Positions 1 through 64,000 of a stretch of 64,000 bases of DNA are shown piece by piece. Positions within the stretch are counted from its first letter, which is position 1. Each line of letters starts with the position of its first letter. Under the pieces are notes generated by a model. That model ran no database searches, was not told the DNA's origin, and was given only the letters and a program-made list of their open reading frames with translations. A program made the position numbers and the translations under genes. The stretch is from Phycicoccus sp. Root101 (GTDB lineage Bacteria > Actinomycetota > Actinomycetes > Actinomycetales > Dermatophilaceae), in assembly GCF_001426245.1 (NCBI RefSeq), contig NZ_LMCM01000006.1, positions 346,865 through 410,864 of the forward strand, in the 5' to 3' direction.

Positions 1-555
1 CGGACGGAGGTGCCGGGGCTCGACGCCGTAGGCCGCGAGGGCGCCGGCCGCGTGGGCGATGCCCAGGGCCGCTTCGCCGTAGTGCCCGGCAGCATCCGGG
101 CGGACGAGGCCGAACGTCTCGAGGGCGTCGATCGTGGCTGCGTCCAGGCCGGCGGCGGAGCCGAGCTCGTCGCGGGTCAACCGCAGCGACCCCACCTCGG
201 TCAGGGCAGCGGCCGTGGGCACGTCCGGGTCGGTGACCGGCGCAGGGACCGAGGGCCGCGGCATACCGGCGGACGAGCCGCGCTCCGGCGTGAGGCCACG
301 GTCCAGCGCGTCCAGGGCGTCACGGATGACCTTGAGCGGCCAGAAGTGGTCGCGCTGCGCCGTGAGGATGTAGCGCAGCCGGTCGACGTCGGCCGCGGAG
401 TACGTGCGGTAGCCCGATCCCGTGCGCGCGGGCGTGACGAGGCCCTCGGCCTCGAGGAACCGGATCTTGGAGATGGTGATGTCCGGGAAGTCCTCACGCA
501 GGGCAGCCAGCACCGCCCCGATCGCCATCGACTGCCGTGGTGTGCGAGCGGTCAC
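1..555 (-). CDS. ftsR: MerR-family regulator FtsR (3' end outside the window)
   Basis: The minus-strand frame is open from a GTG at 555 to the window edge, so about 185 codons are visible and the C-terminus is missing. The N-terminus has a MerR-type winged-helix layout: a helix-turn-helix with ISKIRFLEAEGLV, then SGYRTYSAADVDRLRYI, as in the actinobacterial FtsR group (Rv1828-like), which controls ftsZ in Corynebacterium. It follows garA by 13 bp and is the last visible gene of the gcvH-garA-ftsR block. That order is conserved in mycobacteria and supports the name. The start was chosen because translation from this GTG begins directly with the DNA-binding domain. Confidence 0.85.
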   Translation of the reverse strand, partial: MTARTPRQSMAIGAVLAALREDFPDITISKIRFLEAEGLVTPARTGSGYRTYSAADVDRLRYILTAQRDHFWPLKVIRDALDALDRGLTPERGSSAGMPRPSVPAPVTDPDVPTAAALTEVGSLRLTRDELGSAAGLDAATIDALETFGLVRPDAAGHYGEAALGIAHAAGALAAYGVEPRHLRP

Positions 556-568
556 CAGGGGCCTTGCG

Positions 569-1024
569 TCAGGCCCTGCCGGCGTAGAAGACCAGGCGGA
601 ACTTGCCGATCTGGACCTCGTCGCCGGTCTGCAGCGTGGCCTCGTCGATCCGCTCGCGGTTGACGTACGTGCCGTTGAGCGAACCCACGTCGCGGACGAC
701 GAAGGTCTCGCCCTCGCGACGGAAGTTCGCGTGCTTGCGGGACACCGTGACGTCGTCGAGGAAGATGTCGCTGTCGGGGTGACGGCCGGAGTTGACCTCG
801 TCGTCGTCGAGGAGGAACCGCGCACCGGTGTTGGGTCCGCGCAGGACGACGAGCAGGGCGGTGCCGGGACGCAGCGCGTCGACCGTGGCCTGGTCGGCCT
901 TGCTGAGGGAGACCTCGGTCTCGGCCGACGTGTCGACCGGCTCGAGGCCCGAGATGCCGGGGAGACGCATGGTCGTCGGCTCGTGCGGGTGCGACGCCTG
1001 CTCGTCCATCTCGCTGCCGTTCAT
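569..1024 (-). CDS. garA: FHA-domain metabolic switch protein GarA
   Basis: 151 aa. Residues about 55-148 form a forkhead-associated domain with the phosphothreonine-binding signatures SGRHPDSDI, VSRKHA and SLNGTYVNRE. In mycobacteria GarA is phosphorylated near its N-terminus by PknB/PknG and regulates glutamate and 2-oxoglutarate metabolism. Here the N-terminal segment reads TSAETEVSLSK rather than the usual motif with two adjacent threonines (ETTS). ATG start at 1024 has an AGAGGAG-like ribosome site about 10 nt upstream, and a TAGGGT-like -10 lies at 1074-1079 on the minus strand. It sits between gcvH and ftsR, as in Mycobacterium. Confidence 0.88.
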   Translation of the reverse strand: MNGSEMDEQASHPHEPTTMRLPGISGLEPVDTSAETEVSLSKADQATVDALRPGTALLVVLRGPNTGARFLLDDDEVNSGRHPDSDIFLDDVTVSRKHANFRREGETFVVRDVGSLNGTYVNRERIDEATLQTGDEVQIGKFRLVFYAGRA

Positions 1025-1131
1025 GGGTGCTGCGCTCCTCTGTTGTCGTCAAGCCCCTCTAGCAAAGCACACACCCTAGGTGACGCCGCCGACACTGCGC
1101 AGCGAAATCCGGCCCGGGTGCCGGCGGTCGG

Positions 1132-1521
1132 TCAGCCGAGCTGACCCTGGTATGCCGCGGGGTCCAGGAGGGCCTCGACGGCAGCGGCGTCGGAGGGGCG
1201 GAGCTCGTACATCCAGCCCTCGCCGTAGGGGTCGGTGTTGACGAGCTCCGGGGTGCCGTCGAGCGCCTCGTTGACCGCGGTGATCTCACCGGCGAGCGGG
1301 GCGTACAGGTCGCTGACCGACTTGGTCGACTCGACCTCGCCGCAGGCGTCGCCGGTCGCGACGGTGTCGCCGACGGTCGGGAGGCTGACGTAGACGACGT
1401 CACCGAGGGCGTCCTGGGCGAAGGAGGTGATCCCGATGCGCACGGTGCCGTCGTCGCCGGAGCGCACCCACTCGTGCTCGGCGGTGTAACGAAGGTCCTG
1501 GGGGTACTCCAGCTCGCTCAT
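1132..1521 (-). CDS. gcvH: Glycine cleavage system H protein
   Basis: 129 aa, the normal family length. It carries the lipoyl group that shuttles the aminomethyl intermediate between the P, T and L proteins of glycine cleavage. The lipoylation lysine is in GEVESTKSVSDLYAP, and the N-terminal YTAEHEWVR and the FAQDALGDVVYVSLP segment are typical. The ATG at 1521 is chosen because it begins the conserved domain; the frame stays open upstream but that extension looks non-coding. No gcvP or gcvT is nearby. The gene lies in the DUF881/garA/ftsR block, as in mycobacteria, so it may be transcribed apart from the other gcv genes. Confidence 0.96.
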   Translation of the reverse strand: MSELEYPQDLRYTAEHEWVRSGDDGTVRIGITSFAQDALGDVVYVSLPTVGDTVATGDACGEVESTKSVSDLYAPLAGEITAVNEALDGTPELVNTDPYGEGWMYELRPSDAAAVEALLDPAAYQGQLG

Positions 1522-1577
1522 GCTGCTCCTCTGGCGCGTGACTGACGGTGTGACGGAACGCTGTTGGCCGCCAGTGT

Positions 1578-1595
1578 GTCCGACGGGGGTCGGAC
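1578..1595. terminator. Small hairpin between DUF881 gene and gcvH
   Basis: GTCCGAC and GTCGGAC form a perfect 7-bp stem with a 4-nt loop in the 119-bp gap upstream of gcvH. There is no T-tract, so it could be a weak intrinsic terminator or an RNA structure in the gcvH leader. Confidence 0.35.
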
Positions 1596-1640
1596 GTGGT
1601 GGGGCGGGGTGGGTCGCGGTGCGTCCTGGCTGCGGGCGGC

Positions 1641-2396
1641 CTACTTGGACGGCGTCGGGACGGGCCGAGCGTAACGAGGGTCCTGAAGGGAGTGCAATGC
1701 AGTGACCTCGATCGAGTCGGCCTGGCGCACGGTCGAGGTGGCCCCGTCCTTGCGGACCGACTCCGTCACGCCGCCGGGGATGTCCATGGCTGAGGCCATG
1801 GTGGCCGGGTCGCCGATGGCCTTGATCGAGTAGGGCGGGTCCACCCGCGTGCCGCTGATCTCCACGCCGCCGTCGGCGTCCGCGAACCACGTGCTCGCGA
1901 CGATGCGGACGTCGCCGATCTGCACGGCCTCGGCGCCGGCGTCCCGTAGCTCCTGCAACGCGTCGAGCAGCCTGGCCGCGCTGATCTTCCGGTCGGGGTC
2001 GTTGATCGTGATGACGACGCCGCGCCCGGTCGCCGGGGCGGTGCCGGTGAGGATGCCAAGGGTGTCGAGGCGCTCCTGGGCGGACTTCAGCGCCTCGGCG
2101 CTGGAGTCGACACCGGACAGGAGGGCGTCACGGCTGCTCTCGAGCTCGCGGGTGTCGCTGGCCAACCGCCCCTGCGCCTGGCTCACGTCGTCGAGGATCC
2201 GGACCAGCTCGTCCTCGCGCAGCTGCTCCAGCCCGCTCTGGTTGGTCTGCTGCACCTGGGTGGCGATGGCGAAGCCGAGCGCGATGGCGAGGAGGGCGGC
2301 GAAGGCGTTCGCACGGGTGGCGCGCGGGCGTGCCATGCGCAGCAGCGTGACCCACGCGCTGGACGTGGGCGGGGAGGACGGTGGCGTCGTCGTCAT
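1641..2396 (-). CDS. DUF881 family membrane-anchored protein (second copy)
   Basis: 251 aa. One N-terminal membrane segment (about residues 29-46), a short coiled coil (about 55-115, QLREDELVRILDDVSQAQ onward), then the DUF881 domain with RGVVITINDPD, LQELRDAGAEAVQI and PPYSIKAIGDPATM. The family is found in Gram-positive bacteria beside division and cell-wall genes; its molecular role is not settled. The start overlaps the sbp stop by 4 nt, so the genes are translationally coupled. This copy lacks the Ser/Thr/Pro-rich tail of the DUF881 protein at 2722-3732. Confidence 0.85.
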   Translation of the reverse strand: MTTTPPSSPPTSSAWVTLLRMARPRATRANAFAALLAIALGFAIATQVQQTNQSGLEQLREDELVRILDDVSQAQGRLASDTRELESSRDALLSGVDSSAEALKSAQERLDTLGILTGTAPATGRGVVITINDPDRKISAARLLDALQELRDAGAEAVQIGDVRIVASTWFADADGGVEISGTRVDPPYSIKAIGDPATMASAMDIPGGVTESVRKDGATSTVRQADSIEVTALHSLQDPRYARPVPTPSK

Positions 2397-2725
2397 GCCT
2401 TGAACAGGTGTCGGCGGATCGAGGCGACGTTGGAGAAGATGCGCACGCCGAGGACGACGACGACGCCGGTGGACAGCTGCGAGCCGACACCGAGCTGGTC
2501 ACCGAGGAAGACGATGAAGGCGGCGACGACGACGTTCGCGAGGAACGAGACGACGAACACCTTGTCGTTGAAGATCCCGTCCAGGACCGCACGCACCGCC
2601 CCGAACACGGCATCGAGGGCCGCGATCACGGCGATCGGCAGGTACGGCTGCAGCACGAGGGGCACGTCGGGGCCCCAGAGGAGCCCGATGAGGACGCCGC
2701 CGACGAGGCCGAGCAGGGGTATCAC
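2393..2725 (-). CDS. sbp: Small basic protein, DUF1290 (Sbp)
   Basis: 110 aa, the usual size. Three or four hydrophobic segments (LLGLVGGVLIGLLWG; YLPIAVIAALDAVFGAVRA; FLANVVVAAFIVFLGDQLG; a last one near 85-100) and a basic C-terminus. The conserved IAALDAVFGAVRA...F segment marks DUF1290, named after small basic protein of Bacillus division clusters. It overlaps both neighbouring DUF881 genes by 4 nt, giving the conserved DUF881-sbp-DUF881 arrangement. The three proteins probably form one membrane complex; that is inference from gene order. Confidence 0.88.
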   Translation of the reverse strand: MIPLLGLVGGVLIGLLWGPDVPLVLQPYLPIAVIAALDAVFGAVRAVLDGIFNDKVFVVSFLANVVVAAFIVFLGDQLGVGSQLSTGVVVVLGVRIFSNVASIRRHLFKA

Positions 2726-3732
2726 GGTGTGTTCTCCGAGGTGGGCGTTGGGGAGTCGGTCCTGGAGCTCGATCCCGACGGTGCCGAGCCCGAGGACGCC
2801 GAGCCAGATCCGGGTTTCGAGGAGGTCGGGGTGCTCGAGGTCGGTGCCGGCACGGTGGCCTCCCGCACGGTCAGTGCGGTGGCCGCAGGCACCGTGAGGT
2901 CGTCCTTGGCGTCAATGGAAACACGGATGCCGTAGTTGTCCTTGAGGGCGCGCGCGTAGGCGCCCCCCGCCGTCTCGGCGAAGTCCACCTGGAGCCCGTC
3001 GGGGTCGCCCAGCACGGTGATCGTGTAGGGACGGGCGAGGGGTCGGTAGTTGACGAGGATGGCGTCACCGGCGAAGCGGATGGCCGATCGCGAGGTGAGC
3101 CGCTGCTCGTTGACCGAGATCGCCTCCGCCCCCGCCTCCCACAGTCCGTTGACCACGACCTGCATGTCCTTGGAGTAGAGGATGCCGTCGGTGTTCTCGC
3201 TCGACGTGCGCGGGTTGCCGTCGGCACTGGTGTCGCCGGCCCCGGGGGCGTTGTCGAGGACGACCACGATGCCCTTCCCCTGCAGCGCCTGGGCGCCCGA
3301 CGCCAGGTCGAGGGCTGCGAGCCGGCTCTGCAGCGAGCTGGACGTCTGGCCGAGGGCCTGGCTGCGCAGCTCGTCCACCTGCACCTGGAGCTTGCGCAGG
3401 GCAGTCTCCTGGCGGTCGACGGCGGTCCGGCGAGCCTCCACCTGGGAGACCAGCTGGGCCTTGGCCCTCGCGGCCGAGGTCGACGGGGCCCGCAGGGCCA
3501 CCGCGCCGAGCGCCAGGAGCAGGCCCACCACGGTCGCCGCCACGACCACGGTCAGCGTCCGGGTGCCCGTGCTGGGCGGGAGGCCCTCCGAGACGCGCCG
3601 CTCGGCCGCGGCGGCATACCCGGGGTCGAGCGGGCGCTCCATCATCGAGGTGAGCAGGGTCATCGACTCGTCCGGCCGTCGCCCCGTGGGGGTCGGGTCG
3701 GGTGCGGAGGTGCGGTGCGACGTGGGAACCAT
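2722..3732 (-). CDS. DUF881 family membrane-anchored protein (first copy)
   Basis: 336 aa. About 60 cytoplasmic residues, one membrane segment (about 62-82, VVVAATVVGLLLALGAVAL), a coiled coil (about 92-130, AQLVSQVEARRTAVDRQE), a DUF881 domain (GIVVVLDNAPG, LWEAGAEAISVNEQRLT, PYTITVLGDPDGLQ), then a low-complexity tail of about 45 residues rich in Ser, Thr, Pro and Gly. The tail would lie outside the membrane and could be a wall-spanning spacer. An internal ATG near residue 24 is an alternative start. It is 7 bp after the phosphatidyltransferase gene and overlaps sbp by 4 nt. Confidence 0.85.
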   Translation of the reverse strand: MVPTSHRTSAPDPTPTGRRPDESMTLLTSMMERPLDPGYAAAAERRVSEGLPPSTGTRTLTVVVAATVVGLLLALGAVALRAPSTSAARAKAQLVSQVEARRTAVDRQETALRKLQVQVDELRSQALGQTSSSLQSRLAALDLASGAQALQGKGIVVVLDNAPGAGDTSADGNPRTSSENTDGILYSKDMQVVVNGLWEAGAEAISVNEQRLTSRSAIRFAGDAILVNYRPLARPYTITVLGDPDGLQVDFAETAGGAYARALKDNYGIRVSIDAKDDLTVPAATALTVREATVPAPTSSTPTSSKPGSGSASSGSAPSGSSSRTDSPTPTSENTP

Positions 3733-3739
3733 CGTGACC

Positions 3740-4354
3740 TCAGCGCGCGGCGGCCACGCGAGCAGCCACCACCTGCCGCGCCTGGACGATGTACATCACG
3801 CCGGCGACCCAGTAGAGCGCAGTACCCCACCACGCGAACGCCCACCCGATGGGCAGCGCCCAGGCGGCGAACCCGCTGTCCCCCTGGCCCAGGAGCAGCA
3901 GCGGGAAGGCGTAGAGGAGGTTGAACGTCGCCGCCTTGCCGATGAAGTGGACCGGCAGGCCCGTCTGTCCGTGCCGCTTGACCCACCAGAGCACGCCGGC
4001 GAGCAGCAGCTCCCGACCGACGAGGGCCCAGACCAGCCACCACGGGATGACGTCACGCACGGCGAGGCCGACGAGCGTGGTCGCGATGTAGAGGCGGTCG
4101 GCGAACGGGTCGAGCAGCTGCCCGAGGCGGGACTCCAGGCCGTACCGGCGCGCGATCTTCCCGTCGAGGTAGTCGCTCAGCCCCGAGAGCATCAGCGTCA
4201 CGAGGGCGATCGCGTCGTGCTCGGTCAGGATCGCCCACAGGAACACCGGGACGCCGAGCAGCCGCAGCATCGACAGGACGTTGGGCAGGGTGAGGACGCG
4301 GTCGGACACGAGGGACACCCCCGAACCCGTCCCCCGATCACCCTGTGCCGCCAC
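3740..4354 (-). CDS. CDP-alcohol phosphatidyltransferase (PgsA2-like)
   Basis: 204 aa integral membrane enzyme of the CDP-alcohol phosphatidyltransferase family. It contains the full active-site signature D-x2-DG-x2-AR-x8-G-x3-D-x3-D, seen from SDYLDGKIARRYG to GQLLDPFADR, which binds CDP-diacylglycerol and metal. Several hydrophobic segments follow (VLWWVKR, FAWWGTALYWVAGVMYIV). Position before the DUF881-sbp cluster corresponds to pgsA2 (Rv1822) in mycobacteria; whether the product is phosphatidylglycerol phosphate or cardiolipin cannot be read from sequence. GTG start at 4354 has TAGGCT 6 nt upstream, which suggests a leaderless transcript that heads this operon. Confidence 0.88.
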   Translation of the reverse strand: MAAQGDRGTGSGVSLVSDRVLTLPNVLSMLRLLGVPVFLWAILTEHDAIALVTLMLSGLSDYLDGKIARRYGLESRLGQLLDPFADRLYIATTLVGLAVRDVIPWWLVWALVGRELLLAGVLWWVKRHGQTGLPVHFIGKAATFNLLYAFPLLLLGQGDSGFAAWALPIGWAFAWWGTALYWVAGVMYIVQARQVVAARVAAAR

Positions 4355-4396
4355 GCCCGAAGCCTAACGGGCGGCTGGGACGTAGAGTTCGCAGGC

Positions 4397-5539
4397 ATGG
4401 ACAACCCGCTGGTCGGACCGGGTCTGGCTGCGCTCCGCGAGCGCCGGAGCGTCAAGTGGCGCCTGTACGGACCTGACGTCCTGCCCCTCTGGGTCGCGGA
4501 GATGGACGTCGTCCCGGCGGAGCCCGTGCAGCGTGCGGTGGTCGACGCGATGCGCTCGGGCGACACCGGCTACCCGTGGGCCGAGGACTACGCCACGGCC
4601 CTGTCCGCGTTCGCGACGCAGCGGTGGGGGTGGACGCCGGACCCGGCTGCCATGGCGATCGTGCCCGACGTGATGCTGGGGGTGGTCGAGGTGCTCAAGC
4701 TGGTCACCGGCCCCGGTGACGCGGTCGTGGTCAGTCCCCCCGTCTACCCGCCGTTCTTCCAGTTCGTCCGGAGCCTCGGCCGCAGGGTGGTCGAGGCGCC
4801 CCTGTCCCCCGCGGGTCGGCTCGATCCCGAGACCGTCGAGCGGGCCTGCGTGGAGGCCACGCGCGGTGGTGGTCGGGCGGCATACCTGTTGTGCAACCCG
4901 CAGAACCCCACCGGGGCGGTGCACACGGCGGACGAGCTCACCGCGGTGCTCGAGGTCGCGAGCGCCCACGGGGTACGGGTCGTGGCGGACGAGATCCATG
5001 CCCCGCTGGCCCACCCCGGGGTGAGGTTCACACCGGTGGCCTCGCTCCCGGCAGGAACAGCCGCCATCTCGCTGATGTCGGCCTCGAAGGCGTTCAACCT
5101 GGCCGGGCTCAAGGCGGCCATGGCTGTGCCGGGGCCGCAGGCTCGCGCGGACCTCGCCCGCATCCCCGAGGAGGTCTCCCACGGAGCCAGCCACGTCGGT
5201 GTCATCGCCCACCGGGCGGCCTACCTCGAGGGAGGTCCGTGGCTGGACGCGCTGCTCGCGGGTCTCGAGGAGAACCGGCGCCTGCTCGGGTCGCTGTTGT
5301 CGCAGCACCTGCCTGAGGTGGGGTACCGCGAACCGCAGGGCACGTTCCTCGCCTGGCTGGACCTGAGGGCGTACGACCTCGGCCCCGATCCAGCAGCGGT
5401 GCTGCGCGAACGCGCCAAGGTGGCCCTGCACCCCGGCCCCGGCTTCGGCGCGGGCGGGCAGGGCCACGCCCGGCTCAACTTCGGGACCTCGCCGGAGATC
5501 CTGCGCGAGGCCGTGACCCGGATCGCCGCGGCGGTCTGA
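4397..5539 (+). CDS. PatB/MalY-type PLP aminotransferase (cystathionine beta-lyase-like)
   Basis: 380 aa fold-type I PLP enzyme. The start region KWRLYGPDVLPLWVAEMD matches the MalY/PatB C-S lyase group. CNPQNPTG and VVADEIHAPL bind the cofactor, and SASKAFNLAGLK holds the Schiff-base lysine. Such enzymes cleave cystathionine or related thioethers to thiol, pyruvate and ammonia; the exact substrate is not known here. The ATG at 4397 is preceded by TAGAGT 8 nt upstream. It is divergent from the pgsA-like gene with 42 bp between starts. The open frame continues far upstream, but that part is antisense to other genes. Confidence 0.9.
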   Translation: MDNPLVGPGLAALRERRSVKWRLYGPDVLPLWVAEMDVVPAEPVQRAVVDAMRSGDTGYPWAEDYATALSAFATQRWGWTPDPAAMAIVPDVMLGVVEVLKLVTGPGDAVVVSPPVYPPFFQFVRSLGRRVVEAPLSPAGRLDPETVERACVEATRGGGRAAYLLCNPQNPTGAVHTADELTAVLEVASAHGVRVVADEIHAPLAHPGVRFTPVASLPAGTAAISLMSASKAFNLAGLKAAMAVPGPQARADLARIPEEVSHGASHVGVIAHRAAYLEGGPWLDALLAGLEENRRLLGSLLSQHLPEVGYREPQGTFLAWLDLRAYDLGPDPAAVLRERAKVALHPGPGFGAGGQGHARLNFGTSPEILREAVTRIAAAV

Positions 5540-5608
5540 CGAACCCCGCGTCGGGAGTCACCGGGACTCGCGGGCACTCGTCGGGACTCGCCGCCGCATC
5601 GAGCTGGG

Positions 5609-6052
5609 TCAGCCCTTGCTGCGCAGCGCCTCCAGCGTCTTGTCCACCCTGCGGGCGCGCGTCTCGGCGGCCTTGGCCCCCTCGATCGCCAGCGCGTGCT
5701 GTCGCTGGTGGGAGTAGGAGAGCTTCGCCCAGGCGGCCTGCGCGGCGGGGTCGCCGGCCAGGGCCGCCGCCAGCTCGGCCGGGACCTCGACGGTCCTCGG
5801 CGCCGTGTCGAGCTCGAGCTCCACCTCGTAGGTCCGGCCGCCCACGGCACCGGTCAGTGCGCGGTTCTCGGCGCTGACGCCGACCCAGCTGCTGCCGCCC
5901 ATGGGCGCGACGCTGCTGCGGTACGTGGCGCCGTTGAGGGTCACCGTCACCTTGGGGCGCTTGCCCCCGCCGAGACCGTCGACCACCTCCTGCGGCACCT
6001 CGAAACCCGTGGTCGTCCTACCCGTCTGCTGCAGCTCGGCCGTGAACCTCAT
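5609..6052 (-). CDS. YdeI/OmpD-associated family protein with DUF1905 domain
   Basis: 147 aa with two parts. The N-terminal half (FEVPQEVVDGLGGGKRPKVTV, SSWVGVSAENR) is a DUF1905 beta-rich domain. The C-terminal half (VPAELAAALAGDPAAQAAWAKL, YSHQRQHALAIEGAK, ARRVDKTLEAL) is the YdeI/OmpD-associated helical domain, the same domain called a bacteriocin-protection family. Function is not established; ligand binding or stress resistance has been suggested for relatives. ATG start at 6052 follows CATACT 7 nt upstream, part of an over-represented octamer at 6061. Divergent from the DUF2461 gene by 33 bp. Confidence 0.85.
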   Translation of the reverse strand: MRFTAELQQTGRTTTGFEVPQEVVDGLGGGKRPKVTVTLNGATYRSSVAPMGGSSWVGVSAENRALTGAVGGRTYEVELELDTAPRTVEVPAELAAALAGDPAAQAAWAKLSYSHQRQHALAIEGAKAAETRARRVDKTLEALRSKG

Positions 6053-6085
6053 GGGAGCGAGTATGCCGCGTGGCACAGTGGGTGG

Positions 6086-6733
6086 ATGGCTGACAGCAGT
6101 GGGTTCGACGGCTTCCCGGTGTGGGGTGTGGAGTTCTACCAGGACCTCGAGGAGGACAACACACGGGAGTTCTGGCTCGCCCACAAGACGCGGTGGCAGA
6201 CCGACGTCCGGGACCCGATGCGCGCTCTGGTCGACGCGCTGGAGGACGAGTTCGGACCGGGCAAGCTGTTCCGCCCCAACCGGAACCTGCGCTTCAGTGC
6301 CGACAAGTCCCCGTACAAGACGCACCAGGCAGCCCTGGTCGGTCGGGACAAGGGTGCCGGCTGGTACCTCCAGCTGGGCGGTGACGGCCTCACCGTGGGC
6401 GGGGGGTTCCGCGCGCACTCCCCCGCTGAGACGGTTCGGTACCGCGCCGCGGTCGACTCGAGCGCGTCCGGGCCGGCGCTCGAGCGCATCGTCGCCGACC
6501 TCCGCGCGGCCGGGTTCGCGCTGGAGGGGGCGGAGCTGAAGACCCGGCCGAAGGGATTCGGGGCCGACCACCCACGGCTGGACCTGTTGCGGCGCAAGGA
6601 GATGATGGCCGTCCGTCGGATCGGGGCACCGGACTGGCTGTCGACGCCGAGGACCCTCGCGGAGGTGCGGACGTCCTGGCGGCAGGTGCGTCTGCTCACC
6701 GAGTGGGTGCTGGAGCACGTGGCCACCGACTGA
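6086..6733 (+). CDS. DUF2461 family protein
   Basis: 215 aa, full length for the DUF2461/TIGR02453 family of unknown function. Hallmarks are FYQDLEEDNTREFWLAHK near the N-terminus, PNRNLRFSADKSPYKTHQAA, the glycine-rich GWYLQLGGDGLTVGGGF, and LKTRPKGFGADHPRLDLLRRK. It is conserved in many actinobacteria as a single stand-alone gene. The ATG at 6086 starts the conserved domain; upstream codons in the same frame overlap the divergent gene and are rejected. No functional clue comes from the neighbours. Confidence 0.88.
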   Translation: MADSSGFDGFPVWGVEFYQDLEEDNTREFWLAHKTRWQTDVRDPMRALVDALEDEFGPGKLFRPNRNLRFSADKSPYKTHQAALVGRDKGAGWYLQLGGDGLTVGGGFRAHSPAETVRYRAAVDSSASGPALERIVADLRAAGFALEGAELKTRPKGFGADHPRLDLLRRKEMMAVRRIGAPDWLSTPRTLAEVRTSWRQVRLLTEWVLEHVATD

Positions 6734-6786
6734 CCGGCTGCTGCCAGAGCCTGTTCGCCCGGGCGGCACAGGCCTAGAGTCCGAGG

Positions 6787-7551
6787 ATGAGCTTCCTCGT
6801 CCCGGCGCAGGCCTACGGCAGGTTCATGGGCCGGTACTCCGAGCCCCTCGCCGACCAGTTCGTCGAGGTCGCCGGGATCCGGCCGGGTCAGCGCGCCCTC
6901 GACGTCGGGTGCGGACCGGGCGCCCTGACCGCCCGGCTGGTGGCTGTCCTCGGACCGGAGCGGGTGTCGGCCGTCGATCCGTCGCTGCCGTTCGTCGAGG
7001 CTGCACGGGAGCGCTTCCCCGGGACCGAGGTCACCGTGGGCAGCGCCGAGTCGCTCGAGTTCGCCGACGACTCCTTCGACGCCGCGATGGCGTCCCTGGT
7101 CGTGCACTTCATGACCGACCCCGCTGCCGGTCTCGCCGAGATGGCTCGGGTCACCCGCCCCGGGGGCGTCGTCGCAGCCACGGTGTGGAACCACGGCGCA
7201 GGTGCGGGACCGTTGTCGCTGTTCTGGGAGGCCGTCAGGGCGGTCGACCCGCAGGAGGAGGGCGAGAACGACTACGCGGGCGTCCACGAGGGCGACCTCG
7301 CCAGCCGGTTCCGGGCAGCAGGCCTGCACGACCTGACCGAGACGGTCCTGACGGTGCACGTGCCGTACGACTCGTTCGAGCAGTGGTGGGAGCCCTACAC
7401 GCTCGGGGTCGGGCCCGCCGGTCAGTACGTGCTGGGACTCGACGAGGCCGGCCGCGCCCGGCTCGAGCAGGAGTGTCGCGGACGGGTGCCCGACGTGCCG
7501 TTCGTCGTGGCCGCCGAGTCGTGGTGCGTCACCGCCCGCGTGGCGGGGTGA
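6787..7551 (+). CDS. Class I SAM-dependent methyltransferase
   Basis: 254 aa. The SAM-binding motif I is ALDVGCGPGALTARL, followed by motif II region VSAVDPSLPFVEAAR, SAESLEFADDSFDAAMASLV and the post-motif MARVTRPGGVVAATVWN, as in UbiE/COQ5-like small-molecule methyltransferases. The substrate cannot be deduced. TAGAGT lies at 6775-6780, 6 nt before the ATG, so the mRNA may be leaderless. It is in an accessory run of single genes. Confidence 0.88.
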   Translation: MSFLVPAQAYGRFMGRYSEPLADQFVEVAGIRPGQRALDVGCGPGALTARLVAVLGPERVSAVDPSLPFVEAARERFPGTEVTVGSAESLEFADDSFDAAMASLVVHFMTDPAAGLAEMARVTRPGGVVAATVWNHGAGAGPLSLFWEAVRAVDPQEEGENDYAGVHEGDLASRFRAAGLHDLTETVLTVHVPYDSFEQWWEPYTLGVGPAGQYVLGLDEAGRARLEQECRGRVPDVPFVVAAESWCVTARVAG

Positions 7552-7584
7552 TCGCAGGCGCCCGGACGGGCGCCGGGGGCCGGG

Positions 7585-8061
7585 TCACCCCTCGGCGGCG
7601 GCACCCTCGATGGCCACACCCGCGATGGGGGTACCTGCGGGGAGATCGAGCACCTGTTGGTGGATCTGCCCGGCGATGTTCGTGGCCACGACGAAGTCCT
7701 GCACCTCCAGGTTGTCGACGGTCAGGGCACCGCCGAGCACGGGTGGGTGGATGAAGCTCAGCACCTGCTCGGGTCCGGGGACGATCCCCTGCTCGGCGGC
7801 GGCCAGGGCCAGCTCCCCCATGAGGTAACGGTCCTGCCCGTCCTGGGTCAGGAGCGCGGCCTCCACCGACTCGCGGTCCGGCCAGGCGTGGACGAGGGTC
7901 CCCTCGACCGTGTCGAGGAACGCGAAACCGCCCGGCGTCTGCAGGATGACGTCACCGAAGAGGGTCGCGAGGAGGGGCAGTGCGTCGGCCAGGTCCAGCC
8001 AGTCCCACGACTCGAGCGCGCCGGCATACTCCTCGGCGCTGAACTCCTTGGTGAGGTCCAC
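7585..8061 (-). CDS. DUF1851 (Tdi1-like immunity domain) protein
   Basis: 158 aa from GTG 8061; a longer start (ATG 8115) exists, but its first residues look non-coding. The body fits DUF1851, the T6SS immunity protein Tdi1 C-terminal domain: GDVILQTPGGFAFLDTVEG, LSFIHPPVLGGALTVDN and ATNIAGQIHQQVLDLPAGTPI are the family's conserved strands. In Agrobacterium, Tdi1 neutralises a DNase toxin. Here no toxin or secretion gene is adjacent, so it is an orphan of unknown role. Confidence 0.75.
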   Translation of the reverse strand: MDLTKEFSAEEYAGALESWDWLDLADALPLLATLFGDVILQTPGGFAFLDTVEGTLVHAWPDRESVEAALLTQDGQDRYLMGELALAAAEQGIVPGPEQVLSFIHPPVLGGALTVDNLEVQDFVVATNIAGQIHQQVLDLPAGTPIAGVAIEGAAAEG

Positions 8062-8165
8062 GCCGCGATTAGACCACGCACGAACGCCGTACCGGCCCGG
8101 TTGGCCCCACGACACGGACGCGGTCGAGCCGGGTCACGGCACGGGCCGGCCGGCGGCAGGACGGG

Positions 8166-8801
8166 TCACTGCCCCGCGCCCCGCAGCGCCGCGTCCACCG
8201 CCTCGGCGACGACCGCAGCCGCGGGTGAGTCCTCGCCGCGCAGGCCCGCCACCACACCCTGTCGATCGGCCTCCGAACGGTTCTGGCTCAGCTTGGCCTT
8301 GCCCTCGACCCGCTCGACGGTCACCTCGACGCCGACGATGGCCCGCAGCTGCCCCTCGAGGTACCGCTGCGGGGCGTCGTCGCTGCTCCACGGCTGCGGC
8401 CGATGGCCCTCGTGACGGGTGACGAGGGCGTCGACCGCGGTGCGCAGCCACTGGGGATCCTCGTGGATCCGCGCCCGACCCACGAGCTCGACCGCGGAGT
8501 AGTTCCAGGTCGGGACCACCCGGCCGTGCTCCGCCTTGCTCGCGTACCAGGAGGGTGAGACGTATGCGTCCGGCCCGGTGGCCACCACGACCGCCGGCGC
8601 CCCGTCGCCGATCTGCTTCCAGTGCGGGTTGGCCCGGGCCATGTGAGCGATGACGGTGTCGCCCTCCCAGAGGATCGGCAGGAACGTCACCAACGGGTAC
8701 CCGTCGCTGCCGACCGTGACCAGCTGCGCGGTCGCAACCCCAGCGACCAGGGCCCGCAGCCCTGCCTCGTCCGGGATGGCGTTGAAGTGGGGAACGTACA
8801 T
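8166..8801 (-). CDS. PaiB-like FMN-binding negative transcriptional regulator
   Basis: 211 aa. It starts MYVPHFN, typical of PaiB, and has a split-barrel flavin-binding fold with GYPLVTFLPILWEGDTVIAH, ARANPHWKQI and SPSWYASKAEHGRVVPTWNY, then LSQNRSEADRQGVVAGL near the C-terminus. Bacillus PaiB represses sporulation and protease genes; in actinobacteria the family is common and poorly studied. A GGGAGA ribosome site lies 8 nt before the ATG. Its 3' side faces the DUF1851 gene, transcribed in the same direction. Confidence 0.9.
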   Translation of the reverse strand: MYVPHFNAIPDEAGLRALVAGVATAQLVTVGSDGYPLVTFLPILWEGDTVIAHMARANPHWKQIGDGAPAVVVATGPDAYVSPSWYASKAEHGRVVPTWNYSAVELVGRARIHEDPQWLRTAVDALVTRHEGHRPQPWSSDDAPQRYLEGQLRAIVGVEVTVERVEGKAKLSQNRSEADRQGVVAGLRGEDSPAAAVVAEAVDAALRGAGQ

Positions 8802-8840
8802 GGGTCCAGTCTCCCTCGGTGGGGTCCTGAAAGGCAGGAG

Positions 8841-9794
8841 TCAGGCGGTGGGGCCAGGAGCGGGCTGCGGTACCCGGGCCCCGGGCCGCGCCCGCACGGC
8901 CCCGGCGGCGCACAGCACCACGACGAGACCACCCAGCACCGTGACCGGTGTGAGCGACTCGCCGAGCAGCAGGGCAGCCCACGCGATCGACAGGACCGGT
9001 TGCACGAGCTGGACCTGGCTCACCCTCGCCATCGGCCCGATGGCCAGCCCGCGGTACCACGCGAAGAAGCCGAGGAACATGCTGACGACGGCGAGGTACG
9101 CGAAGGCCGCCCACTGCGTCGGCGAGGCCGTAGGGGTGTGCCGCGCGACGGAGGTCGCGGCCAGCACCACCATGACCGGTGAGCAGAGCACCAGGGCCCA
9201 GGAGACCGTCTGCCACGCCCCCAGCTCGCGCGCGAGGAGGCCGCCCTCGGCGTAGCCGACGGCGGCAGCGAGCACCGCACCGAACAGCAGGAGGTCGGCC
9301 AACCGCAGGTGGCCGAACCCACCCCACTGGGCCGACGCGAATCCCGTGGCGGCGAGGGCCCCGGCACCCGCAGCGGTCCAGAACCGCGGCGGGGGGCGTT
9401 CGTTCCCACGCAGGACGGCCATCGCCGCGGTCGCCGCCGGGAGGAGGGCGATGACGACAGCGCCATGGCTGGCCGGCGCGCCGCTGAGCGCGTACGACGT
9501 CAGGAGGGGGAAGCCGACCACGACGCCGGCGCCCACCACCGCGAGCCGTACCCACTGTCGTGGTCGCGGCAGGGCCTGCCGGGTCAGGGCGAGCGCCGCA
9601 CCCGCGAGGACGGCTGCAGCAACCGCACGCGCCGATCCGATGAAGAGTGGGGACAGGCCCCCTACGGCCACGCGCGTGAACGGCACGGTGAACGAGAAGG
9701 CGACGACTCCCACCAGTCCCCAGGCCAGTCCGGCACCAGGAGCGGCAGGTACCGGAGTGCCCTTCGCCAGAGTAGCGCTACTGTGTTGGCTCAT
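8841..9794 (-). CDS. EamA/DMT-family transporter
   Basis: 317 aa with about ten membrane segments in two EamA repeats (residues about 14-150 and 160-300), for example LAWGLVGVVAFSFTVPFTRVAV and LVVVLCAAGAVRA. Drug/metabolite transporters of this type export amino acids or similar metabolites. The ATG at 9794 overlaps the ATG of the divergent MocR regulator gene (the CATG at 9792-9795 contains both). A TATCGT -10-like box lies 5 nt upstream, inside the regulator's coding region. The divergent pair suggests that the exporter is the regulator's target. Confidence 0.9.
   Translation of the reverse strand: MSQHSSATLAKGTPVPAAPGAGLAWGLVGVVAFSFTVPFTRVAVGGLSPLFIGSARAVAAAVLAGAALALTRQALPRPRQWVRLAVVGAGVVVGFPLLTSYALSGAPASHGAVVIALLPAATAAMAVLRGNERPPPRFWTAAGAGALAATGFASAQWGGFGHLRLADLLLFGAVLAAAVGYAEGGLLARELGAWQTVSWALVLCSPVMVVLAATSVARHTPTASPTQWAAFAYLAVVSMFLGFFAWYRGLAIGPMARVSQVQLVQPVLSIAWAALLLGESLTPVTVLGGLVVVLCAAGAVRARPGARVPQPAPGPTA
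9771..9782. promoter_or_regulatory. Perfect palindrome, probable MocR operator
   Basis: AGTAGCGCTACT is a perfect 12-bp palindrome. It overlaps the likely -10 box TACTGT (9779-9784) of the plus-strand MocR gene and is 10 bp inside the start of the EamA gene. A dimer bound here could repress the regulator and affect the exporter. The operator role is inferred from position and symmetry. Confidence 0.5.
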
Positions 9795-11202
9795 GAATGA
9801 CGATAGCAGTTCACGTATCTCCGCAGCTCTGCGAGCGTGGATCGCGAACGCATCGGTCGGGGCGCGCCTTCCGTCCACACGAGCTCTCGTTGCCGAGCAC
9901 CGGGCCAGCCCGGTGACCGTTCAACGCGCCCTGCGCGAGCTCGCGGGTGCTGGACTGCTGGAGACCCGCCCCGGGGTGGGCACCTTCGTCCGGACCGTCC
10001 GAACGGCGCGTCCTGCCGACTACGGGTGGCAGACGGCCGCCCTGGGGTCCCCGGAGGTGCGCAGCCACGGTGTTTCCACTGCGATGCGCACAGCACCCAA
10101 CGACGCCATGGCTCTGCACTCCGGGTACCCCGACAGGGAGCTCCTGCCCGAGCGCCTCGTCCGCGCGGCGCTGGGCCGGGCCGGTCGCAGCGACACGGCC
10201 ATCTCCCGCCCACCCGTCGCGGGTCTCCCGGAGCTGCAGTCCTGGTTCGCCCACGAGCTCGGCGCCGCCTGCCCGGCCGGGACCGCTGTGCCTGGTCCGA
10301 GCGACGTCGTCGTCCTGCCCGGGAGCCAGGGCGGGTTGAGCTCGATCTTCCGGGCCCTCGTACCGCGGGGACGGGCCGTCCTCCTCGAGTCGCCCACCTA
10401 CTGGGGCGCCATCACGGCTGCGGCCCAGACCGGTGTCCGCGCCGTACCCGTGTCCACCGGGCCGGAGGGTCCGGACCCCGAGGAGCTCGACAGGGCGTTC
10501 ACCGAGAGCGGTGCACGGGTGTTCTACGCCCAGCCGACCTTTGCGAACCCCACCGGGACCCAGTGGTCGACCGAGAGAGCCTCGGCGGTGCTGGACGTGG
10601 TGCGCGCCCACGGCGCATTCCTCGTGGAGGACGACTGGGCCCACGACTTCGGCATCACGTCGACGCCACGCCCCTTGGCGGCCCAGGACGACTCGGGCCA
10701 CGTGGTGTACCTGCGCTCGCTGACCAAGAGCGTGTCACCCGCCCTGCGCGTCGCCGCGGTGATCGCTCGCGGCCCGGCCCGTGAGCGCATCCTGGCCGAC
10801 CGGACCGCTGAGTCGATGTACGTGAGCGGGCTGCTGCAGGGGGCGGCGCTCGACGTGGTCACGCAGCCCGCCTGGCAGACACACCTGCGAGGGGTCCGCG
10901 ACGCGCTCCGCGCCCGCCGTGACCTGCTCGTCGACAGCCTGCTCGAGCACGCGCCGGCCGCACTCGTCGACCACGTTCCGCCCGGCGGGCTCAACCTGTG
11001 GGCCCGGCTGCCGGACGGCACCGACGTCCGCGAGCTCGCCCAGGACTGCGAGCGCGAAGGCCTCGTCATCGCTGCGGGGGACGAGTGGTTCCCCGCGGAA
11101 CCGACCGGACCGTTCCTGCGGCTCAACTACTCGGGCCCCAACCCGTCGGCGTTCCCCCGGGCTGCTCAGGTCCTGGGGCGTGCCCTCAGTCGCCGAGGGT
11201 GA
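9793..11202 (+). CDS. MocR-family PLP-dependent transcriptional regulator
   Basis: 469 aa. The N-terminal winged helix (about 1-80, GARLPSTRALVAEHRASPVTVQRAL) is GntR-type, followed by a long aminotransferase-like domain: VVVLPGSQGGLSSIF, FYAQPTFANPTGTQW, FLVEDDWAHDFG, and the PLP lysine in LRSLTKSVSPALRVA. MocR proteins sense amino acids or PLP and often control a divergent transporter. The start is fixed by TACTGT 8 nt upstream and by the onset of the HTH domain; the upstream open frame is antisense to the EamA gene. The last 17 bp overlap the convergent GNAT gene. Confidence 0.92.
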   Translation: MNDDSSSRISAALRAWIANASVGARLPSTRALVAEHRASPVTVQRALRELAGAGLLETRPGVGTFVRTVRTARPADYGWQTAALGSPEVRSHGVSTAMRTAPNDAMALHSGYPDRELLPERLVRAALGRAGRSDTAISRPPVAGLPELQSWFAHELGAACPAGTAVPGPSDVVVLPGSQGGLSSIFRALVPRGRAVLLESPTYWGAITAAAQTGVRAVPVSTGPEGPDPEELDRAFTESGARVFYAQPTFANPTGTQWSTERASAVLDVVRAHGAFLVEDDWAHDFGITSTPRPLAAQDDSGHVVYLRSLTKSVSPALRVAAVIARGPARERILADRTAESMYVSGLLQGAALDVVTQPAWQTHLRGVRDALRARRDLLVDSLLEHAPAALVDHVPPGGLNLWARLPDGTDVRELAQDCEREGLVIAAGDEWFPAEPTGPFLRLNYSGPNPSAFPRAAQVLGRALSRRG

Positions 11203-11662
11203 TCTCCCAGCGGCGCAGCAGCGCGTACGGCGCGAACGTCGAGCGGCTCGTCACCTCGGTCGGCTGCCAGCCGCGGCGCGCGTAGAACCGGGTGGCGCGG
11301 TGGTTCTCCTCGTACACCCGCAGCCAGGCGTGTTCGTGCCCCTGACCGTGCAGCGTGGCGAGGACCTCGTCGTGGACCCGGCCCGCCAGCCCGCTCCCCC
11401 ACGTGGCGACAGCCGTGCCGAAGTGCAGGAACTCGCCGTCGCGGGTGGCGGCGAACCCCTCGATCGCCGCGTAGACCACGACGGCGTAGCACCGCACCTC
11501 GGGGTCCTCGAGCTCGACGGACCACCGTTCCCGCAGCTGGTCCGTCGGGAACGGGTGGTCGTCCTGGGGGAAGATGTGGCCGAGACCGAGGACGGCTCCT
11601 TCGCGCTGCACGACCAGGAGCTCCTCGAGGTCGTCGCGCCGCAAGGGTCGCAGCAGCGTCAT
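11186..11662 (-). CDS. GNAT family N-acetyltransferase
   Basis: 158 aa. N-terminal LLRPLRRDDLEELLVVQREG and C-terminal HAWLRVYEENHRATRFYARRGW are typical of GNAT acetyltransferases; the acetyl-CoA loop is diverged (ATWGSGLAGRVHDEVL in place of Q/RxxGxG/A). Substrate unknown. It converges on the MocR gene with a 17-bp overlap of the coding ends. No ribosome site or -10 is obvious before the ATG. Confidence 0.85.
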   Translation of the reverse strand: MTLLRPLRRDDLEELLVVQREGAVLGLGHIFPQDDHPFPTDQLRERWSVELEDPEVRCYAVVVYAAIEGFAATRDGEFLHFGTAVATWGSGLAGRVHDEVLATLHGQGHEHAWLRVYEENHRATRFYARRGWQPTEVTSRSTFAPYALLRRWEITLGD

Positions 11663-11720
11663 GCCCGAGACCCTGGACGCGGCCCCATCAGCTCACCCTT
11701 CGTACGGCGGAGACGACGAC

Positions 11721-11752
11721 GGGGTCCGACCTGCGTGAGCAGATCGGACCCC
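11721..11752 (-). terminator. Terminator hairpin after tRNA-Pro
   Basis: A 14-bp inverted repeat with one mismatch (GGGGTCCGACCTGC against GCAGATCGGACCCC) and a 4-nt GTGA loop. It lies 6 bp beyond the 3' end of the tRNA on the minus strand, which fits intrinsic termination in a GC-rich genome. Confidence 0.7.
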
Positions 11753-11758
11753 GATCGG

Positions 11759-11832
<74 letters not shown>

Positions 11833-11902
11833 TTGTGGAGTTGTCGCCCCGTGCAGAATCGCGCCGAAGCACGACCGCGGGAGCGAACGAAACCCTAGCG
11901 CA

Positions 11903-11933
11903 CGCCATACCCCCGCTTGAAATCGGTATGCCG
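11903..11933. repeat. Inverted pair of the over-represented octamer
   Basis: CGCCATAC at 11903 and GTATGCCG at 11926 face each other, giving an imperfect hairpin in the 130-bp gap between the acyltransferase 3' end and the tRNA. It may end the acyltransferase transcript. See the octamer finding. Confidence 0.4.
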
Positions 11934-11962
11934 CCGCGCGACCCGGTGGGCGTCGGCCGGCG

Positions 11963-14143
11963 TCAGCGCACGGGGTGGTCGGTGACGGCCGACAGCACGT
12001 CCTGCGCGAGGAAGCGGCCCAGCGAGCGTGAGTAGACGGCGCTGTAGTGGTTGGTGTCGTGCAGGACGTTGACACCGCCGACGACGCTGCGACAGGTCCT
12101 GGCGTCGCACACGTGGTCGGTGAGGTCGATCCGGGCCAGACCGCGGACCCGGCCGGCGAGGGTGTCGGTGGCGCGTTCGAACGCGCCGAGCCGGACCACG
12201 GAGCTGCGGGCGACCGAGCAGGTCTCGAGGTGGTCAAGGTTCTGGTTGGTGCAGGTCGAGTCGAGCACCCCGGTCCTGCCGGGGTTGTCGGTCATGGCGA
12301 GCACGACCGAGCCCTGCCGCGTCCAGGCGGTGACGACGGGAGAGAGCGCGTCGACGTACTGCTGCACCTGGGGACGGCCGGTGCCGTCGTCGATGTGCTC
12401 GCGCTTGCTGGACACCGAGACGATGACGACGTCCGGGCGTTCCCGGGTCACGGCCGTGTCGACAGCCGGGCCGAAATGGGGGCAGACGTCCTCCGAACGC
12501 CCCTCGATCGCCCCGGGGGCCTGCTTCGTGGGGATGGGCAGGCACCCGCCGATGGCCAAGGAGGTGACCTTCCAGTGGTGCCGGCGACCCGCCTCCGCCA
12601 GGGCCGGCACGAGGTGCTGGGCGTGCGAGTCCCCGACCAACCACACGTGCAGGGCCTTGGCGTCCCCTCCGGAGAAGTCGCAGTCGGTGCGCGGCTTCCA
12701 CCCGGCGACCACCATCGAGGCGTCGTCCCGGCACCCGGCGACGTTGTGGAAGTCCTTGTCCACGTCGGAGACCGGGGCGATGAGGGGACGCTGGTACGGG
12801 TCGCCACACTCCCGCTCGAGGGCACCGGCACCGACGCACACGCCGTGCGTGACGGCCGAGATGAGGTCGGCCCGGACCGCGTCCGCGCGGCGCGCCGACT
12901 CGACGCTGACACCGGACGCCAGCCCGACCACCACGGCCATGGCCACCGCTGTGGACGCCAGGGACCTGAGCCGGCCGGCCTTGAGGAAGCCGGAGCGTTG
13001 GGCGGCCTGCTCGACGTACCGACGGGTCAGCCAGGCGAGCAGCAGCGTCAGGGCCAGCACGGCCAGGCGGGCGGCGAGGCCGTGGCTGCCCACGGCGTAC
13101 GGGAGCAGGACCAGGAGCGGCCAGTGCCAGAGGTAGACCGAGTACGAGATGTCGCCGAGGAACTGCACCGGGCGCACCGAGGTGATCGGGTCCAGGGGGG
13201 CACGCAGGCGGGACTCCCCGGCCACGAGGACCGCGGCGGCACCGAGGACGGGCACCAGCGCCGGGGCTCCGGGCACAGCCGTCCGGCCGTCGAACACCAC
13301 CATGGCGCCCGCCATGAGCAGCCACCCGCCGACGGCCAGTGCGCCGGCCGACGAGGTGCTCAGCACGGGGCGCCCGCCCCGGGACCTCGCCAGCACGGCG
13401 ACCAGCGCGCCGATGCCGAACTCCCAGGCGCGGGTCCAGGTGAGGAAGTACGCAGCCGTGGGCGAGGCCGCGGTCTGGACCACGGCCGCCACTCCCGACG
13501 CCAGCACGATGACGCCCACTCCGGCCCCCACGGCGGCGAGGCCGTGGGAACGGTCGTTCCCGCGGCGACGCCAGCGGCGCAGGGCCACGAAGCCCAGGAA
13601 CAGCGCGGGCCAGACGAGGTAGAACTGCTCCTCGACGCTCAGGGACCAGTAGTGCTGGAACGCGCTCGCCGCCTCGTCGTGGGCCTGGTAGTCGACCGCG
13701 AGCCGCACGAGCTGGAAGTTCTCCACGTAGAGGGTCGACGCGATGGCCTCCCCCACGTTGCGGTCCCACACCGTCGACGGCACGAACAGGACCATGGCGA
13801 CGAGGCTGACCACGACGACGAGCAGGGCGGCGGGCAGCAGGCGGCGGGCGCGCCTGCTGTAGAACGCGACCAGGCCGATCCGGCCGGTGTCGGCGAGCTC
13901 ACGCAGCAGGTGCAGGCTGATGAGGTAGCCGGAGATGACGAAGAAGACGTCGACGCCGACGTACCCGCCGGTCAGCCAGCCCGGCCAGAGGTGGTTGAGC
14001 ACGACGCCGCCGACGGCCAGCGCGCGCATGGCCTGCACGTCGCGGCGCGCGGGCGTCGGGGCACGGGTCCCCGCCGAACCGGCACGCGTCGCCGCGGCGT
14101 CGGGCGCACGAACCGGGGCGGGCACCTCCACGCTGTCGGTCAC
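11963..14143 (-). CDS. Acyltransferase-3 with SGNH domain (OafA type)
   Basis: 726 aa. After about 35 residues the membrane acyltransferase-3 domain begins (RRDVQAMRALAVGGVVLNHL, GGYVGVDVFFVISGYLISLHL) with about ten to eleven membrane segments up to residue about 420. The SGNH hydrolase-like domain follows: block I in VWLVGDSHAQHLVPAL and the C-terminal catalytic pair in HDTNHYS. Such fusions O-acylate surface glycans or lipids using an acyl donor from inside the cell. GTG start at 14143 is 2 bp after der, so it may be cotranscribed. The target here is unknown. Confidence 0.9.
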   Translation of the reverse strand: MTDSVEVPAPVRAPDAAATRAGSAGTRAPTPARRDVQAMRALAVGGVVLNHLWPGWLTGGYVGVDVFFVISGYLISLHLLRELADTGRIGLVAFYSRRARRLLPAALLVVVVSLVAMVLFVPSTVWDRNVGEAIASTLYVENFQLVRLAVDYQAHDEAASAFQHYWSLSVEEQFYLVWPALFLGFVALRRWRRRGNDRSHGLAAVGAGVGVIVLASGVAAVVQTAASPTAAYFLTWTRAWEFGIGALVAVLARSRGGRPVLSTSSAGALAVGGWLLMAGAMVVFDGRTAVPGAPALVPVLGAAAVLVAGESRLRAPLDPITSVRPVQFLGDISYSVYLWHWPLLVLLPYAVGSHGLAARLAVLALTLLLAWLTRRYVEQAAQRSGFLKAGRLRSLASTAVAMAVVVGLASGVSVESARRADAVRADLISAVTHGVCVGAGALERECGDPYQRPLIAPVSDVDKDFHNVAGCRDDASMVVAGWKPRTDCDFSGGDAKALHVWLVGDSHAQHLVPALAEAGRRHHWKVTSLAIGGCLPIPTKQAPGAIEGRSEDVCPHFGPAVDTAVTRERPDVVIVSVSSKREHIDDGTGRPQVQQYVDALSPVVTAWTRQGSVVLAMTDNPGRTGVLDSTCTNQNLDHLETCSVARSSVVRLGAFERATDTLAGRVRGLARIDLTDHVCDARTCRSVVGGVNVLHDTNHYSAVYSRSLGRFLAQDVLSAVTDHPVR

Positions 14144-14145
14144 GC

Positions 14146-15603
14146 CTACTTGCGCTTGCGCTTCTCGCGGACGCGGACCGACACCTCGATGGGCGTGCCC
14201 TCGAAGCCGAACTCCTCGCGCAGCCGGCGCTCGAGGAACCGGCGGTAACCGGCCTCGAGGAAGCCGGAGGCGAAGATGACGAAGCGCGGCGGCCGGGTCG
14301 AGGCCTGCGTCGCGAACAGGATGCGGGGCTGCTTGCCGCCCCGCACCGGGTGCGGGTTGGACGCGACGATCTCGCCGAAGAACGCGTTGAGGCGACCGGT
14401 CGGCACCCGGAAGTCCCAGGACTCCAACGCCTTCTCCAGCGCAGGCACGAGCTTGTCGACCGAGCGACCGGTCTTCGCGGAGATGTTGACCCGGGGTGCC
14501 CACGGGATCTGCACGAGCTCGCGCTCGATCTCGCGCTCGAGGTAGTAGCGGCGCTCCTCGTCGAGGGTGTCCCACTTGTTGTAGGCCACGACGAGCGAGC
14601 GGCCCGCGTCGATGACCTGCTGCACGACGCGGATGTCCTGCTCGGCGATCTGCTGCTCGGCGTCGATGAGGACGACGGCGACCTCGGCCTTCTCCAGGGC
14701 CGTCTGCGTGCGCAGGGAGGCGTAGAAGTCGGCGCCACGGGTCTGGTGCACACGACGACGGATGCCGGCGGTGTCCACGAAGCGCCAGGTCTTGCCGCCG
14801 AGCTCGATGAACTCGTCGACCGGGTCACGGGTGGTGCCGGCGACGTTGTCCACGACGACCCGGTCCTCGCCGGCGAGCTTGTTGAGCAGCGACGACTTGC
14901 CGACGTTGGGGCGGCCGATCAGGGCCACGCGACGCGGGCCACCCCGCTGGTAGGCGTCGGAGTTCGCGGCGACCGACGGAAGGACGTCGAGGACGGCGTC
15001 CAGGACGTCACCGCTGCCGCGTCCGTGCAGCGCCGAGACGGGCCACGGCTGCCCCAGCCCGAGGTTCCACAGGGCGGCGGCGTCGGCCTCGGTGCGCTGG
15101 TCGTCGACCTTGTTGGCCACGAGCACGACGGGCTTGCCCGAGCGACGCAGGAGCTTGACGACGGCCTCGTCGTCGTCGGTGGCACCGACCGTCGCGTCGA
15201 CGACGAACATCACGACGTCGGCGAGGTCCACGGCCACCTCGGCCTGCTCGGCGACACGCAGGTGGATGCCGGTGGCGTCGATCTCCCAGCCGCCGGTGTC
15301 GACGAGGGTGAACCGGCGCCCGGCCCAGTCGGCGTCGTACGCCACGCGGTCACGGGTCACGCCGGGCACGTCCTCGACGACCGCCTCGCGACGGCCGAGG
15401 ATGCGGTTGACGAGCGTGGACTTGCCGACGTTCGGGCGGCCGACGACGGCGACGACCGGCAGCGGACCGCTGCCGACGACGAACCCGTCCTCGTCGACGT
15501 CACCGTCGATGAGCGAACGGTCCTCGTCGGTGAGGTCGAAGTCCTCCAACCCCACGCGCAGGGCGCGCTCCACGGTCGAGTCGTCGGTCAGGTGCTCACT
15601 CAC
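14146..15603 (-). CDS. der: Ribosome biogenesis GTPase Der (EngA)
   Basis: 485 aa with two tandem GTPase domains and a C-terminal KH-like domain. G1 motifs are [12 protein letters not shown] (about 60) and [13 protein letters not shown]3 motifs are DTGG and DTAG; G4 motifs are NKVD and NKWD. Der acts in 50S subunit assembly. The N-terminus has an acidic extension of about 50 residues ([19 protein letters not shown]), as in other actinobacteria. GTG at 15603 has an AAGGA site 6 nt upstream. The upstream frame is open but non-coding in appearance. Confidence 0.97.
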
Positions 15604-15742
15604 GGCAAATCCTTGCGTTGGTCTGTGTTCGGGCCACGGCGCGCGGTATGGCGCGGGGCCGCCCCACATTGTCGCGCACTTTTGGGGGCGCCCAGGACAA
15701 GGCCCGCGCCCCGCGCGTCGTGCCCTCCGTCGGCAGGTCGAC

Positions 15743-16441
15743 CTACGAACCCAGTCCGTCGTCCTCCGGCAGCGCGATCTGGTGCCGTGCGGAGGCGTTG
15801 GCCACGTGGTCCGCGAGCAGGTCACGCACCTGGGCGGTGGCAGCAGCGAGGCGGGCCCGTCCCGTCAGCTCCGGGTCGGCCGCGAGCCTGACGGGCGCGC
15901 CGAACTCGACGACCATCCGCGTGCCGGGCCTGGGCAGCGTGCCGGTGGAGGCGCCGGTCTCCCGGGTGCCGAGGAACGCCACGGGCACCACGCTCGCACC
16001 GCCCTGGAGGGCGAGCCACGCGGCGCCCTGCTGGACGGTCGAGACGTCACCACGGCCCCGGGTGCCCTCGGGGAAGATGCCGACCGCACCGCCCGCCCGC
16101 AGGACCGCGACCGCCGTCGTCAGGGCGCTGCGGTCACCGGAGTTCCGGGTGACCGGGATGTGGCCGATGAAGGTGAGGAACCACCCCAGCAGACCGCGGA
16201 ACACCTCCCGCTTGACCAGGATGCTGGTCGGGCGCGGGGACAGCGCAGGGAGCATCGGGCCGTCGAGGAACCCGACGTGGTTGCCCACGAACAGCACCGG
16301 ACCGACCTTCGGCACCCGGTCGCGGCCGACCGTGGTCACCCGGTAGAGGACCCCGAACAGCACGCGGCCGACGACGATGTTGATGCGCACCCGCCACTGC
16401 GGCGTCACGGCGGGGCCGGGCGTGGACGCAGAGGTGCTCAC
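15743..16441 (-). CDS. 1-acyl-sn-glycerol-3-phosphate acyltransferase (PlsC-like)
   Basis: 232 aa. The catalytic NHx4D motif is in [10 protein letters not shown] and the substrate motif is FPEGTRGRG. These are the LPLAT/PlsC signatures of enzymes that acylate lysophosphatidic acid on the inner membrane face. The GTG start at 16441 overlaps the cmk stop by 4 nt, a conserved coupling with cmk and der in actinobacteria. A role in lipid synthesis is well supported; exact acceptor is not. Confidence 0.92.
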
Positions 16442-17142
16442 ACCCCGGCCTTGGCCGGGGCCTCCCGCCGCACCACGTCGATGACGGCGGCGATGCTCTG
16501 CTCGAAGTCGAGGTCGGAGGTGTCGACGAGGTGCACGCCGTCGGCGGCCTCGGTGAACTCCGACACCGTCGAGTCGTCGGCGTCCCGCCGGACGATCTGG
16601 TCCCGGGTGGCCTCGACCGCGTGGTCCGCGTCGTGCCCGTGCAGCTCCTTGGAGCGGCGGCGCAGGCGGGCCTCGACGCTGGCCGTGAGCAGGACGCGGA
16701 CGTCGGCGTCGGGTGCCACGACGGTGGTGATGTCGCGGCCCTCGGCCACGACTCCCCCGGTCCGGGTGGCGATCCGGTCGATGAGGTCGCGCTGCAGCTG
16801 CTGCAGGACCGGGCGGACACCGGTGTTCGTGGCGACCTTCGACACCACCTCGCTGACGCGCGTGGTGCGGATGTCGTCCTCGATCTCCCGACCGCCGACC
16901 TGCACGCTCGCTTGCGAGGGGTCGGTGCCCATCTCGAGCGGGATGTCCCTCGAGGCCTGCTCGACCGCTGCGGTGTCGTCGAGGTCGACCCCCTCCTCGA
17001 GGCACCACCACGTGACCGCGCGGTACATCGCGCCGGTGTCGAGGTACCCGATGCCGAGCTCGCGGGCGACGGCGCGGGAGACGCTGGACTTGCCGGACCC
17101 GCTGGGTCCGTCGATCGCGACGACGAGGTGCTGGCTGTTCAT
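16438..17142 (-). CDS. cmk: Cytidylate kinase
   Basis: 234 aa from the ATG at 17142. The P-loop is AIDGPSGSGKSSVSR, with LDTGAMYRAVT and VVAEGRDITTVV typical of (d)CMP kinase, which phosphorylates CMP and dCMP for nucleotide supply. An ATG 24 nt further upstream is in frame, but TAGGCT at 17151-17156 would leave the transcript starting close to 17142, which supports the shorter start. It is followed by the plsC-like gene and der. Confidence 0.96.
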   Translation of the reverse strand: MNSQHLVVAIDGPSGSGKSSVSRAVARELGIGYLDTGAMYRAVTWWCLEEGVDLDDTAAVEQASRDIPLEMGTDPSQASVQVGGREIEDDIRTTRVSEVVSKVATNTGVRPVLQQLQRDLIDRIATRTGGVVAEGRDITTVVAPDADVRVLLTASVEARLRRRSKELHGHDADHAVEATRDQIVRRDADDSTVSEFTEAADGVHLVDTSDLDFEQSIAAVIDVVRREAPAKAGV

Positions 17143-17215
17143 GACCGCCAAGCCTATGGGCAGCACCGACGGCCCGCGACGGCCCCTGCAGCGGGGCGTG
17201 CCCGCTGCGGACCGG

Positions 17216-18298
17216 TCAGCCGTGGAGGCGCCAGCCGCGGGCGAGGAGCTCGTCGGCCAGCCGTTCGGCGACCGCAGGCAGCACCGACACCTCGGCCAGC
17301 CCGAACGGCTGCCCGAGGCCGTGCTCGAGGTGCAGGTCCTCGAGGTTGACGCCGGCGTCGCCGACGTCGTGCAGCAGCCGGGCGAGCTCGCCCGGTTCGT
17401 CCGGCACGAGCACCACGACCGTCGTGTATGCCGTCGGGGCAGCGCCGTGCTTGCCGGGGATCCGTGCGTGGCCGGCGTTGCCCTGGGCCACGATCCGGGC
17501 GAGCACCTCGCGCGCCCCGACGCCGTCGCCGTCGGCCAGCCCGTCCAGGGCCGTGATCACCTCGCCCAGCTCGGCGTGCACGTGCGCCAGCACCTCGCGG
17601 ACCGCCGCGGCGTTGCCGGCCAGGATCTGCGTCCAGAGCTGGGGGTCGCTCGCCGCGACCCTCGTGACGTCGCGGATCCCCTGACCCGACAACGCAACCG
17701 CAGGGTCGGACAGGTCGCGCAGTCGCCCCGCGACCAGCGACGAGGCCAGCTGCGGGACGTGCGAGACCACGGCCACGGCCGCGTCGTGGTCGGTGGGGCT
17801 CATCGTGCTGACGGTGCCGCCCGCGGCAGAGGCGACCGCCCGCACCGCGTCGACGGCAGCCGGTGACGACTCCTCGCTGGGTACGACGACCCAGGCACGA
17901 CCGTCGAACAGGTCTCCGCGGGCTGCGACCGCACCCGAGCGCTCCCGACCGGCCATCGGGTGCGAGCCGACGTACCGGGTGAGGTCGCCACCGAGGTCCC
18001 GCACCCGGTCGAGCACGGCCACCTTCACGGACGCGACGTCGGTGACCACGGCCTCCGGCCAGCGGTCGAGCTCGCCGGCCACGACCTCACCCGCCACGTC
18101 CGGAGGTGCGGCGACGACGACCACGTCCGGGGCAGGATCGCCCTGCGCTGCAAGCGAACCCGCGCCGAGGTCACGGGCCAGCGCGCAGGCGGTGGGCGAC
18201 GGGTCGCTGAGCACCACGGCATACCCGGCACGGCTGAGGGCGATGCCCAGGCTGGTGCCGATGAGGCCGGTGCCGACGATCCGAACGCGTGGGGTCAC
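17216..18298 (-). CDS. tyrA: Prephenate dehydrogenase with C-terminal ACT domain
   Basis: 360 aa. An NAD-binding Rossmann motif opens the protein (VRIVGTGLIGTSLGIAL), followed by VGSHPMAGRERSG and VSHVPQLASSL, the conserved prephenate-binding and helical segments. A C-terminal ACT-like domain (about 285-355, TTVVVLVPDEPGELARLLHDVG) probably senses tyrosine. It makes 4-hydroxyphenylpyruvate for tyrosine synthesis. GTG at 18298 has TAGCCT 7 nt upstream (leaderless type). Confidence 0.93.
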   Translation of the reverse strand: MTPRVRIVGTGLIGTSLGIALSRAGYAVVLSDPSPTACALARDLGAGSLAAQGDPAPDVVVVAAPPDVAGEVVAGELDRWPEAVVTDVASVKVAVLDRVRDLGGDLTRYVGSHPMAGRERSGAVAARGDLFDGRAWVVVPSEESSPAAVDAVRAVASAAGGTVSTMSPTDHDAAVAVVSHVPQLASSLVAGRLRDLSDPAVALSGQGIRDVTRVAASDPQLWTQILAGNAAAVREVLAHVHAELGEVITALDGLADGDGVGAREVLARIVAQGNAGHARIPGKHGAAPTAYTTVVVLVPDEPGELARLLHDVGDAGVNLEDLHLEHGLGQPFGLAEVSVLPAVAERLADELLARGWRLHG

Positions 18299-18334
18299 GA
18301 CGCGAAGGCTACCGACGCGCCGTGACCCACGGGA

Positions 18335-19297
18335 TCAGAGTCCAGCAGCGGTGTAGAGCTTGCCGACCTCGTCCTTGGTGAGCTTGCGCATCTTGCCGGG
18401 CTTGGTGTCACCGAGGTGGATCGGGCCCACCTGGACGCGCACGAGGCTGATCACGGGGTGCCCCACGGCGTCGAGGAGCCGGCGCACGATGTGCTTGCGT
18501 CCCTCGTGCAGGACCACCTCGACGAGCGCCTTGCCGGGCTGGGAGTCCACGACGCGGAACGAGTCGACGGAGGCCGGCCCGTCCTCGAGCTGGACGCCTT
18601 CGCGCAGCTGGCGACCCATGTCGCGCGGTACCGGTCCACGGATCTGGGCGAGGTAGGTCTTGAGGACGCCGTACTGCGGGTGCTGCAGCCGGTGGGCGAG
18701 CTCGCCGTCGTTCGTGAGCAGGAGCAGGCCCTCGGTGTCGGAGTCCAGCCGACCGACGTGGAACAGCCGGTCCGTGCGGTCCTTCACGTAGTCGCCGATG
18801 TTGATCCGGCCGAGCTCGTCGCTCATCGTCGTGACGACGTTGAGCGGCTTGTTGAACGCGAAGTACACGCGGGTCTCGTCGAGCTGGACCTTCACCCCGT
18901 CGACGTGCACGGTCTGGTCGGGACGGATGCGCACACCGAGCTCGCGCACGGTGTGGCCGTCCACCTCGACGCGACCGGCGCTGATGAGGTTCTCGCAGAC
19001 GCGGCGCGAACCCACGCCGGCGGCGGCGAGCAGCTTCTGCAGCCGGATGCCGTCGGGGTCGTGCATGTCGACGTCGGGCTCTTTGCGCTCCTGCGGCACC
19101 CGCGTCGGCTGGCTCTTCTTGGTCGTGCCCGAGCTGCCGCGCTGGGGACGGTCGCCCCGGCCACCGGCACCGGCGCCCGTCGGGCCGCCGCGAGGACCGG
19201 GGCGGCCACCCTGGCCGGCACCGCCTCGGCCGCCGCCGGGGCGACCGCCGCCTCGTCCTGCTCCGGCCGAGCCGTCTCTGCTGCGTGGGGGTGTCAT
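18335..19297 (-). CDS. rluB: 23S rRNA pseudouridine synthase RluB-type
   Basis: 320 aa. About 75 residues of Gly/Arg-rich, disordered-looking sequence precede an S4 RNA-binding domain (RLQKLLAAAGVGSRRVCENLI) and the RsuA/RluB catalytic domain with the active aspartate in FHVGRLDSDTEGLLLLTNDG. It modifies helix 89/90 region uridines of 23S rRNA in relatives. Its ATG overlaps the scpB stop by 4 nt, a conserved scpA-scpB-rluB operon. The basic extension is common in actinobacterial members. Confidence 0.93.
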   Translation of the reverse strand: MTPPRSRDGSAGAGRGGGRPGGGRGGAGQGGRPGPRGGPTGAGAGGRGDRPQRGSSGTTKKSQPTRVPQERKEPDVDMHDPDGIRLQKLLAAAGVGSRRVCENLISAGRVEVDGHTVRELGVRIRPDQTVHVDGVKVQLDETRVYFAFNKPLNVVTTMSDELGRINIGDYVKDRTDRLFHVGRLDSDTEGLLLLTNDGELAHRLQHPQYGVLKTYLAQIRGPVPRDMGRQLREGVQLEDGPASVDSFRVVDSQPGKALVEVVLHEGRKHIVRRLLDAVGHPVISLVRVQVGPIHLGDTKPGKMRKLTKDEVGKLYTAAGL

Positions 19298-20001
19298 CCG
19301 CGTCCCTGTTCTGCTATTTCGTCGAGCACATCGATTTCGGGCAGGTACGGCGCGAGCGCCGGGAGGTCGTCCAGGCTGCCCAGGCCCAGCCGCTGGAGGA
19401 AGTAGTTGGTCGTGCCGTAGAGGACCGCGCCGCTCTCGGTCTCAGCGCCGAGCTCCTCGATCAGGCCGCGGTTGAGCAGCGTGCGGACGACGCCGTCGAC
19501 GTTGACGCCGCGCACCGCCGAGACACGCGAACGCGAGATCGGCTGGCGGTAGGCGATGACGGCGAGCGTCTCGAGGGACGCCTGCGTGAGCTTGGCCTGC
19601 TGGCCGTCGAGGAGGAACTTCTCCACGACCGGTGCGTAGTCGGAGCGGCTGTAGATGCGCCACCCGCCGGCCACGGAGCGCAGGGTGAACCCGCGAAGCT
19701 GCTCGGCGTACTCCCGCTCGAGGTCCTCGAGGTGTCCCTGGACGTCGTCGACCGGCAGCTCGAGCGCGGACGCGAGGGCCATCGAGGTGACCGGCTCGTC
19801 GACCACCATGAGGACGGCCTCGATGGCGCTGCGGGCACCGCCGGGGAAGTCGTTGACGTCGAACGCGAACTGCTCCTCGGGAGCCGTCTCCTCTGAGGCC
19901 GCCGCGTTGGGATCCGTCTCCTCCACCACCGTCTCGTCCACCACGCGCTCCTCGACGTCGATGACGACCGGTGCGTCCTGGTCGGTACCGGTGTCACTCA
20001 T
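19294..20001 (-). CDS. scpB: Segregation and condensation protein B
   Basis: 235 aa from ATG 20001, overlapping the scpA end by 8 nt. After an acidic N-terminal stretch come two winged-helix domains typical of ScpB: SAIEAVLMVVDEPVTSMALA, LRSVAGGWRIYSRSDYAPVV, LTQASLETLAVIAYRQPISR and LLNRGLIEELG. ScpB joins ScpA and SMC in chromosome condensation. An earlier in-frame start at 20085 would lie within scpA and encodes arginine-rich shadow sequence, so it is rejected. Confidence 0.94.
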   Translation of the reverse strand: MSDTGTDQDAPVVIDVEERVVDETVVEETDPNAAASEETAPEEQFAFDVNDFPGGARSAIEAVLMVVDEPVTSMALASALELPVDDVQGHLEDLEREYAEQLRGFTLRSVAGGWRIYSRSDYAPVVEKFLLDGQQAKLTQASLETLAVIAYRQPISRSRVSAVRGVNVDGVVRTLLNRGLIEELGAETESGAVLYGTTNYFLQRLGLGSLDDLPALAPYLPEIDVLDEIAEQGRG

Positions 20002-21001
20002 CGTCACTGCGCTCCTGGTTCGTGCCCGCGTCCGTCTCCGGTGAGGGCTGCTCGTCGGACGGCTCGGGACTGCTGTCGTCCCCATCGTCCTCGGTCTGGT
20101 CCGACTCGTCGAACTCGTCGAACTCGTCGCTGACCTCGATCTCCCCGTCGTCGGTGCCGGTCCACCTCACGGTGAGCTCCCCCAGCGCCTCGACCTGCTC
20201 GAACGCGATCGCTGCCTCGCGGAACAGTTCGAGCAGCGCGAGGAACCGGGCGACGATGACGAGCGTGGAGTCGGCGTCCGCGACGAGCGAGCGGAACGAG
20301 CAGACCCGCTCGGCCCGCAGCCGCACACCGATGATCCCGGCCTGCTCGCGGACGCTGACCTGCGGGGCGTGCAGGTGCTCGAGCCCCACGGTCGGGGCGA
20401 CCCGCGGCGTCATCGCCCGGGCGGCGATCATCGCGAGCTGCTCGGGGGTGATCCCCATGACCAGCTCGGGCAGCAGCTTGGCGAACTGGGGCTCGATCCC
20501 GGCCTGGCGCGGCGTCATCCGCCCTGCGGTCGCCATCCGCTCCGCGAAGGTGAAGGCGATGTCCTTGAAGGCGCGGTACTGCAGCAGCCGCGCGAAAAGC
20601 AGGTCGCGGGCCTCGATGAGCGCGAGGTCCTCCTCGTCCTGCGGTCCGGTCTGCGGCAGCAGCCGCGCGGACTTGAGGTCGAGCAGGGTCGCGGCGATGA
20701 GCAGGAACTCCGAGGCCTGCCCCAGGTCCCACTCGACGTCGGTCTTGCGGGCGGCCTTGATGTGCTCGATGAACTCGTCGGTGACCTGGGCCAGCGCGAT
20801 CTCGGTGATGTCCAGCTTGTGCTTGCTGATCAGCCCGAGCAGCAGGTCGAACGGCCCGGAGAAGACGTCGAGGTGCACCTCGAAGGGGAGGCCGCCGCGC
20901 CGGGTGATGACCCCACCGGGAGTGGCCTGTGCGGTCGGGCTGCCCTGCGTGGTGGCCTCGGTGGTGGCCTCCTGGGTCACCGGCTCAGGCCGCCCCACCA
21001 C
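19994..21001 (-). CDS. scpA: Segregation and condensation protein A
   Basis: 335 aa. The kleisin N-terminal domain shows FEVHLDVFSGPFDLLLGLIS, LDITEIALAQVTDEFIEHI and FLLIAATLLDLKSARLLP; the C-terminal winged helix follows about residue 230. The last 60 residues are strongly acidic (Asp/Glu-rich), longer than in Bacillus ScpA. It bridges SMC heads. Its start overlaps the ParA-like gene end by 17 nt. Confidence 0.94.
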   Translation of the reverse strand: MVGRPEPVTQEATTEATTQGSPTAQATPGGVITRRGGLPFEVHLDVFSGPFDLLLGLISKHKLDITEIALAQVTDEFIEHIKAARKTDVEWDLGQASEFLLIAATLLDLKSARLLPQTGPQDEEDLALIEARDLLFARLLQYRAFKDIAFTFAERMATAGRMTPRQAGIEPQFAKLLPELVMGITPEQLAMIAARAMTPRVAPTVGLEHLHAPQVSVREQAGIIGVRLRAERVCSFRSLVADADSTLVIVARFLALLELFREAAIAFEQVEALGELTVRWTGTDDGEIEVSDEFDEFDESDQTEDDGDDSSPEPSDEQPSPETDAGTNQERSDDE

Positions 21002-21944
21002 GGGCGATCAGCTCGCGGGCCAGCTGCCGGTATGCCGTGGCCGCCCCGTGCGTGGGCGCGTACGTCGTGATCGGCTCGGCGGCCAGCGTCGCGTCCGGGA
21101 ACTTCACCGTGCGGCTGATGACGGTGTGGAAGACCCGGTCGCCGAAGTGGTCGACGACGCTGCGCACGACCTCCTTGCTGTGCAGGGTCCGCGAGTCGTA
21201 CATCGTCGCGAGGATCCCGTCGACCTGCAGTCGCGGGTTGAGCCGGTCGGTGATCTTGTCGATGGTCTCGACCAGCAGCGCCACGCCACGCATGGCGAAG
21301 AACTCGCACTCCAGCGGGATGAGGACACCGTGGGCCGCGGTGAGCGCGTTGACGGTGAGCAGTCCGAGCGAGGGCTGGCAGTCGATCATGATGACGTCGT
21401 AGTCGTCCATCACGGGACGCAGCACCCGGGCCAGGATCTGCTCGCGGGCGACCTCGCCGACGAGCTGGACCTCAGCGGCCGACAGGTCGATGTTGGCCGG
21501 GATGACGTCGAGGTTCGGCGTCGACGTCTGCTGGATCACGTCGCGCACGTCGTGGCCGCGCTCGACCAGCAGGTTGTAGATGGTGACGTCGAGCTCGTTG
21601 GCCCGGACGCCCAGACCCACGGACAGCGCGCCCTGCGGGTCGAAGTCGACCAGCAGGACCTTGCGGCCCACCTCGGCGAGCGCGGCACCGAGGTTGATGG
21701 TCGTCGTGGTCTTGCCGACGCCACCCTTCTGGTTGCACATCGCGATGATGCGCGCAGGACCGTGACTGGTCAGCGGGGCGGGCTCGGGGAAGTCCGGCAT
21801 CGGGCGGCCGGTCGGGCCGACGGTTCCGGGACCCACCGTCTCGGTGCCCGGGAGACGCGCGTGGTGGCGCTCGTGGGTGGTGTCGGACGACTCCGGGGTG
21901 CGCTGGTCGGATGGTTGCGACTGCGTGGTCACCTCAGGTTCCAC
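20985..21944 (-). CDS. ParA-family ATPase (chromosome partitioning type)
   Basis: 319 aa from GTG 21944, preceded by GGGAG about 10 nt upstream; the true start could also be GTG 21932. After about 75 variable residues comes the deviant Walker A CNQKGGVGKTTTTINLG, then LLVDFDPQGALSVGLG and DVIMIDCQPSLGLLTVNAL. This is the ParA-like protein found beside scpA in actinobacteria (Rv1708-like), distinct from the ParA of oriC with parB. A role in segregation or division is likely; no parB is present here. Confidence 0.88.
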   Translation of the reverse strand: MEPEVTTQSQPSDQRTPESSDTTHERHHARLPGTETVGPGTVGPTGRPMPDFPEPAPLTSHGPARIIAMCNQKGGVGKTTTTINLGAALAEVGRKVLLVDFDPQGALSVGLGVRANELDVTIYNLLVERGHDVRDVIQQTSTPNLDVIPANIDLSAAEVQLVGEVAREQILARVLRPVMDDYDVIMIDCQPSLGLLTVNALTAAHGVLIPLECEFFAMRGVALLVETIDKITDRLNPRLQVDGILATMYDSRTLHSKEVVRSVVDHFGDRVFHTVISRTVKFPDATLAAEPITTYAPTHGAATAYRQLARELIARGGAA

Positions 21945-22008
21945 AGGCGTTTCACTCCCGGTGCGTTGGCGTACGGCGGTCAGCCTCTCGCTGATCGGGT
22001 TGACCCTA

Positions 22009-22938
22009 TCAGCGGGCACGGGGGTGGCTCTGTGCGTACACCTCGCGCAGTCTCTGCACCGTGACGAGGGTGTAGATCTGCGTCGTCGTGACCGAGGCGT
22101 GGCCGAGGAGCTCCTGCACGACACGCACGTCGGCTCCCCCGTCGAGCAGGTGGGTGGCGAACGAGTGCCGCAAGGTGTGCGGCGAGACGTGGCCCGACAG
22201 CTGGGCGCGTTCGGCGGCCGCACGCATCACGGCCCAGGCCGACTGCCGCGACAACCGGCCGCCGCGCTGGTTCAGGAAGACCGCGGGCGTGCCCCTCCCC
22301 TTGCCGGCGAACGCCGGTCGCCCCCGGACGAGGTACGCGCCGATGGCGTCCGCGGCATACGAACCAAGGGGGACGAGTCGCTCCTTGCTGCCCTTGCCGA
22401 ACAACCGGACCACCCCCTCCCCCGTGTCGATGTCGTCGATGTCGAGGCCGACCGCCTCGGAGATGCGCGCGCCGGCGCCGTAGAGGACCTCGAGCAGCGC
22501 GCGGTCGCGCAGCGACGCGGGGGTGTCACCGACGCTCGCCGCCTCGAGCAGCCGCTCCACCTCGTGGACGGTGATCGCCTTGGGCAGCCGGGTCGGGGGT
22601 TTCGGCGGGCTCACCGCGCCGGCGGGGTCGGTGAGCACCTCCCCCTCCATGGCGAGGAACTTGTGGAAACCGCGCACCGCGACGAGCGTGCGCGCGGCCG
22701 AGGAGGCGGCCAGCGGCGGGTGGTCGGCGCTGCCCTCGCGCAGGGTGGCCAGGAAGTCGCTCACGTGCGCCTCGGTCACCTCGGCGGGCTCCCGGACCTC
22801 GTGCGCCTCGAGGTATGCCGTGTAGCGGGCGAGGTCGCGCCGGTAGGACTTCAGCGTGTTGGTGGCCATGCCGCGCTCGACGTCGAGGTGGCCCAGCCAG
22901 CTGCGGACCGCACGCTCCATCGCGCTGGTGGGGGGCAC
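22009..22938 (-). CDS. xerD: Site-specific tyrosine recombinase XerD
   Basis: 309 aa from GTG 22938 (ATG 22920 is the alternative). It has an N-terminal core-binding domain ([20 protein letters not shown]) and a catalytic domain with R in [38 protein letters not shown] in [11 protein letters not shown] and the nucleophile tyrosine in [15 protein letters not shown]. It resolves chromosome dimers at dif with XerC and FtsK. TACACT 8 nt before the GTG favours that start. Located upstream of parA-scpAB, as in other actinobacteria. Confidence 0.93.
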
Positions 22939-22958
22939 GAAATGGGAGTGTAGGCGGC

Positions 22959-23567
22959 ATGAAGCTCTACGCAGACCTCCCGGGCCGACGCACCCTCCAG
23001 ATCCTCGCCGACCTCGGGATCGTGGCCTGGGTGTGCACCTGGGCGTGGGTGGGGAGGGTCGTCCACGACGCGACCCTCCAGCTCGGCGCACCGGGTCGTC
23101 AGCTCCAGAGCGCGGGGTCGGGGTTCCGGGAGCAGATGACGGGTGCGGGCGACGCCGTGAGCGACGTGCCGCTCGTGGGCGACAAGATCGCCAGCCCGTT
23201 CCGCCGCGCCGGCACGGCGGGCACGACCATCCAGCAGGCCGGCACCGACCTCGTCACCGCGGTCGAACGGCTCGCCAACCTGCTCGGCTGGGTCACGGCG
23301 CTGGTGCCGATCGTCATCGTCGGGCTGGTCTGGCTGTTCGTGCGCGGCCGGTTCGTGCGCCGGGCGACGGCGGCCCAGCGGTTCATCGACCAGGCTGCCG
23401 ACCTCGACCTGTTCGCGCTGCGGGCCATGGCCGGCCAGCCGATGCGCAAGCTCGCCGCCATCTCCCCCGACCCCACGGGCGCGTGGCGACGGGGCGAGGA
23501 GTCGACGATCCGTGCCCTGGCGCTGCTCGAGCTGCGCGACTCCGGCCTGCAGCCCCCCGCGGCCTGA
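22959..23567 (+). CDS. Membrane protein of unknown function
   Basis: 202 aa. Two hydrophobic segments (about 14-34, [20 protein letters not shown]; about 110-130, [19 protein letters not shown]) enclose a region predicted outside with [20 protein letters not shown], resembling a family of uncharacterised actinobacterial membrane proteins. The C-terminal 70 residues are cytoplasmic and basic. ATG at 22959 has GGGAG 10 nt upstream. Divergent from xerD, with 20 bp between starts. I do not recognise a function. Confidence 0.75.
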
Positions 23568-23604
23568 CGCCAGCCCGCGCCGGACGCTCAGCTTTCGATG
23601 CGGA

Positions 23605-24852
23605 TCAGGCTGGAGCGCGGCCTGACGCCTGGGTGAGGTCACGCAGGCGGGCAGCGTGCTCCGACGTCAGCGCGCCGGGGTCCATCTGCCAGGACCAGCC
23701 GCCCTCGATGCCGGGCGCGTTCATCCGGGCGGTCGAACCGAGGCCCAGGACGTCCTGAGCCTGCATCATCGCCAGGCCGCAGGGGGTAGCCAGGGCGAGC
23801 TCGATCATGGCCCAGCTCGGCTCACGGTCGCCGTCGGCCCGCACACCACGCTCCCGCCAGGCAGCACGGACCAGCTCGCGCCGGTGCTCGGGCAGCTCTG
23901 CCCACCAACCGTTGACCGTGTCGTTGTCGTGGGTGCCGGTGTAGACCACCTGGTCGGGCGCGAGGTTGACCAGGTCGTGGGTGTTGTACTCGTAGGCCGG
24001 CTCGAACCCGAACTGCAGCACCGCCATCCCGGGGAACCCCAGCGCCTTGCGCAGGTCGATGACGGGCTGGTCGATGTCACCGAGGTCCTCCGCGAGGACC
24101 GGCAGGTCACCGAGCGCTCCACGGGCTGCGTCGAACACGGCCCGCCCCGGCCCCGGCTCCCACTGCCCGCCCAGCGCCGTCTCGTCGCCGGCGGGGATGG
24201 CCCAGTAGGCGGCGAAGCCGCGGAAGTGGTCCACCCGGACGAGGTCGAACAGGGCGAACGTCCGGCGCAGCCGCTCGATCCACCACTGGTAGCCGTCGTC
24301 GGCGAGCACGTCCCAGCGGTACAGGGGGTTGCCCCAGAGCTGGCCCGTGGCGGCATACGCGTCCGGCGGGCAGCCGGCCACGGCGTCGTCGCGGAAGAAC
24401 TGCGGCCAGGCCCGTTCGTCGGCGCCGTCCGGCGCGACGTAGATGGGGACGTCACCGAGGATCTGGATCCCGCGCTCGTGGGCGTACGCGCGCAGGGCCG
24501 ACCACTCCCGGTCGAAGCGGACCTGGTCGGCGAGGTCACCGCCGAAGCTCGTCCACGAGTCGACCCAGTAGGCCTCCCGCTCCGCGAAGGCGTCGAGCTC
24601 CGCCTGGCTGACCGGGGCGTCCGGTTCCTCGAGGAGGGCGGCGGAGGCAGCGAAGGCCGACGGGGACTTGTAGGGCGAGCGGTGCTGGTCCGGCACGGAC
24701 ACCGGCAGCACCTGCCACACCGACTGCCCCGCCTCGGCGAGCCAGTCGACGAAGTCCCGCGCGGGCTGCCCGAGGCGACCGCCCGGCAACGACGTGACGT
24801 GCAGCTGCACCCCGCTGGTGCGGGCGTCGGTCAGCGGCTGTGTGGTGTCCAT
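23605..24852 (-). CDS. malQ: 4-alpha-glucanotransferase MalQ, compact form
   Basis: 415 aa GH77 enzyme that moves maltodextrin chains between glucans. Visible motifs are GVQLHVTSLPG, GQSVWQVLPV, GDVPIYVAPDGADERAW, nucleophile Asp in LVRVDHFRGF, acid/base Glu in VLAEDLG and THDNDT. Typical MalQ is near 500 aa or more. Here the helical part between SPSAFAASAALL and the GIQILGDVPIYV strand is only about 80 residues, so subdomain B1/B2 is reduced. All three catalytic residues remain. It starts 6 bp after the hisS stop. Confidence 0.92.
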   Translation of the reverse strand: MDTTQPLTDARTSGVQLHVTSLPGGRLGQPARDFVDWLAEAGQSVWQVLPVSVPDQHRSPYKSPSAFAASAALLEEPDAPVSQAELDAFAEREAYWVDSWTSFGGDLADQVRFDREWSALRAYAHERGIQILGDVPIYVAPDGADERAWPQFFRDDAVAGCPPDAYAATGQLWGNPLYRWDVLADDGYQWWIERLRRTFALFDLVRVDHFRGFAAYWAIPAGDETALGGQWEPGPGRAVFDAARGALGDLPVLAEDLGDIDQPVIDLRKALGFPGMAVLQFGFEPAYEYNTHDLVNLAPDQVVYTGTHDNDTVNGWWAELPEHRRELVRAAWRERGVRADGDREPSWAMIELALATPCGLAMMQAQDVLGLGSTARMNAPGIEGGWSWQMDPGALTSEHAARLRDLTQASGRAPA

Positions 24853-24857
24853 GGTGG

Positions 24858-26204
24858 TCAGCTCTCCGCGCGCAGGATCTGGGGGTGCAGGTCGTCGGCC
24901 GGTGGCTGCCACGTCGTGGCGTCGGCGTCCACCTGCTCGCCGGAACGGATGTCCTTGACCTGGTCGGTGGCGCCGTCGGCGGGCTCCCCCGCGCCCGGGA
25001 ACCAGACGTACGGCATGCCCCGCCGTTCGGCGTACCGGATCTGCTTGCCGAACTTGGCTGGCTTGGGCGCCACCTCGCACGGTATGCCGCGGGCGCGCAG
25101 CTCGGTCGCGACGCGGGTCGACGTGGCACGGGAGTCCTCGTCGGTGACCGCGACGAGCACGCAGGCAGGGGTGGAGCGGCTCGCCGTGAGCAGCTTCTGC
25201 CCGAGCAGCAGGCCGAGCAGGCGGGAGACGCCGATCGAGATGCCGACACCCGGGTACGTGGTCCTGCCGTCGGAGGCGAGCGAGTCGTACCGGCCGCCGG
25301 AGCAGAACGAGCCCCACGACTCGTGGCCGACGAGCTGGGTCTCGTAGACCGTGCCCGTGTAGTAGTCGAGTCCCCGGGCGATGCGCAGGTCGGCGACGAG
25401 GGCACCGGGGGCGTTGGCCATCCCGGTGCCGATGACGCGGGACAGGGCCTCGAGGCCCTCGTCGAGCGTCGGGTGGCTGACCCCGAGCGCGCGAACCCGG
25501 TCGACGAACGACAGGTCCTCGGTGCGGATCGCCGCGAGGGCCAGGCACTGGTCGGCCTGCTCGCGGGTCAGGCCGGCCTCGACGAGGAGGTCGGCGACCT
25601 TGGCCGGGCCGATCTTGTCGAGCTTGTCGACGATGCGCAGGGTGCCGATGACGTCGGTGACGCCGATGCCGAGGTAGAACCCCTCGGGGATCTTGCGGTT
25701 GTTGACCTGGATGACCAACTGGCCGATCGGCAGCTTCGAGAAGACCTCGGCCATGACGAGCGGGATCTCGGCCTCGAAGTGGGGCGCCAGCTCCCCCACG
25801 TCGACCACGTCGATGTCGGCCTGGGTGAACTCGCGGTAGCGGCCCTCCTGCGGGCGTTCACCGCGCCACACCTTCTGGATCTGGTGGCGACGGAACGGGA
25901 AGGCGAGGTGTCCGGCGTTCTCGAGGACGTAGCGCGCGAACGGGACGGTCAGGTCGAAGTGCAGGCCGAGCTCGGCGTCGCGCGACCCGGCGTCGTCGCC
26001 GGCGAGGCGGCTCACGCCGTAGATCTCCTTGTCGGCGTCGCCGCCCTTGCCGAGGAGTCGCTCGACGGGCTCGACGGCACGGGTCTCGATCGAGGGGAAG
26101 CCGTGCAGCTCGAAGGTCTCGCGGATGACGTCGAGGAAGTGCTGCTCGACGATGCGCTCGGCGGGGAGGTACTCGGGGAAACCGCTGATCGGGGTGATCT
26201 TCAC
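24858..26204 (-). CDS. hisS: Histidine-tRNA ligase
   Basis: 448 aa class II synthetase. Motif 2 is near WRGERPQEGRYREFTQ, motif 3 near SICSIGVSRLLGLL-like GVGISIGVSRLLGLL, and the histidine-specific motifs are near LDYYTGTVYE and GGRYDSL. The C-terminal anticodon-binding domain starts near ACVLVAVTDED. GTG start at 26204 overlaps the MBL stop by 4 nt, as in the conserved actinobacterial MBL-hisS order (Rv2581c-hisS). Confidence 0.96.
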   Translation of the reverse strand: MKITPISGFPEYLPAERIVEQHFLDVIRETFELHGFPSIETRAVEPVERLLGKGGDADKEIYGVSRLAGDDAGSRDAELGLHFDLTVPFARYVLENAGHLAFPFRRHQIQKVWRGERPQEGRYREFTQADIDVVDVGELAPHFEAEIPLVMAEVFSKLPIGQLVIQVNNRKIPEGFYLGIGVTDVIGTLRIVDKLDKIGPAKVADLLVEAGLTREQADQCLALAAIRTEDLSFVDRVRALGVSHPTLDEGLEALSRVIGTGMANAPGALVADLRIARGLDYYTGTVYETQLVGHESWGSFCSGGRYDSLASDGRTTYPGVGISIGVSRLLGLLLGQKLLTASRSTPACVLVAVTDEDSRATSTRVATELRARGIPCEVAPKPAKFGKQIRYAERRGMPYVWFPGAGEPADGATDQVKDIRSGEQVDADATTWQPPADDLHPQILRAES

Positions 26205-26920
26205 GCGCCCAATCCTTGCAGGTGGGGGTTCGTGGCCCGCTCCCGCTCCATCGTGGAGGCGCCGTAGTGGCCGGGCAGCACCAGGGTCGTGTCCGGCAGG
26301 GGCAGGACGACGTCGCGCAGCGAGCGGTTCATCGCCGCCGGGTCCCCGCCCGGGAGGTCGGTCCGCCCGATCGAGCCGGCGAAGAGGACGTCACCGCTGA
26401 GCAGGGTCCGGTCCACGTCCACCTGGTCGCCGATGCCGTCCGGCACCGCGTCCACCGCGAACATCACCGATCCCTCGGTGTGCCCGGGCGCGTGGAGCAC
26501 GTCGAACCCCAGCCCGGCCAGCTCCAGGTGCGTCCGGTCCCCGATCTCGACGACGTTGCTGGGCTCGGTCCACGTCGCCCGGGTGCCGAACTGCTGCTCG
26601 AGCATCGCGACCAGCCCGGGGTTGGACTGCCCGAGGAGGTCCACCAGCCGATACCGGTCGTCCGCGTGGATGTATGCCGCCGTGTCGGCGCCGCAGACCG
26701 GTGTCACCGAGTACACGTGGTCGAGGTGGCCGTGGGTGAGCAGGACCGCGGCGGGCCGCAACCGGTGCTCGGTCAGGACCGCCATCAGGGTCTCCTCGAT
26801 CCCGATGCCCGGGTCGACGACGACGCACTCCTCCCCCGGCGCGGGGGCCAGGACGTAGCAGTTGGTGTCGAAGGCGGCAGCAGGAAAAGCAACGGTCAGC
26901 ACGGGCGGCAGCCTAGTCAT
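26201..26920 (-). CDS. MBL-fold metallo-hydrolase (glyoxalase II-like)
   Basis: 239 aa. The metal site motif HxHxDH is present as LTHGHLDHVYS, with HAPGHTEGSVMF, LLSGDVLFAGSIGRTDLPGG and LVLPGHYGAST giving the remaining ligands, as in hydroxyacylglutathione hydrolase-like proteins. It probably hydrolyses a thioester; the substrate in a mycothiol-using organism is uncertain. A GGAG site lies 6 nt before the ATG. Divergent from the cyclophilin gene, with 27 bp between starts, as in mycobacteria. Confidence 0.92.
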   Translation of the reverse strand: MTRLPPVLTVAFPAAAFDTNCYVLAPAPGEECVVVDPGIGIEETLMAVLTEHRLRPAAVLLTHGHLDHVYSVTPVCGADTAAYIHADDRYRLVDLLGQSNPGLVAMLEQQFGTRATWTEPSNVVEIGDRTHLELAGLGFDVLHAPGHTEGSVMFAVDAVPDGIGDQVDVDRTLLSGDVLFAGSIGRTDLPGGDPAAMNRSLRDVVLPLPDTTLVLPGHYGASTMERERATNPHLQGLGA

Positions 26921-26947
26921 CGCCGTCTCCTGCCTAGACTGGCGCGC

Positions 26948-27772
26948 GTGACCAAGGAGCAGGAACGAGCCAGGGCCCACCGACGTCAGGAGAAGCTGGA
27001 CGCGCGAGCGGCCCAGCGGGAGCGCGAGGCCGCACGCAACCGTCAGGTCGCGGTGGTCGTCGCTGCCGTCCTCGTGGTCGTCGCGGCGTTCGTCTTCCTC
27101 GCCACCCGGCTCGGTGGCGACGACACCACCCCCGCCGCCTCGCCGAGCGCGACGAGCACGCCGCAGGCCTCCACCAGCGCGACCACCGCTGCCGTCGCGG
27201 GGTGCACCGCGCCTCCTGCGGTGCCGACGGCCATCAAGACGCAGGGCCTGCCCGCCAAGGCGACCGCCGCGGGCAAGACCTTCACCGCGGTGGTGACGAC
27301 CAACTGTGGCGACATCACCCTCCAGCTCGACGGCGCCAAGGCACCGCAGACCGTGGCCTCGTTCGTGGCGCTCGCCAGGAGCAGCTACTTCAACGACGCG
27401 CCGTGCCACCGGCTCACGACCCAGGGCATCTTCGTGCTCCAGTGCGGAGACCCGCTCGGCGGCACCGGGACCGGCCCCGGCTACGCGTACGGGCTCGAGA
27501 ACACGCCCAAGGACGGCAAGTACCCCAAGGGCATCCTGGCCATGGCGCGCACCACCGACGTCAACAGCAACGCCGACCAGTTCTTCATCGTCTACGACGA
27601 CACCGACCTGAGCAGCGTCCCCGAGGGGTACTCCATCTTCGGCACGGTGACCGGTGGAATGGATATTGTCGAGAAGATCGCCGCAGCAGGTGTGAGTGGT
27701 GGCGCCACCGATGGCGCCCCGGCTGCACCCATCAGCATCCTCAAGGTTGCTGTGACCGAGAAGAAGGCCTGA
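26948..27772 (+). CDS. ppiB: Membrane-anchored cyclophilin-type peptidyl-prolyl isomerase
   Basis: 274 aa. A basic N-terminus (RARAHRRQEKLDARAAQRER) is followed by one membrane segment (about 36-58), a Ser/Thr/Ala linker, then a cyclophilin domain (about 105-272). Catalytic features are the Arg in PCHRLTTQG, GIFVLQCGDP and NADQFFIVYDDT, and FGTVTGGMDIV near the end. It catalyses proline isomerisation, here presumably outside the membrane. GTG at 26948 has TAGACT 7 nt upstream. The stop is 1 bp before the DUF349 gene. Confidence 0.92.
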   Translation: MTKEQERARAHRRQEKLDARAAQREREAARNRQVAVVVAAVLVVVAAFVFLATRLGGDDTTPAASPSATSTPQASTSATTAAVAGCTAPPAVPTAIKTQGLPAKATAAGKTFTAVVTTNCGDITLQLDGAKAPQTVASFVALARSSYFNDAPCHRLTTQGIFVLQCGDPLGGTGTGPGYAYGLENTPKDGKYPKGILAMARTTDVNSNADQFFIVYDDTDLSSVPEGYSIFGTVTGGMDIVEKIAAAGVSGGATDGAPAAPISILKVAVTEKKA

Positions 27773-27773
27773 C

Positions 27774-29624
27774 GTGACCGAGCAGACGCCCCCGGCTGAC
27801 CCCACCGAGCCGCAGGCTCCCGCCGAGCCCCAGGCCGACCAGGAGACCGCCGCCACCGCCACCGTCGACGAGACCGCCGAGGCGACCCCCGAAGCGGCAG
27901 CTGAGGCGACCCCCGAAGCGGCAGCTGAGGCGACCCCCGAAGCGGCAGCTGAGGCGACCCCCGAAGCGGCCCCTGAGGCCGTCACGGAGGAGGCTCCGGC
28001 CGCAGAGGACGCCGCTGCGCAGGCACCCGAGCCCGAGGCCCCCGCGGCTGCCCAAGCAGAGACTCCCGAGCCCGAGGCCCCCGCGGCCGAGGCTGCCTCG
28101 GCAGGGACTCCCGAGCCCGAGGCCCCCGCGGCCGACGCCCCGGCAGCCGCCGTCGAGCCTGAGGCCGCCCCCGCCCCCGAGCCTGAAGCCGCGCCTGCCG
28201 AGCCCGAGGCTCCCGCCGGCGAGGACGTTCCCGCTGAGGTCGCTCCCGCCGCTCCGGCTCCGGCGGCCAGGCCGCGGCCCGTGCCGAAGCCGGCGCCGAT
28301 CCCGTCCCCCGCTGCCGTGCGCAAGGTGGCCCACCCGCTGCCCACCCTCACGGCTGCCGCCCCCAGCGGGCCGCCGGCCGAGACATTCGGTCGGGTGGCC
28401 GAGGACGGCACCGTGTTCGTCCGTACCGCCGACGGCGAGAAGGAGGTCGGGGCCTACCCCGGCGCCACGCCGGACGAGGCGCTGCACTACTTCGCCCGCA
28501 AGTACGACGAGCTGTTCGCGTCCGCCGACCTGCTCCACCAGCGGGTGACGACCACCGACCTGTCCGCCAAGGACGGTGCCGAGGGCCTGACGAAGCTGCG
28601 CGAGCACGCTGCCGAAGCCGGTGTCGTGGGCGACCTCGAGGCCCTCGAGGCGAAGATCGCCGAGATCGGTGAGGCGGTCGCCGAGCGCAAGAAGACCGAG
28701 AGCGCCGAGCGCAACGCGGCTCGCGCGATCGCGGCCACCGAGCGTGAGGCCATCGTCGCCGAGGCCGAGAAGATCGCCGGGCAGCCGGAGAACAAGATCC
28801 AGTGGAAGAGCAGCGGTGCGCGGATGCGTGAGCTGCTCGACGAGTGGAAGAAGCACCAGCGCGCCGGCACCCGCCTCGACCGCGAGACCGAGGGTGCTCT
28901 CTGGCAGCGGTTCAGCCAGGCCCGCAACTCCTTCGACAAGGCCCGGCGCGTCCACTTCGCCCAGCTCGAGAGCACCCAGGGTGAGGCCAAGGCCGCCAAG
29001 CAGGACCTGGTGAAGGAGGCCGAGTCCCTCGCGACGAGCACCGACTGGGGTGCGACGGCGGGCGCGTTCAAGCGGCTCATGGACCGCTGGCGCCAGGCCG
29101 GCCGCGCCTCCCGGACGGACGACGACGCCCTGTGGGCCCGGTTCAAGGCCGCCCAGGACGCCTTCTTCACCGCCAAGGACGCAGAGGCCGCCAAGGAGGA
29201 CGAGGAGTTCCGGGGCAACCTCGCCGTGAAGGAGGAGCTCCTCAAGGAGGCCGAGGCGATCCTGCCCGTCACCGACCTCGACGCCGCCAAGGCTGCGCTC
29301 CGCGCCGTGCAGGACCGCTGGGAGGCTGCCGGCAAGGTGCCCCGCGGCGATGTCGACCGCATGGAGAAGGGGATGCGCCGCATCGAGTCCGCCGTGCGCG
29401 AGGCCGACGAGAAGCGTTGGCACAAGACGAATCCCGAGGTGGCCGCCCGCGCCCAGAGCATGGTCGACCAGCTCGAGTCCTCCGTCGCGGCCCTCAAGGC
29501 CGACGTCGAGAAGGCGCAGGCGTCCGGGAACGAGAAGAAGGTCAAGGACGCCCAGTCCAAGCTCGAGGCCCAGGAGCAGTGGCTCGCCCAGGCCCGCGGC
29601 AACCTCGACGAGTTCGGCGGCTGA
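27774..29624 (+). CDS. DUF349 family protein with Ala/Glu/Pro-rich N-terminus
   Basis: 616 aa. Residues 1-200 are low complexity (Ala, Glu, Pro), including near-perfect EATPEAAA repeats. The remainder is helical with at least four DUF349 repeats, each with a W and R in patterns such as LLDEWKKHQRAGTRLDRETE, LMDRWRQAGRASRTDDDALW and VQDRWEAAGKVPRGDVDRME. DUF349 proteins are long helical proteins of unclear role; some relate to ribosome or RNA processes. The gene is probably cotranscribed with ppiB (1-bp gap). GTG start at 27774. Confidence 0.9.
   Translation: MTEQTPPADPTEPQAPAEPQADQETAATATVDETAEATPEAAAEATPEAAAEATPEAAAEATPEAAPEAVTEEAPAAEDAAAQAPEPEAPAAAQAETPEPEAPAAEAASAGTPEPEAPAADAPAAAVEPEAAPAPEPEAAPAEPEAPAGEDVPAEVAPAAPAPAARPRPVPKPAPIPSPAAVRKVAHPLPTLTAAAPSGPPAETFGRVAEDGTVFVRTADGEKEVGAYPGATPDEALHYFARKYDELFASADLLHQRVTTTDLSAKDGAEGLTKLREHAAEAGVVGDLEALEAKIAEIGEAVAERKKTESAERNAARAIAATEREAIVAEAEKIAGQPENKIQWKSSGARMRELLDEWKKHQRAGTRLDRETEGALWQRFSQARNSFDKARRVHFAQLESTQGEAKAAKQDLVKEAESLATSTDWGATAGAFKRLMDRWRQAGRASRTDDDALWARFKAAQDAFFTAKDAEAAKEDEEFRGNLAVKEELLKEAEAILPVTDLDAAKAALRAVQDRWEAAGKVPRGDVDRMEKGMRRIESAVREADEKRWHKTNPEVAARAQSMVDQLESSVAALKADVEKAQASGNEKKVKDAQSKLEAQEQWLAQARGNLDEFGG
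27879..27974 (+). repeat. Four tandem 24-bp repeats in the DUF349 gene
   Basis: The unit GAGGCGACCCCCGAAGCGGC plus four more bases occurs at 27879, 27903, 27927 and 27951. The first three copies are identical; the fourth differs only near its end. It keeps the reading frame and encodes EATPEAAA, so copy number changes would alter protein length without frameshift. Confidence 0.95.
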
Positions 29625-29687
29625 CATCAGCGGTGGGTCGCGTCGCGTCACAGCGGTGACCGGCGCGCCCACCCACGGTCCGCTCCG

Positions 29688-30110
29688 GTGACCGGCTCCC
29701 CCGCCCTCGTGGCCCTCGCGGCTGCGACGACCCTCCACCTCGGCTTCCAGCTGACCGTGACCGCCCTCGTCTACCCCGCCCTGGCTCGAACGAGCCCGGA
29801 GGGTTGGTCCAGGTCGCACGACGCCCACAGCCGGGCGATCGTCCCCCTCGTCGTCCTCACGTATGCCGCCCTCCTCACCACCCTCACGTGGGCGTGGCTC
29901 GCTGGACCCATCGGCCCGGGACTCGTGGTCGCAACGGCCGGGACGATCCTCACCTTCGCGGCGACGGCCTTCGTCGCCGCCCCGACCCACGCGGAACTCG
30001 GCAGAAACGGCAAGAGCGACAGGGCAGTCCGCCGGCTCCTCGCAGCAGACAGGACCCGCAGCATGGGCGCTGTCCTGGCGACCGTCGGGGCGCTGATCGC
30101 GCTCACCTGA
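29688..30110 (+). CDS. Small four-helix membrane protein
   Basis: 140 aa with four hydrophobic segments (about 5-25, 47-65, 72-95, 122-139), for example LVVLTYAALLTTLTWAWLAG. It resembles DUF4149/DUF1772-like small membrane proteins but I cannot assign it firmly. Start is GTG at 29688; 63 bp follow the DUF349 gene. The stop is 28 bp from the relA stop on the other strand. Confidence 0.7.
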   Translation: MTGSPALVALAAATTLHLGFQLTVTALVYPALARTSPEGWSRSHDAHSRAIVPLVVLTYAALLTTLTWAWLAGPIGPGLVVATAGTILTFAATAFVAAPTHAELGRNGKSDRAVRRLLAADRTRSMGAVLATVGALIALT

Positions 30111-30138
30111 CCCCGCCGACGAGGCGAGAACGAGACGA

Positions 30139-32448
30139 CTAGGCCTTGGCGGCCGTCGCCTTGGTGCCGGTGATCCGGTAGACGTCGAAGACGCCGTCGA
30201 TCTTGCGCACCGCCTTCATCACGTGGTCGAGGTGGCTCGGGTCGCCCATCTCGAAGGTGAACTTCGAGACCGCCACCCGGTCGCGCGAGGTCTGCACCGA
30301 GGCCGACAGGATGTTGACGTGCTGGTCGGACAGCACCCGCGTGACGTCGGACAGCAGGCGGTTGCGGTCGAGCGCCTCGACCTGGAGCTGGACGAGGAAG
30401 ACGGATGCCGACGACGGCGCCCACTCGACCTCGATCATCCGATCGGGTTGCGACAGAAGCGATTCCGCGTTGGTGCAATCGGTGCGGTGGACCGAGACGC
30501 CGTTCCCGCGGGTGATGAAGCCCATGATCGGGTCGCCCGGGACCGGGGTGCAGCAACGGGCCAGCTTGACCCAGACGTCGGCTGTGCCGACGACGACGAC
30601 GCCGGGGTCGCCGGAGCGACGACGCATCGACCGCGTCGGGGTGGTGGCCTCGGCGAGGTCCTCCGACGCGCCCTCCTCACCACCGAGGCTGACGACGAGC
30701 CGGCCCACCACGTGCTGGGCGGACACGTGCCCCTCGCCGACGGCGGCATACAGGGCGTCGATGTCCTGGTAGCGCAGCTCGGAGGCGAGGCCGGTGAGGG
30801 TCTCCACGGTCAGGAGCCGCTGCAGCGGCAGGCCCTCCTTGCGCATCGCCTTGGCGATCGCGTCCTTGCCGGTCTCGATGGCCTCCTCGCGACGTTCCTT
30901 GGAGAACCACTGCTTGATCTTGTTGCGGGCCCTCGGCGACTTGACGAAGGTCAGCCAGTCACGCGACGGGCCGGCGCCGTCGGCCTTGGAGGTGAGCACC
31001 TCGACGACGTCGCCGTTCTCGAGGGTGGACTCCAAGGGCACCAGCCGGCCGTTGACGCGACCGCCGATGCAGTGGTGACCGACCTCGGTGTGCACGGCGT
31101 AGGCGAAGTCGACGGGCGTCGCGCCGGCGGGCAGGGCGACGACCTCGCCCTTCGGGGTGAAGACGTAGACCTCGCGCGCGTTGATCTCGAACCGCAGCGA
31201 GTCGAGGAACTCCCCCGGGTCGGCGGTCTCCTTCTGCCAGTCGAGGAGCTGGCGCAGCCACGCCATGTCGTTGATCGGGCCGGTCTCGCCGTCCTTGGTG
31301 CCGGCCGGCGGGGCGGTCGCGTCCTCCTTGTACTTCCAGTGCGCGGCGACGCCGTACTCCGCCCGGCGGTGCATGGTGTGCGTGCGGATCTGGATCTCGA
31401 CCGGCTTGCCCTCGGGACCGATGACCGTCGTGTGCAACGACTGGTACATGTTGAACTTCGGCATCGCGATGTAGTCCTTGAACCGCCCGGGGAGGGGGTT
31501 CCAGCGGGCGTGCAGGGCACCGAGCGCCGCGTAGCAGTCGCGCACCGAGTCGACGAGGACGCGCACGGCCACGAGGTCGTAGATGTCCTCGAAGTCGCGG
31601 CCACGGACGATCATCTTCTGGTAGACGGAGTAGTAGTGCTTCGGCCGACCGGTGACGGTCGCCTTGATCTTGGCGCCCCGCAGGTCCTCACTCACCTGGT
31701 CGCGCACCCCCGAGAGGAACTCCTCGCGCGCCGGCGCCCGCTCGGCCACGAGCCGGACGATCTCGTCGTACACCTTGGGGTACAGCGTCGCGAACGACAG
31801 GTCCTCGAGCTCCCACTTGATGGTGTTCATCCCGAGCCGGTGGGCCAGGGGGGCGTAGATCTCGAGGGTCTCGCGGGCCTTGCGCTGGGCGGACTCGACC
31901 GACACGTACCGCCAGGTGCGGGCGTTGTGCAGCCGGTCCGCGAGCTTGATGACCAGGACCCGGATGTCGCGCGCCATCGCCACGACCATCTTGCGGACCG
32001 TCTCCGCCTGGGCAGCGTCGCCGTACGTCACCTTGTCGAGCTTGGTGACCCCGTCGACGAGCATCGCGACCTCGCGGCCGAAGTCCTTCTCCAGCTGGGT
32101 CAGGCTGTATGCCGTGTCCTCGACCGTGTCGTGCAGGAGCGCCGCCGCGAGGGTGGCCGGCGTCATGCCCAGCTCGGCCAGGATCGTCGTCACGGCCAGC
32201 GGGTGCGTGATGTACGCGTCGCCGGACTTGCGCTTCTGGCCGCGGTGGGCCTCCTCGGCCACGACGTAGGCCCTCTCGATGACCGTGAGGTCGGCCTTGG
32301 GGTGCGTCGCGCGGACGGTCTGCAGGAGTGGCTCGAGGACCGGGTTGGTCGGGCCCCCACGGCTGCCGAAGCGCGCCAACCTGGCCCGCACGCGGCTCGC
32401 CGACGAGGCGCCGGTGGGGACCGGCCCGGTGACGACGTCCTCGCTCAT
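30139..32448 (-). CDS. relA: Bifunctional (p)ppGpp synthetase/hydrolase RelA/Rsh
   Basis: 769 aa long RelA/SpoT homologue. HD hydrolase domain ([13 protein letters not shown], about 110), synthetase domain with [23 protein letters not shown] domain ([20 protein letters not shown]), helical and Cys-containing region ([18 protein letters not shown]) and a C-terminal ACT domain. Both activities look intact, so it makes and degrades the stringent alarmone. ATG 32448 has TAGGCT 6 nt upstream, so it may also have its own leaderless promoter. Downstream of apt by 32 bp, as in mycobacteria. Confidence 0.97.
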
Positions 32449-32480
32449 GGGCTGAGCCTACGTGATGGGGGCAGGCCGGT

Positions 32481-33029
32481 TCAGTCGCCTCGGACGACGA
32501 GGCTGCAGTGCACCTCTCGACCCTTCAACCGGTCGCGCCCGTGCAGGAACTCGAGCTCGATCGGCGCCTCGAACGCGACCACGTCGGCGCCCGCGTCCTC
32601 GAGCAGGTGGCAGGCTGCCTCGGCGGTGCCGCCGGTGGCGAGCACGTCGTCGACGACGAGCACCCGCTCCCCGCCGACGAACGAGTCCTCGTGGATCTCG
32701 ATGGTGGCGCTGCCGTACTCGAGGTCGTAGGAGACGCCCATCGTCTTCCCGGGGAGCTTGCCCGCCTTGCGGACGGGCACGAACCCGATCCCGAGCTCGT
32801 GGGCCAGGGCTGCTCCGAAGATGAACCCGCGGGCCTCGATCCCCACGACCAGGTCAACGCTCCCGCGCCGGCGGTCCGCCATGTCGCGGACCACCGCACC
32901 GAACGCCTCTGCATCGGCGAGCAACGGCGTGACGTCCTTGAAGACGACCCCGGGGCTGGGGAAGTCTGGGATGTCACGCAGTCGGCTCTCGATGAGCGCG
33001 ACGAGGGAGGCCGAGGCGGTCGTGGTCAT
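32481..33029 (-). CDS. apt: Adenine phosphoribosyltransferase
   Basis: 182 aa type I phosphoribosyltransferase. DFPSPGVVFKDVTPLLAD near the N-terminus and the PRPP loop VLVVDDVLATGGTAEAA identify it. It converts adenine and PRPP to AMP (purine salvage). It starts 1 bp after the secF stop, in the conserved secD-secF-apt-relA order. Confidence 0.96.
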   Translation of the reverse strand: MTTTASASLVALIESRLRDIPDFPSPGVVFKDVTPLLADAEAFGAVVRDMADRRRGSVDLVVGIEARGFIFGAALAHELGIGFVPVRKAGKLPGKTMGVSYDLEYGSATIEIHEDSFVGGERVLVVDDVLATGGTAEAACHLLEDAGADVVAFEAPIELEFLHGRDRLKGREVHCSLVVRGD

Positions 33030-33030
33030 G

Positions 33031-34197
33031 TCAGCGACGCGACTTCGGAGGCCGCTTCGGCTGGTTCCGCGGACCGGACGGCGAGGCGTACTTGTGCGTC
33101 TCGCGGACCGTGGAGGACGTGGTTCGGCGCTCCCCGGTGCCGACGGCCGCCGGCTCGAGGTCGTCGTCGCTGCCGTGGTCCACCGGGGCGGCGTCGGAGG
33201 CGAGCACCTTGCCGCCGTGGCGCTGCTGGTAGCGCTCGGCCTTCTTCGTCAGCTCGACCATCTCGGGCTCGTGGTCACGCATGTGCACGAGCAACGGGGT
33301 GGCGATGAAGATCGAGGAGTACGCACCGACCGCAATGCCGACGAACAGCGCCAGCGCGAGGTCGAGCAGGGTGCCGGGGCCGAGGAAGAGGAAGCCGATG
33401 ACGAGGATCGCCGCGATCGGCAGCAGGGCCACGACGGTGGTGTTGATCGAGCGCACCAGGGTCTGGTTGACGGCGAGGTTGGCGGCCTGGGCGTAGGACA
33501 TCCGTCCGTTGCCCCGGGCCTCGGTGGTGTTCTCGCGCACCTTGTCGAACACGACGACGGTGTCGTACAGCGAGTACCCGAGGATCGTCAGGAAGCCGAT
33601 CATCGTCGCAGGCGACACCTCGAAGCCGGCGAGGGCGTAGATGCCGACCGTGATGAACAGGTCGTGCAGCAGCGCGGCGAGGCCGGCGACGGCCATCTTC
33701 CAGGTGCGGAAGTAGATCGCCATGACGGCCGCCACGAGGGCGAGGAAGACGGCCAGGGCCTGGAGGGCCTTCTGGCTCACCGAGGCGCCCCATGACGGGC
33801 CGACGAAGGTGGCGGACACCTTGTCGGACGTGGTGCCGAACGCCTTGGCGAGGGCGTCCTGGACGTCCCGGCTCTGGGAGTCGTTGAGCTTCTCGGTCTG
33901 CACCCGGACGGTGCTCGAGCCGATGGTCGTCACCTCGGGGGCACCCGCTGCGGCCACGGAGGTCACCGCGTCCTTGGCGGTCTGCTCGTAGGAGTCGGTG
34001 ACCTTGACCCCGGAGACCCGGAACTCCGAGCCGCCCGAGAACTCCAGGCTGAGGTTGAGCCCCTGCAGGACCAGGCCGAGGGCCGCCAGGAGGATGAACA
34101 CCCCGGAGACGAGGTACCACCGCTTGTAGCGGCCGACGAAGTCGATGGACCGCTTGCCGGTGTAGAGGTCGTTGCCGAGCGCGGCGAAGTTGATCAC
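33031..34197 (-). CDS. secF: Protein translocase subunit SecF
   Basis: 388 aa with six membrane segments and a large external loop between the first two. Signatures include SGVFILLAALGLVLQGLN, LEFSGGSEFRV and the conserved transmembrane block GFLTILGYSLYDTVVVFDKV (TM4). SecF with SecD uses the proton gradient to complete protein export. The C-terminal tail (about 300 on) is basic, RTTSSTVRETHKYASPSG. It overlaps secD by 4 nt. Confidence 0.96.
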   Translation of the reverse strand: MINFAALGNDLYTGKRSIDFVGRYKRWYLVSGVFILLAALGLVLQGLNLSLEFSGGSEFRVSGVKVTDSYEQTAKDAVTSVAAAGAPEVTTIGSSTVRVQTEKLNDSQSRDVQDALAKAFGTTSDKVSATFVGPSWGASVSQKALQALAVFLALVAAVMAIYFRTWKMAVAGLAALLHDLFITVGIYALAGFEVSPATMIGFLTILGYSLYDTVVVFDKVRENTTEARGNGRMSYAQAANLAVNQTLVRSINTTVVALLPIAAILVIGFLFLGPGTLLDLALALFVGIAVGAYSSIFIATPLLVHMRDHEPEMVELTKKAERYQQRHGGKVLASDAAPVDHGSDDDLEPAAVGTGERRTTSSTVRETHKYASPSGPRNQPKRPPKSRR

Positions 34198-36002
34198 AGC
34201 GCACTCCCGTCGTTCGTGGCGGACGCGGTCTTGTTCATGGCAGGCATCGCGATCCGTCCGCGTCCGGCATACCGGGGCTTGAAGGCCTTGACACCCAGGC
34301 GCTGCGGGTCGAGACCGGACCAGCGGTGGCCGCCGCCGAAGAACTTCGTGGTGGACAGCAGGGCCACGACCGGGTGGGTGAACATGACCACGACGAGCAG
34401 GTCGATGAGGGTCGTGAGGCCGAGTGTGAACGCGAAGCCGCGCACGTTGCTCGACGCCAGCAGGTACAGCACGAAGGCGGCAAGGAAGTTCACGCCGTCA
34501 GCGGCCAGGATGGTGCGCCGGGCGCGACGCCACCCGGTGTCGACCGCGGCGCGCAGCGGTCGTCCCTCACGCACCTCGTCGCGGATGCGTTCGAAGTAGA
34601 CGATGAACGAGTCGGCGGTGACACCGATGGCCACGATCAGCCCCGTGACGCCGGCCATGTCGAGCCGGAAGTTCTGGGACCACCCGAGCAAGGCGATCGA
34701 GACGTACGTGAGCACCGCGGCGATGACGATCGACGCGACGGTGACCAGGCCGAGGGCGCGGTACTGGATCAGCGAGTAGCCGAAGACCAGCACGAAGCCG
34801 ATGACCCCGGCGAGCAGGCCCATGCGGAGCTGCTCGCCACCGAGGGTGGGGCTGATCTCGTCACGGGTCTGCAGGTCGAACGACAGCGGCAGGGCGCCGA
34901 ACTTCAGCTGGTTGGCCAGGTCGCGGGCACTGACGATCGTGAAGCTGCCGGTGATGCTGGCCTGGCCGTCGAGGATGGCGGCCTGCGCGGTCGGCGCGGT
35001 GAGCACCTGGGAGTCGAGCGTCACGGCGAACCGGTTGCGCGGGTCCTCGAGGCTGACCAGGCGCTTGGTGACGTTGCCGAAGGCCGTGGTGCCGCTGCCG
35101 TTGAAGGACAGCCGGATCTCCACGATGCTCGAGGGCTGGCCGTTCTGCAGCGGCTGGTAGCCGGCGACGGCGTCCTTGATCTGGTCGCCGCGCACCTCGA
35201 CCGGGCCGAGGATGTACTTCTCGCCGAGGTTGACGTTGCAGGTGACCAGCGGCTTGGTCGCGTCGTCGACGATCCCGTCCAGGACACCGGGCTTTGCGCA
35301 GTCGAGGTCCTGGAACTCCTTGGTCAGCGCCGGCGTGATCTGGTTGAGGTCGCTGGCGTCGGTCGGCTTGGTCGCGGTGCCCGTGGTCGCACCGCCGGTC
35401 GGCGTGGCCGCCCCGGTGGTGGCGCTGGGCTGCGGGGTGGTGGCCCGGACGAACGCGCCGGGCAGGCCACTGCCGGCGCTGGTGGTGGCGCCGGTCGCCT
35501 TCGGGGGCGTGGAGGTGGTCTTGCTGCCCGTGGCGGTCCCGGTCGCCGTGCCCGTGGCGGTGCCAGTGGCCGTGCCCGTCGCGGTACCCGTGGGCACCGG
35601 GACGTTCGTGCCTGGGGCAGCGACGAGGACGGGACGGAACTGCATCTGCGAGGAGCGGCGGATGGCATCCTCGGTGGCCTTGTCGGGCGTGCCCGGCATG
35701 CTCACGACGATGTTGTCGTTGCTCGTGGTCACCTCGGCCCCGGCGACACCGTTGGAGTCGACGCGCTGCACGATGATGTCGCGGGCCTGGTTGAGCTGGT
35801 CGGTCGTCACCTTCGCGTTGCCCACGAGGCGGGGAGCGAGGACGAGCTGCGTCCCACCGGCGAGGTCGAGGCCGAGCTTGGGCTCGAGCTGCGCCTCACC
35901 CCAGGTGGTCGCTGCGAACAGCAGGCCGTAGAGGCCGATGGTGACGGCCGCCAGCGCTGACAGGACCTTCAGCGGCTTGCGGTTGTACGGGTTGATTGCC
36001 AC
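34194..36002 (-). CDS. secD: Protein translocase subunit SecD
   Basis: 602 aa. N-terminal membrane segment, LGLDLAGGTQLVLAPRLV, a long external domain, then five membrane segments with GVTADSFIVYFERIRDEVRE. The external domain has an inserted Thr/Ala/Gly/Ser/Pro-rich stretch of about 85 residues (about 120-205), including tandem TGTA repeats. That insertion is variable in actinobacteria; it sits between the first hydrophobic segment and the folded head. It follows yajC by 12 bp. Confidence 0.95.
   Translation of the reverse strand: MAINPYNRKPLKVLSALAAVTIGLYGLLFAATTWGEAQLEPKLGLDLAGGTQLVLAPRLVGNAKVTTDQLNQARDIIVQRVDSNGVAGAEVTTSNDNIVVSMPGTPDKATEDAIRRSSQMQFRPVLVAAPGTNVPVPTGTATGTATGTATGTATGTATGSKTTSTPPKATGATTSAGSGLPGAFVRATTPQPSATTGAATPTGGATTGTATKPTDASDLNQITPALTKEFQDLDCAKPGVLDGIVDDATKPLVTCNVNLGEKYILGPVEVRGDQIKDAVAGYQPLQNGQPSSIVEIRLSFNGSGTTAFGNVTKRLVSLEDPRNRFAVTLDSQVLTAPTAQAAILDGQASITGSFTIVSARDLANQLKFGALPLSFDLQTRDEISPTLGGEQLRMGLLAGVIGFVLVFGYSLIQYRALGLVTVASIVIAAVLTYVSIALLGWSQNFRLDMAGVTGLIVAIGVTADSFIVYFERIRDEVREGRPLRAAVDTGWRRARRTILAADGVNFLAAFVLYLLASSNVRGFAFTLGLTTLIDLLVVVMFTHPVVALLSTTKFFGGGHRWSGLDPQRLGVKAFKPRYAGRGRIAMPAMNKTASATNDGSAL
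35527..35598. repeat. Six 12-bp imperfect tandem repeats within secD
   Basis: Units such as CCCGTGGCGGTG occur head to tail from 35527 to 35598 with point differences. They encode the Thr-Ala-Thr-Gly repeats of the SecD insertion on the minus strand and keep the frame. Confidence 0.85.
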
Positions 36003-36014
36003 GGGTGGTGACCT

Positions 36015-36326
36015 CTACTCGGTGGTGCCGGGGGTGCCCGGCTGGTCGGTCGCCGCGGGGGCGGCGGTCTTCAGGCCGATGGCCCGGCGGTCGAACCGGA
36101 GGACGACCCCTGGGGCCACCTCGAGCGTGACGACCGCGTCGTCCAGGGAACGCACCGTGCCGAAGAGCCCCGAGGTCGTGCAGACCTCGTCGCCGACCGC
36201 CAGTCCTGCCTGCAGCTTCTGCACGTCGCGCTGGCGCCGCCGCTGCGTGAACACCATGAAGGCGATGAGCAGCACGGGCAGGGCGAAGATCAGCAGGCTG
36301 GCAGTGGGCGAGCCGCCATTCGACAT
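36015..36326 (-). CDS. yajC: Preprotein translocase accessory protein YajC
   Basis: 103 aa. One membrane segment near the N-terminus (SLLIFALPVLLIAFMVFTQRRRQRD), then the conserved GLAVGDEVCTTSGLFGTV and VVTLEVAPGVVLRFDRRAIG. ATG at 36326 has AAGGGA a few nt upstream. YajC associates with SecDF; gene order yajC-secD-secF is universal. It heads the Sec cluster and has its own upstream gap. Confidence 0.94.
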   Translation of the reverse strand: MSNGGSPTASLLIFALPVLLIAFMVFTQRRRQRDVQKLQAGLAVGDEVCTTSGLFGTVRSLDDAVVTLEVAPGVVLRFDRRAIGLKTAAPAATDQPGTPGTTE

Positions 36327-36574
36327 GGAGCATCCCTTCACGGTTGGCAGGTGGTGCGCGCAGCCGGGTCTCGGGCGCGCACGATTCCCCGACGCTGGCC
36401 GGGTGACCGCCCGAGTGTAGGTGACGCACGGCATACCGACCAACGTGCCCCACCGTGGTCGCGTTCCAATTGTGACCATTTCGCGCCGTGCCGCCGCGGG
36501 GCCACCCACGGTGCCGCGGTGGGGCCCCACCAGGTCGCGCCGGTATGCCGCGAGGGCACCCGGCAGGGCCGGTC
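36327..36574. other. 248-bp intergenic region between ruvB and yajC
   Basis: No ORF of note. It holds two octamers in opposite orientation (CGGCATAC at 36429, GTATGCCG at 36543) and a perfect 12-bp palindrome GTGGGGCCCCAC at 36519-36530 within a larger GC-rich inverted region, which may terminate the ruvCAB transcript. The yajC promoter should be in the left part, but no clear -10 is visible. Confidence 0.5.
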
Positions 36575-37681
36575 TCAGGCCCCGAAGCGCCCCTCGCCGG
36601 TGTCCAGCGGCAGTGCGGGCTGCCGGTCGAGCCCGGCCGGTGGGGTGTAACCGAGGTGGTCCCACGCCAGCGACGTCGCTGCCCGGCCACGTGGGGTGCG
36701 CGTGATGAAGCCCTCGCGGACGAGGAACGGCTCTGCGACGGTCTCGACCGTGTCGGCCTCCTCGCCCACGGCCACCGCCAGCGTCGACAGGCCCACCGGT
36801 CCCCCGCCGAACCTGCGGCAGAGCGCGTCGAGCACCGCCCGGTCGAGGCGGTCCAGACCCCGGTCGTCCACGTCGAACAAGGCCAGCGCCGCGTGCGCCG
36901 CCGTCTCGTCCACGACGTGGCGGCCGTGCACCTGGGCCCAGTCGCGCACTCGGCGCAGCAGGCGGTTGGCGATGCGGGGTGTGCCGCGGGACCGCCGGGC
37001 GATCTCCTCGATGCCGTCGGAGTCCGCCACCACGTCCAGCAGGCGGGCCGAGCGGTGCAGGATCGTCACGAGGTCGTCGGTGGCGTAGAAGTCGAGGTGG
37101 CCGGTGAAGCCGAAGCGGTCGCGCAGGGGCGCCGGGAGCAGCCCGGCTCGGGTGGTCGCCCCCACCACGGTGAACGGCGGCAGCTCGAGCGGGATGGCGG
37201 TGGCCCCGGGTCCCTTGCCGACGATGACGTCGACGCGGAAGTCCTCCATGGCGAGGTAGAGCATCTCCTCGGCCGAACGGGACATGCGGTGGATCTCGTC
37301 GAGGAAGAGCACCTCCCCCTCGGTCAGGGAGGACAGGACGGCCGCGAGGTCGCCCGCGTGCTGGATGGCCGGGCCGCTGGTGATGCGGATCGGGCGCTCG
37401 AGCTCGGTGCCGATGAGCATGGCCAGCGTGGTCTTGCCGAGGCCGGGCGGCCCCGAGAGCAGGACGTGGTCGGGCGGGGTGCCACGACGACGGGCGGCCT
37501 CGAGGACGAGCGAGAGCTGGTCACGTACCCGCGTCTGCCCCGTGAACTCGCTGAGCCGGCGGGGCCGCAGGGCCATCTCGACCTGGCGCTCATCGGTGTT
37601 GCCGGCGGGGTCGACGACCCGGGCCGTGGCGTCGAGGGAGGAGTCCTCGTACATCTCGGAGGAGAAGCCGTCAGCCATCAC
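36575..37681 (-). CDS. ruvB: Holliday junction branch migration helicase RuvB
   Basis: 368 aa AAA+ ATPase. Walker A is [17 protein letters not shown], Walker [11 protein letters not shown], sensor [17 protein letters not shown], and the C-terminal winged helix ends [12 protein letters not shown]. RuvB drives branch migration with RuvA. 3-bp gap from ruvA, in the ruvCAB operon under a LexA box at 38930. Confidence 0.97.
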
Positions 37682-37684
37682 CCG

Positions 37685-38287
37685 TCACCGCCCCAGCTCG
37701 CGCAGGGCGGCGCGCAGCATCTCGGAGACGTTCGGCGACGCCGGCGCCGCAGCAGCCACGGACGACACGGCCTCCTCGGCCTGCTTGCCGGAGTACCCGA
37801 GCCCCGTGAGGGCCTCGGTCACCTGGTCGCGCCACGACGGACCCGACGCGACGGGCGCGCTGGGCGTCGCGCCCGCTGCACCCGACGGGAGGCCGATCTT
37901 GTCGCGCAGCTCCAGGACGATGCGCTCTGCGCCCTTCCTGCCGATGCCGGGGACCTTGGTCAGGGTGGCGAGGTCGCCTCCGGTGACCGCGGCGCGCAGC
38001 CGGTCGGGGGCAAGGACCGACAGCATCGCCAGGGCCAGCCGGGGCCCCACGCCGGAGACGGTCTGGACCTGCTCGAAGATGTCGCGCTCCTCGTCGGACG
38101 CGAAGCCGTAGAGCGTGAGCGAGTCCTCGCGGACGACCAGGGTCGTCGCCAGGGTGGCTTCGTGGCCGAGGTGCTGGGCCGAGGCCGTGGCCGGCGTGGT
38201 GTGCAGCAGCATGCCGACTCCCCCGACCTCGACGACGACGCGGTCGAGACCGATGTGCCTGACGGACCCACGGACCGAGGCGATCAT
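37685..38287 (-). CDS. ruvA: Holliday junction binding protein RuvA
   Basis: 200 aa. OB-fold N-terminus (MIASVRGSVRHIGLDRVVVE), two helix-hairpin-helix motifs (QTVSGVGPRLALAMLSVL and LTKVPGIGRKGAERIVLEL), and a C-terminal domain that contacts RuvB (VTEALTGLGYSGKQAEEAV). The start overlaps ruvC by 4 nt. Confidence 0.96.
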   Translation of the reverse strand: MIASVRGSVRHIGLDRVVVEVGGVGMLLHTTPATASAQHLGHEATLATTLVVREDSLTLYGFASDEERDIFEQVQTVSGVGPRLALAMLSVLAPDRLRAAVTGGDLATLTKVPGIGRKGAERIVLELRDKIGLPSGAAGATPSAPVASGPSWRDQVTEALTGLGYSGKQAEEAVSSVAAAAPASPNVSEMLRAALRELGR

Positions 38288-38889
38288 CGTGACACCGCCG
38301 TCCTGCGGGAGCGGGCCTGCGTGCCGGGGACGGCTGCGGAGCCCTCCGCGGCGCGGGTCGCGACCGCCTTGAGCCGGGCCCGCTCGGACGCCGCGGCCAG
38401 GGCGAGCCGCTGGTCCCCGCCGCCACGCCAGTGGTGGCAGATCGCCAGCGCCAGGGCGTCGGCGGCGTCAGCGGGCTTGGGTGCCACCTCGAGCTCGAGG
38501 ATCCGGGTGACCATCGCCGTCACCTGGGCCTTGTCAGCCCGGCCGGAACCGGTCACGGCCGCCTTCACCTCGGTGGGTGTGTGCGTGATGAGCGGAAGCC
38601 CGCGGCGCGCGGCGGCGAGGAGGGCCAGGGCGGAGGCCTGCGCCGTGGTCATCACGGTCGGGACGTGGTCGGCGGCATACACGCGCTCGAGGGCGATGGC
38701 ATCGGGCTGGAACCGGTCCAACCAGGCATCCATCTGGTCCTGGAGGTAGACGAGCCGCTCCCCCGTGTCGCGGTCCCCGGGGGTGCGCACGACACCGACG
38801 GCGACCATCGTCAGCCGGTTGCCGCGACCACTGTCGACGACACCGAGGCCGCATCGCGTGAGGCCGGGGTCGACACCGAGTACGCGCAC
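38284..38889 (-). CDS. ruvC: Holliday junction resolvase RuvC
   Basis: 201 aa from GTG 38889, which has GGAGGGAG 7 nt upstream; the longer frame to 38937 is rejected. Catalytic acidic residues are in VLGVDPGLTRCG (Asp), DAIALERVY (Glu) and ADAADALALAICHHW (Asp pair). It cuts four-way junctions. The C-terminus is extended by about 40 basic/Ala-rich residues. First gene of ruvCAB; a LexA box is 41 nt upstream. Confidence 0.95.
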   Translation of the reverse strand: MRVLGVDPGLTRCGLGVVDSGRGNRLTMVAVGVVRTPGDRDTGERLVYLQDQMDAWLDRFQPDAIALERVYAADHVPTVMTTAQASALALLAAARRGLPLITHTPTEVKAAVTGSGRADKAQVTAMVTRILELEVAPKPADAADALALAICHHWRGGGDQRLALAAASERARLKAVATRAAEGSAAVPGTQARSRRTAVSR

Positions 38890-38929
38890 TCCACTGCTCC
38901 CTCCGAGGTGACGTCCGGGGCCGGGGCAT

Positions 38930-38945
38930 CCGAACACGTGTTCGG
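38930..38945. promoter_or_regulatory. LexA/SOS box upstream of ruvCAB
   Basis: CCGAACACGTGTTCGG is a perfect 16-bp palindrome containing GAAC-N4-GTTC, the core of the Gram-positive/actinobacterial SOS box (CGAAC-N4-GTTCG). It is 41 nt before the ruvC GTG, as expected for an operator over the promoter. DNA-damage induction of ruvCAB is known in related bacteria. Confidence 0.85.
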
Positions 38946-38956
38946 GTGAACGCTAC

Positions 38957-39011
38957 ACGGACGACGCCCCGCCTCCCCCGCAGCAACACGCGGGGAGGAC
39001 GGGGCGTCCGT
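38957..39011 (-). terminator. Long hairpin after yebC
   Basis: ACGGAC...CGCCCCG pairs with CGGGGCGTCCGT, continuing inward through CCTCCCCCGC/GCGGGGAGGA around an AGCAACAC loop, about 20 bp of stem with small bulges. It lies 13 bp after the yebC stop and separates it from ruvC. Confidence 0.75.
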
Positions 39012-39023
39012 GGGCGGGAGGGG

Positions 39024-39785
39024 TCAGTCCTCGTCCTCGTCGAGCTCGGCCAGGACCTCGTCGCTGATGTCGCCGTTGGCGAAGACGTCCTGCACGTCGT
39101 CGGAGTCCTCGAGGGCCTCGATGACGCGGATCATCTTGCGGGCACCGTCGGCGTCGAGCGGCACCTGGAGGTTCGGCACCCAGGAGGCCTCGGCGGAGTC
39201 GTAGTCGATGCCGGCGTCCTGGACCGCCTTGCGGACGGCCACGAAGTCGCTCGCCTCGGAGATGATCTGGAAGGAGTCGCCGAGGTCGTTGACCTCGTCG
39301 GCGCCGGCCTCCAGCACGACCTCGAGGATGTCGTCCTCGGACATGTCGCCCTTGGGGACCACGACGACGCCCTTGCGGTCGAAGACGTAGGAGACCGAGC
39401 CGGGCTCGGCCAGCTGCCCACCGTTGCGGGTGAGCGCGGTCCGGACCTCGGCGGCAGCGCGGTTGCGGTTGTCGGTGAGGCACTCGATGAGGACGGCGAC
39501 ACCACCGGGGGCGTAGCCCTCGTAGGTGATCGTCTCCCAGTCGGCCCCACCCGCCGTCGCACCGGACCCGCGCTTGACCGCGTTGTCGATGTTGTTGTTG
39601 GGGACCGAGGTCTTCTTCGCCTTCTGGATGGCGTCGTAGAGCGTCGGGTTGCCGGTGACGTCACCACCACCGGTGCGGGCCGCGACCTCGATGTTCTTGA
39701 TCAGCTTGGCGAAGAGCTTGCCGCGCTTGGCATCGATGGCAGCCTTCTTGTGCTTCGTGGTCGCCCACTTACTGTGGCCACTCAT
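39024..39785 (-). CDS. yebC: YebC/PmpR-family (TACO1-like) protein
   Basis: 253 aa. [20 protein letters not shown] and [17 protein letters not shown] begin the protein, with [13 protein letters not shown] and IYEGYAP-like [14 protein letters not shown]. The family was called a transcriptional regulator; recent work links YebC members to relief of ribosome stalling at proline tracts. The C-terminus is acidic. It overlaps pdxT by 4 nt, the conserved pdxT-yebC-ruvC order. Confidence 0.95.
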
Positions 39786-40402
39786 TCCATGCCCTCCAAC
39801 AGGTAGTCACGCACGATCTGCACGAACAGTCCGTGGACCCGGTGGTCACCACTCACCTCCGGATGGAAGGAGGTGGCCAGCAGGGGCCCTTGACGGACGG
39901 CGACGATCCTACCGGCGGCCGGTCCGTCCTCCACACGGGCCAGCACCTCGACCGCCTCTCCGGCCTGCTCGACCCAGGGCGCACGGATGAAGATGGCGCG
40001 CACGGTGTCGTCGAGACCGGTGAAGTGGATGTCCTCCTCGAAGGAGTCGACCTGTCGCCCGAACGCGTTGCGCCGCACGGTGATGTCGAGGCCACCGAGC
40101 GTCTGCTGGTCGGGTCGGGCGTCGGCGATCCGGTCCGCCAGCATGATCATGCCGGCGCAGGAGCCGTAGGCCGGCATGCCCGCCGCCAACCGCTCGCGCA
40201 GGGGTTCGTGCAGGTCGAACGCCCGGACCAGCTTGTCCATCGTGGTCGACTCACCCCCGGGGATGATGAGGGCGTCGACCTCGGCGAGCTCCCGCGGGCG
40301 GCGCACGGTGGTGCCGTGGGCACCCGCCTGCTGCACGGCATGCAGGTGCTCGCGGACGTCTCCCTGGACGGCGAGGACACCGATGGTGGGCTGGGCTGTC
40401 AC
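39782..40402 (-). CDS. pdxT: Pyridoxal 5'-phosphate synthase glutaminase subunit PdxT
   Basis: 206 aa class I glutaminase. Nucleophile Cys is in [11 protein letters not shown], His-Glu pair in [11 protein letters not shown], and [10 protein letters not shown] is diagnostic. It feeds ammonia to PdxS. GTG at 40402 has TAGCAT 7 nt upstream (leaderless type), and upstream codons are rejected. PdxS is not adjacent: a plus-strand GNAT gene lies between them. Confidence 0.96.
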
Positions 40403-40446
40403 GACGCGAATGCTACGGGCGGCCGGTGCGGCCCTAGCGTGGGGGC

Positions 40447-40974
40447 ATGACCGGCGACCTGACCATCCGTCCACGGACCACCGAGGACCTGCCCGTCCTG
40501 GCCGACGTGCTCGCCGCCCAGCGGGAGCACAGCGACTACCCGCAACGCTGGCCGCTGCCGATGCCCGTCGAGGAGTTCCTCCACCGGTCGAGCGAGCTGC
40601 GGTCCTGGGTGGCCGAGCTGGACGGAGCCGTCGTGGGGCACGTCGCCGTGGCAGCGGTGGTCCCCGGTGACATGGCGACGGTGTGGAGCGCCGGTACCGG
40701 CCGCCCGCTGGACGGGCTCGCGGAGGTGTCGGTCCTGTTCATCGACCATGCCGTCACGGGGCGCGGTGTCGGTGCGGCCCTGCTGGCGACGGCGGTGGGG
40801 TTCATCCGCGACAGCGGCAGGACCCCGGTGCTCGACGTGGTGCAGGAGACGGAGAACGCCGTGCGGCTCTACGAACGCAGCGGCTGGCAGGTGGTTGGCG
40901 AGGCGAGGCCGCCGTGGCTGCCGGCCACCCACCGCCCGGTGCTCCTGATGACGCTCCCCGACGGCGGGGCCTGA
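40447..40974 (+). CDS. GNAT family N-acetyltransferase
   Basis: 175 aa. [40 protein letters not shown] (acetyl-CoA loop RGVGAA) and [19 protein letters not shown] give a clear GNAT fold. Substrate unknown. TAGCGT sits 6 nt before the ATG, back to back with the pdxT -10 only 19 bp away. It is oriented against pdxS and pdxT, so it splits that pair. Confidence 0.9.
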
Positions 40975-40993
40975 GCCCCGCCGTCGGTTGACT

Positions 40994-41920
40994 TCACCAG
41001 CCGCGCTCGGCCAGGCGGTGCGGCTCGGGGATCTCGTCGACGTTGAGGCCGACCATGGCCTCGCCGAGACCGCGCGAGACCTTGGCGATCACGTCGGGGT
41101 CGTCGAAGAACGTGGTGGCCTTGACGATCGCCTCGGCGCGCTGGGCCGGGTTGCCGGACTTGAAGATGCCCGAGCCGACGAAGACTCCCTCGGCGCCGAG
41201 CTGCATCATCATCGCGGCGTCGGCAGGGGTGGCGATGCCGCCGGCCGTGAAGAGGACCACGGGGAGCTTGCCGGCCTCGGCGACCTCCTTGACGAGGTCG
41301 TACGGGGCCTGCAGCTCCTTGGCCGCGACGTACAGCTCGTCCTCGGGGAGGCCGTGCAGCCAGCGGAGCTGGTCGCGCAGCTTGCGCATGTGGGTGGTGG
41401 CGTTCGAGACGTCGCCGGTGCCGGCCTCACCCTTGGAGCGGATCATCGCCGCGCCCTCGGTGATGCGGCGCAGGGCCTCGCCCAGGTTCGTCGAGCCGCA
41501 GACGAAGGGAACGGTGAAGTTCCACTTGTCGATGTGGTTGGCGTAGTCGGCCGGGGTCAGCACCTCGGACTCGTCGATGTAGTCGACACCGAGGGACTGC
41601 AGCACCTGGGCCTCGACGAAGTGGCCGATGCGGGCCTTGGCCATCACGGGGATCGAGACGGCCTCGATGATGCCGTCGATCATGTCGGGGTCGGACATCC
41701 GGGAGACGCCACCCTGGGCGCGGATGTCGGCCGGGACGCGCTCGAGCGCCATGACGGCGACAGCGCCGGCGTCCTCGGCGATCTTGGCCTGCTCGACGTT
41801 GACGACGTCCATGATGACGCCGCCCTTGAGCATCTCGGCCATGCCGCGCTTGACGCGCGACGTGCCGGTGGTGGGCTGCGACGAGGACTGCGGTACGGGG
41901 GTGGTGGTGTCGGCGGACAT
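40994..41920 (-). CDS. pdxS: Pyridoxal 5'-phosphate synthase subunit PdxS
   Basis: 308 aa (beta/alpha)8 enzyme. [24 protein letters not shown]-type [25 protein letters not shown] with the catalytic lysine in [14 protein letters not shown], and [16 protein letters not shown] identify PdxS. It builds PLP from ribose 5-phosphate, glyceraldehyde 3-phosphate and ammonia from PdxT. A GGAG site precedes the ATG by 9 nt. Confidence 0.97.
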
Positions 41921-42229
41921 GACGACGAGCTCCAGATCTGTTCAGGGCGCAGCGCAGAAGACGCGCTTCGAGGCCAATGCTAGTTGGTGCCCCGAGCGCC
42001 GCGGACCGAGCCTGCGTGCGGGCCCACTGCCCCGCCATCCGCGACCGGCCGGCGCCCGCACCCCCACCACGCGACACGCTCACAGAACGTCGGTTGCGAG
42101 GCAGAACGCGCGTCTCCAACCCTCGTCCTGCCGCGCACCCAGCGTTGTGCCGGGGGCGCCGGAGGCCGGCGGGGCCGGCAGGGCGGCGAGGTGCGGGGGC
42201 CGGCGGGGCGGGTATGGCGCGGTGCGGGC
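41921..42229. other. 309-bp intergenic region upstream of pdxS
   Basis: No ORF supported. The pdxS side holds a TAGCAT-like -10 on the minus strand at 41977-41982, giving a leader of about 50 nt. The far side, after the LemA-like stop, has GCCGGC/GCCGGC (42165-42179), a possible short terminator, and a GTATGGCG octamer at 42212. Confidence 0.5.
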
Positions 42230-42811
42230 TCAGTCGCGGACGGCCGGGGGGAGCTCGTCGTCGAACTCGACCGTGCGCGGGAGGTCGGCGTGGCCGGCCA
42301 GCCGGAACAACCGGACGACCGCCTTGCGCCGCACCCTGCGCACGTCGGTGACGGCGTCGTTGTGGAACCGTCGGGCCAGCTGCACCCGGACCCCGGCTGC
42401 CTCGACCCGCTGGAGCGCGAGCGCCCCGAGGTTGTCGTCGCGCCGGATCTCCCCCACCACCTCGGCGCTGAGCGCTGCCATCAGGGCTGCGGTGAGGTCG
42501 CTCTCGAGCTCCTCGCGCTGGCCGAAGCTCTGGCCCTCGAGGAAGTCCTCCTCGAGCACGCGTTCGTTGTGCGCCTCGAGGGCCTCGGACGCGGCACCGG
42601 CCAGCATGAGCGCACTCGCGGGGTCGAGGGCCCCGGAGTTGGCGAGCTCCAGGGTGGCCTCGGAGCGCCGCACCAGCTGGGCGTCGAGCGCCGAGAGCGC
42701 TCCCTCCGCCCGGGTGTGCAGCCGGTCGAGGCGGGCGGCGTTGTACGACAGGTACCACGCGATCCCGAGCAGCACGGCGACGGCGACGGCGGTCCAGGTG
42801 ACGGTCTGCAT
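42230..42811 (-). CDS. LemA-like membrane-anchored protein
   Basis: 193 aa. One N-terminal membrane segment (WTAVAVAVLLGIAWYLSY) followed by a helical region with LDRLHTRAEGALSALDAQLV and VQLARRFHNDAVTDVRRVR, the pattern of the LemA family. Function unknown. Its ATG overlaps the pimA stop by 1 nt (TGATG), so it is the last gene of the PIM operon. Confidence 0.75.
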   Translation of the reverse strand: MQTVTWTAVAVAVLLGIAWYLSYNAARLDRLHTRAEGALSALDAQLVRRSEATLELANSGALDPASALMLAGAASEALEAHNERVLEEDFLEGQSFGQREELESDLTAALMAALSAEVVGEIRRDDNLGALALQRVEAAGVRVQLARRFHNDAVTDVRRVRRKAVVRLFRLAGHADLPRTVEFDDELPPAVRD

Positions 42812-44013
42812 CAGTCCTCGGTTCCTCGGCGGCCGCGCAGCAGCCGGGTCCAACGGGTGTCGGCCGGGTCGGCCCGGTCGTCCCGGACCTCGCGCCAGTC
42901 GTCGACACCGTGGGTGACCGTCTCGTAGACGGCCATGACGTCCTCGGCGACGACCGCCCAGTCGAAGACCTGGGCGCGGCGGCTGCCTTCGTCGCGCAAC
43001 CGCTCCCGCTCGGCGGGGTCGCCGAGCAGCCGCAGCAGCTGGCGGGCGAGGTCGGCCGGGTCCTCGTTGGCGAACATCGCCCCGCACCGGCCGCCGTCCA
43101 GGACACGCACGAACGCCGCAAGGTCGCTGGCCACCACCGGCGCGCCGGCGCTCATCGCCTCGACGAGGACGATCCCGAAGCTCTCGCCCCCGGTGTGCGG
43201 CGCGACGTAGGCGTCGACCGACGACAGCAGCGCCGCCTTGTCCTCGTCGCTGATCATCCCCAGGAACTCCGTCGCGGCGGCCACGGCCGGGTCGAGCCGC
43301 TCGCGCGCGGCCTCCACGTCACCCGGGCCCGCGACGAGGACGCGGGTCCCCGGGTGCTCCGCCAGGACGGCGGGCAGGGCGGCCGCCAGGACGGGCAGGC
43401 CCTTGCGCGGCTCGTCGATGCGCCCGAGGAACGCCAGCGTCGGCGCCTGCTCGGTGCCGGTCCACGCCGGGTTGGGCGTGGCGTCGGCGAACCTGCTCAC
43501 GTTGACCCCGTTGGGGATGACGACGGCGTCACCGCCGAGGTGCGTGGTGACCGTGCGCCGCGCGTCCTCGGAGACGGCGATGCGCCCGTTGATCTTCTCC
43601 AGGCTGGGACGCAGCAGCGGGTATGCCGCCTGCATGGCCCGTGAGCGCAGGTTGGACGTGTGGAACGTGGCCACCACCGGGCCCTCGGCCGACCAGAGGG
43701 CGAGCAGCGCGATGCTGGGGGTGACGGGTTCGTGGATGTGGAGCACGTCGAACTCGCCGCGCTCCAGCCAGCGGCCGACCCGTGCCGCGGTGACCGGACC
43801 GAAGTTGAGGCGGGCGACCGAGCCGTTGTAGCGGACCGGGACGGCACGTCCCACCGACTCGACGTACTCGGGCAGCGGGGTGTCCTCGTCGGCCGGCGCG
43901 AGGACCGACGCGTGGTGGCCCTGGGCGAGGAAGTGCTCGGCGAGGTCGCGCACGTGGAACTGCACTCCCCCGGGCACGTCGAACGAGTACGGGCAGACGA
44001 TGCCGATCCTCAC
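42811..44013 (-). CDS. pimA: Phosphatidylinositol alpha-mannosyltransferase PimA
   Basis: 400 aa GT4 glycosyltransferase. The acceptor side opens with VRIGIVCPYSFDVPGGVQFH, then HIHEPVTPSIALLAL, and the GDP-mannose site is in FLGRIDEPRKGLPVL and the GGESFGIVLVEAMSAG (E-x7-E) motif. It adds the first mannose to phosphatidylinositol on the inner membrane face. GTG at 44013 overlaps the patA stop by 4 nt. Confidence 0.93.
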   Translation of the reverse strand: MRIGIVCPYSFDVPGGVQFHVRDLAEHFLAQGHHASVLAPADEDTPLPEYVESVGRAVPVRYNGSVARLNFGPVTAARVGRWLERGEFDVLHIHEPVTPSIALLALWSAEGPVVATFHTSNLRSRAMQAAYPLLRPSLEKINGRIAVSEDARRTVTTHLGGDAVVIPNGVNVSRFADATPNPAWTGTEQAPTLAFLGRIDEPRKGLPVLAAALPAVLAEHPGTRVLVAGPGDVEAARERLDPAVAAATEFLGMISDEDKAALLSSVDAYVAPHTGGESFGIVLVEAMSAGAPVVASDLAAFVRVLDGGRCGAMFANEDPADLARQLLRLLGDPAERERLRDEGSRRAQVFDWAVVAEDVMAVYETVTHGVDDWREVRDDRADPADTRWTRLLRGRRGTED

Positions 44014-44957
44014 GGCGCCACCTCGGCGGCGGCCGGTCGGGCGGGGCGAGGCTCGAGGTCGTCGAGGAAGACCCGCTGGAGCATGTGCCAGTCCTCGGTG
44101 TGCTCGCGGATCGCCGCCCCCAGCACGTCGGCGCACTGCTGGGTCATGGCGACGGCCTTCGCGCGGGTCGCGCCGGTGGCCGGGACCTCGACCCGCTCGT
44201 GGAAGGTGATGACGAGGCCGTGCCTGCGGGAGCCGGGTACACGTTCGTAGTGGATGGACACGGGGTGCAGTGCGGCACCGCTGCCGAGGGCGAGCGCTGC
44301 CGGACCGGCGGCCATCTTGGAACGGTGGCCGAGCAGGTCGACCTCGATCCCCCGGTCGGTGAGGTCGCGGTCGGCCAGCAGCGGCATGAGGACCGGGGAG
44401 GCCAGGTGGCCGCGGAGCTGGGCGAAGACGTCTCCCCCACCGGTGAGCGGCAGGATCGTCATGCCGAGCGACTCCCGGAACTCGAGGAACTCGGCATACA
44501 CCTCCTCGGGCTCGAGCCGCTCCGCGACGGTGACGACGGGCCCCAGGGCCTTGGTGCCCCACGCGCCGGCCAGGTCCCAGTTGCCGAGGTGGCCGAGGAA
44601 GCAGACGACGGGGCGCCCGGCTCCCAGCTCGGCCCGCACGGGAGCGTCGCCGACGACGCGCACCTGGCCCGCGATGTCGGCGGTCGAGCGGTCGGGCAGG
44701 CGGAAGGCCTCGCAGTAGTAACGCAGGTAGGAGCGCATGCCTGCGCGCACCAGAGCGTCGAGGGCACGGTCGTCGAGCTCGGGCCGCGCCTTCGCGTAGT
44801 TGGACCGCAGCCGCTCGACCCCCTTGCCACCCCGCGCGACGGTGAGGTCGGCGATGCGGTCGAACGCGGCATACGCGGCACGCTCGGGGAGTCGTCGGAC
44901 GGTCCCCCACCCGAGCCGGAAGCCGGTCACGGCGAGGACGTCGCCGAGGCGGCTCAC
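44010..44957 (-). CDS. patA: Phosphatidylinositol mannoside acyltransferase PatA
   Basis: 315 aa LpxL/HtrB-like acyltransferase. The catalytic Hx4D is in CFLGHLGNWDLAGAW, with VPVLMPLLADRDLTDRG-like PVLMPLLADRDLTDRG and FLDDLEPR. It transfers palmitate to the mannose of PIM. Its position between pimA and the PIP synthase gene is as in mycobacteria (Rv2610c-Rv2612c). Overlaps both neighbours by 4 nt. Confidence 0.92.
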   Translation of the reverse strand: MSRLGDVLAVTGFRLGWGTVRRLPERAAYAAFDRIADLTVARGGKGVERLRSNYAKARPELDDRALDALVRAGMRSYLRYYCEAFRLPDRSTADIAGQVRVVGDAPVRAELGAGRPVVCFLGHLGNWDLAGAWGTKALGPVVTVAERLEPEEVYAEFLEFRESLGMTILPLTGGGDVFAQLRGHLASPVLMPLLADRDLTDRGIEVDLLGHRSKMAAGPAALALGSGAALHPVSIHYERVPGSRRHGLVITFHERVEVPATGATRAKAVAMTQQCADVLGAAIREHTEDWHMLQRVFLDDLEPRPARPAAAEVAP

Positions 44958-45568
44958 GGGGCTGCGGCGAGCGCCTGGCGGCGCACCATGAGCATCCGCT
45001 GGACCACGGTGATCAGGCTCGCGACGGCGAGCAGGGCCAGCACGACGGTGAGGACGACCTCGGGCAGGCCGATCCCGACCAGGCCGGTCGTGGCGAGCAC
45101 GGCGACCAGGCGGTCGGCCCGCTCGGCGATGCCGACGTCCGCGGAGAAGCCCAGGCCCTCGGCGCGGGCCTTGGCGTAGGACACCACGCTGCCGAGGATC
45201 AGGCAGGCCAGCGCGAGCCCGGCCATGAGGAAGTTGTCACCGCTACCGGCGTACCAGAGCACGAGGCCGCCGAAGATCGCCGAGTCGCCCACCCGGTCGA
45301 GGGTCGAGTCGAGGTAGGCCCCCCACTTGCCCGAGCGGCCGGACATGCGGGCCATGACCCCGTCGACCGTGTCGGAGAAGACGAACAGGGTGATGACGAT
45401 GGTGCCCCAGAAGAACTCGTGCCGGGGGTAGAAGGCCAGGGCTCCGACGCAGACGCCGATGGTCCCGACGACGGTCACCACGTCCGGGCTGATGCCGAGC
45501 TTCAGGAACAGCCGGGCCACGGGGGTGAAGATCGTGGTGAAGAGCGCGCGCGCGTACTTGTTGAGCAT
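44954..45568 (-). CDS. pgsA: Phosphatidylinositol phosphate synthase (PgsA1-like)
   Basis: 204 aa CDP-alcohol phosphatidyltransferase with DTVDGVMARMSGR and GAYLDSTLDR giving the complete D-x2-DG-x2-AR-x8-G-x3-D-x3-D motif, and six membrane segments. The start MLNKYARALFTTIFTPVARL matches actinobacterial PIP synthases, which make phosphatidylinositol phosphate from CDP-diacylglycerol and inositol 1-phosphate. First step of the PIM pathway encoded here. Confidence 0.93.
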   Translation of the reverse strand: MLNKYARALFTTIFTPVARLFLKLGISPDVVTVVGTIGVCVGALAFYPRHEFFWGTIVITLFVFSDTVDGVMARMSGRSGKWGAYLDSTLDRVGDSAIFGGLVLWYAGSGDNFLMAGLALACLILGSVVSYAKARAEGLGFSADVGIAERADRLVAVLATTGLVGIGLPEVVLTVVLALLAVASLITVVQRMLMVRRQALAAAP

Positions 45569-45580
45569 GGTGGTGGCAGC

Positions 45581-45997
45581 CTACTGAGGCGCGGCCGGAA
45601 CCTTCGGCGCGCACGCCGGGGTGCCGCCGGGAAGTGCGTACCGGTGGTCGGCGACCCAGGTGTAGGCGCGGGCGGCGAGCCACGAGATGCCCGGGAGGGT
45701 GATCAGGTGCCCGAGCGGCCGCCACGCCGGCGCTCCGTGCTTGAGCCCCTCCGCGATCGCCCGGTGCCCGGCGACGACGGAACCGTCCTGCCGCACGAAC
45801 TGCGCCGCCGCGATGCAGTCCTCCTCGGTCACGCCGAGCGGCGCGAGGTCGAGCTGCTGCCACGGCTGGACCTCGTAGCGCTGGTGCCGGTCGACCCAGC
45901 GGGAGAGGAAGCGGGCGCTGGTCGTGCAGAAGCCGCAGTCACCGTCGAAGATGAGCAGGCCGCGCCCCCTCGGGGTGCTGTCCGGGGCGGTGTCCAT
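45581..45997 (-). CDS. DCC family thiol-disulfide oxidoreductase
   Basis: 138 aa. The family hallmark DxDCxFC is in LLIFDGDCGFCTTSARFLSR, with YEVQPWQQLDLAPLGVTEED, VVAGHRAIAEGLKHG and a C-terminal WLAARAYTWVADHRYALPGG. DCC proteins are small thioredoxin-like proteins often beside or fused to HTTM membrane proteins. It lies 12 bp upstream of the PIP synthase gene and is divergent by 28 bp from the gene at 46026. Confidence 0.88.
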   Translation of the reverse strand: MDTAPDSTPRGRGLLIFDGDCGFCTTSARFLSRWVDRHQRYEVQPWQQLDLAPLGVTEEDCIAAAQFVRQDGSVVAGHRAIAEGLKHGAPAWRPLGHLITLPGISWLAARAYTWVADHRYALPGGTPACAPKVPAAPQ

Positions 45998-46025
45998 GGC
46001 CGAAGTCTCTCACCCGCGTGGCACC

Positions 46026-46541
46026 ATGACGGCCATGAGGGGGCGTCCGGGCGGCAGCACACAGCGGCTCGGGCCGTACTCGCTCCTGTGGCGGCTGGCC
46101 ACGACGGCCGTCGTCGTCACCACCGTCTGCCTCGGCACCTGGGTGGGCGACGACGAGTGGTGGCCGTTCGCGCCGATGTCGCAGTACGCGTTCTCGGTGC
46201 AGAACAACGGCGTCATCAACTCCCTGACGATGGACGCGCTCACGACGGACGGTGAGGTCGTCCGGGTGCCCCTCTCCAAGGAGATGATCGGCATCGAGCG
46301 GGCCGAGATCGAGGGCCAGGCGCCCCGGATCATCCGCACCCCCGAGCTGCTCCAGGACATCGCCGTCCTGCACCACCGTCGCCTGCCGCACGAGACGCCG
46401 TACGCGACCATCTGGCTCCGCAACACCTCGACGAGCATCCCCACCGGCGACGCCACCGTGCACACGCTCGCCACCTGGCAGGTCCGCGACCCCCTCGACC
46501 CGCAGCCGAGCGGGCTCCCCGGCGGGAGGGGGTCCCGGTGA
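46026..46541 (+). CDS. Membrane protein paired with HTTM protein
   Basis: 171 aa from ATG 46026 (ATG 46035 also possible). One membrane segment (about 16-34, WRLATTAVVVTTVCLGTWVG) then an external domain with WWPFAPMSQYAFSVQNNGVI, MDALTTDGEVVRVPL and TIWLRNTSTSIPTGD. I do not recognise a named family. It overlaps the HTTM gene by 4 nt, so they are one unit, and is divergent from the DCC gene. Confidence 0.75.
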   Translation: MTAMRGRPGGSTQRLGPYSLLWRLATTAVVVTTVCLGTWVGDDEWWPFAPMSQYAFSVQNNGVINSLTMDALTTDGEVVRVPLSKEMIGIERAEIEGQAPRIIRTPELLQDIAVLHHRRLPHETPYATIWLRNTSTSIPTGDATVHTLATWQVRDPLDPQPSGLPGGRGSR

Positions 46542-47449
46542 ACCCGGTCGAGCGGTTCCTCGCCCCGGAGCTGCCCCTCGCGCGCGTCGCGTGGCTGCGC
46601 CACGTGATCTACCCGTTCGTCCTGCTCGACGTCCTGTGGATCGTCACCGACCCCATCCCCCACGGCGACGTCCCGCCCTCCCTCTACCGCGGGCTCGTCG
46701 TCCGCGACGTCCTGCACCTGCCCGCGCCCTCGCACGTCTACGTCCGGGTCCTGCTCGGCGTGATCGTCGTCAGCGCCCTCGTCGCGGCCACCGGACGGCT
46801 CCCGCGCCTGGCCGGCTGGGTCTGCGCCGTCGGGATGCTCGACTGGGTGAGCAACGCCTTCGCGTACTCCAAGGTCGACCACGACCACTTCGCCCTCGTC
46901 GTGGCGTTGTTCGTGCTGCCGACCGCGGGGCGGGCGCGGGTCCCGGACGTCGACGTGCGTTCGCAGGCGGCCGGGTGGGCCGTCCGCATGGTGCAGGTCG
47001 GCGCCGTGTCGATCTACTTCCTGTCCGCCAGCGCCAAGATGCGCTTCGGGGGCTGGGACTGGGCCAACGGCGCCACCCTGATCTGGGCGCTCACCCGCCG
47101 ACCCAACGGCATCGGCCCATGGGTCGGCTCGCACCCGGCCCTGACCCATGCCATGCAGTGGATCGTGCTCGTGGCCGAGTTCTGCTCACCCGTCCTGCTC
47201 TGGCTCCGTGGCAGGGCCCTGTATGCCGCGCTGGCGTTCTGGGGCGGGTTCCACCTGAGCACCTACCTCATGCTCAAGATCCACTTCCTGCCGCTGGTGG
47301 TCTGCCTGCTCAGCTTCCTGCCGCTGGAACGCCTCGGTCCGTGGTGGTCGACCCGTCCGAGGCATCGGCTCCCCCACCCGGCCAGGCGGCGACCAGCCGG
47401 GAGCGCACGTCCTCCAGCAGCATCGGAAGAGCTTTCGTCTGCCCGATGA
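46538..47449 (+). CDS. HTTM-domain membrane protein
   Basis: 303 aa with about eight membrane segments. YFLSASAKMRFGGWDWANGA and LTHAMQWIVLVAEFCSPVLLW fit the HTTM family, related to vitamin K-dependent gamma-carboxylase membrane domains. HTTM and DCC proteins are repeatedly found together; a role in thiol redox of secreted proteins is plausible. The C-terminal 45 residues are basic and Pro/Ala-rich and overlap the HIT gene by 140 bp on the other strand, so the true end may be disputed. Confidence 0.82.
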   Translation: MNPVERFLAPELPLARVAWLRHVIYPFVLLDVLWIVTDPIPHGDVPPSLYRGLVVRDVLHLPAPSHVYVRVLLGVIVVSALVAATGRLPRLAGWVCAVGMLDWVSNAFAYSKVDHDHFALVVALFVLPTAGRARVPDVDVRSQAAGWAVRMVQVGAVSIYFLSASAKMRFGGWDWANGATLIWALTRRPNGIGPWVGSHPALTHAMQWIVLVAEFCSPVLLWLRGRALYAALAFWGGFHLSTYLMLKIHFLPLVVCLLSFLPLERLGPWWSTRPRHRLPHPARRRPAGSARPPAASEELSSAR

Positions 47450-47915
47450 TGGGCAGGAAGTTCATGTCGCCACCCCAGCGGGGGACGACGTGCTGGTGCA
47501 GGTGTGCCTGGACCCCGGCTCCCGCGACGGCCCCCTGGTTCATCCCGATGTTGTAGCCCATCGGCTGCGACGTCGTGTCGAGGGCGGCGATGGCCTCCTT
47601 GGTGAGCCGGCCGAACTCGGTCGTCTCCTCCTCGGTGAGGTCGACGTAGAGGGACACGTGCCGGTACGGGCAGACGAGGACGTGGCCGGGGTTGTACGGG
47701 AAGAGGTTCATGACGACGTAGCAGTGCTCGCCCCGGTGGACGACCAGCCCCTCGGCGTCGCCACGACCCGGCGCCGCGCAGAACGGACAGCCGTCCCCTG
47801 CCGCCTCGCTCGGGCGGTCGCCGGTGATGTAGGCCATCCGGTGCGGGGTCCACAACCGCTCGAACCCGTCCTGGACGCTCGCGAAGTCGGTGTCCGGCTC
47901 GGGTGCGTCGCTCAT
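47310..47915 (-). CDS. HIT family hydrolase (Ap4A phosphorylase-like)
   Basis: 201 aa. The HIT motif is AHLHQHVVPRWGGDMNF, with a CxxC in GCPFCAAPG and LFPYNPGHVLVCPYRHV, as in the actinobacterial AP4A phosphorylase Rv2613c, whose gene is next to pgsA1. ATG at 47915 has TAGGAT 6 nt upstream. The C-terminal 25 residues are low complexity and antisense to the HTTM gene. Confidence 0.9.
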   Translation of the reverse strand: MSDAPEPDTDFASVQDGFERLWTPHRMAYITGDRPSEAAGDGCPFCAAPGRGDAEGLVVHRGEHCYVVMNLFPYNPGHVLVCPYRHVSLYVDLTEEETTEFGRLTKEAIAALDTTSQPMGYNIGMNQGAVAGAGVQAHLHQHVVPRWGGDMNFLPIIGQTKALPMLLEDVRSRLVAAWPGGGADASDGSTTTDRGVPAAGS

Positions 47916-47953
47916 GCCCCGATCCTATGCAGCCGGCCACGGACGGAGTCGGC

Positions 47954-48466
47954 ATGATGTTCGCCGTGCCCGAACCGCATACCCAGGCCACCCCGGCGAC
48001 CGACGGCATCCCGTCGGTGGCCATCCGTCCCGCGACGCCGGACGACGCACCCGCCGTCGCAGAGCTGTTCTGGCAGGTGCGCACCGAGTCGGCGCCCCGG
48101 ATCCCCATGATCGTCCACCCGCGCGAGAGCGTGCTGGCGTTCGTCGAGCACGTCCTCATCGCCGACGGCGAGGTCTGGGTCGCGGATGACGACGGGCGGG
48201 TCGTCGGGTTCCTCGCGCTGGCCGAGCCCGACGAGCTGGGTCACCTCTACATCGCGTCCGACCACACCGGCCGGGGACTCGGCGCCCGGTTCGTCGAGCT
48301 GGCCCGCGAGCGGTTCCCCGACGGGGTGCAGCTCTGGGCGTTCCAGAGCAACACCGGCGCCCTGCGCTTCTACGAGCGGCACGGGTTCGTCCCGGTCGAG
48401 TGGACCGAGGGTGACAACGAGGAGGGCGCCCCCGACGTCCGGCTGGTCTGGCGACCGCGCGGGTGA
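47954..48466 (+). CDS. GNAT family N-acetyltransferase
   Basis: 170 aa from ATG 47954, which has GGACGGAG 5 nt upstream; ATG 47957 and starts at 47903 or 47927 are alternatives, the first of which overlaps HIT. VAIRPATPDDAPAVAELFW, LYIASDHTGRGLGARFVELA (acetyl-CoA loop) and SNTGALRFYERHGFVPVEW are typical. Substrate unknown. Ends near a hairpin shared with thrS. Confidence 0.88.
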   Translation: MMFAVPEPHTQATPATDGIPSVAIRPATPDDAPAVAELFWQVRTESAPRIPMIVHPRESVLAFVEHVLIADGEVWVADDDGRVVGFLALAEPDELGHLYIASDHTGRGLGARFVELARERFPDGVQLWAFQSNTGALRFYERHGFVPVEWTEGDNEEGAPDVRLVWRPRG

Positions 48467-48507
48467 GCGGGCGCCATACCCGCTGATCTCACGAAGGTGA
48501 GAACTGA

Positions 48508-48558
48508 GTGAGCGCGAGGTGTCGGAATCGCACAGGGATTCCGACACCTCGCGCTCAC
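48508..48558. terminator. Perfect 22-bp hairpin between GNAT gene and thrS
   Basis: GTGAGCGCGAGGTGTCGGAA plus two bases pairs perfectly with its reverse complement ending at 48558, with a 7-nt loop. It sits between two convergent genes and can terminate both. A smaller TCTCAC/GTGAGA hairpin is just upstream at 48487-48502. No T-tract follows on the plus strand. Confidence 0.8.
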
Positions 48559-48577
48559 CGAACGCAGGCGTGACCGG

Positions 48578-50563
48578 TCAGACCTGGACGCGGGCCTGGA
48601 CGGCCGCGACGACCTCGGCGATGGCGTCTTCGATCGGGACGCCGTTCTTCTGCTCACCGTTGCGGTAGCGGAACGACACGGCACCGGCCGATCGGTCCTC
48701 CTCGCCGGCGATGAGGGTGAACGGCACCCGCGACTTGCTCGCGTTGCGGATCTTCTTGGGGAACCGGTCGTCACTGTCGTCGATCTCGACGCGGATCCCC
48801 TTGCGCCGCAGCTGGTCCGCGACGTCGTGGAGGTACTCGGAGTACTCCTCCGCGACGGGCACGGCCAGGACCTGCACCGGCGAGAGCCAGGGCGGGAAGG
48901 CCCCGGCGTAGTGCTCGACGAGCACGCCCAGGAACCGCTCGATCGACCCGAACTTGGCCGAGTGGATCATCACCGGCTGCTGGCGCGAACCGTCCGCCGC
49001 CTGGTACTCGAGCCCGAACCGCTCGGGCTGGTTGAAGTCGTACTGGATGGTCGACATCTGCCAGGTGCGGCCGATCGCGTCGCGGGCCTGGACGGAGATC
49101 TTCGGGCCGTAGTAGGCCGCGCCACCGGGGTCCATGACCAGCTCGAGACCCGACTCGGTGGCGACGTCGCGCAGCACCTCGGTCGCGAGCTCCCACTGGT
49201 CGTCGGACCCGATGAACTTGTCCTTCTTGTCGCCCTCGGTCTCGCGGGTCGACAGCTCGAGGTAGTAGTCGTCCATCCCGAAGTCGCGCAGCAGGGACAG
49301 CACGAAGTCCAGCAGGTGCTTGATCTCGCCGGGAGCCTGCTCGGCGGTGACGTACGAGTGCGAGTCGTCCTGGGCGAACCCACGCACGCGGGTCAGGCCG
49401 TGGACCACTCCGGACTTCTCGTTGCGGTAGACGTGCCCGAACTCGAACAGCCGCAACGGGAGCTCGCGGTAGGAGCGGCCTCGGGAGCGGTAGATGAGGT
49501 TGTGCATCGGGCAGTTCATCGCCTTGAGGCGGTAGTCGGTGCCGTCCACGTCGAACGGCGCGAACATGCCCTCGGCGTAGTAGGGCAGGTGACCCGAGGT
49601 GTGGAACAGCTGCTCCTTCGAGATGTGCGGGGTCCCGACATACTCGAAACCCTCCTCGATGTGGCGCAGCCGGACGTAGTCCTCCATCTCGCGCTTGATC
49701 ACCCCACCCTTGGGGTGGAACACGGGCAGGCCGGAGCCCAGCTCGTCGGGGAAGCTGAACAGGTCCTGCTCGGCGCCGATCTTGCGGTGGTCGCGCTTCT
49801 CCGCCTCGGCGAGGCGGTCGAGGTAGGCCTTGAGCTCGTCCTTGGTCGCCCACGCGGTGCCGTAGACGCGCTGCAGCTGCGGGTTCTTCTCGCTGCCGCG
49901 CCAGTAGGCGCCACCGCTGCGCATGAGCTTGAAGGCGTTGCCGAGCACCTTGGTGGTGGGCACGTGCGGTCCGCGGCACAGGTCGCCCCAGGCCCGGGTG
50001 CCGTCGCGCTTGATGTTGTCGTAGATGGTCAGCTGCGCGCCGCCCACCTCCACGTCGGCACCCTCGGCGGCGTCACCGGCGGCTCCGCCCTTGAGGCCGA
50101 TGAGCTCGATCTTGTACGGCTCGTCCGCCAGCTCGACGGCCGCGGCCTCGTCGCTGACCTCCCGGCGCACGAAGGTCTGGCCCTCGTTCACGATGCGCTG
50201 CATGACCTTCTCGAGGGCCTTGAGGTCCTCGGGGGTGAACGCGTCGTCGACGTCGAAGTCGTAGTAGAAGCCGTCACGGACCGGCGGCCCGATGCCGAGC
50301 CTCGCCTTCGGGTTGACCTCCTGGACCGCCTGGGCCAGCACGTGGGCCGCACTGTGCCGCAGCACGTCGAGGCCGTCCTGCTCCTGGGCGGTCACGGGCT
50401 CGACGACGTCGCCGTCGGCCACGACGTGGGCCAGGTCGCGCAGCTCGCCGTTGACGCGCGCGACGAGGACGGCGCGGTCACCCTCGAACAGGTCGGCGGC
50501 AGTCGTCTGCTCCGGCACCTGTCGCTCGCTCCCGGCGATGGTGACGGTGATCTGGGCAGACAC
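48578..50563 (-). CDS. thrS: Threonine-tRNA ligase
   Basis: 661 aa class II synthetase. TGS domain first, then the editing domain with [14 protein letters not shown], the catalytic core with [20 protein letters not shown] and [14 protein letters not shown], and ending with the anticodon-binding domain ([20 protein letters not shown]). GTG start at 50563 has AAGGAGA 6 nt upstream. In mycobacteria thrS is next to the HIT gene; here a GNAT gene lies between. Confidence 0.96.
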
Positions 50564-50730
50564 GGTGCGCTCTCCTTGGTTCGGGTGTGGGACCGGTGCT
50601 GGCCCCTCGGGTATGCCGCCCGCGGACCTCCGCGCGCAGCCCTCCGATGCTATCGGCCGGGGTCGCGTCGTCGCGCGCGAGATACCGGCACCGCAGGTTC
50701 ACCCACCCGTCATCTCACGGCACCGTGTCG

Positions 50731-50763
50731 AATCTTGACTCGTTCCAGATACGGGGCCAGAGT
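50731..50763 (+). promoter_or_regulatory. furA-katG promoter with probable FurA operator
   Basis: TTGACT (50735-50740) and CAGAGT (50758-50763) are 17 bp apart, with the furA ATG 7 nt after the -10, so the mRNA should be leaderless. The stretch AATCTTGACTCGTTCCAGAT closely resembles the FurA box known from mycobacteria and Streptomyces, overlapping the -35. Confidence 0.75.
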
Positions 50764-50770
50764 GTGCGGC

Positions 50771-51217
50771 ATGACCACGACGTCAGCGGGACACCCCGAG
50801 GGCCTCCCGCAGCTCCTGCGCGAGGCAGGGCTCCGGGTGACCCAGCCCAGGGTCGCGGTCCTCGGTGCGGTCCGTGCGCACCCCCACGCCGACACCGACT
50901 CGCTCATCGCGGCCGCCCGCCGCGACGTGCCCGAGGTGTCGCACCAGGCCGTCTACGACGTCCTCGGCGCTCTGACCCGCTCGGGTCTCGTGCGCCGCAT
51001 CCAGCCGCCCGGCTCGGTGGCCCGCTACGAGGCACGCGTCGGCGACAACCACCACCACGTCGTGTGCCGGTCCTGCGGCACCATCGCCGACGTCGACTGC
51101 GCCGTGGGCCACGCCCCCTGCCTGACGGCGTCGGACGACCACGGCTTCACCATCGACGAGGCCGAGGTCGTCTACCGCGGCCTGTGCCCGACCTGCGCCG
51201 CTGCAGCCACGGCCTGA
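50771..51217 (+). CDS. furA: Fur-family redox regulator FurA
   Basis: 148 aa. Winged helix with LREAGLRVTQPRVAVLGAV and VSHQAVYDVLGALTRSGLVR, metal/redox site DNHHHVVCRSCGTIADVDC, and a C-terminal CPTC pair. In mycobacteria and Streptomyces FurA represses itself and katG until oxidative stress. Start at 50771 is fixed by the leaderless promoter. katG begins 57 bp after the stop. Confidence 0.93.
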   Translation: MTTTSAGHPEGLPQLLREAGLRVTQPRVAVLGAVRAHPHADTDSLIAAARRDVPEVSHQAVYDVLGALTRSGLVRRIQPPGSVARYEARVGDNHHHVVCRSCGTIADVDCAVGHAPCLTASDDHGFTIDEAEVVYRGLCPTCAAAATA

Positions 51218-53527
<2,310 letters not shown>

Positions 53528-53548
53528 GGCTCGTCGCTGCACCACGCG

Positions 53549-53579
53549 CCCTCCGTATGGCGCCGCGCCATACGGAGGG
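53549..53579. terminator. katG terminator made of two inverted octamers
   Basis: CCCTCCGTATGGC and GCCATACGGAGGG form a perfect 13-bp stem with a 5-nt loop, 22 bp after the katG stop. The stem contains GTATGGCG at 53555 and CGCCATAC at 53566, the octamer family described in the findings. Confidence 0.85.
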
Positions 53580-53633
53580 TGCGTCGTCCGCCCCGGGCGC
53601 GCGGCCCGGCGGCCGAGGTTGTAGACAGGACGC

Positions 53634-54299
53634 ATGATCGTCGCCATCGCCGGAGGACACGGACAGATCGCCCTGCTGCTCGAGAAGGAGCTGACAGCGC
53701 GTGGGCACGAGGCCATCGCCCTCGTGCGCAACCCCGACCACGTCCCTGACGTGGAGAAGCACGGGGCCAGGGCCGAGGTGGTCGACCTCGAGCACACGAC
53801 CGTCGAGGCCCTGTCTGCTGCCATCGCCGGTGCCGACGCCGTGGTCTTCGCAGCCGGCGCGGGGCCGGACAGCGGGGCGACTCGCAAGGAGAGCGTCGAC
53901 CGTGGCGCCGCCGTGCTGCTCGCCGACGCCGCCGTCGCGGCGGAGGTCGGGCGCTACGTCATGGTGTCCTCGATGGGCGCCGACTCCGGGGACCCCGACT
54001 CCGACGACGTCTTCCAGGTCTACCTGCGGGCCAAGGGGGCGGCCGATGCCGACCTCCGTGCGCGCACCGAGCTCGACTGGACGATCCTGCGTCCGGGGCG
54101 GCTCACCGACGACGAGGCGACCGACCGGGTCGCGCTGGCACCCACGGTCGAGAGGGGCGCCGTCCCCCGGGCCGACGTCGCCAGCGTCCTGGCCGAGCTG
54201 CTCGCGACCGGTGCCGGATCGGGCCTGGTCCTGGAGCTCGTCTCCGGCCACGTCCCCATCGCCGAAGCCGTGGCTGCCCTTCCCACGGACCCTGCCTGA
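53634..54299 (+). CDS. NAD(P)H-binding protein (atypical SDR)
   Basis: 221 aa. The dinucleotide-binding start MIVAIAGGHGQIALLLEKEL, ADAVVFAAGAGPDSGA and YVMVSSMGADSGDPDS with TILRPGRLTDD fit the NAD(P)-binding SDR_a5-like group (YwnB/NmrA relatives). The catalytic Tyr-Lys is not evident (QVYLRAKGAADADLR may serve). Reaction unknown. The following GNAT gene begins 2 bp after the stop. Confidence 0.85.
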   Translation: MIVAIAGGHGQIALLLEKELTARGHEAIALVRNPDHVPDVEKHGARAEVVDLEHTTVEALSAAIAGADAVVFAAGAGPDSGATRKESVDRGAAVLLADAAVAAEVGRYVMVSSMGADSGDPDSDDVFQVYLRAKGAADADLRARTELDWTILRPGRLTDDEATDRVALAPTVERGAVPRADVASVLAELLATGAGSGLVLELVSGHVPIAEAVAALPTDPA

Positions 54300-54301
54300 G
54301 C

Positions 54302-54826
54302 GTGACGGATCGCCCTGTGCCCCACAACGATCGGGGTGTGCAGCTGCGCAGCGTCCCGTTCGAGGACGACGACGTCCAGCACCTCGTCGCGGAGGTGCAG
54401 GCCTACTACGTGTCCATCTACGGCGGGCCTGACGAATCCCCCATCGTCGACGGCGAGTTCGCGGCACCCCGTGGTGCCTTCGTGCTGGCCACCGACGACA
54501 CCGGGCCGGTGGCCATGGGTGGATGGCGACGCAGGGACGACCTCGTGCGCCTGTTCGGCGCACCTGTTGCCGAGGTCAAACGGATGTACGTCAGCCCGCG
54601 GGCCCGGCGCCGTGGTGTCTCCAGGCTCGTGCTCGCCGACCTCGAACGCACCGCTCGACTCGCCGGGGTCGCAGTGATGGTCCTCGAGACGGGAATCATC
54701 CAGGGGGACGCCATCGCGTTGTACGAGTCGTGCGGCTACTCCCGGACCATCGACTTCGGCCACTACGCCGACTCCGACCTCTCCCGCTGCTACGCCAAGA
54801 GCCTCGTGCACGCAGGAGCGACCTAG
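54302..54826 (+). CDS. GNAT family N-acetyltransferase
   Basis: 174 aa, GTG start 2 bp after the previous stop. VKRMYVSPRARRRGVSRLVL gives the acetyl-CoA loop, and ALYESCGYSRTIDFGHYAD the C-terminal strand. Relatives include MarR-less stand-alone acetyltransferases with unknown substrates. Probably cotranscribed with the SDR gene. Confidence 0.87.
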   Translation: MTDRPVPHNDRGVQLRSVPFEDDDVQHLVAEVQAYYVSIYGGPDESPIVDGEFAAPRGAFVLATDDTGPVAMGGWRRRDDLVRLFGAPVAEVKRMYVSPRARRRGVSRLVLADLERTARLAGVAVMVLETGIIQGDAIALYESCGYSRTIDFGHYADSDLSRCYAKSLVHAGAT

Positions 54827-54899
54827 GCTCGGCTGGCTCCCGGGCGCGACGTGCCGCTCGTAGGAAAAGGAACACTCTTCGCCGTTTCACTCCACTACC

Positions 54900-55637
54900 G
54901 TGCCCAGCGTGTCGGACCACAGGCTCATCGACTGGGAACGACGTACGAGCGGGCCCCTGCTCGTCGCCGCACTTGCTTTCCTCGGCGCCTACGCCTGGCC
55001 CATCCTCCAGCCACAACTGTCGCGAGCGGCTCAGACCACCTGCTCGATCGTTTCCTGGACGGTGTGGCTTCTCTTCGCTGCCGACCTGTTCGTCCGCCTG
55101 GCCATGTCCGAGGACCGGTGGCGGTACCTGCGCCGCAACTGGCTCGACGTCATCACGTTGGCCGTCCCCATGCTCCGCCCCCTCAGGGCCCTGCGTGCTG
55201 TCGTGGCACTCAACATCATCGGTCGTCGAGGTCAGTCCTTCGTGCGAGGCAGGGTGGTCGCGTACGTCGCGGCGGCGGTCGTTGTGGTGGGGCTCGTCGC
55301 GGCACTGGCCGTGCTGGACGCAGAACGCGGCCATCAGGGCGCCAACATCACGACGTTCGGGGACGCATTGTGGTGGGCAGCGACGACCGTGACCACCGTG
55401 GGGTACGGCGACCAGTTCCCCACGACGCCAGAGGGCCGGTTCGTCGGTGCTGGGTTGATGCTGACCGGTATCGCCCTGCTCGGCGTCATCACTGCCTCTT
55501 TGGCCTCTTGGTTCGTCGAGCGGGTGGCCGAGGTACAGGCGGCAGAGGAACGGACCGGCGAAGGGGTCAGCGATCTCGCTGCAGAGCTGCGGGCGCTGCG
55601 CGCAGAGCTCACTGCGCTGCGACAGGAACAGTCCTAG
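54900..55637 (+). CDS. Voltage-gated-like potassium channel
   Basis: 245 aa. Four S1-S4-like segments (VAALAFLGAYAWPIL; WTVWLLFAADLFVRLA; VITLAVPMLRPLRALRAVV with spaced arginines), S5, then the pore helix and filter TTVTTVGYGDQFP, S6, and a C-terminal coiled coil (ELRALRAELTALRQ). It conducts potassium across the membrane. GTG at 54900; an upstream frame is open but poor. Confidence 0.9.
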   Translation: MPSVSDHRLIDWERRTSGPLLVAALAFLGAYAWPILQPQLSRAAQTTCSIVSWTVWLLFAADLFVRLAMSEDRWRYLRRNWLDVITLAVPMLRPLRALRAVVALNIIGRRGQSFVRGRVVAYVAAAVVVVGLVAALAVLDAERGHQGANITTFGDALWWAATTVTTVGYGDQFPTTPEGRFVGAGLMLTGIALLGVITASLASWFVERVAEVQAAEERTGEGVSDLAAELRALRAELTALRQEQS

Positions 55638-55646
55638 CAAGCGTGG

Positions 55647-55685
55647 GCTGACACCCGGGGCGTCGCCCCTCCGCTGGCTGTCAGC
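55647..55685. terminator. Nested hairpin between channel and HNH gene
   Basis: GCTGACA/TGTCAGC (7 bp) flanks an inner GGGGC/GCCCC stem. It lies between converging coding ends (channel stop 55637, HNH stop 55728) and can stop both transcripts. Confidence 0.6.
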
Positions 55686-55727
55686 GGGTCGCGAGCGTGA
55701 CCCAGACCCCGCTCAGGTCGTGGCGGG

Positions 55728-57110
55728 TCAGGGGCCAGGCCGAGTTCGGGCTCGTTGTCGCCATTCGTCGAGGGTGGTGTCGTAGGAGCCGACCGTCAGG
55801 TCCCACTCGACCTGCGGGCTGCCGTGCTGGCGACGGAGCCGGCCGCCGTAGCGGTTCGTGTGCACCACCGTGTGATGGGCCCGGCACAACAGGGCAGCGT
55901 TGTCGATGTCCGTCGGGCCACCATCAGCCCAGTGCACCAGGTGGTGCGCATCCGACCACGCCGCCGGTTTCGAACAGCCCGGGAACGTGCAGTGCCGGTC
56001 CCGCAGCCACAGGTGCCGTATCTGGGCTCGGTCGAACAACCGCCGACCCATCCCCTGGTCCAGGACCTCCCCACGGCTGCCGAGCACGACTGGGATCACC
56101 TGGGCGTCGCACGCCAACCGCCGCACCGCCCCCACCGTCAGGGACTCGTCGCCGGCCGTGAGCGCGGCGCCACGGCACCGCCCCTGCAGGGCGTCCAGCC
56201 CGACCGTCACCACCAGCGACGTCTTCGCCTGACGAGGCAGGCCTTCCGGCGCGGACACCGCTCGGGTCACCAGGTCCAGCAGGGCGTCCGCGCGCCGCGC
56301 GGCGGGGGTACGCAGATCCAGCTCGCCCGTGTCCTCGTCGCGCACCGGCCTCGCCAACGCGTCCACGGCGGCATCGACGACTGCGGCGCCTTCCTCGTCC
56401 AGCAGCAGCGTGTACCGCCACATCCCGACCGGGCCGGGACCCTTGGTCAGCGACCGGTGGTCCCGGCGGACCTGAGCGTCGCGCTCGACCGAACCGTCAG
56501 GGCGTGCCACCTCACCGGCGTGGCGCAAGGCGACCGCAAGCCTGGCCTCCGACAACCCACCAGCACCACGGGCGCCGAACACCAGCTGCGACGTCGCTCC
56601 GGCCAGACCGGCCGGCTCCGCCATACCCCGCACCGCACGGTGGAACCGGCAGATCTGTGCCGCCTTGCCGATCGCCAACGCATCCGCCCGCAGCTCCGGG
56701 TCCGACGAGCACGCCCCGGCCACGGCATCGACCAGCTCGTCCAACCGGTGGTCCACCGAACCGACCGCCGCAGACTCGGCCACCACCGATGCCACGACCT
56801 CGGCGTCCAGCAGGTCCCTGGTCGGCAGCAACGGGGCCACCGACCGCACCCAGTCCGCCGCCCCCAGTCCCCGCTCGACCCCCAGACCGCGTCCCTTGGC
56901 CTCGGCAAGGACCAGGACCAGCTGCGCCCTTGCCGCCGCCACGACCTCGCTCAACACCCCCACCGCGGCTCCGACCTCACCGTCCCCCAGCGCCCACAAC
57001 CGGTCGCACTCTCCGCGGGACAGCACGTCCAACGCCACCCCAGCCGCGTCCACCACCGGGCGCCGCTCACCACCAAAGGTGGGAGGAGCAACGTTCGCGC
57101 AGATCGCCAT
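55728..57110 (-). CDS. DUF222/HNH endonuclease family protein (13E12 type)
   Basis: 460 aa from ATG 57110, supported by TAGTGT 7 nt upstream; ATG 57140 is an alternative. The N-terminal DUF222 domain (about 20-250) is helical, and the C-terminal HNH nuclease motif is CTFPGCSKPAAWSDAHHLVH with NAALLCRAHHTVVH. These are common, multi-copy in actinobacteria, linked to 13E12 REP sequences, function unclear. No repeat pair was found around it, so mobility is not shown. Confidence 0.88.
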   Translation of the reverse strand: MAICANVAPPTFGGERRPVVDAAGVALDVLSRGECDRLWALGDGEVGAAVGVLSEVVAAARAQLVLVLAEAKGRGLGVERGLGAADWVRSVAPLLPTRDLLDAEVVASVVAESAAVGSVDHRLDELVDAVAGACSSDPELRADALAIGKAAQICRFHRAVRGMAEPAGLAGATSQLVFGARGAGGLSEARLAVALRHAGEVARPDGSVERDAQVRRDHRSLTKGPGPVGMWRYTLLLDEEGAAVVDAAVDALARPVRDEDTGELDLRTPAARRADALLDLVTRAVSAPEGLPRQAKTSLVVTVGLDALQGRCRGAALTAGDESLTVGAVRRLACDAQVIPVVLGSRGEVLDQGMGRRLFDRAQIRHLWLRDRHCTFPGCSKPAAWSDAHHLVHWADGGPTDIDNAALLCRAHHTVVHTNRYGGRLRRQHGSPQVEWDLTVGSYDTTLDEWRQRARTRPGP

Positions 57111-57138
57111 ACCAAGGACACTACCGGCGACCACTGAC

Positions 57139-57151
57139 AACGGTCACCGTT
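57139..57151. promoter_or_regulatory. Palindrome upstream of HNH gene
   Basis: AACGGTCACCGTT is a perfect 6+1+6 inverted repeat about 28 bp upstream of the HNH start, in the 90-bp gap before the FUSC gene end. It could be an operator for a regulator elsewhere; only symmetry and position support this. Confidence 0.35.
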
Positions 57152-57200
57152 CATCCACAGGGGCAAACTCCTTGCACAGCAACGCGATTCGCCTTGAGGA

Positions 57201-58415
57201 TCAGTGGCCGATGACCTTGCGGCCGGGCTTGCGGATCGGTCCGCTGTCGGTCGGCATGACCGCTTGGTGGCTGGCCACCTCGAGCTCGCGGATCAGGCGC
57301 TGGGCATCGAGCAACAGGGCGCCGTACGCCGGCCAGGCTCGCGGGTCCTCCAGCTCGGTCTCGCGGATGTCGTGCCCCAGCTGGTCCAGGACGGCGCCCG
57401 CCGAGTGGAGGTAGTCGGTCACCGCTCCCACCTCCTCGTCGCCGGGGAGACCGAAGTGGCTGATGGCACCCGCGACCTTGTCCAGCGCCTCGGCGTAGCA
57501 GTCGAGGAAGCGCTTGGTCGGGGTGGGCTGGCTCTCGTCCTCGTCGGCCGCGTCGACCAGCGTGCGGGCGATGCCCGACAGCTGCCACTGCGCGCGTCCG
57601 ATCGCGTCGACGGTCCGGGCGTACCCCGCCCAGTCCACCTCCATGCGGCGCAGGTTGTCGCGGGGGTTGAACCGCATGCTCTCGCGACCGGTCTCGATCT
57701 CCTCCTGGATGGTGGGCGCGAGGCCGACGATCTCCGAGCTCGTGTCGTACCACTTGCGGGCCGCGTCGGTGTCCCAGCCCTCGCGCAGCCCCGCGGCCAT
57801 CTCGTTGAGCAGCGCACAGACGCGGGTGGTGAGGGACCGGATCTGTTCGCGCGGCTGCTGCACGTGCAGCGGCGCGAGGACGATGGCATTGGTCGCCACA
57901 CCGATCACGCCACCGACCACGGTCTCCAGGATCGTCAGGTAGGTGAACTCCCTGTCCGTGCCACCCACCGTCAGCAGCGACAGCAGCACCATCGACGGGA
58001 CCTGGATCCCGTGGTCGCCGAGCCGTCGCCACCGCGCGAGCAGCAGGGCGAGGTAGATGACCGGCACCATGCTCCACCAGTGCACCCCCAACCAGGAACC
58101 CACCAGCCACGCCGCGGAGATGCCGACGACGACCGCCGCGACGCGCCGAGCACTGGCGCCGAGCGAGCGAACCATCGTCTTGTCGACCACGAGCAGGGCG
58201 GCCATCGGTGCGTAGAACGGGCTCGGGCTGTGCAGGACCCGCACCGCGAACTGCCAGGCGATCACCGTCGCCAGCGCCGCCTTGGCCATGAGCAGCGCAG
58301 CATCACGTTCTGGTCCTGCGACGCGGACCGCCTGCGAGGCGGTGGTCAACCACTGGGTGACGACGGCACGGACCCGCTCGCCGAGGCGAGGTCGGTCCCG
58401 CGCTGCTGTCTCCAC
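57201..58415 (-). CDS. FUSC-type aromatic acid exporter-like membrane protein
   Basis: 404 aa. Six hydrophobic segments in the first half (for example AALATVIAWQFAVRVL, VAAVVVGISAAWLVGSWLG, VGGVIGVATNAIVLAPLHV) followed by a long soluble C-terminal helical domain, as in ArAE/FUSC proteins. Such proteins are thought to export aromatic compounds. GTG 58415 has TAGGGT 7 nt upstream. An in-frame ATG at 58457 gives non-conserved residues and is rejected. Confidence 0.85.
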   Translation of the reverse strand: METAARDRPRLGERVRAVVTQWLTTASQAVRVAGPERDAALLMAKAALATVIAWQFAVRVLHSPSPFYAPMAALLVVDKTMVRSLGASARRVAAVVVGISAAWLVGSWLGVHWWSMVPVIYLALLLARWRRLGDHGIQVPSMVLLSLLTVGGTDREFTYLTILETVVGGVIGVATNAIVLAPLHVQQPREQIRSLTTRVCALLNEMAAGLREGWDTDAARKWYDTSSEIVGLAPTIQEEIETGRESMRFNPRDNLRRMEVDWAGYARTVDAIGRAQWQLSGIARTLVDAADEDESQPTPTKRFLDCYAEALDKVAGAISHFGLPGDEEVGAVTDYLHSAGAVLDQLGHDIRETELEDPRAWPAYGALLLDAQRLIRELEVASHQAVMPTDSGPIRKPGRKVIGH

Positions 58416-58501
58416 GCCGTCGACCCTAGGTGGGGCTCTCCCGCCCCACCAATCCACGCCGGACGGGTCGGTACCAAGCCGGACGAATCACCCCGCCCGG
58501 C

Positions 58502-59362
58502 TCAGGCGCCTGCCTCCACGTCGAGGGTCAGCACGAGGTGCTCACGCACGCCCTCGCGGCCGGACCGGAGACCCACGACCGTGCGCGACCCGCTGTCGTC
58601 GACCACGAGCTCCACCGTCGAGGGGAGCAGGACCGGCTTGCGGAACCACACCTCGGAGGTGGACGGCTCGCTCGCCTCCGGCCCGAGGGTGGCGAGGGTC
58701 CGCGCCGCCGTCCACATCCCGTGCGCGATGGCGCGCGGGAACCCCATCGCCTTCGCGCTGAGGGCGTGCAAGTGTATGGGGTTCACGTCACCGGACACGG
58801 CGGCATACGCACGGCCCAGTCCCTCGGGCAGGCGCAGGACGCCGGCGGGAGGCCCCTGGGGCATCGGTGGACTCGACTGGGGCGCCACGGCGTTCGCGTC
58901 GCCTCGACCGCGTCGCAGGTAGGTGCTGCGTCCCTCCCAGACCCGCTCCCCGTCGACGTCCACCTCGGTCACGAGGTCGACGAGCTGACCCTTGGCGTGC
59001 GGGCGCAGGTCGGCGGCGTGTACGGTGACGTCGAGGCGGTCGTCCGCGGTCAGGCGACGGTGCACGGTGATGCGGTTCTCGAGGTGCACCAGTCCCGGCA
59101 GCGGCAGCGGGAAGTCACGTCCGGCCATGAGCGCGACCTGGAGAGGAAACCCCAGCACGTGCGGGTAGGTGTGCGGCAGCACGTCTCCCCCGGCGAACCG
59201 GCACAGGTGCTGGTAGTCGAGCAGGTGCGCGCGGTCGACCTGGACTGCGGCCAGGAGCAGCCCGTGCGCGGGCAGCGCCCCGCCCCGTCCACGCTGGGTG
59301 AGCGCAGCCCGGGCGAACAGCGGTCCGAGGGCAGGTGTTGACGCGACCTCGCGCAGCTCCAC
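58502..59362 (-). CDS. MaoC-like 3-hydroxyacyl dehydratase (HtdX type)
   Basis: 286 aa double hot-dog enzyme. The hydratase motif is GDVNPIHLHALSAKAMGFPRAIAHGMW in pieces: SGDVNPIHLHALSAKAMGF and RAIAHGMWTAART. GTG 59362 is 1 bp after the fabG4 stop. It hydrates or dehydrates acyl-CoA or acyl-ACP. The block htdX-fabG4-fadA2 matches Rv0241c-Rv0243 of Mycobacterium in content, here all on one strand. Confidence 0.88.
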   Translation of the reverse strand: MELREVASTPALGPLFARAALTQRGRGGALPAHGLLLAAVQVDRAHLLDYQHLCRFAGGDVLPHTYPHVLGFPLQVALMAGRDFPLPLPGLVHLENRITVHRRLTADDRLDVTVHAADLRPHAKGQLVDLVTEVDVDGERVWEGRSTYLRRGRGDANAVAPQSSPPMPQGPPAGVLRLPEGLGRAYAAVSGDVNPIHLHALSAKAMGFPRAIAHGMWTAARTLATLGPEASEPSTSEVWFRKPVLLPSTVELVVDDSGSRTVVGLRSGREGVREHLVLTLDVEAGA

Positions 59363-59363
59363 G

Positions 59364-60704
59364 TCAGGCCCCCAACAGGCTCTGGCCGCAGACACGGACG
59401 ACGTTGCCGGTCACTCCCGCGTTGGCGTCCTGGCTGAACCACGCGATCGTCTCGGCGACGTCGACGGGCAGGCCGCCCTGGCTCAGCGAGTTGAGCAGGC
59501 GCCCGACCTCCCGCGTCGCGAAGGGGACCTTGGCGGTCATCTCGGTCTCGATGAACCCCGGGGCCACCGCGTTGACGCTGATGCCCCGACGGACCAGGTC
59601 GGCGTCGACCGAGAGGGCGTCGACGAGGCCGATGACCCCGGCCTTGGACGCGGCGTAGTTGGTCTGGCCACGGTTGCCCGCGATCCCCGCGATCGAGGAC
59701 ACGAGGACGACGTGCCCACCGTCGCGGATCCCGTTCTCCCCCAGCAGGACCTCGTTCATCCGCAGGATCGAGCCGAGGTTGACGTCGAGCACCGAGTCCC
59801 ACCGGGACTCGTCCATGTTGGCGAGCAGCTTGTCGCGGGTGATCCCCGCGTTGTGGACGACGACGTCGAGGCCCCCGTGGCGGCCGGTGGCGTCCAGGAT
59901 CCGCTGCCCCGCGTCGGCCGCCGTGACGTCGACCTGCAATGCGGTTCCGCCGACCCGGTTCGCGGTGCGGGCCAGCGACTCCCCCGCCGCCGGGATGTCG
60001 ACGCAGACCACGTGCGCTCCGTCGCGGGCGAGCACGTCGGCGATCGAGGCACCGATCCCCCGAGCAGCCCCGGTCACGACCGCGACCTTGCCCGCCAACG
60101 GAAGGGCCCAGTCGGCGGGCTCGGCCGGGGTGCCCGGTCCGACCCGGACGACCTGGGCGTCGACGTAGGCGGAGCGGCCGGAGAGCAGGAACCGCACCGC
60201 GGCGTCGGTGTTGGCCTCGGCGCCCTCGGCGACGAGGACGAGGTTGGCCGTGGCTCCGAAGCGCAGCTCCTTGCCGACCGAGCGGGTGATTCCCTCGAGC
60301 GCGCGACGCGACGCCGCCTGCGCGACCGACGTGGCGGACGCCGGATCCGCACCCACGACGACCACCCGGCCGGACGCCCGCAGCGCCTTCACCGCGGGGG
60401 CGAGGACGACGCGGACGAGGTCGAGGTCTCCGGGCTCCGTGACGGTCGTGAGGTCGAGGACCACCGCGCCGAGCCTGGACCCCGCCGGCACCGCGTCGAC
60501 GACCTCCACCCCCTCGTCGGAGAGCAGCGTGCGGACGTGCTCGGCCACCGGGGCGTCGGCGAGCCCTGCGACGAGGACCGGACCCTCCACGAGCGGTGCG
60601 TCCGCGGCATACCGGCGCAGGCGCACGGGCCGAGGGAGGCCCAGCTGCGCCGCGAGCTTCGTGCCGACGGCACTGTTGACGAATCCTGCGTACGCGCCGG
60701 TCAT
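59364..60704 (-). CDS. fabG4: 3-oxoacyl reductase FabG4-type, high molecular weight SDR
   Basis: 446 aa from ATG 60704. The N-terminal half (about 1-200) is a degenerate Rossmann domain and the C-terminal half is a full SDR: VAVVTGAARGIGASIADVL, VVHNAGITRDKLLANMD, SSIAGIAGNRGQTNYAASK (Ser-Tyr-Lys). The two-part form defines FabG4, which uses NADH and acts on acyl-CoA. It is 1 bp from both neighbours. Confidence 0.92.
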   Translation of the reverse strand: MTGAYAGFVNSAVGTKLAAQLGLPRPVRLRRYAADAPLVEGPVLVAGLADAPVAEHVRTLLSDEGVEVVDAVPAGSRLGAVVLDLTTVTEPGDLDLVRVVLAPAVKALRASGRVVVVGADPASATSVAQAASRRALEGITRSVGKELRFGATANLVLVAEGAEANTDAAVRFLLSGRSAYVDAQVVRVGPGTPAEPADWALPLAGKVAVVTGAARGIGASIADVLARDGAHVVCVDIPAAGESLARTANRVGGTALQVDVTAADAGQRILDATGRHGGLDVVVHNAGITRDKLLANMDESRWDSVLDVNLGSILRMNEVLLGENGIRDGGHVVLVSSIAGIAGNRGQTNYAASKAGVIGLVDALSVDADLVRRGISVNAVAPGFIETEMTAKVPFATREVGRLLNSLSQGGLPVDVAETIAWFSQDANAGVTGNVVRVCGQSLLGA

Positions 60705-60705
60705 G

Positions 60706-61998
60706 TCAGGCCGCCTCGAGGATCGCCATGACACCCTGCCCACCGGCGGCGCAGATCGAGATCAGGCCACGCGCGCCGGATCCCCTCTCCTCCAACGACT
60801 TGGCGAGGGACGCAACGATCCGTCCACCGGTCGCCGCGAAGGGGTGGCCGGCGGCCAGGGACGAACCGTTGACGTTGAGCCTGGTGCGGTCCAGCGCCCC
60901 GATGGGCGCGTCGAGACCGAGCCTGTCGCGGCAGAACGACTCGCTCTCCCAGGCCGCGAGCGTGCACAGCACGGTGGCCGCGAAGGCCTCGTGGATCTCG
61001 ACGAGGTCGAAGTCCTGCAGCTTCATGCCCTGGCGTTCCAGCAGGTGGGGCAGCGCGTAGGCGGGAGCCATGAGCAGTCCCTCGTGGCCGGTGACGTAGT
61101 CGACCGCCGCGGTCTGCGCGTCGACGAGGTGGGCCAGGACGGGCAGGCCGCGCTCGGCCGCCCACTCGTCGCTGCCGAGCAGCACGACGGAGGCACCGTC
61201 GGTCAGCGGCGTCGAGTTGGCTGCCGTCATGGTGGCGCCGTCGCCCCGGCCGAAGACCGGCTTGAGCTTCGCGAGCTTGTCGACCGAGGAGTCCGCGCGC
61301 AGGTTCTGGTCCCGGGTGAGGCCGAGGTAGGGCGTCAGGAGGTCGTCGAAGAAGCCGCGGTCGTAGGCCGCTGCGAGGTTCCGGTGGCTCTGCACGGCCA
61401 GCTCGTCCTGGGCCTCACGCGTCACGCCCCAGTGCGCCGCCGTCTGGGCCATGTGCTCGCCCATCGACAGGCCGGTGCGCGGCTCGACGTTGCGCGGGAT
61501 CTCGGGGACGACCTGACCGGGGCGAAGGCGCGCGACCGCCTTGAGTCGCTGGCCGGGGGTCTTCGCCCGGTTGAGCGCCAGCAGCGTCTCGCGCAGCCCC
61601 TCGTTCACGGCGATGGGCGCGTCGGAGGCCGTGTCGGTACCGCCGGCGATGCCGGACTCGACCTGACCCAGGGCGATCTTGTTCGCCACGAGGACGGTCG
61701 CCTCGAGCCCGGTGCCGCAGGCCTGCTGCACGTCGTACGCCGGGGTGGTCGGCGCGAGGCTCGAACCCAGGACGGACTCACGGGTGAGGTTGAAGTCGCG
61801 GCTGTGCTTGAGCACCGCTCCGGCGGTGACCTCGCCGACCGGCTCCCCCGCCAGCCCGAACCGGGCCACGAGGCCTTCGAGGGACGCGGTGAGCATGTCC
61901 TGGTTGGAGGCCTTGGCGTACGTGCTGTTGGCACGGGCGAACGGGATGCGGTTGCCACCGATGACGGCGGCGCGGCGGGGCTTCGCTGATGCGGCCAC
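60706..61998 (-). CDS. fadA2: Acetyl-CoA acetyltransferase (thiolase, FadA2-type)
   Basis: 430 aa. Nucleophile Cys is in VQQACGTGLEATVLVANKIA, the His in VEIHEAFAATVLCTLAAW, NVNGSSLAAGHPFAATGGR and the second Cys in ISICAAGGQGVMAI. It cleaves or condenses acyl-CoA thioesters. GTG 61998 has AGGAG 6 nt upstream. It is first in its operon and faces the TetR gene across a 37-bp inverted repeat. Confidence 0.93.
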   Translation of the reverse strand: MAASAKPRRAAVIGGNRIPFARANSTYAKASNQDMLTASLEGLVARFGLAGEPVGEVTAGAVLKHSRDFNLTRESVLGSSLAPTTPAYDVQQACGTGLEATVLVANKIALGQVESGIAGGTDTASDAPIAVNEGLRETLLALNRAKTPGQRLKAVARLRPGQVVPEIPRNVEPRTGLSMGEHMAQTAAHWGVTREAQDELAVQSHRNLAAAYDRGFFDDLLTPYLGLTRDQNLRADSSVDKLAKLKPVFGRGDGATMTAANSTPLTDGASVVLLGSDEWAAERGLPVLAHLVDAQTAAVDYVTGHEGLLMAPAYALPHLLERQGMKLQDFDLVEIHEAFAATVLCTLAAWESESFCRDRLGLDAPIGALDRTRLNVNGSSLAAGHPFAATGGRIVASLAKSLEERGSGARGLISICAAGGQGVMAILEAA

Positions 61999-62031
61999 GA
62001 GGTGCTCCTGGAGGTCGAGGGTTACTGATAC

Positions 62032-62068
62032 CGACGGTAGCAGGTACGGCTGGTACCTGCTACCGTCG
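62032..62068. promoter_or_regulatory. 37-bp inverted repeat, probable TetR operator
   Basis: CGACGGTAGCAGGTAC (62032-62047) and GTACCTGCTACCGTCG (62053-62068) are exact reverse complements, separated by GGCTG. A nested palindrome TACCG-A-CGGTA is at 62029-62039. It covers the TACCGT -10 (62061-62066) of the TetR gene and lies 34 bp before the fadA2 start, so one site could control both. Confidence 0.85.
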
Positions 62069-62073
62069 ACAGC

Positions 62074-62724
62074 GTGAGCACCACCACCGACGGTCGCAGC
62101 ACCCGCTGGGACGAGCACCGCGCCAGCCGGCGCCGTGAGCTCGTCGAGGCCACCCTGCGCGCCATCCGGGAGCACGGTGCCGGGGTCGGCATGGACGACA
62201 TCGCGGCGGCAGCCGGCACGTCCAAGACGGTCTTCTACCGCCACTTCACCGACCGCTCCGGCCTGTATGCCGCCGTGTCGGAGAGCGTGGATGCGCGGAT
62301 CCTGCGCGACCTCGGGTCCGCCATGGGGGGCGGGTCGCCCGACCTCGCCCGCGCCGGGGGGTCACCCCGGGCGATCATCGCCGCGGCGATCGACTCCTAC
62401 CTCGCCCTCGTCGAGCGCGATCCGGAGGTCTACCGCTTCGTCGTCAACGCCCCCCTGCTCGACGCCCCGTCCGGTGGCGACCCCGCCCTGGCCGTGACGA
62501 GCCACATCGCCGACCAGATGTCCGCGCTGATCGGCGCAGCCCTCGCCTCGGTCGGCCGCGACACCTCGCCCGCCGCGGTGTGGGGGGCCGGCGTCGTGGG
62601 CATGGTCCGGGCGGCTGCCGACCAGTGGCTGGCGGACCCCTCGCTGACCCGCGCCGACCTCACCGCACACCTCACCGACCTGGCCTGGGGCGGACTGTCC
62701 GCCGCCTGGTCCGACCCGTCCTGA
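62074..62724 (+). CDS. TetR-family transcriptional regulator
   Basis: 216 aa. The helix-turn-helix (about 22-65) reads RRRELVEATLRAIREHGAGV, MDDIAAAAGTSKTVFYRHF, TDRSGLYAAV; the rest is a ligand-binding helical domain. GTG at 62074 has TACCGT 7 nt upstream, so the transcript is probably leaderless. By position it should repress the fatty acid genes on both sides when no acyl-CoA or acid is bound. Confidence 0.92.
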   Translation: MSTTTDGRSTRWDEHRASRRRELVEATLRAIREHGAGVGMDDIAAAAGTSKTVFYRHFTDRSGLYAAVSESVDARILRDLGSAMGGGSPDLARAGGSPRAIIAAAIDSYLALVERDPEVYRFVVNAPLLDAPSGGDPALAVTSHIADQMSALIGAALASVGRDTSPAAVWGAGVVGMVRAAADQWLADPSLTRADLTAHLTDLAWGGLSAAWSDPS

Positions 62725-62741
62725 TCGTCCAAGGAGCCACC

Positions 62742-64000
62742 ATGACCGACCTTGCCACCGAGCTGCGCCGCGCCCTCGACGGGCGGTGGGCCCACATCAA
62801 GGACGAGGCCCGCACCGACCTGTCCCCCAGCGACTTCGCCGCCCCCGAGGCGGAGCTGACCATGGAGGAGTACCGCGCGCGGGTCGCCGACCAGGTCCAG
62901 AAGATCGCCGCGACCGGTCACCCCGCGCGCGGCTTCCCCAAGGAGGCCGGCGGCAACGGCGACCTCGGCGGGTCGGTGACGGCGTTCGAGATGCTCGGCC
63001 ACGCCGACCTGTCGGTCATGGTCAAGGCCGGCGTGCACTGGGGCCTCTTCGGTGGCGCGGTGGCCAACCTCGGCACCGCCGGGCACCACGCGGCATACCT
63101 GCCTCGCATCATCGACGCCACGCTCCCGGGCTGCTTCGCGATGACGGAGACCGGGCACGGCTCCGACGTGCAGTCGCTCGGCACCACGGCGACGTACGAC
63201 CCCGCGACCGACGAGCTCGTCGTCAACACGCCGGACCTGCGCAGCCGCAAGGACTACATCGGTGGCGCCGCCCGCGACGGCAGGCTCGCCGCGGTCTTCG
63301 CCCAGCTCATCACCGACGGTGAGAGCCACGGCGTGCACTGCGTCCTCGTGCCCATCCGCGACGAGGACGGCACGCCCCTGCCCGGCGTCACCATCGGCGA
63401 CTGCGGGGCCAAGGCAGGCCTGGCGGGCGTGGACAACGGCCGGCTGTCCTTCGACCACGTCCGGGTGCCGCGCACCAACCTGCTCAACCGGTACGGCGAC
63501 ATCGACGACCAGGGGCGGTACACCTCCCCCATCGAGAACTCGACCCGCCGTTTCTTCACCATGCTCGGCACCCTCGTCCGCGGCCGGGTCAGCGTCGCCG
63601 GTGCCGCGGGCTCGGCCACGCGGACCGCGCTCACCCTCGCCGTGACGTATGCCGGTCACCGCCGCCAGTTCACCCCGCCCGGTGCCGAGGACGAGGTCGT
63701 CCTGCTCGACTACCGGGCCCACCAGCGCAAGCTCCTCCCGGCCCTCGCGAAGTCCTACGCCCTCCAGCTCGCCCAGAACGAGCTCGTCTCGCTGATGCAC
63801 GACGTCCAGAGCGCTCCCGACGAGGTCGACGAGCACGGCCAGCGCGAGCTCGAGGCCCGTGCCGCCGGCATCAAGGCGGTCTCCACGGCCCACGCCACCA
63901 CGACCATCCAGATGTGCCGGGAGGCCTGCGGTGGCGCGGGGTACCTCGCCGTCAACCGGCTGCCCGCGCTCAAGGCCGACACCGACGTGTTCACGACCTT
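62742..64000 (+). CDS. Acyl-CoA oxidase/dehydrogenase (3' end outside the window)
   Basis: 419 codons are visible with no stop. The ACOX-type flavin-binding motifs are CFAMTETGHGSDVQSLGTTA, YIGGAARDGRLAAVFAQLI and GLAGVDNGRLSFDHVRVPRT. AAGGAG lies 5 nt before the ATG. ACOX transfers electrons to oxygen; members in actinobacteria may use other acceptors. It follows the TetR gene by 17 bp and completes a beta-oxidation set with htdX, fabG4 and fadA2. Confidence 0.9.
   Translation, partial: MTDLATELRRALDGRWAHIKDEARTDLSPSDFAAPEAELTMEEYRARVADQVQKIAATGHPARGFPKEAGGNGDLGGSVTAFEMLGHADLSVMVKAGVHWGLFGGAVANLGTAGHHAAYLPRIIDATLPGCFAMTETGHGSDVQSLGTTATYDPATDELVVNTPDLRSRKDYIGGAARDGRLAAVFAQLITDGESHGVHCVLVPIRDEDGTPLPGVTIGDCGAKAGLAGVDNGRLSFDHVRVPRTNLLNRYGDIDDQGRYTSPIENSTRRFFTMLGTLVRGRVSVAGAAGSATRTALTLAVTYAGHRRQFTPPGAEDEVVLLDYRAHQRKLLPALAKSYALQLAQNELVSLMHDVQSAPDEVDEHGQRELEARAAGIKAVSTAHATTTIQMCREACGGAGYLAVNRLPALKADTDVFTT

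Follow-up and report, generated by a model that had tools for sequence, protein, structure and literature searches.

The 75-bp gap between the divergent genes tetR (plus strand) and fadA (minus strand) of Phycicoccus sp. Root101 contains a 31-bp element, GNTAC-N5-GTANC-N-GNTAC-N5-GTANC (62027-62057), which is conserved across 121 aligned upstream regions of orthologous loci and consists of two adjacent dyads with centres 16 bp apart. The element is probably the operator of the neighbouring TetR protein, by which tetR would regulate itself and the divergent operon: two dimers would bind, both operons would be repressed, and an acyl-CoA would bring about release. All positions refer to the window, i.e. 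the whole stretch of 64,000 nucleotides that was analysed.

The features of the locus are summarized in Table 1; the gene names fadA2, fabG4 and htdX are labels of the first-pass annotation. The GTG start of fadA was read by eye and is preceded by AGGAG at 62005-62009, and the fabG4-like gene has an ATG at 60704 just beyond the fadA stop, while the listed open reading frame starts at a GTG at 60743.

Table 1. Features of the tetR-fadA locus (window coordinates)
Feature	Position	Strand	Remarks
MaoC-type dehydratase gene (htdX)	58502..59395	-	MaoC_dehydratas, 53.4 bits
fabG4-like 3-oxoacyl reductase gene	59364..60704	-	PRK08261, 625 bits (cut-off 410)
fadA, acetyl-CoA C-acetyltransferase	60706..61998	-	PRK09268, 765.6 bits (cut-off 539)
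Dyad 1, GATAC-CGACG-GTAGC	62027..62041	.	form GNTAC-N5-GTANC; centre 62034; contains TACCGACGGTA; putative TetR-dimer site
Inverted repeat	62032..62068	.	16-nt arms, 100% complementary, 5-nt spacer; repeat search
Left arm, CGACGGTAGCAGGTAC	62032..62047		
Probable extended -10 of fadA, TGCTACCGT	62034..62042	-	within left arm and dyad 1
Dyad 2, GGTAC-GGCTG-GTACC	62043..62057	.	centre 62050, the palindrome centre; putative second TetR-dimer site
Right arm, GTACCTGCTACCGTCG	62053..62068		
Probable extended -10 of tetR, TGCTACCGT	62058..62066	+	outer part of right arm
tetR	62074..62724	+	216 aa, GTG start; TetR_N and TetR_C_32 domains; DGRxxRWxxHRxxRR near N-terminus
Acyl-CoA oxidase/dehydrogenase-type gene	62742..64000	+	3' of tetR; runs past window end; ACOX_C_alpha1, 122.2 bits

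The first-pass annotation had described an inverted repeat with exact 16-bp arms and a 5-bp spacer in this gap, overlapped on its left arm by a second palindrome. Both were found as described; the second palindrome (TACCGACGGTA, 62029-62039) is the core of the other dyad of the element, dyad 1. Perfect inverted repeats with arms of at least 10 bp and spacers of at most 10 bp number four in the whole window (arms of 22, 16, 15 and 13 bp), and 20 dinucleotide shuffles of the window gave a mean of 3.4 repeats with an arm of at least 10 bp and a longest arm of 10-13 bp. The 16-bp repeat thus beats chance by the length of its arms, and one longer repeat exists in the window. The longer one, at 48508-48558, is perfect, with 22-bp arms and a 7-bp spacer; a further perfect repeat, with 15-bp arms and a 1-bp spacer, lies at 53549-53579.

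The first-pass annotation had also taken the long arms to be a TetR operator between the two divergent units. An operator at this place is borne out by its conservation at the orthologous loci; the long exact arms as the unit of recognition were rejected, since they are found in few loci and the two-dyad core is what is kept. Exact arms of at least 14 bp about 62050 occur at 14 of the 121 aligned loci (seven from Pedococcus, the genus of the window, six from Janibacter, and one from another Dermatophilaceae metagenome-assembled genome), and two loci of one family (L051 and L069, family f6) have 14-bp exact arms about a centre displaced by 8 bp, at the register of 62042; the centre of symmetry shifts among lineages and the 31-bp core stays put. 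The flanks of the arms about 62050 covary (z of 2.7-4.0 at 6 of 11 pairs), a statistic that ignores kinship and on which no weight is placed. In the 4.38-Mb genome, the core of the repeat, GTAGCAGGTAC-N5-GTACCTGCTAC (22 specified bases), has a single place at up to 3 mismatches, as has a control pattern; exact matches to the arm sequence GAYRGTAGCAGGTAC are these two arms only, and at up to 3 mismatches the arm is not enriched over the control (86 and 98 versus 204 and 190 places).

Orthologous loci were collected at several depths. At E <= 0.001, 56 of 58 relatives have a TetR match, paralogs counted in, and tetR orthologs adjoining a divergent fadA occur throughout the family and in several other families of the order. 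A class-wide search with an alignment of 24 TetR relatives (A1) gave matches at E <= 1e-35 in 118 of 296 genomes, paralogs included. Of the best 80 loci of a contig scan, whose names include Janibacter, Knoellia, Ornithinimicrobium, Modestobacter, Blastococcus, Geodermatophilus, Pseudonocardia and Propionicimonas, 76 have tetR and fadA in divergent orientation, and one of the remaining four lies at a contig start. The sets used below comprise 79 named loci (L098, which comes without upstream DNA, was left out), 39 same-order loci (set A) and 15 further loci from the class search, of which 4 belong to the same family or order (set B); a broken copy, L054, was left out of the sets. The 54 loci of sets A and B and the 79 named loci gave, after removal of duplicates, 124 distinct upstream regions, of which 121 were aligned (L043, L075 and L139 were dropped for low score). 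Absence of the motif from orthologous loci, which the first-pass annotation had named as a refuting outcome, was not what was found: 121 of the 124 regions have a related element at this place.

Conservation across the 121 loci sets in at 62022 and has died away by about 62066; the flanks are at background level. Counted from the fadA side, six successive half-sites match on average 2.45, 3.79, 3.79, 3.92, 3.24 and 2.68 of 4 specified bases, with 1.17 and 1.22 in the flanking registers, so that each half-site of dyad 1 scores 3.79 (about 1.2 in outside registers) and those of dyad 2 score 3.92 and 3.24; these inner values are inflated, as the alignment was anchored on the inner 31 bp, and the outer two half-sites and the flanks were unanchored. 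On the fadA side, the weak outer half-site (62021-62025; T in 89% of loci at one position) is conserved above its flanks, and the two-dimer model does not account for it.

Two further counts are free of this anchoring, a pair test and the 39-genome scan given below. For the pair test, GTANCNGNTAC 11-mers matching in 6 or more of the 8 specified bases had to be spaced exactly 16 bp apart. Such pairs occur in 69 of the 79 named loci (0.28 expected from shuffles), in 36 of the 39 same-order loci (0.16 expected) and in 9 of the 15 set-B loci, which were unused in the first matrix (0.04 expected). With 69 loci, GTANCNGNTAC tops all 256 dyads of the same shape; the alternate reading TACNGNCNGTA comes second with 60. 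The strict pair test found none in six loci of the f22 type and none in six same-order paralog loci.

The outer right half-site is bound up with the tetR promoter. A -10 box has the shape TANNNT, with a G ahead of it in the extended form, and usually lies 6-8 nt before the transcription start. TANNNT is present at the register of 62058-62066 in 64 of the 121 loci, 63 of which carry the extended -10 G, and its mirror image on the fadA side in 101 of 121; the evidence for the probable fadA -10 is weaker than for that of tetR, since the former box overlaps an operator half-site. A scan with a strict -35/-10 consensus gave no promoter pair at the locus. The tetR box ends 7 nt ahead of the GTG start, so that tetR is probably leaderless. 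At the outer register, a start could be called in 73 of the 121 loci and not in 48; of the 73, it lies 6-9 nt past the box in 54 and outside this range in 19. Among the 57 loci lacking TANNNT at the outer register, 43 carry it 16 bp upstream, and the first in-frame start codon of these follows 6-7 nt later in 29, lies inside the core in nine and at 33 nt in one, and is absent in four.

A first grouping of loci by promoter register shared bases (T39, A40) with the half-site being scored; the loci were therefore regrouped by independent criteria, for the 113 of 121 with a full register, and the outcome was the same. The outer right half-site matches 3.67 of 4 where the T that ends the -10 box is present (69 loci) and 1.18, i.e. 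background, where it is not (44 loci); by position of the start codon, it matches 3.34 where the start lies as in the window (50 loci) and 1.22 where it lies 16 bp upstream (36 loci). The four inner half-sites keep 2.89-3.94 in all four groups. This is a consistent contrast among clades, the promoter-register groups being largely clades and the orthologs kin, so that these counts are not independent events. On this comparison of sequences, the outer right half-site most plausibly is the -10 box of tetR and not operator, which leaves four operator half-sites, enough for two dimers.

The exactness of the 16-bp arms follows from this arrangement: the right arm is the half-site GTACC plus TGCTACCGTCG and the left arm is its mirror image, so that identical, outward-facing probable extended -10 boxes (TGCTACCGTCG) flank both half-sites of dyad 2. 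A striking palindrome can mislead: operator half-sites and promoter boxes are blended in the symmetry that meets the eye, and comparison alone separates them. We put forward tentatively, at slightly less than even confidence, a fuller account in which half-sites of the two-dimer operator double as promoter -10 boxes; the leaderless tetR promoter would have moved between lineages by exactly one operator pitch of 16 bp, from the inner register (Geodermatophilaceae, Pseudonocardia, several other families) to a new outer one (Pedococcus, Janibacter), with its distance to the start codon kept; the palindrome would be a by-product; and the TetR subfamily with a DGRxxRWxxHRxxRR arm would control a beta-oxidation regulon by this grammar in several families of actinobacteria.

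Since TAC and GTA alternate every 8 bp, the element can be parsed in a second way, as three 11-bp dyads GTWNCNGNWAC (62021-62031, 62037-62047 and 62053-62063, with centres at 62026, 62042 and 62058) that take three dimers. Triples at 16-bp pitch are found in 35 of the 79 named loci and 32-bp pairs in 28 of the 39 same-order loci, and three dimers would account for the weak outer half-site on the fadA side. This was the initial reading, and it was demoted once the outer right half-site was seen to track the tetR promoter register; where the tetR promoter or start lies upstream, that half-site stands at background (1.18-1.22 of 4), the outer left half-site is weak, and half-site centres only 6-8 bp apart would be short for a TetR dimer by the distances in the excerpt of PMC4150764. 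We consider three dimers unlikely.

A single dimer at the palindrome centre, 62050, with the remainder as promoter sequence and chance symmetry, would agree with the 15-17-bp operators of TetR, SimR and DesT, which take one dimer as described in part of PMC4150764, and the dyad at 62043-62057 is exact in the window. This reading must be rated as quite improbable, as half-site conservation is about equal in dyad 1 and dyad 2 (3.79 and 3.79 versus 3.92 and 3.24) and dyad 1 survives in loci with a degraded dyad 2. In four loci of the Knoellia type and similar (L093, L094, L101 and L134), a 1-bp shift spoils dyad 2, and dyad 1 and the tetR -10 persist; judging from these sequences, the second dimer may be dispensable there.

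The two-dyad core with up to 1 mismatch was found at 26 places in 21 of 39 genomes (one place for a reversed-pattern control). Twenty-two places lie just upstream of tetR, one operator (in G006) being counted twice, and adjoin fadA in all but one case (G049), where the contig ends before fadA. The other four (L174-L177) precede genes for three acyl-CoA dehydrogenases and one thiolase, each about 25-80 nt ahead of the likely start, so that the 26 places put candidate operators at beta-oxidation genes, as expected of a beta-oxidation repressor. In three of these (L174, L175 and L176), from three genera, the gene behind the core encodes an acyl-CoA dehydrogenase, which suggests the enzyme as a second shared target of the regulator. 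By genome, the core is present in 21 of the 27 whose tetR ortholog has the same placement and in none of the 12 others; it was missed at up to 1 mismatch in six of the 27 (G017, G018, G041, G043, G046 and G048).

In the home genome, a search of which the first-pass annotation had proposed, the palindrome arms are not enriched (see above), and the 31-bp core occurs in exact form only at 62027-62057, overlapping itself 16 bp further on at 2 mismatches. The next best distinct place, also at 2 mismatches, is the start of a paralogous tetR (C8:76322-76352), followed by two more at 3 mismatches; with up to 3 mismatches allowed, the control is at least as frequent as the core (8 versus 5). The paralogous tetR (locus L050, G000:C8:74901-78000; 39% identity) is divergent from an AurF-type oxygenase gene and has a related two-dyad element.

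The element overlaps -10 boxes, and its binding by TetR is itself something that we infer; it might serve another regulator or RNA polymerase only, with tetR as an incidental neighbour. The core also stands where the paralogous tetR of this genome begins, and this and the split between genomes (21 of 27 versus 0 of 12) make such a reading very improbable. An RNA hairpin or terminator, which the long exact inverted repeat might call to mind, was rejected and can practically be dismissed, as the terminator scan found no terminator-like site at the locus and, given the presumed transcription starts, about 62074 on the plus strand and 62026 on the minus strand, neither transcript would hold both arms.

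The protein encoded by tetR has the N-terminal helix-turn-helix domain of the TetR family (PF00440, 41.4 bits; cut-off 24), the C-terminal domain PF19344 TetR_C_32 (70.2 bits; cut-off 27) and a two-domain, all-helical fold in its AlphaFold2 model (mean pLDDT 85.4). The model resembles lipid-responsive TetR proteins, namely KstR (Z 16.4 over 180 residues), B. subtilis FadR (Z 16.4) and DNA-bound FasR (Z 15.9). KstR and Bacillus FadR are, by their entry titles, regulators of lipid catabolism, with 11-16% identity in the fold alignment; the likeness is one of fold, not of operators.

The closest solved sequence is FasR of M. tuberculosis (6o6n, 6o6o, 6o6p; E 4.5e-14; 27% identity with 6o6p in the fold alignment), and the window protein scores far below the curated cut-off for FasR equivalogs (NF053731, 70.5 bits versus 330). 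According to the excerpt of PMC7382501, FasR binds three inverted repeats in the fas-acpS operator, the crystal has symmetry-related dimers next to each other on a single DNA fragment, and the complex with DNA is broken by acyl-CoAs of at least C16. In our own reading, the printed 25-nt oligonucleotide holds a TAC-N6-GTA and an AAC-N6-GTA dyad 13 bp apart, whereas the operator studied here has an N5 spacer and a 16-bp pitch; FasR activates fatty acid synthesis; the window tetR is linked to fadA and ACOX-type genes.

The mechanism we propose takes repression by two dimers and release by acyl-CoA from these likenesses, as the fold matches KstR, FadR and DNA-bound FasR and the nearest solved sequence is FasR. 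Two TetR dimers would sit side by side, one on dyad 1 and one on dyad 2, and from the helical repeat of DNA an offset of 16 bp (about 1.5 turns) would place them on roughly opposite faces. The bound core would cover the fadA -10 and abut the tetR -10, so that the fadA-fabG-MaoC and tetR-ACOX operons would both be off until, by analogy with the regulators named above, a fatty acyl-CoA connected with these enzymes released the dimers; both operons would then come on together. Two dimers and joint control of both units had been suggested by the first-pass annotation, and the two dyads and the divergent anatomy largely favour this; the outer part of the right arm tracks the tetR -10 box and not the operator.

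Two-dimer TetR operators are already known, and the GNTAC-N5-GTANC pair would be another member. The excerpt of PMC4150764 lists QacR, CgmR, CprB and Ms6564 with 22-32-bp sites that bind two dimers, and for Ms6564 gives a site of 31 bp whose dimers lie about 180 degrees apart; the element described here likewise holds two adjacent dyads within a site of this size (31 bp), and its 16-bp offset would also give about 180 degrees. It differs in genes and sequence from these four, and here we infer the stoichiometry from the DNA. Distances between recognition helices are 31-38 A in TetR, SimR, QacR and CprB (same excerpt), with which the half-site centres within each 15-bp dyad, 10 bp or near 34 A apart, agree. 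FadRSa of Sulfolobus acidocaldarius, as described in part of PMC6449355, is an acyl-CoA-responsive TetR protein over lipase and beta-oxidation genes that binds as two cooperative dimers on different sides of the helix; it differs in being archaeal and in having a 30-kb cluster and four genomic sites, whereas the genome studied here has one exact site. Among the titles and opening lines of abstracts listed by the literature searches, none dealt with this operator code or with this TetR subfamily. The code, GNTAC-N5-GTANC twice at 16 bp, is concrete and testable for a widespread actinobacterial subfamily of TetR proteins and ties it to beta-oxidation genes.

The helix-turn-helix of the window protein is preceded by the stretch DGRxxRWxxHRxxRR (residues 6-20), which holds 9 of the 17 invariant columns of alignment A1 and most of whose invariant positions are kept at 90% or more in an 80-row alignment (A2); to judge from the sequence, it is possibly an extra DNA-contacting arm.
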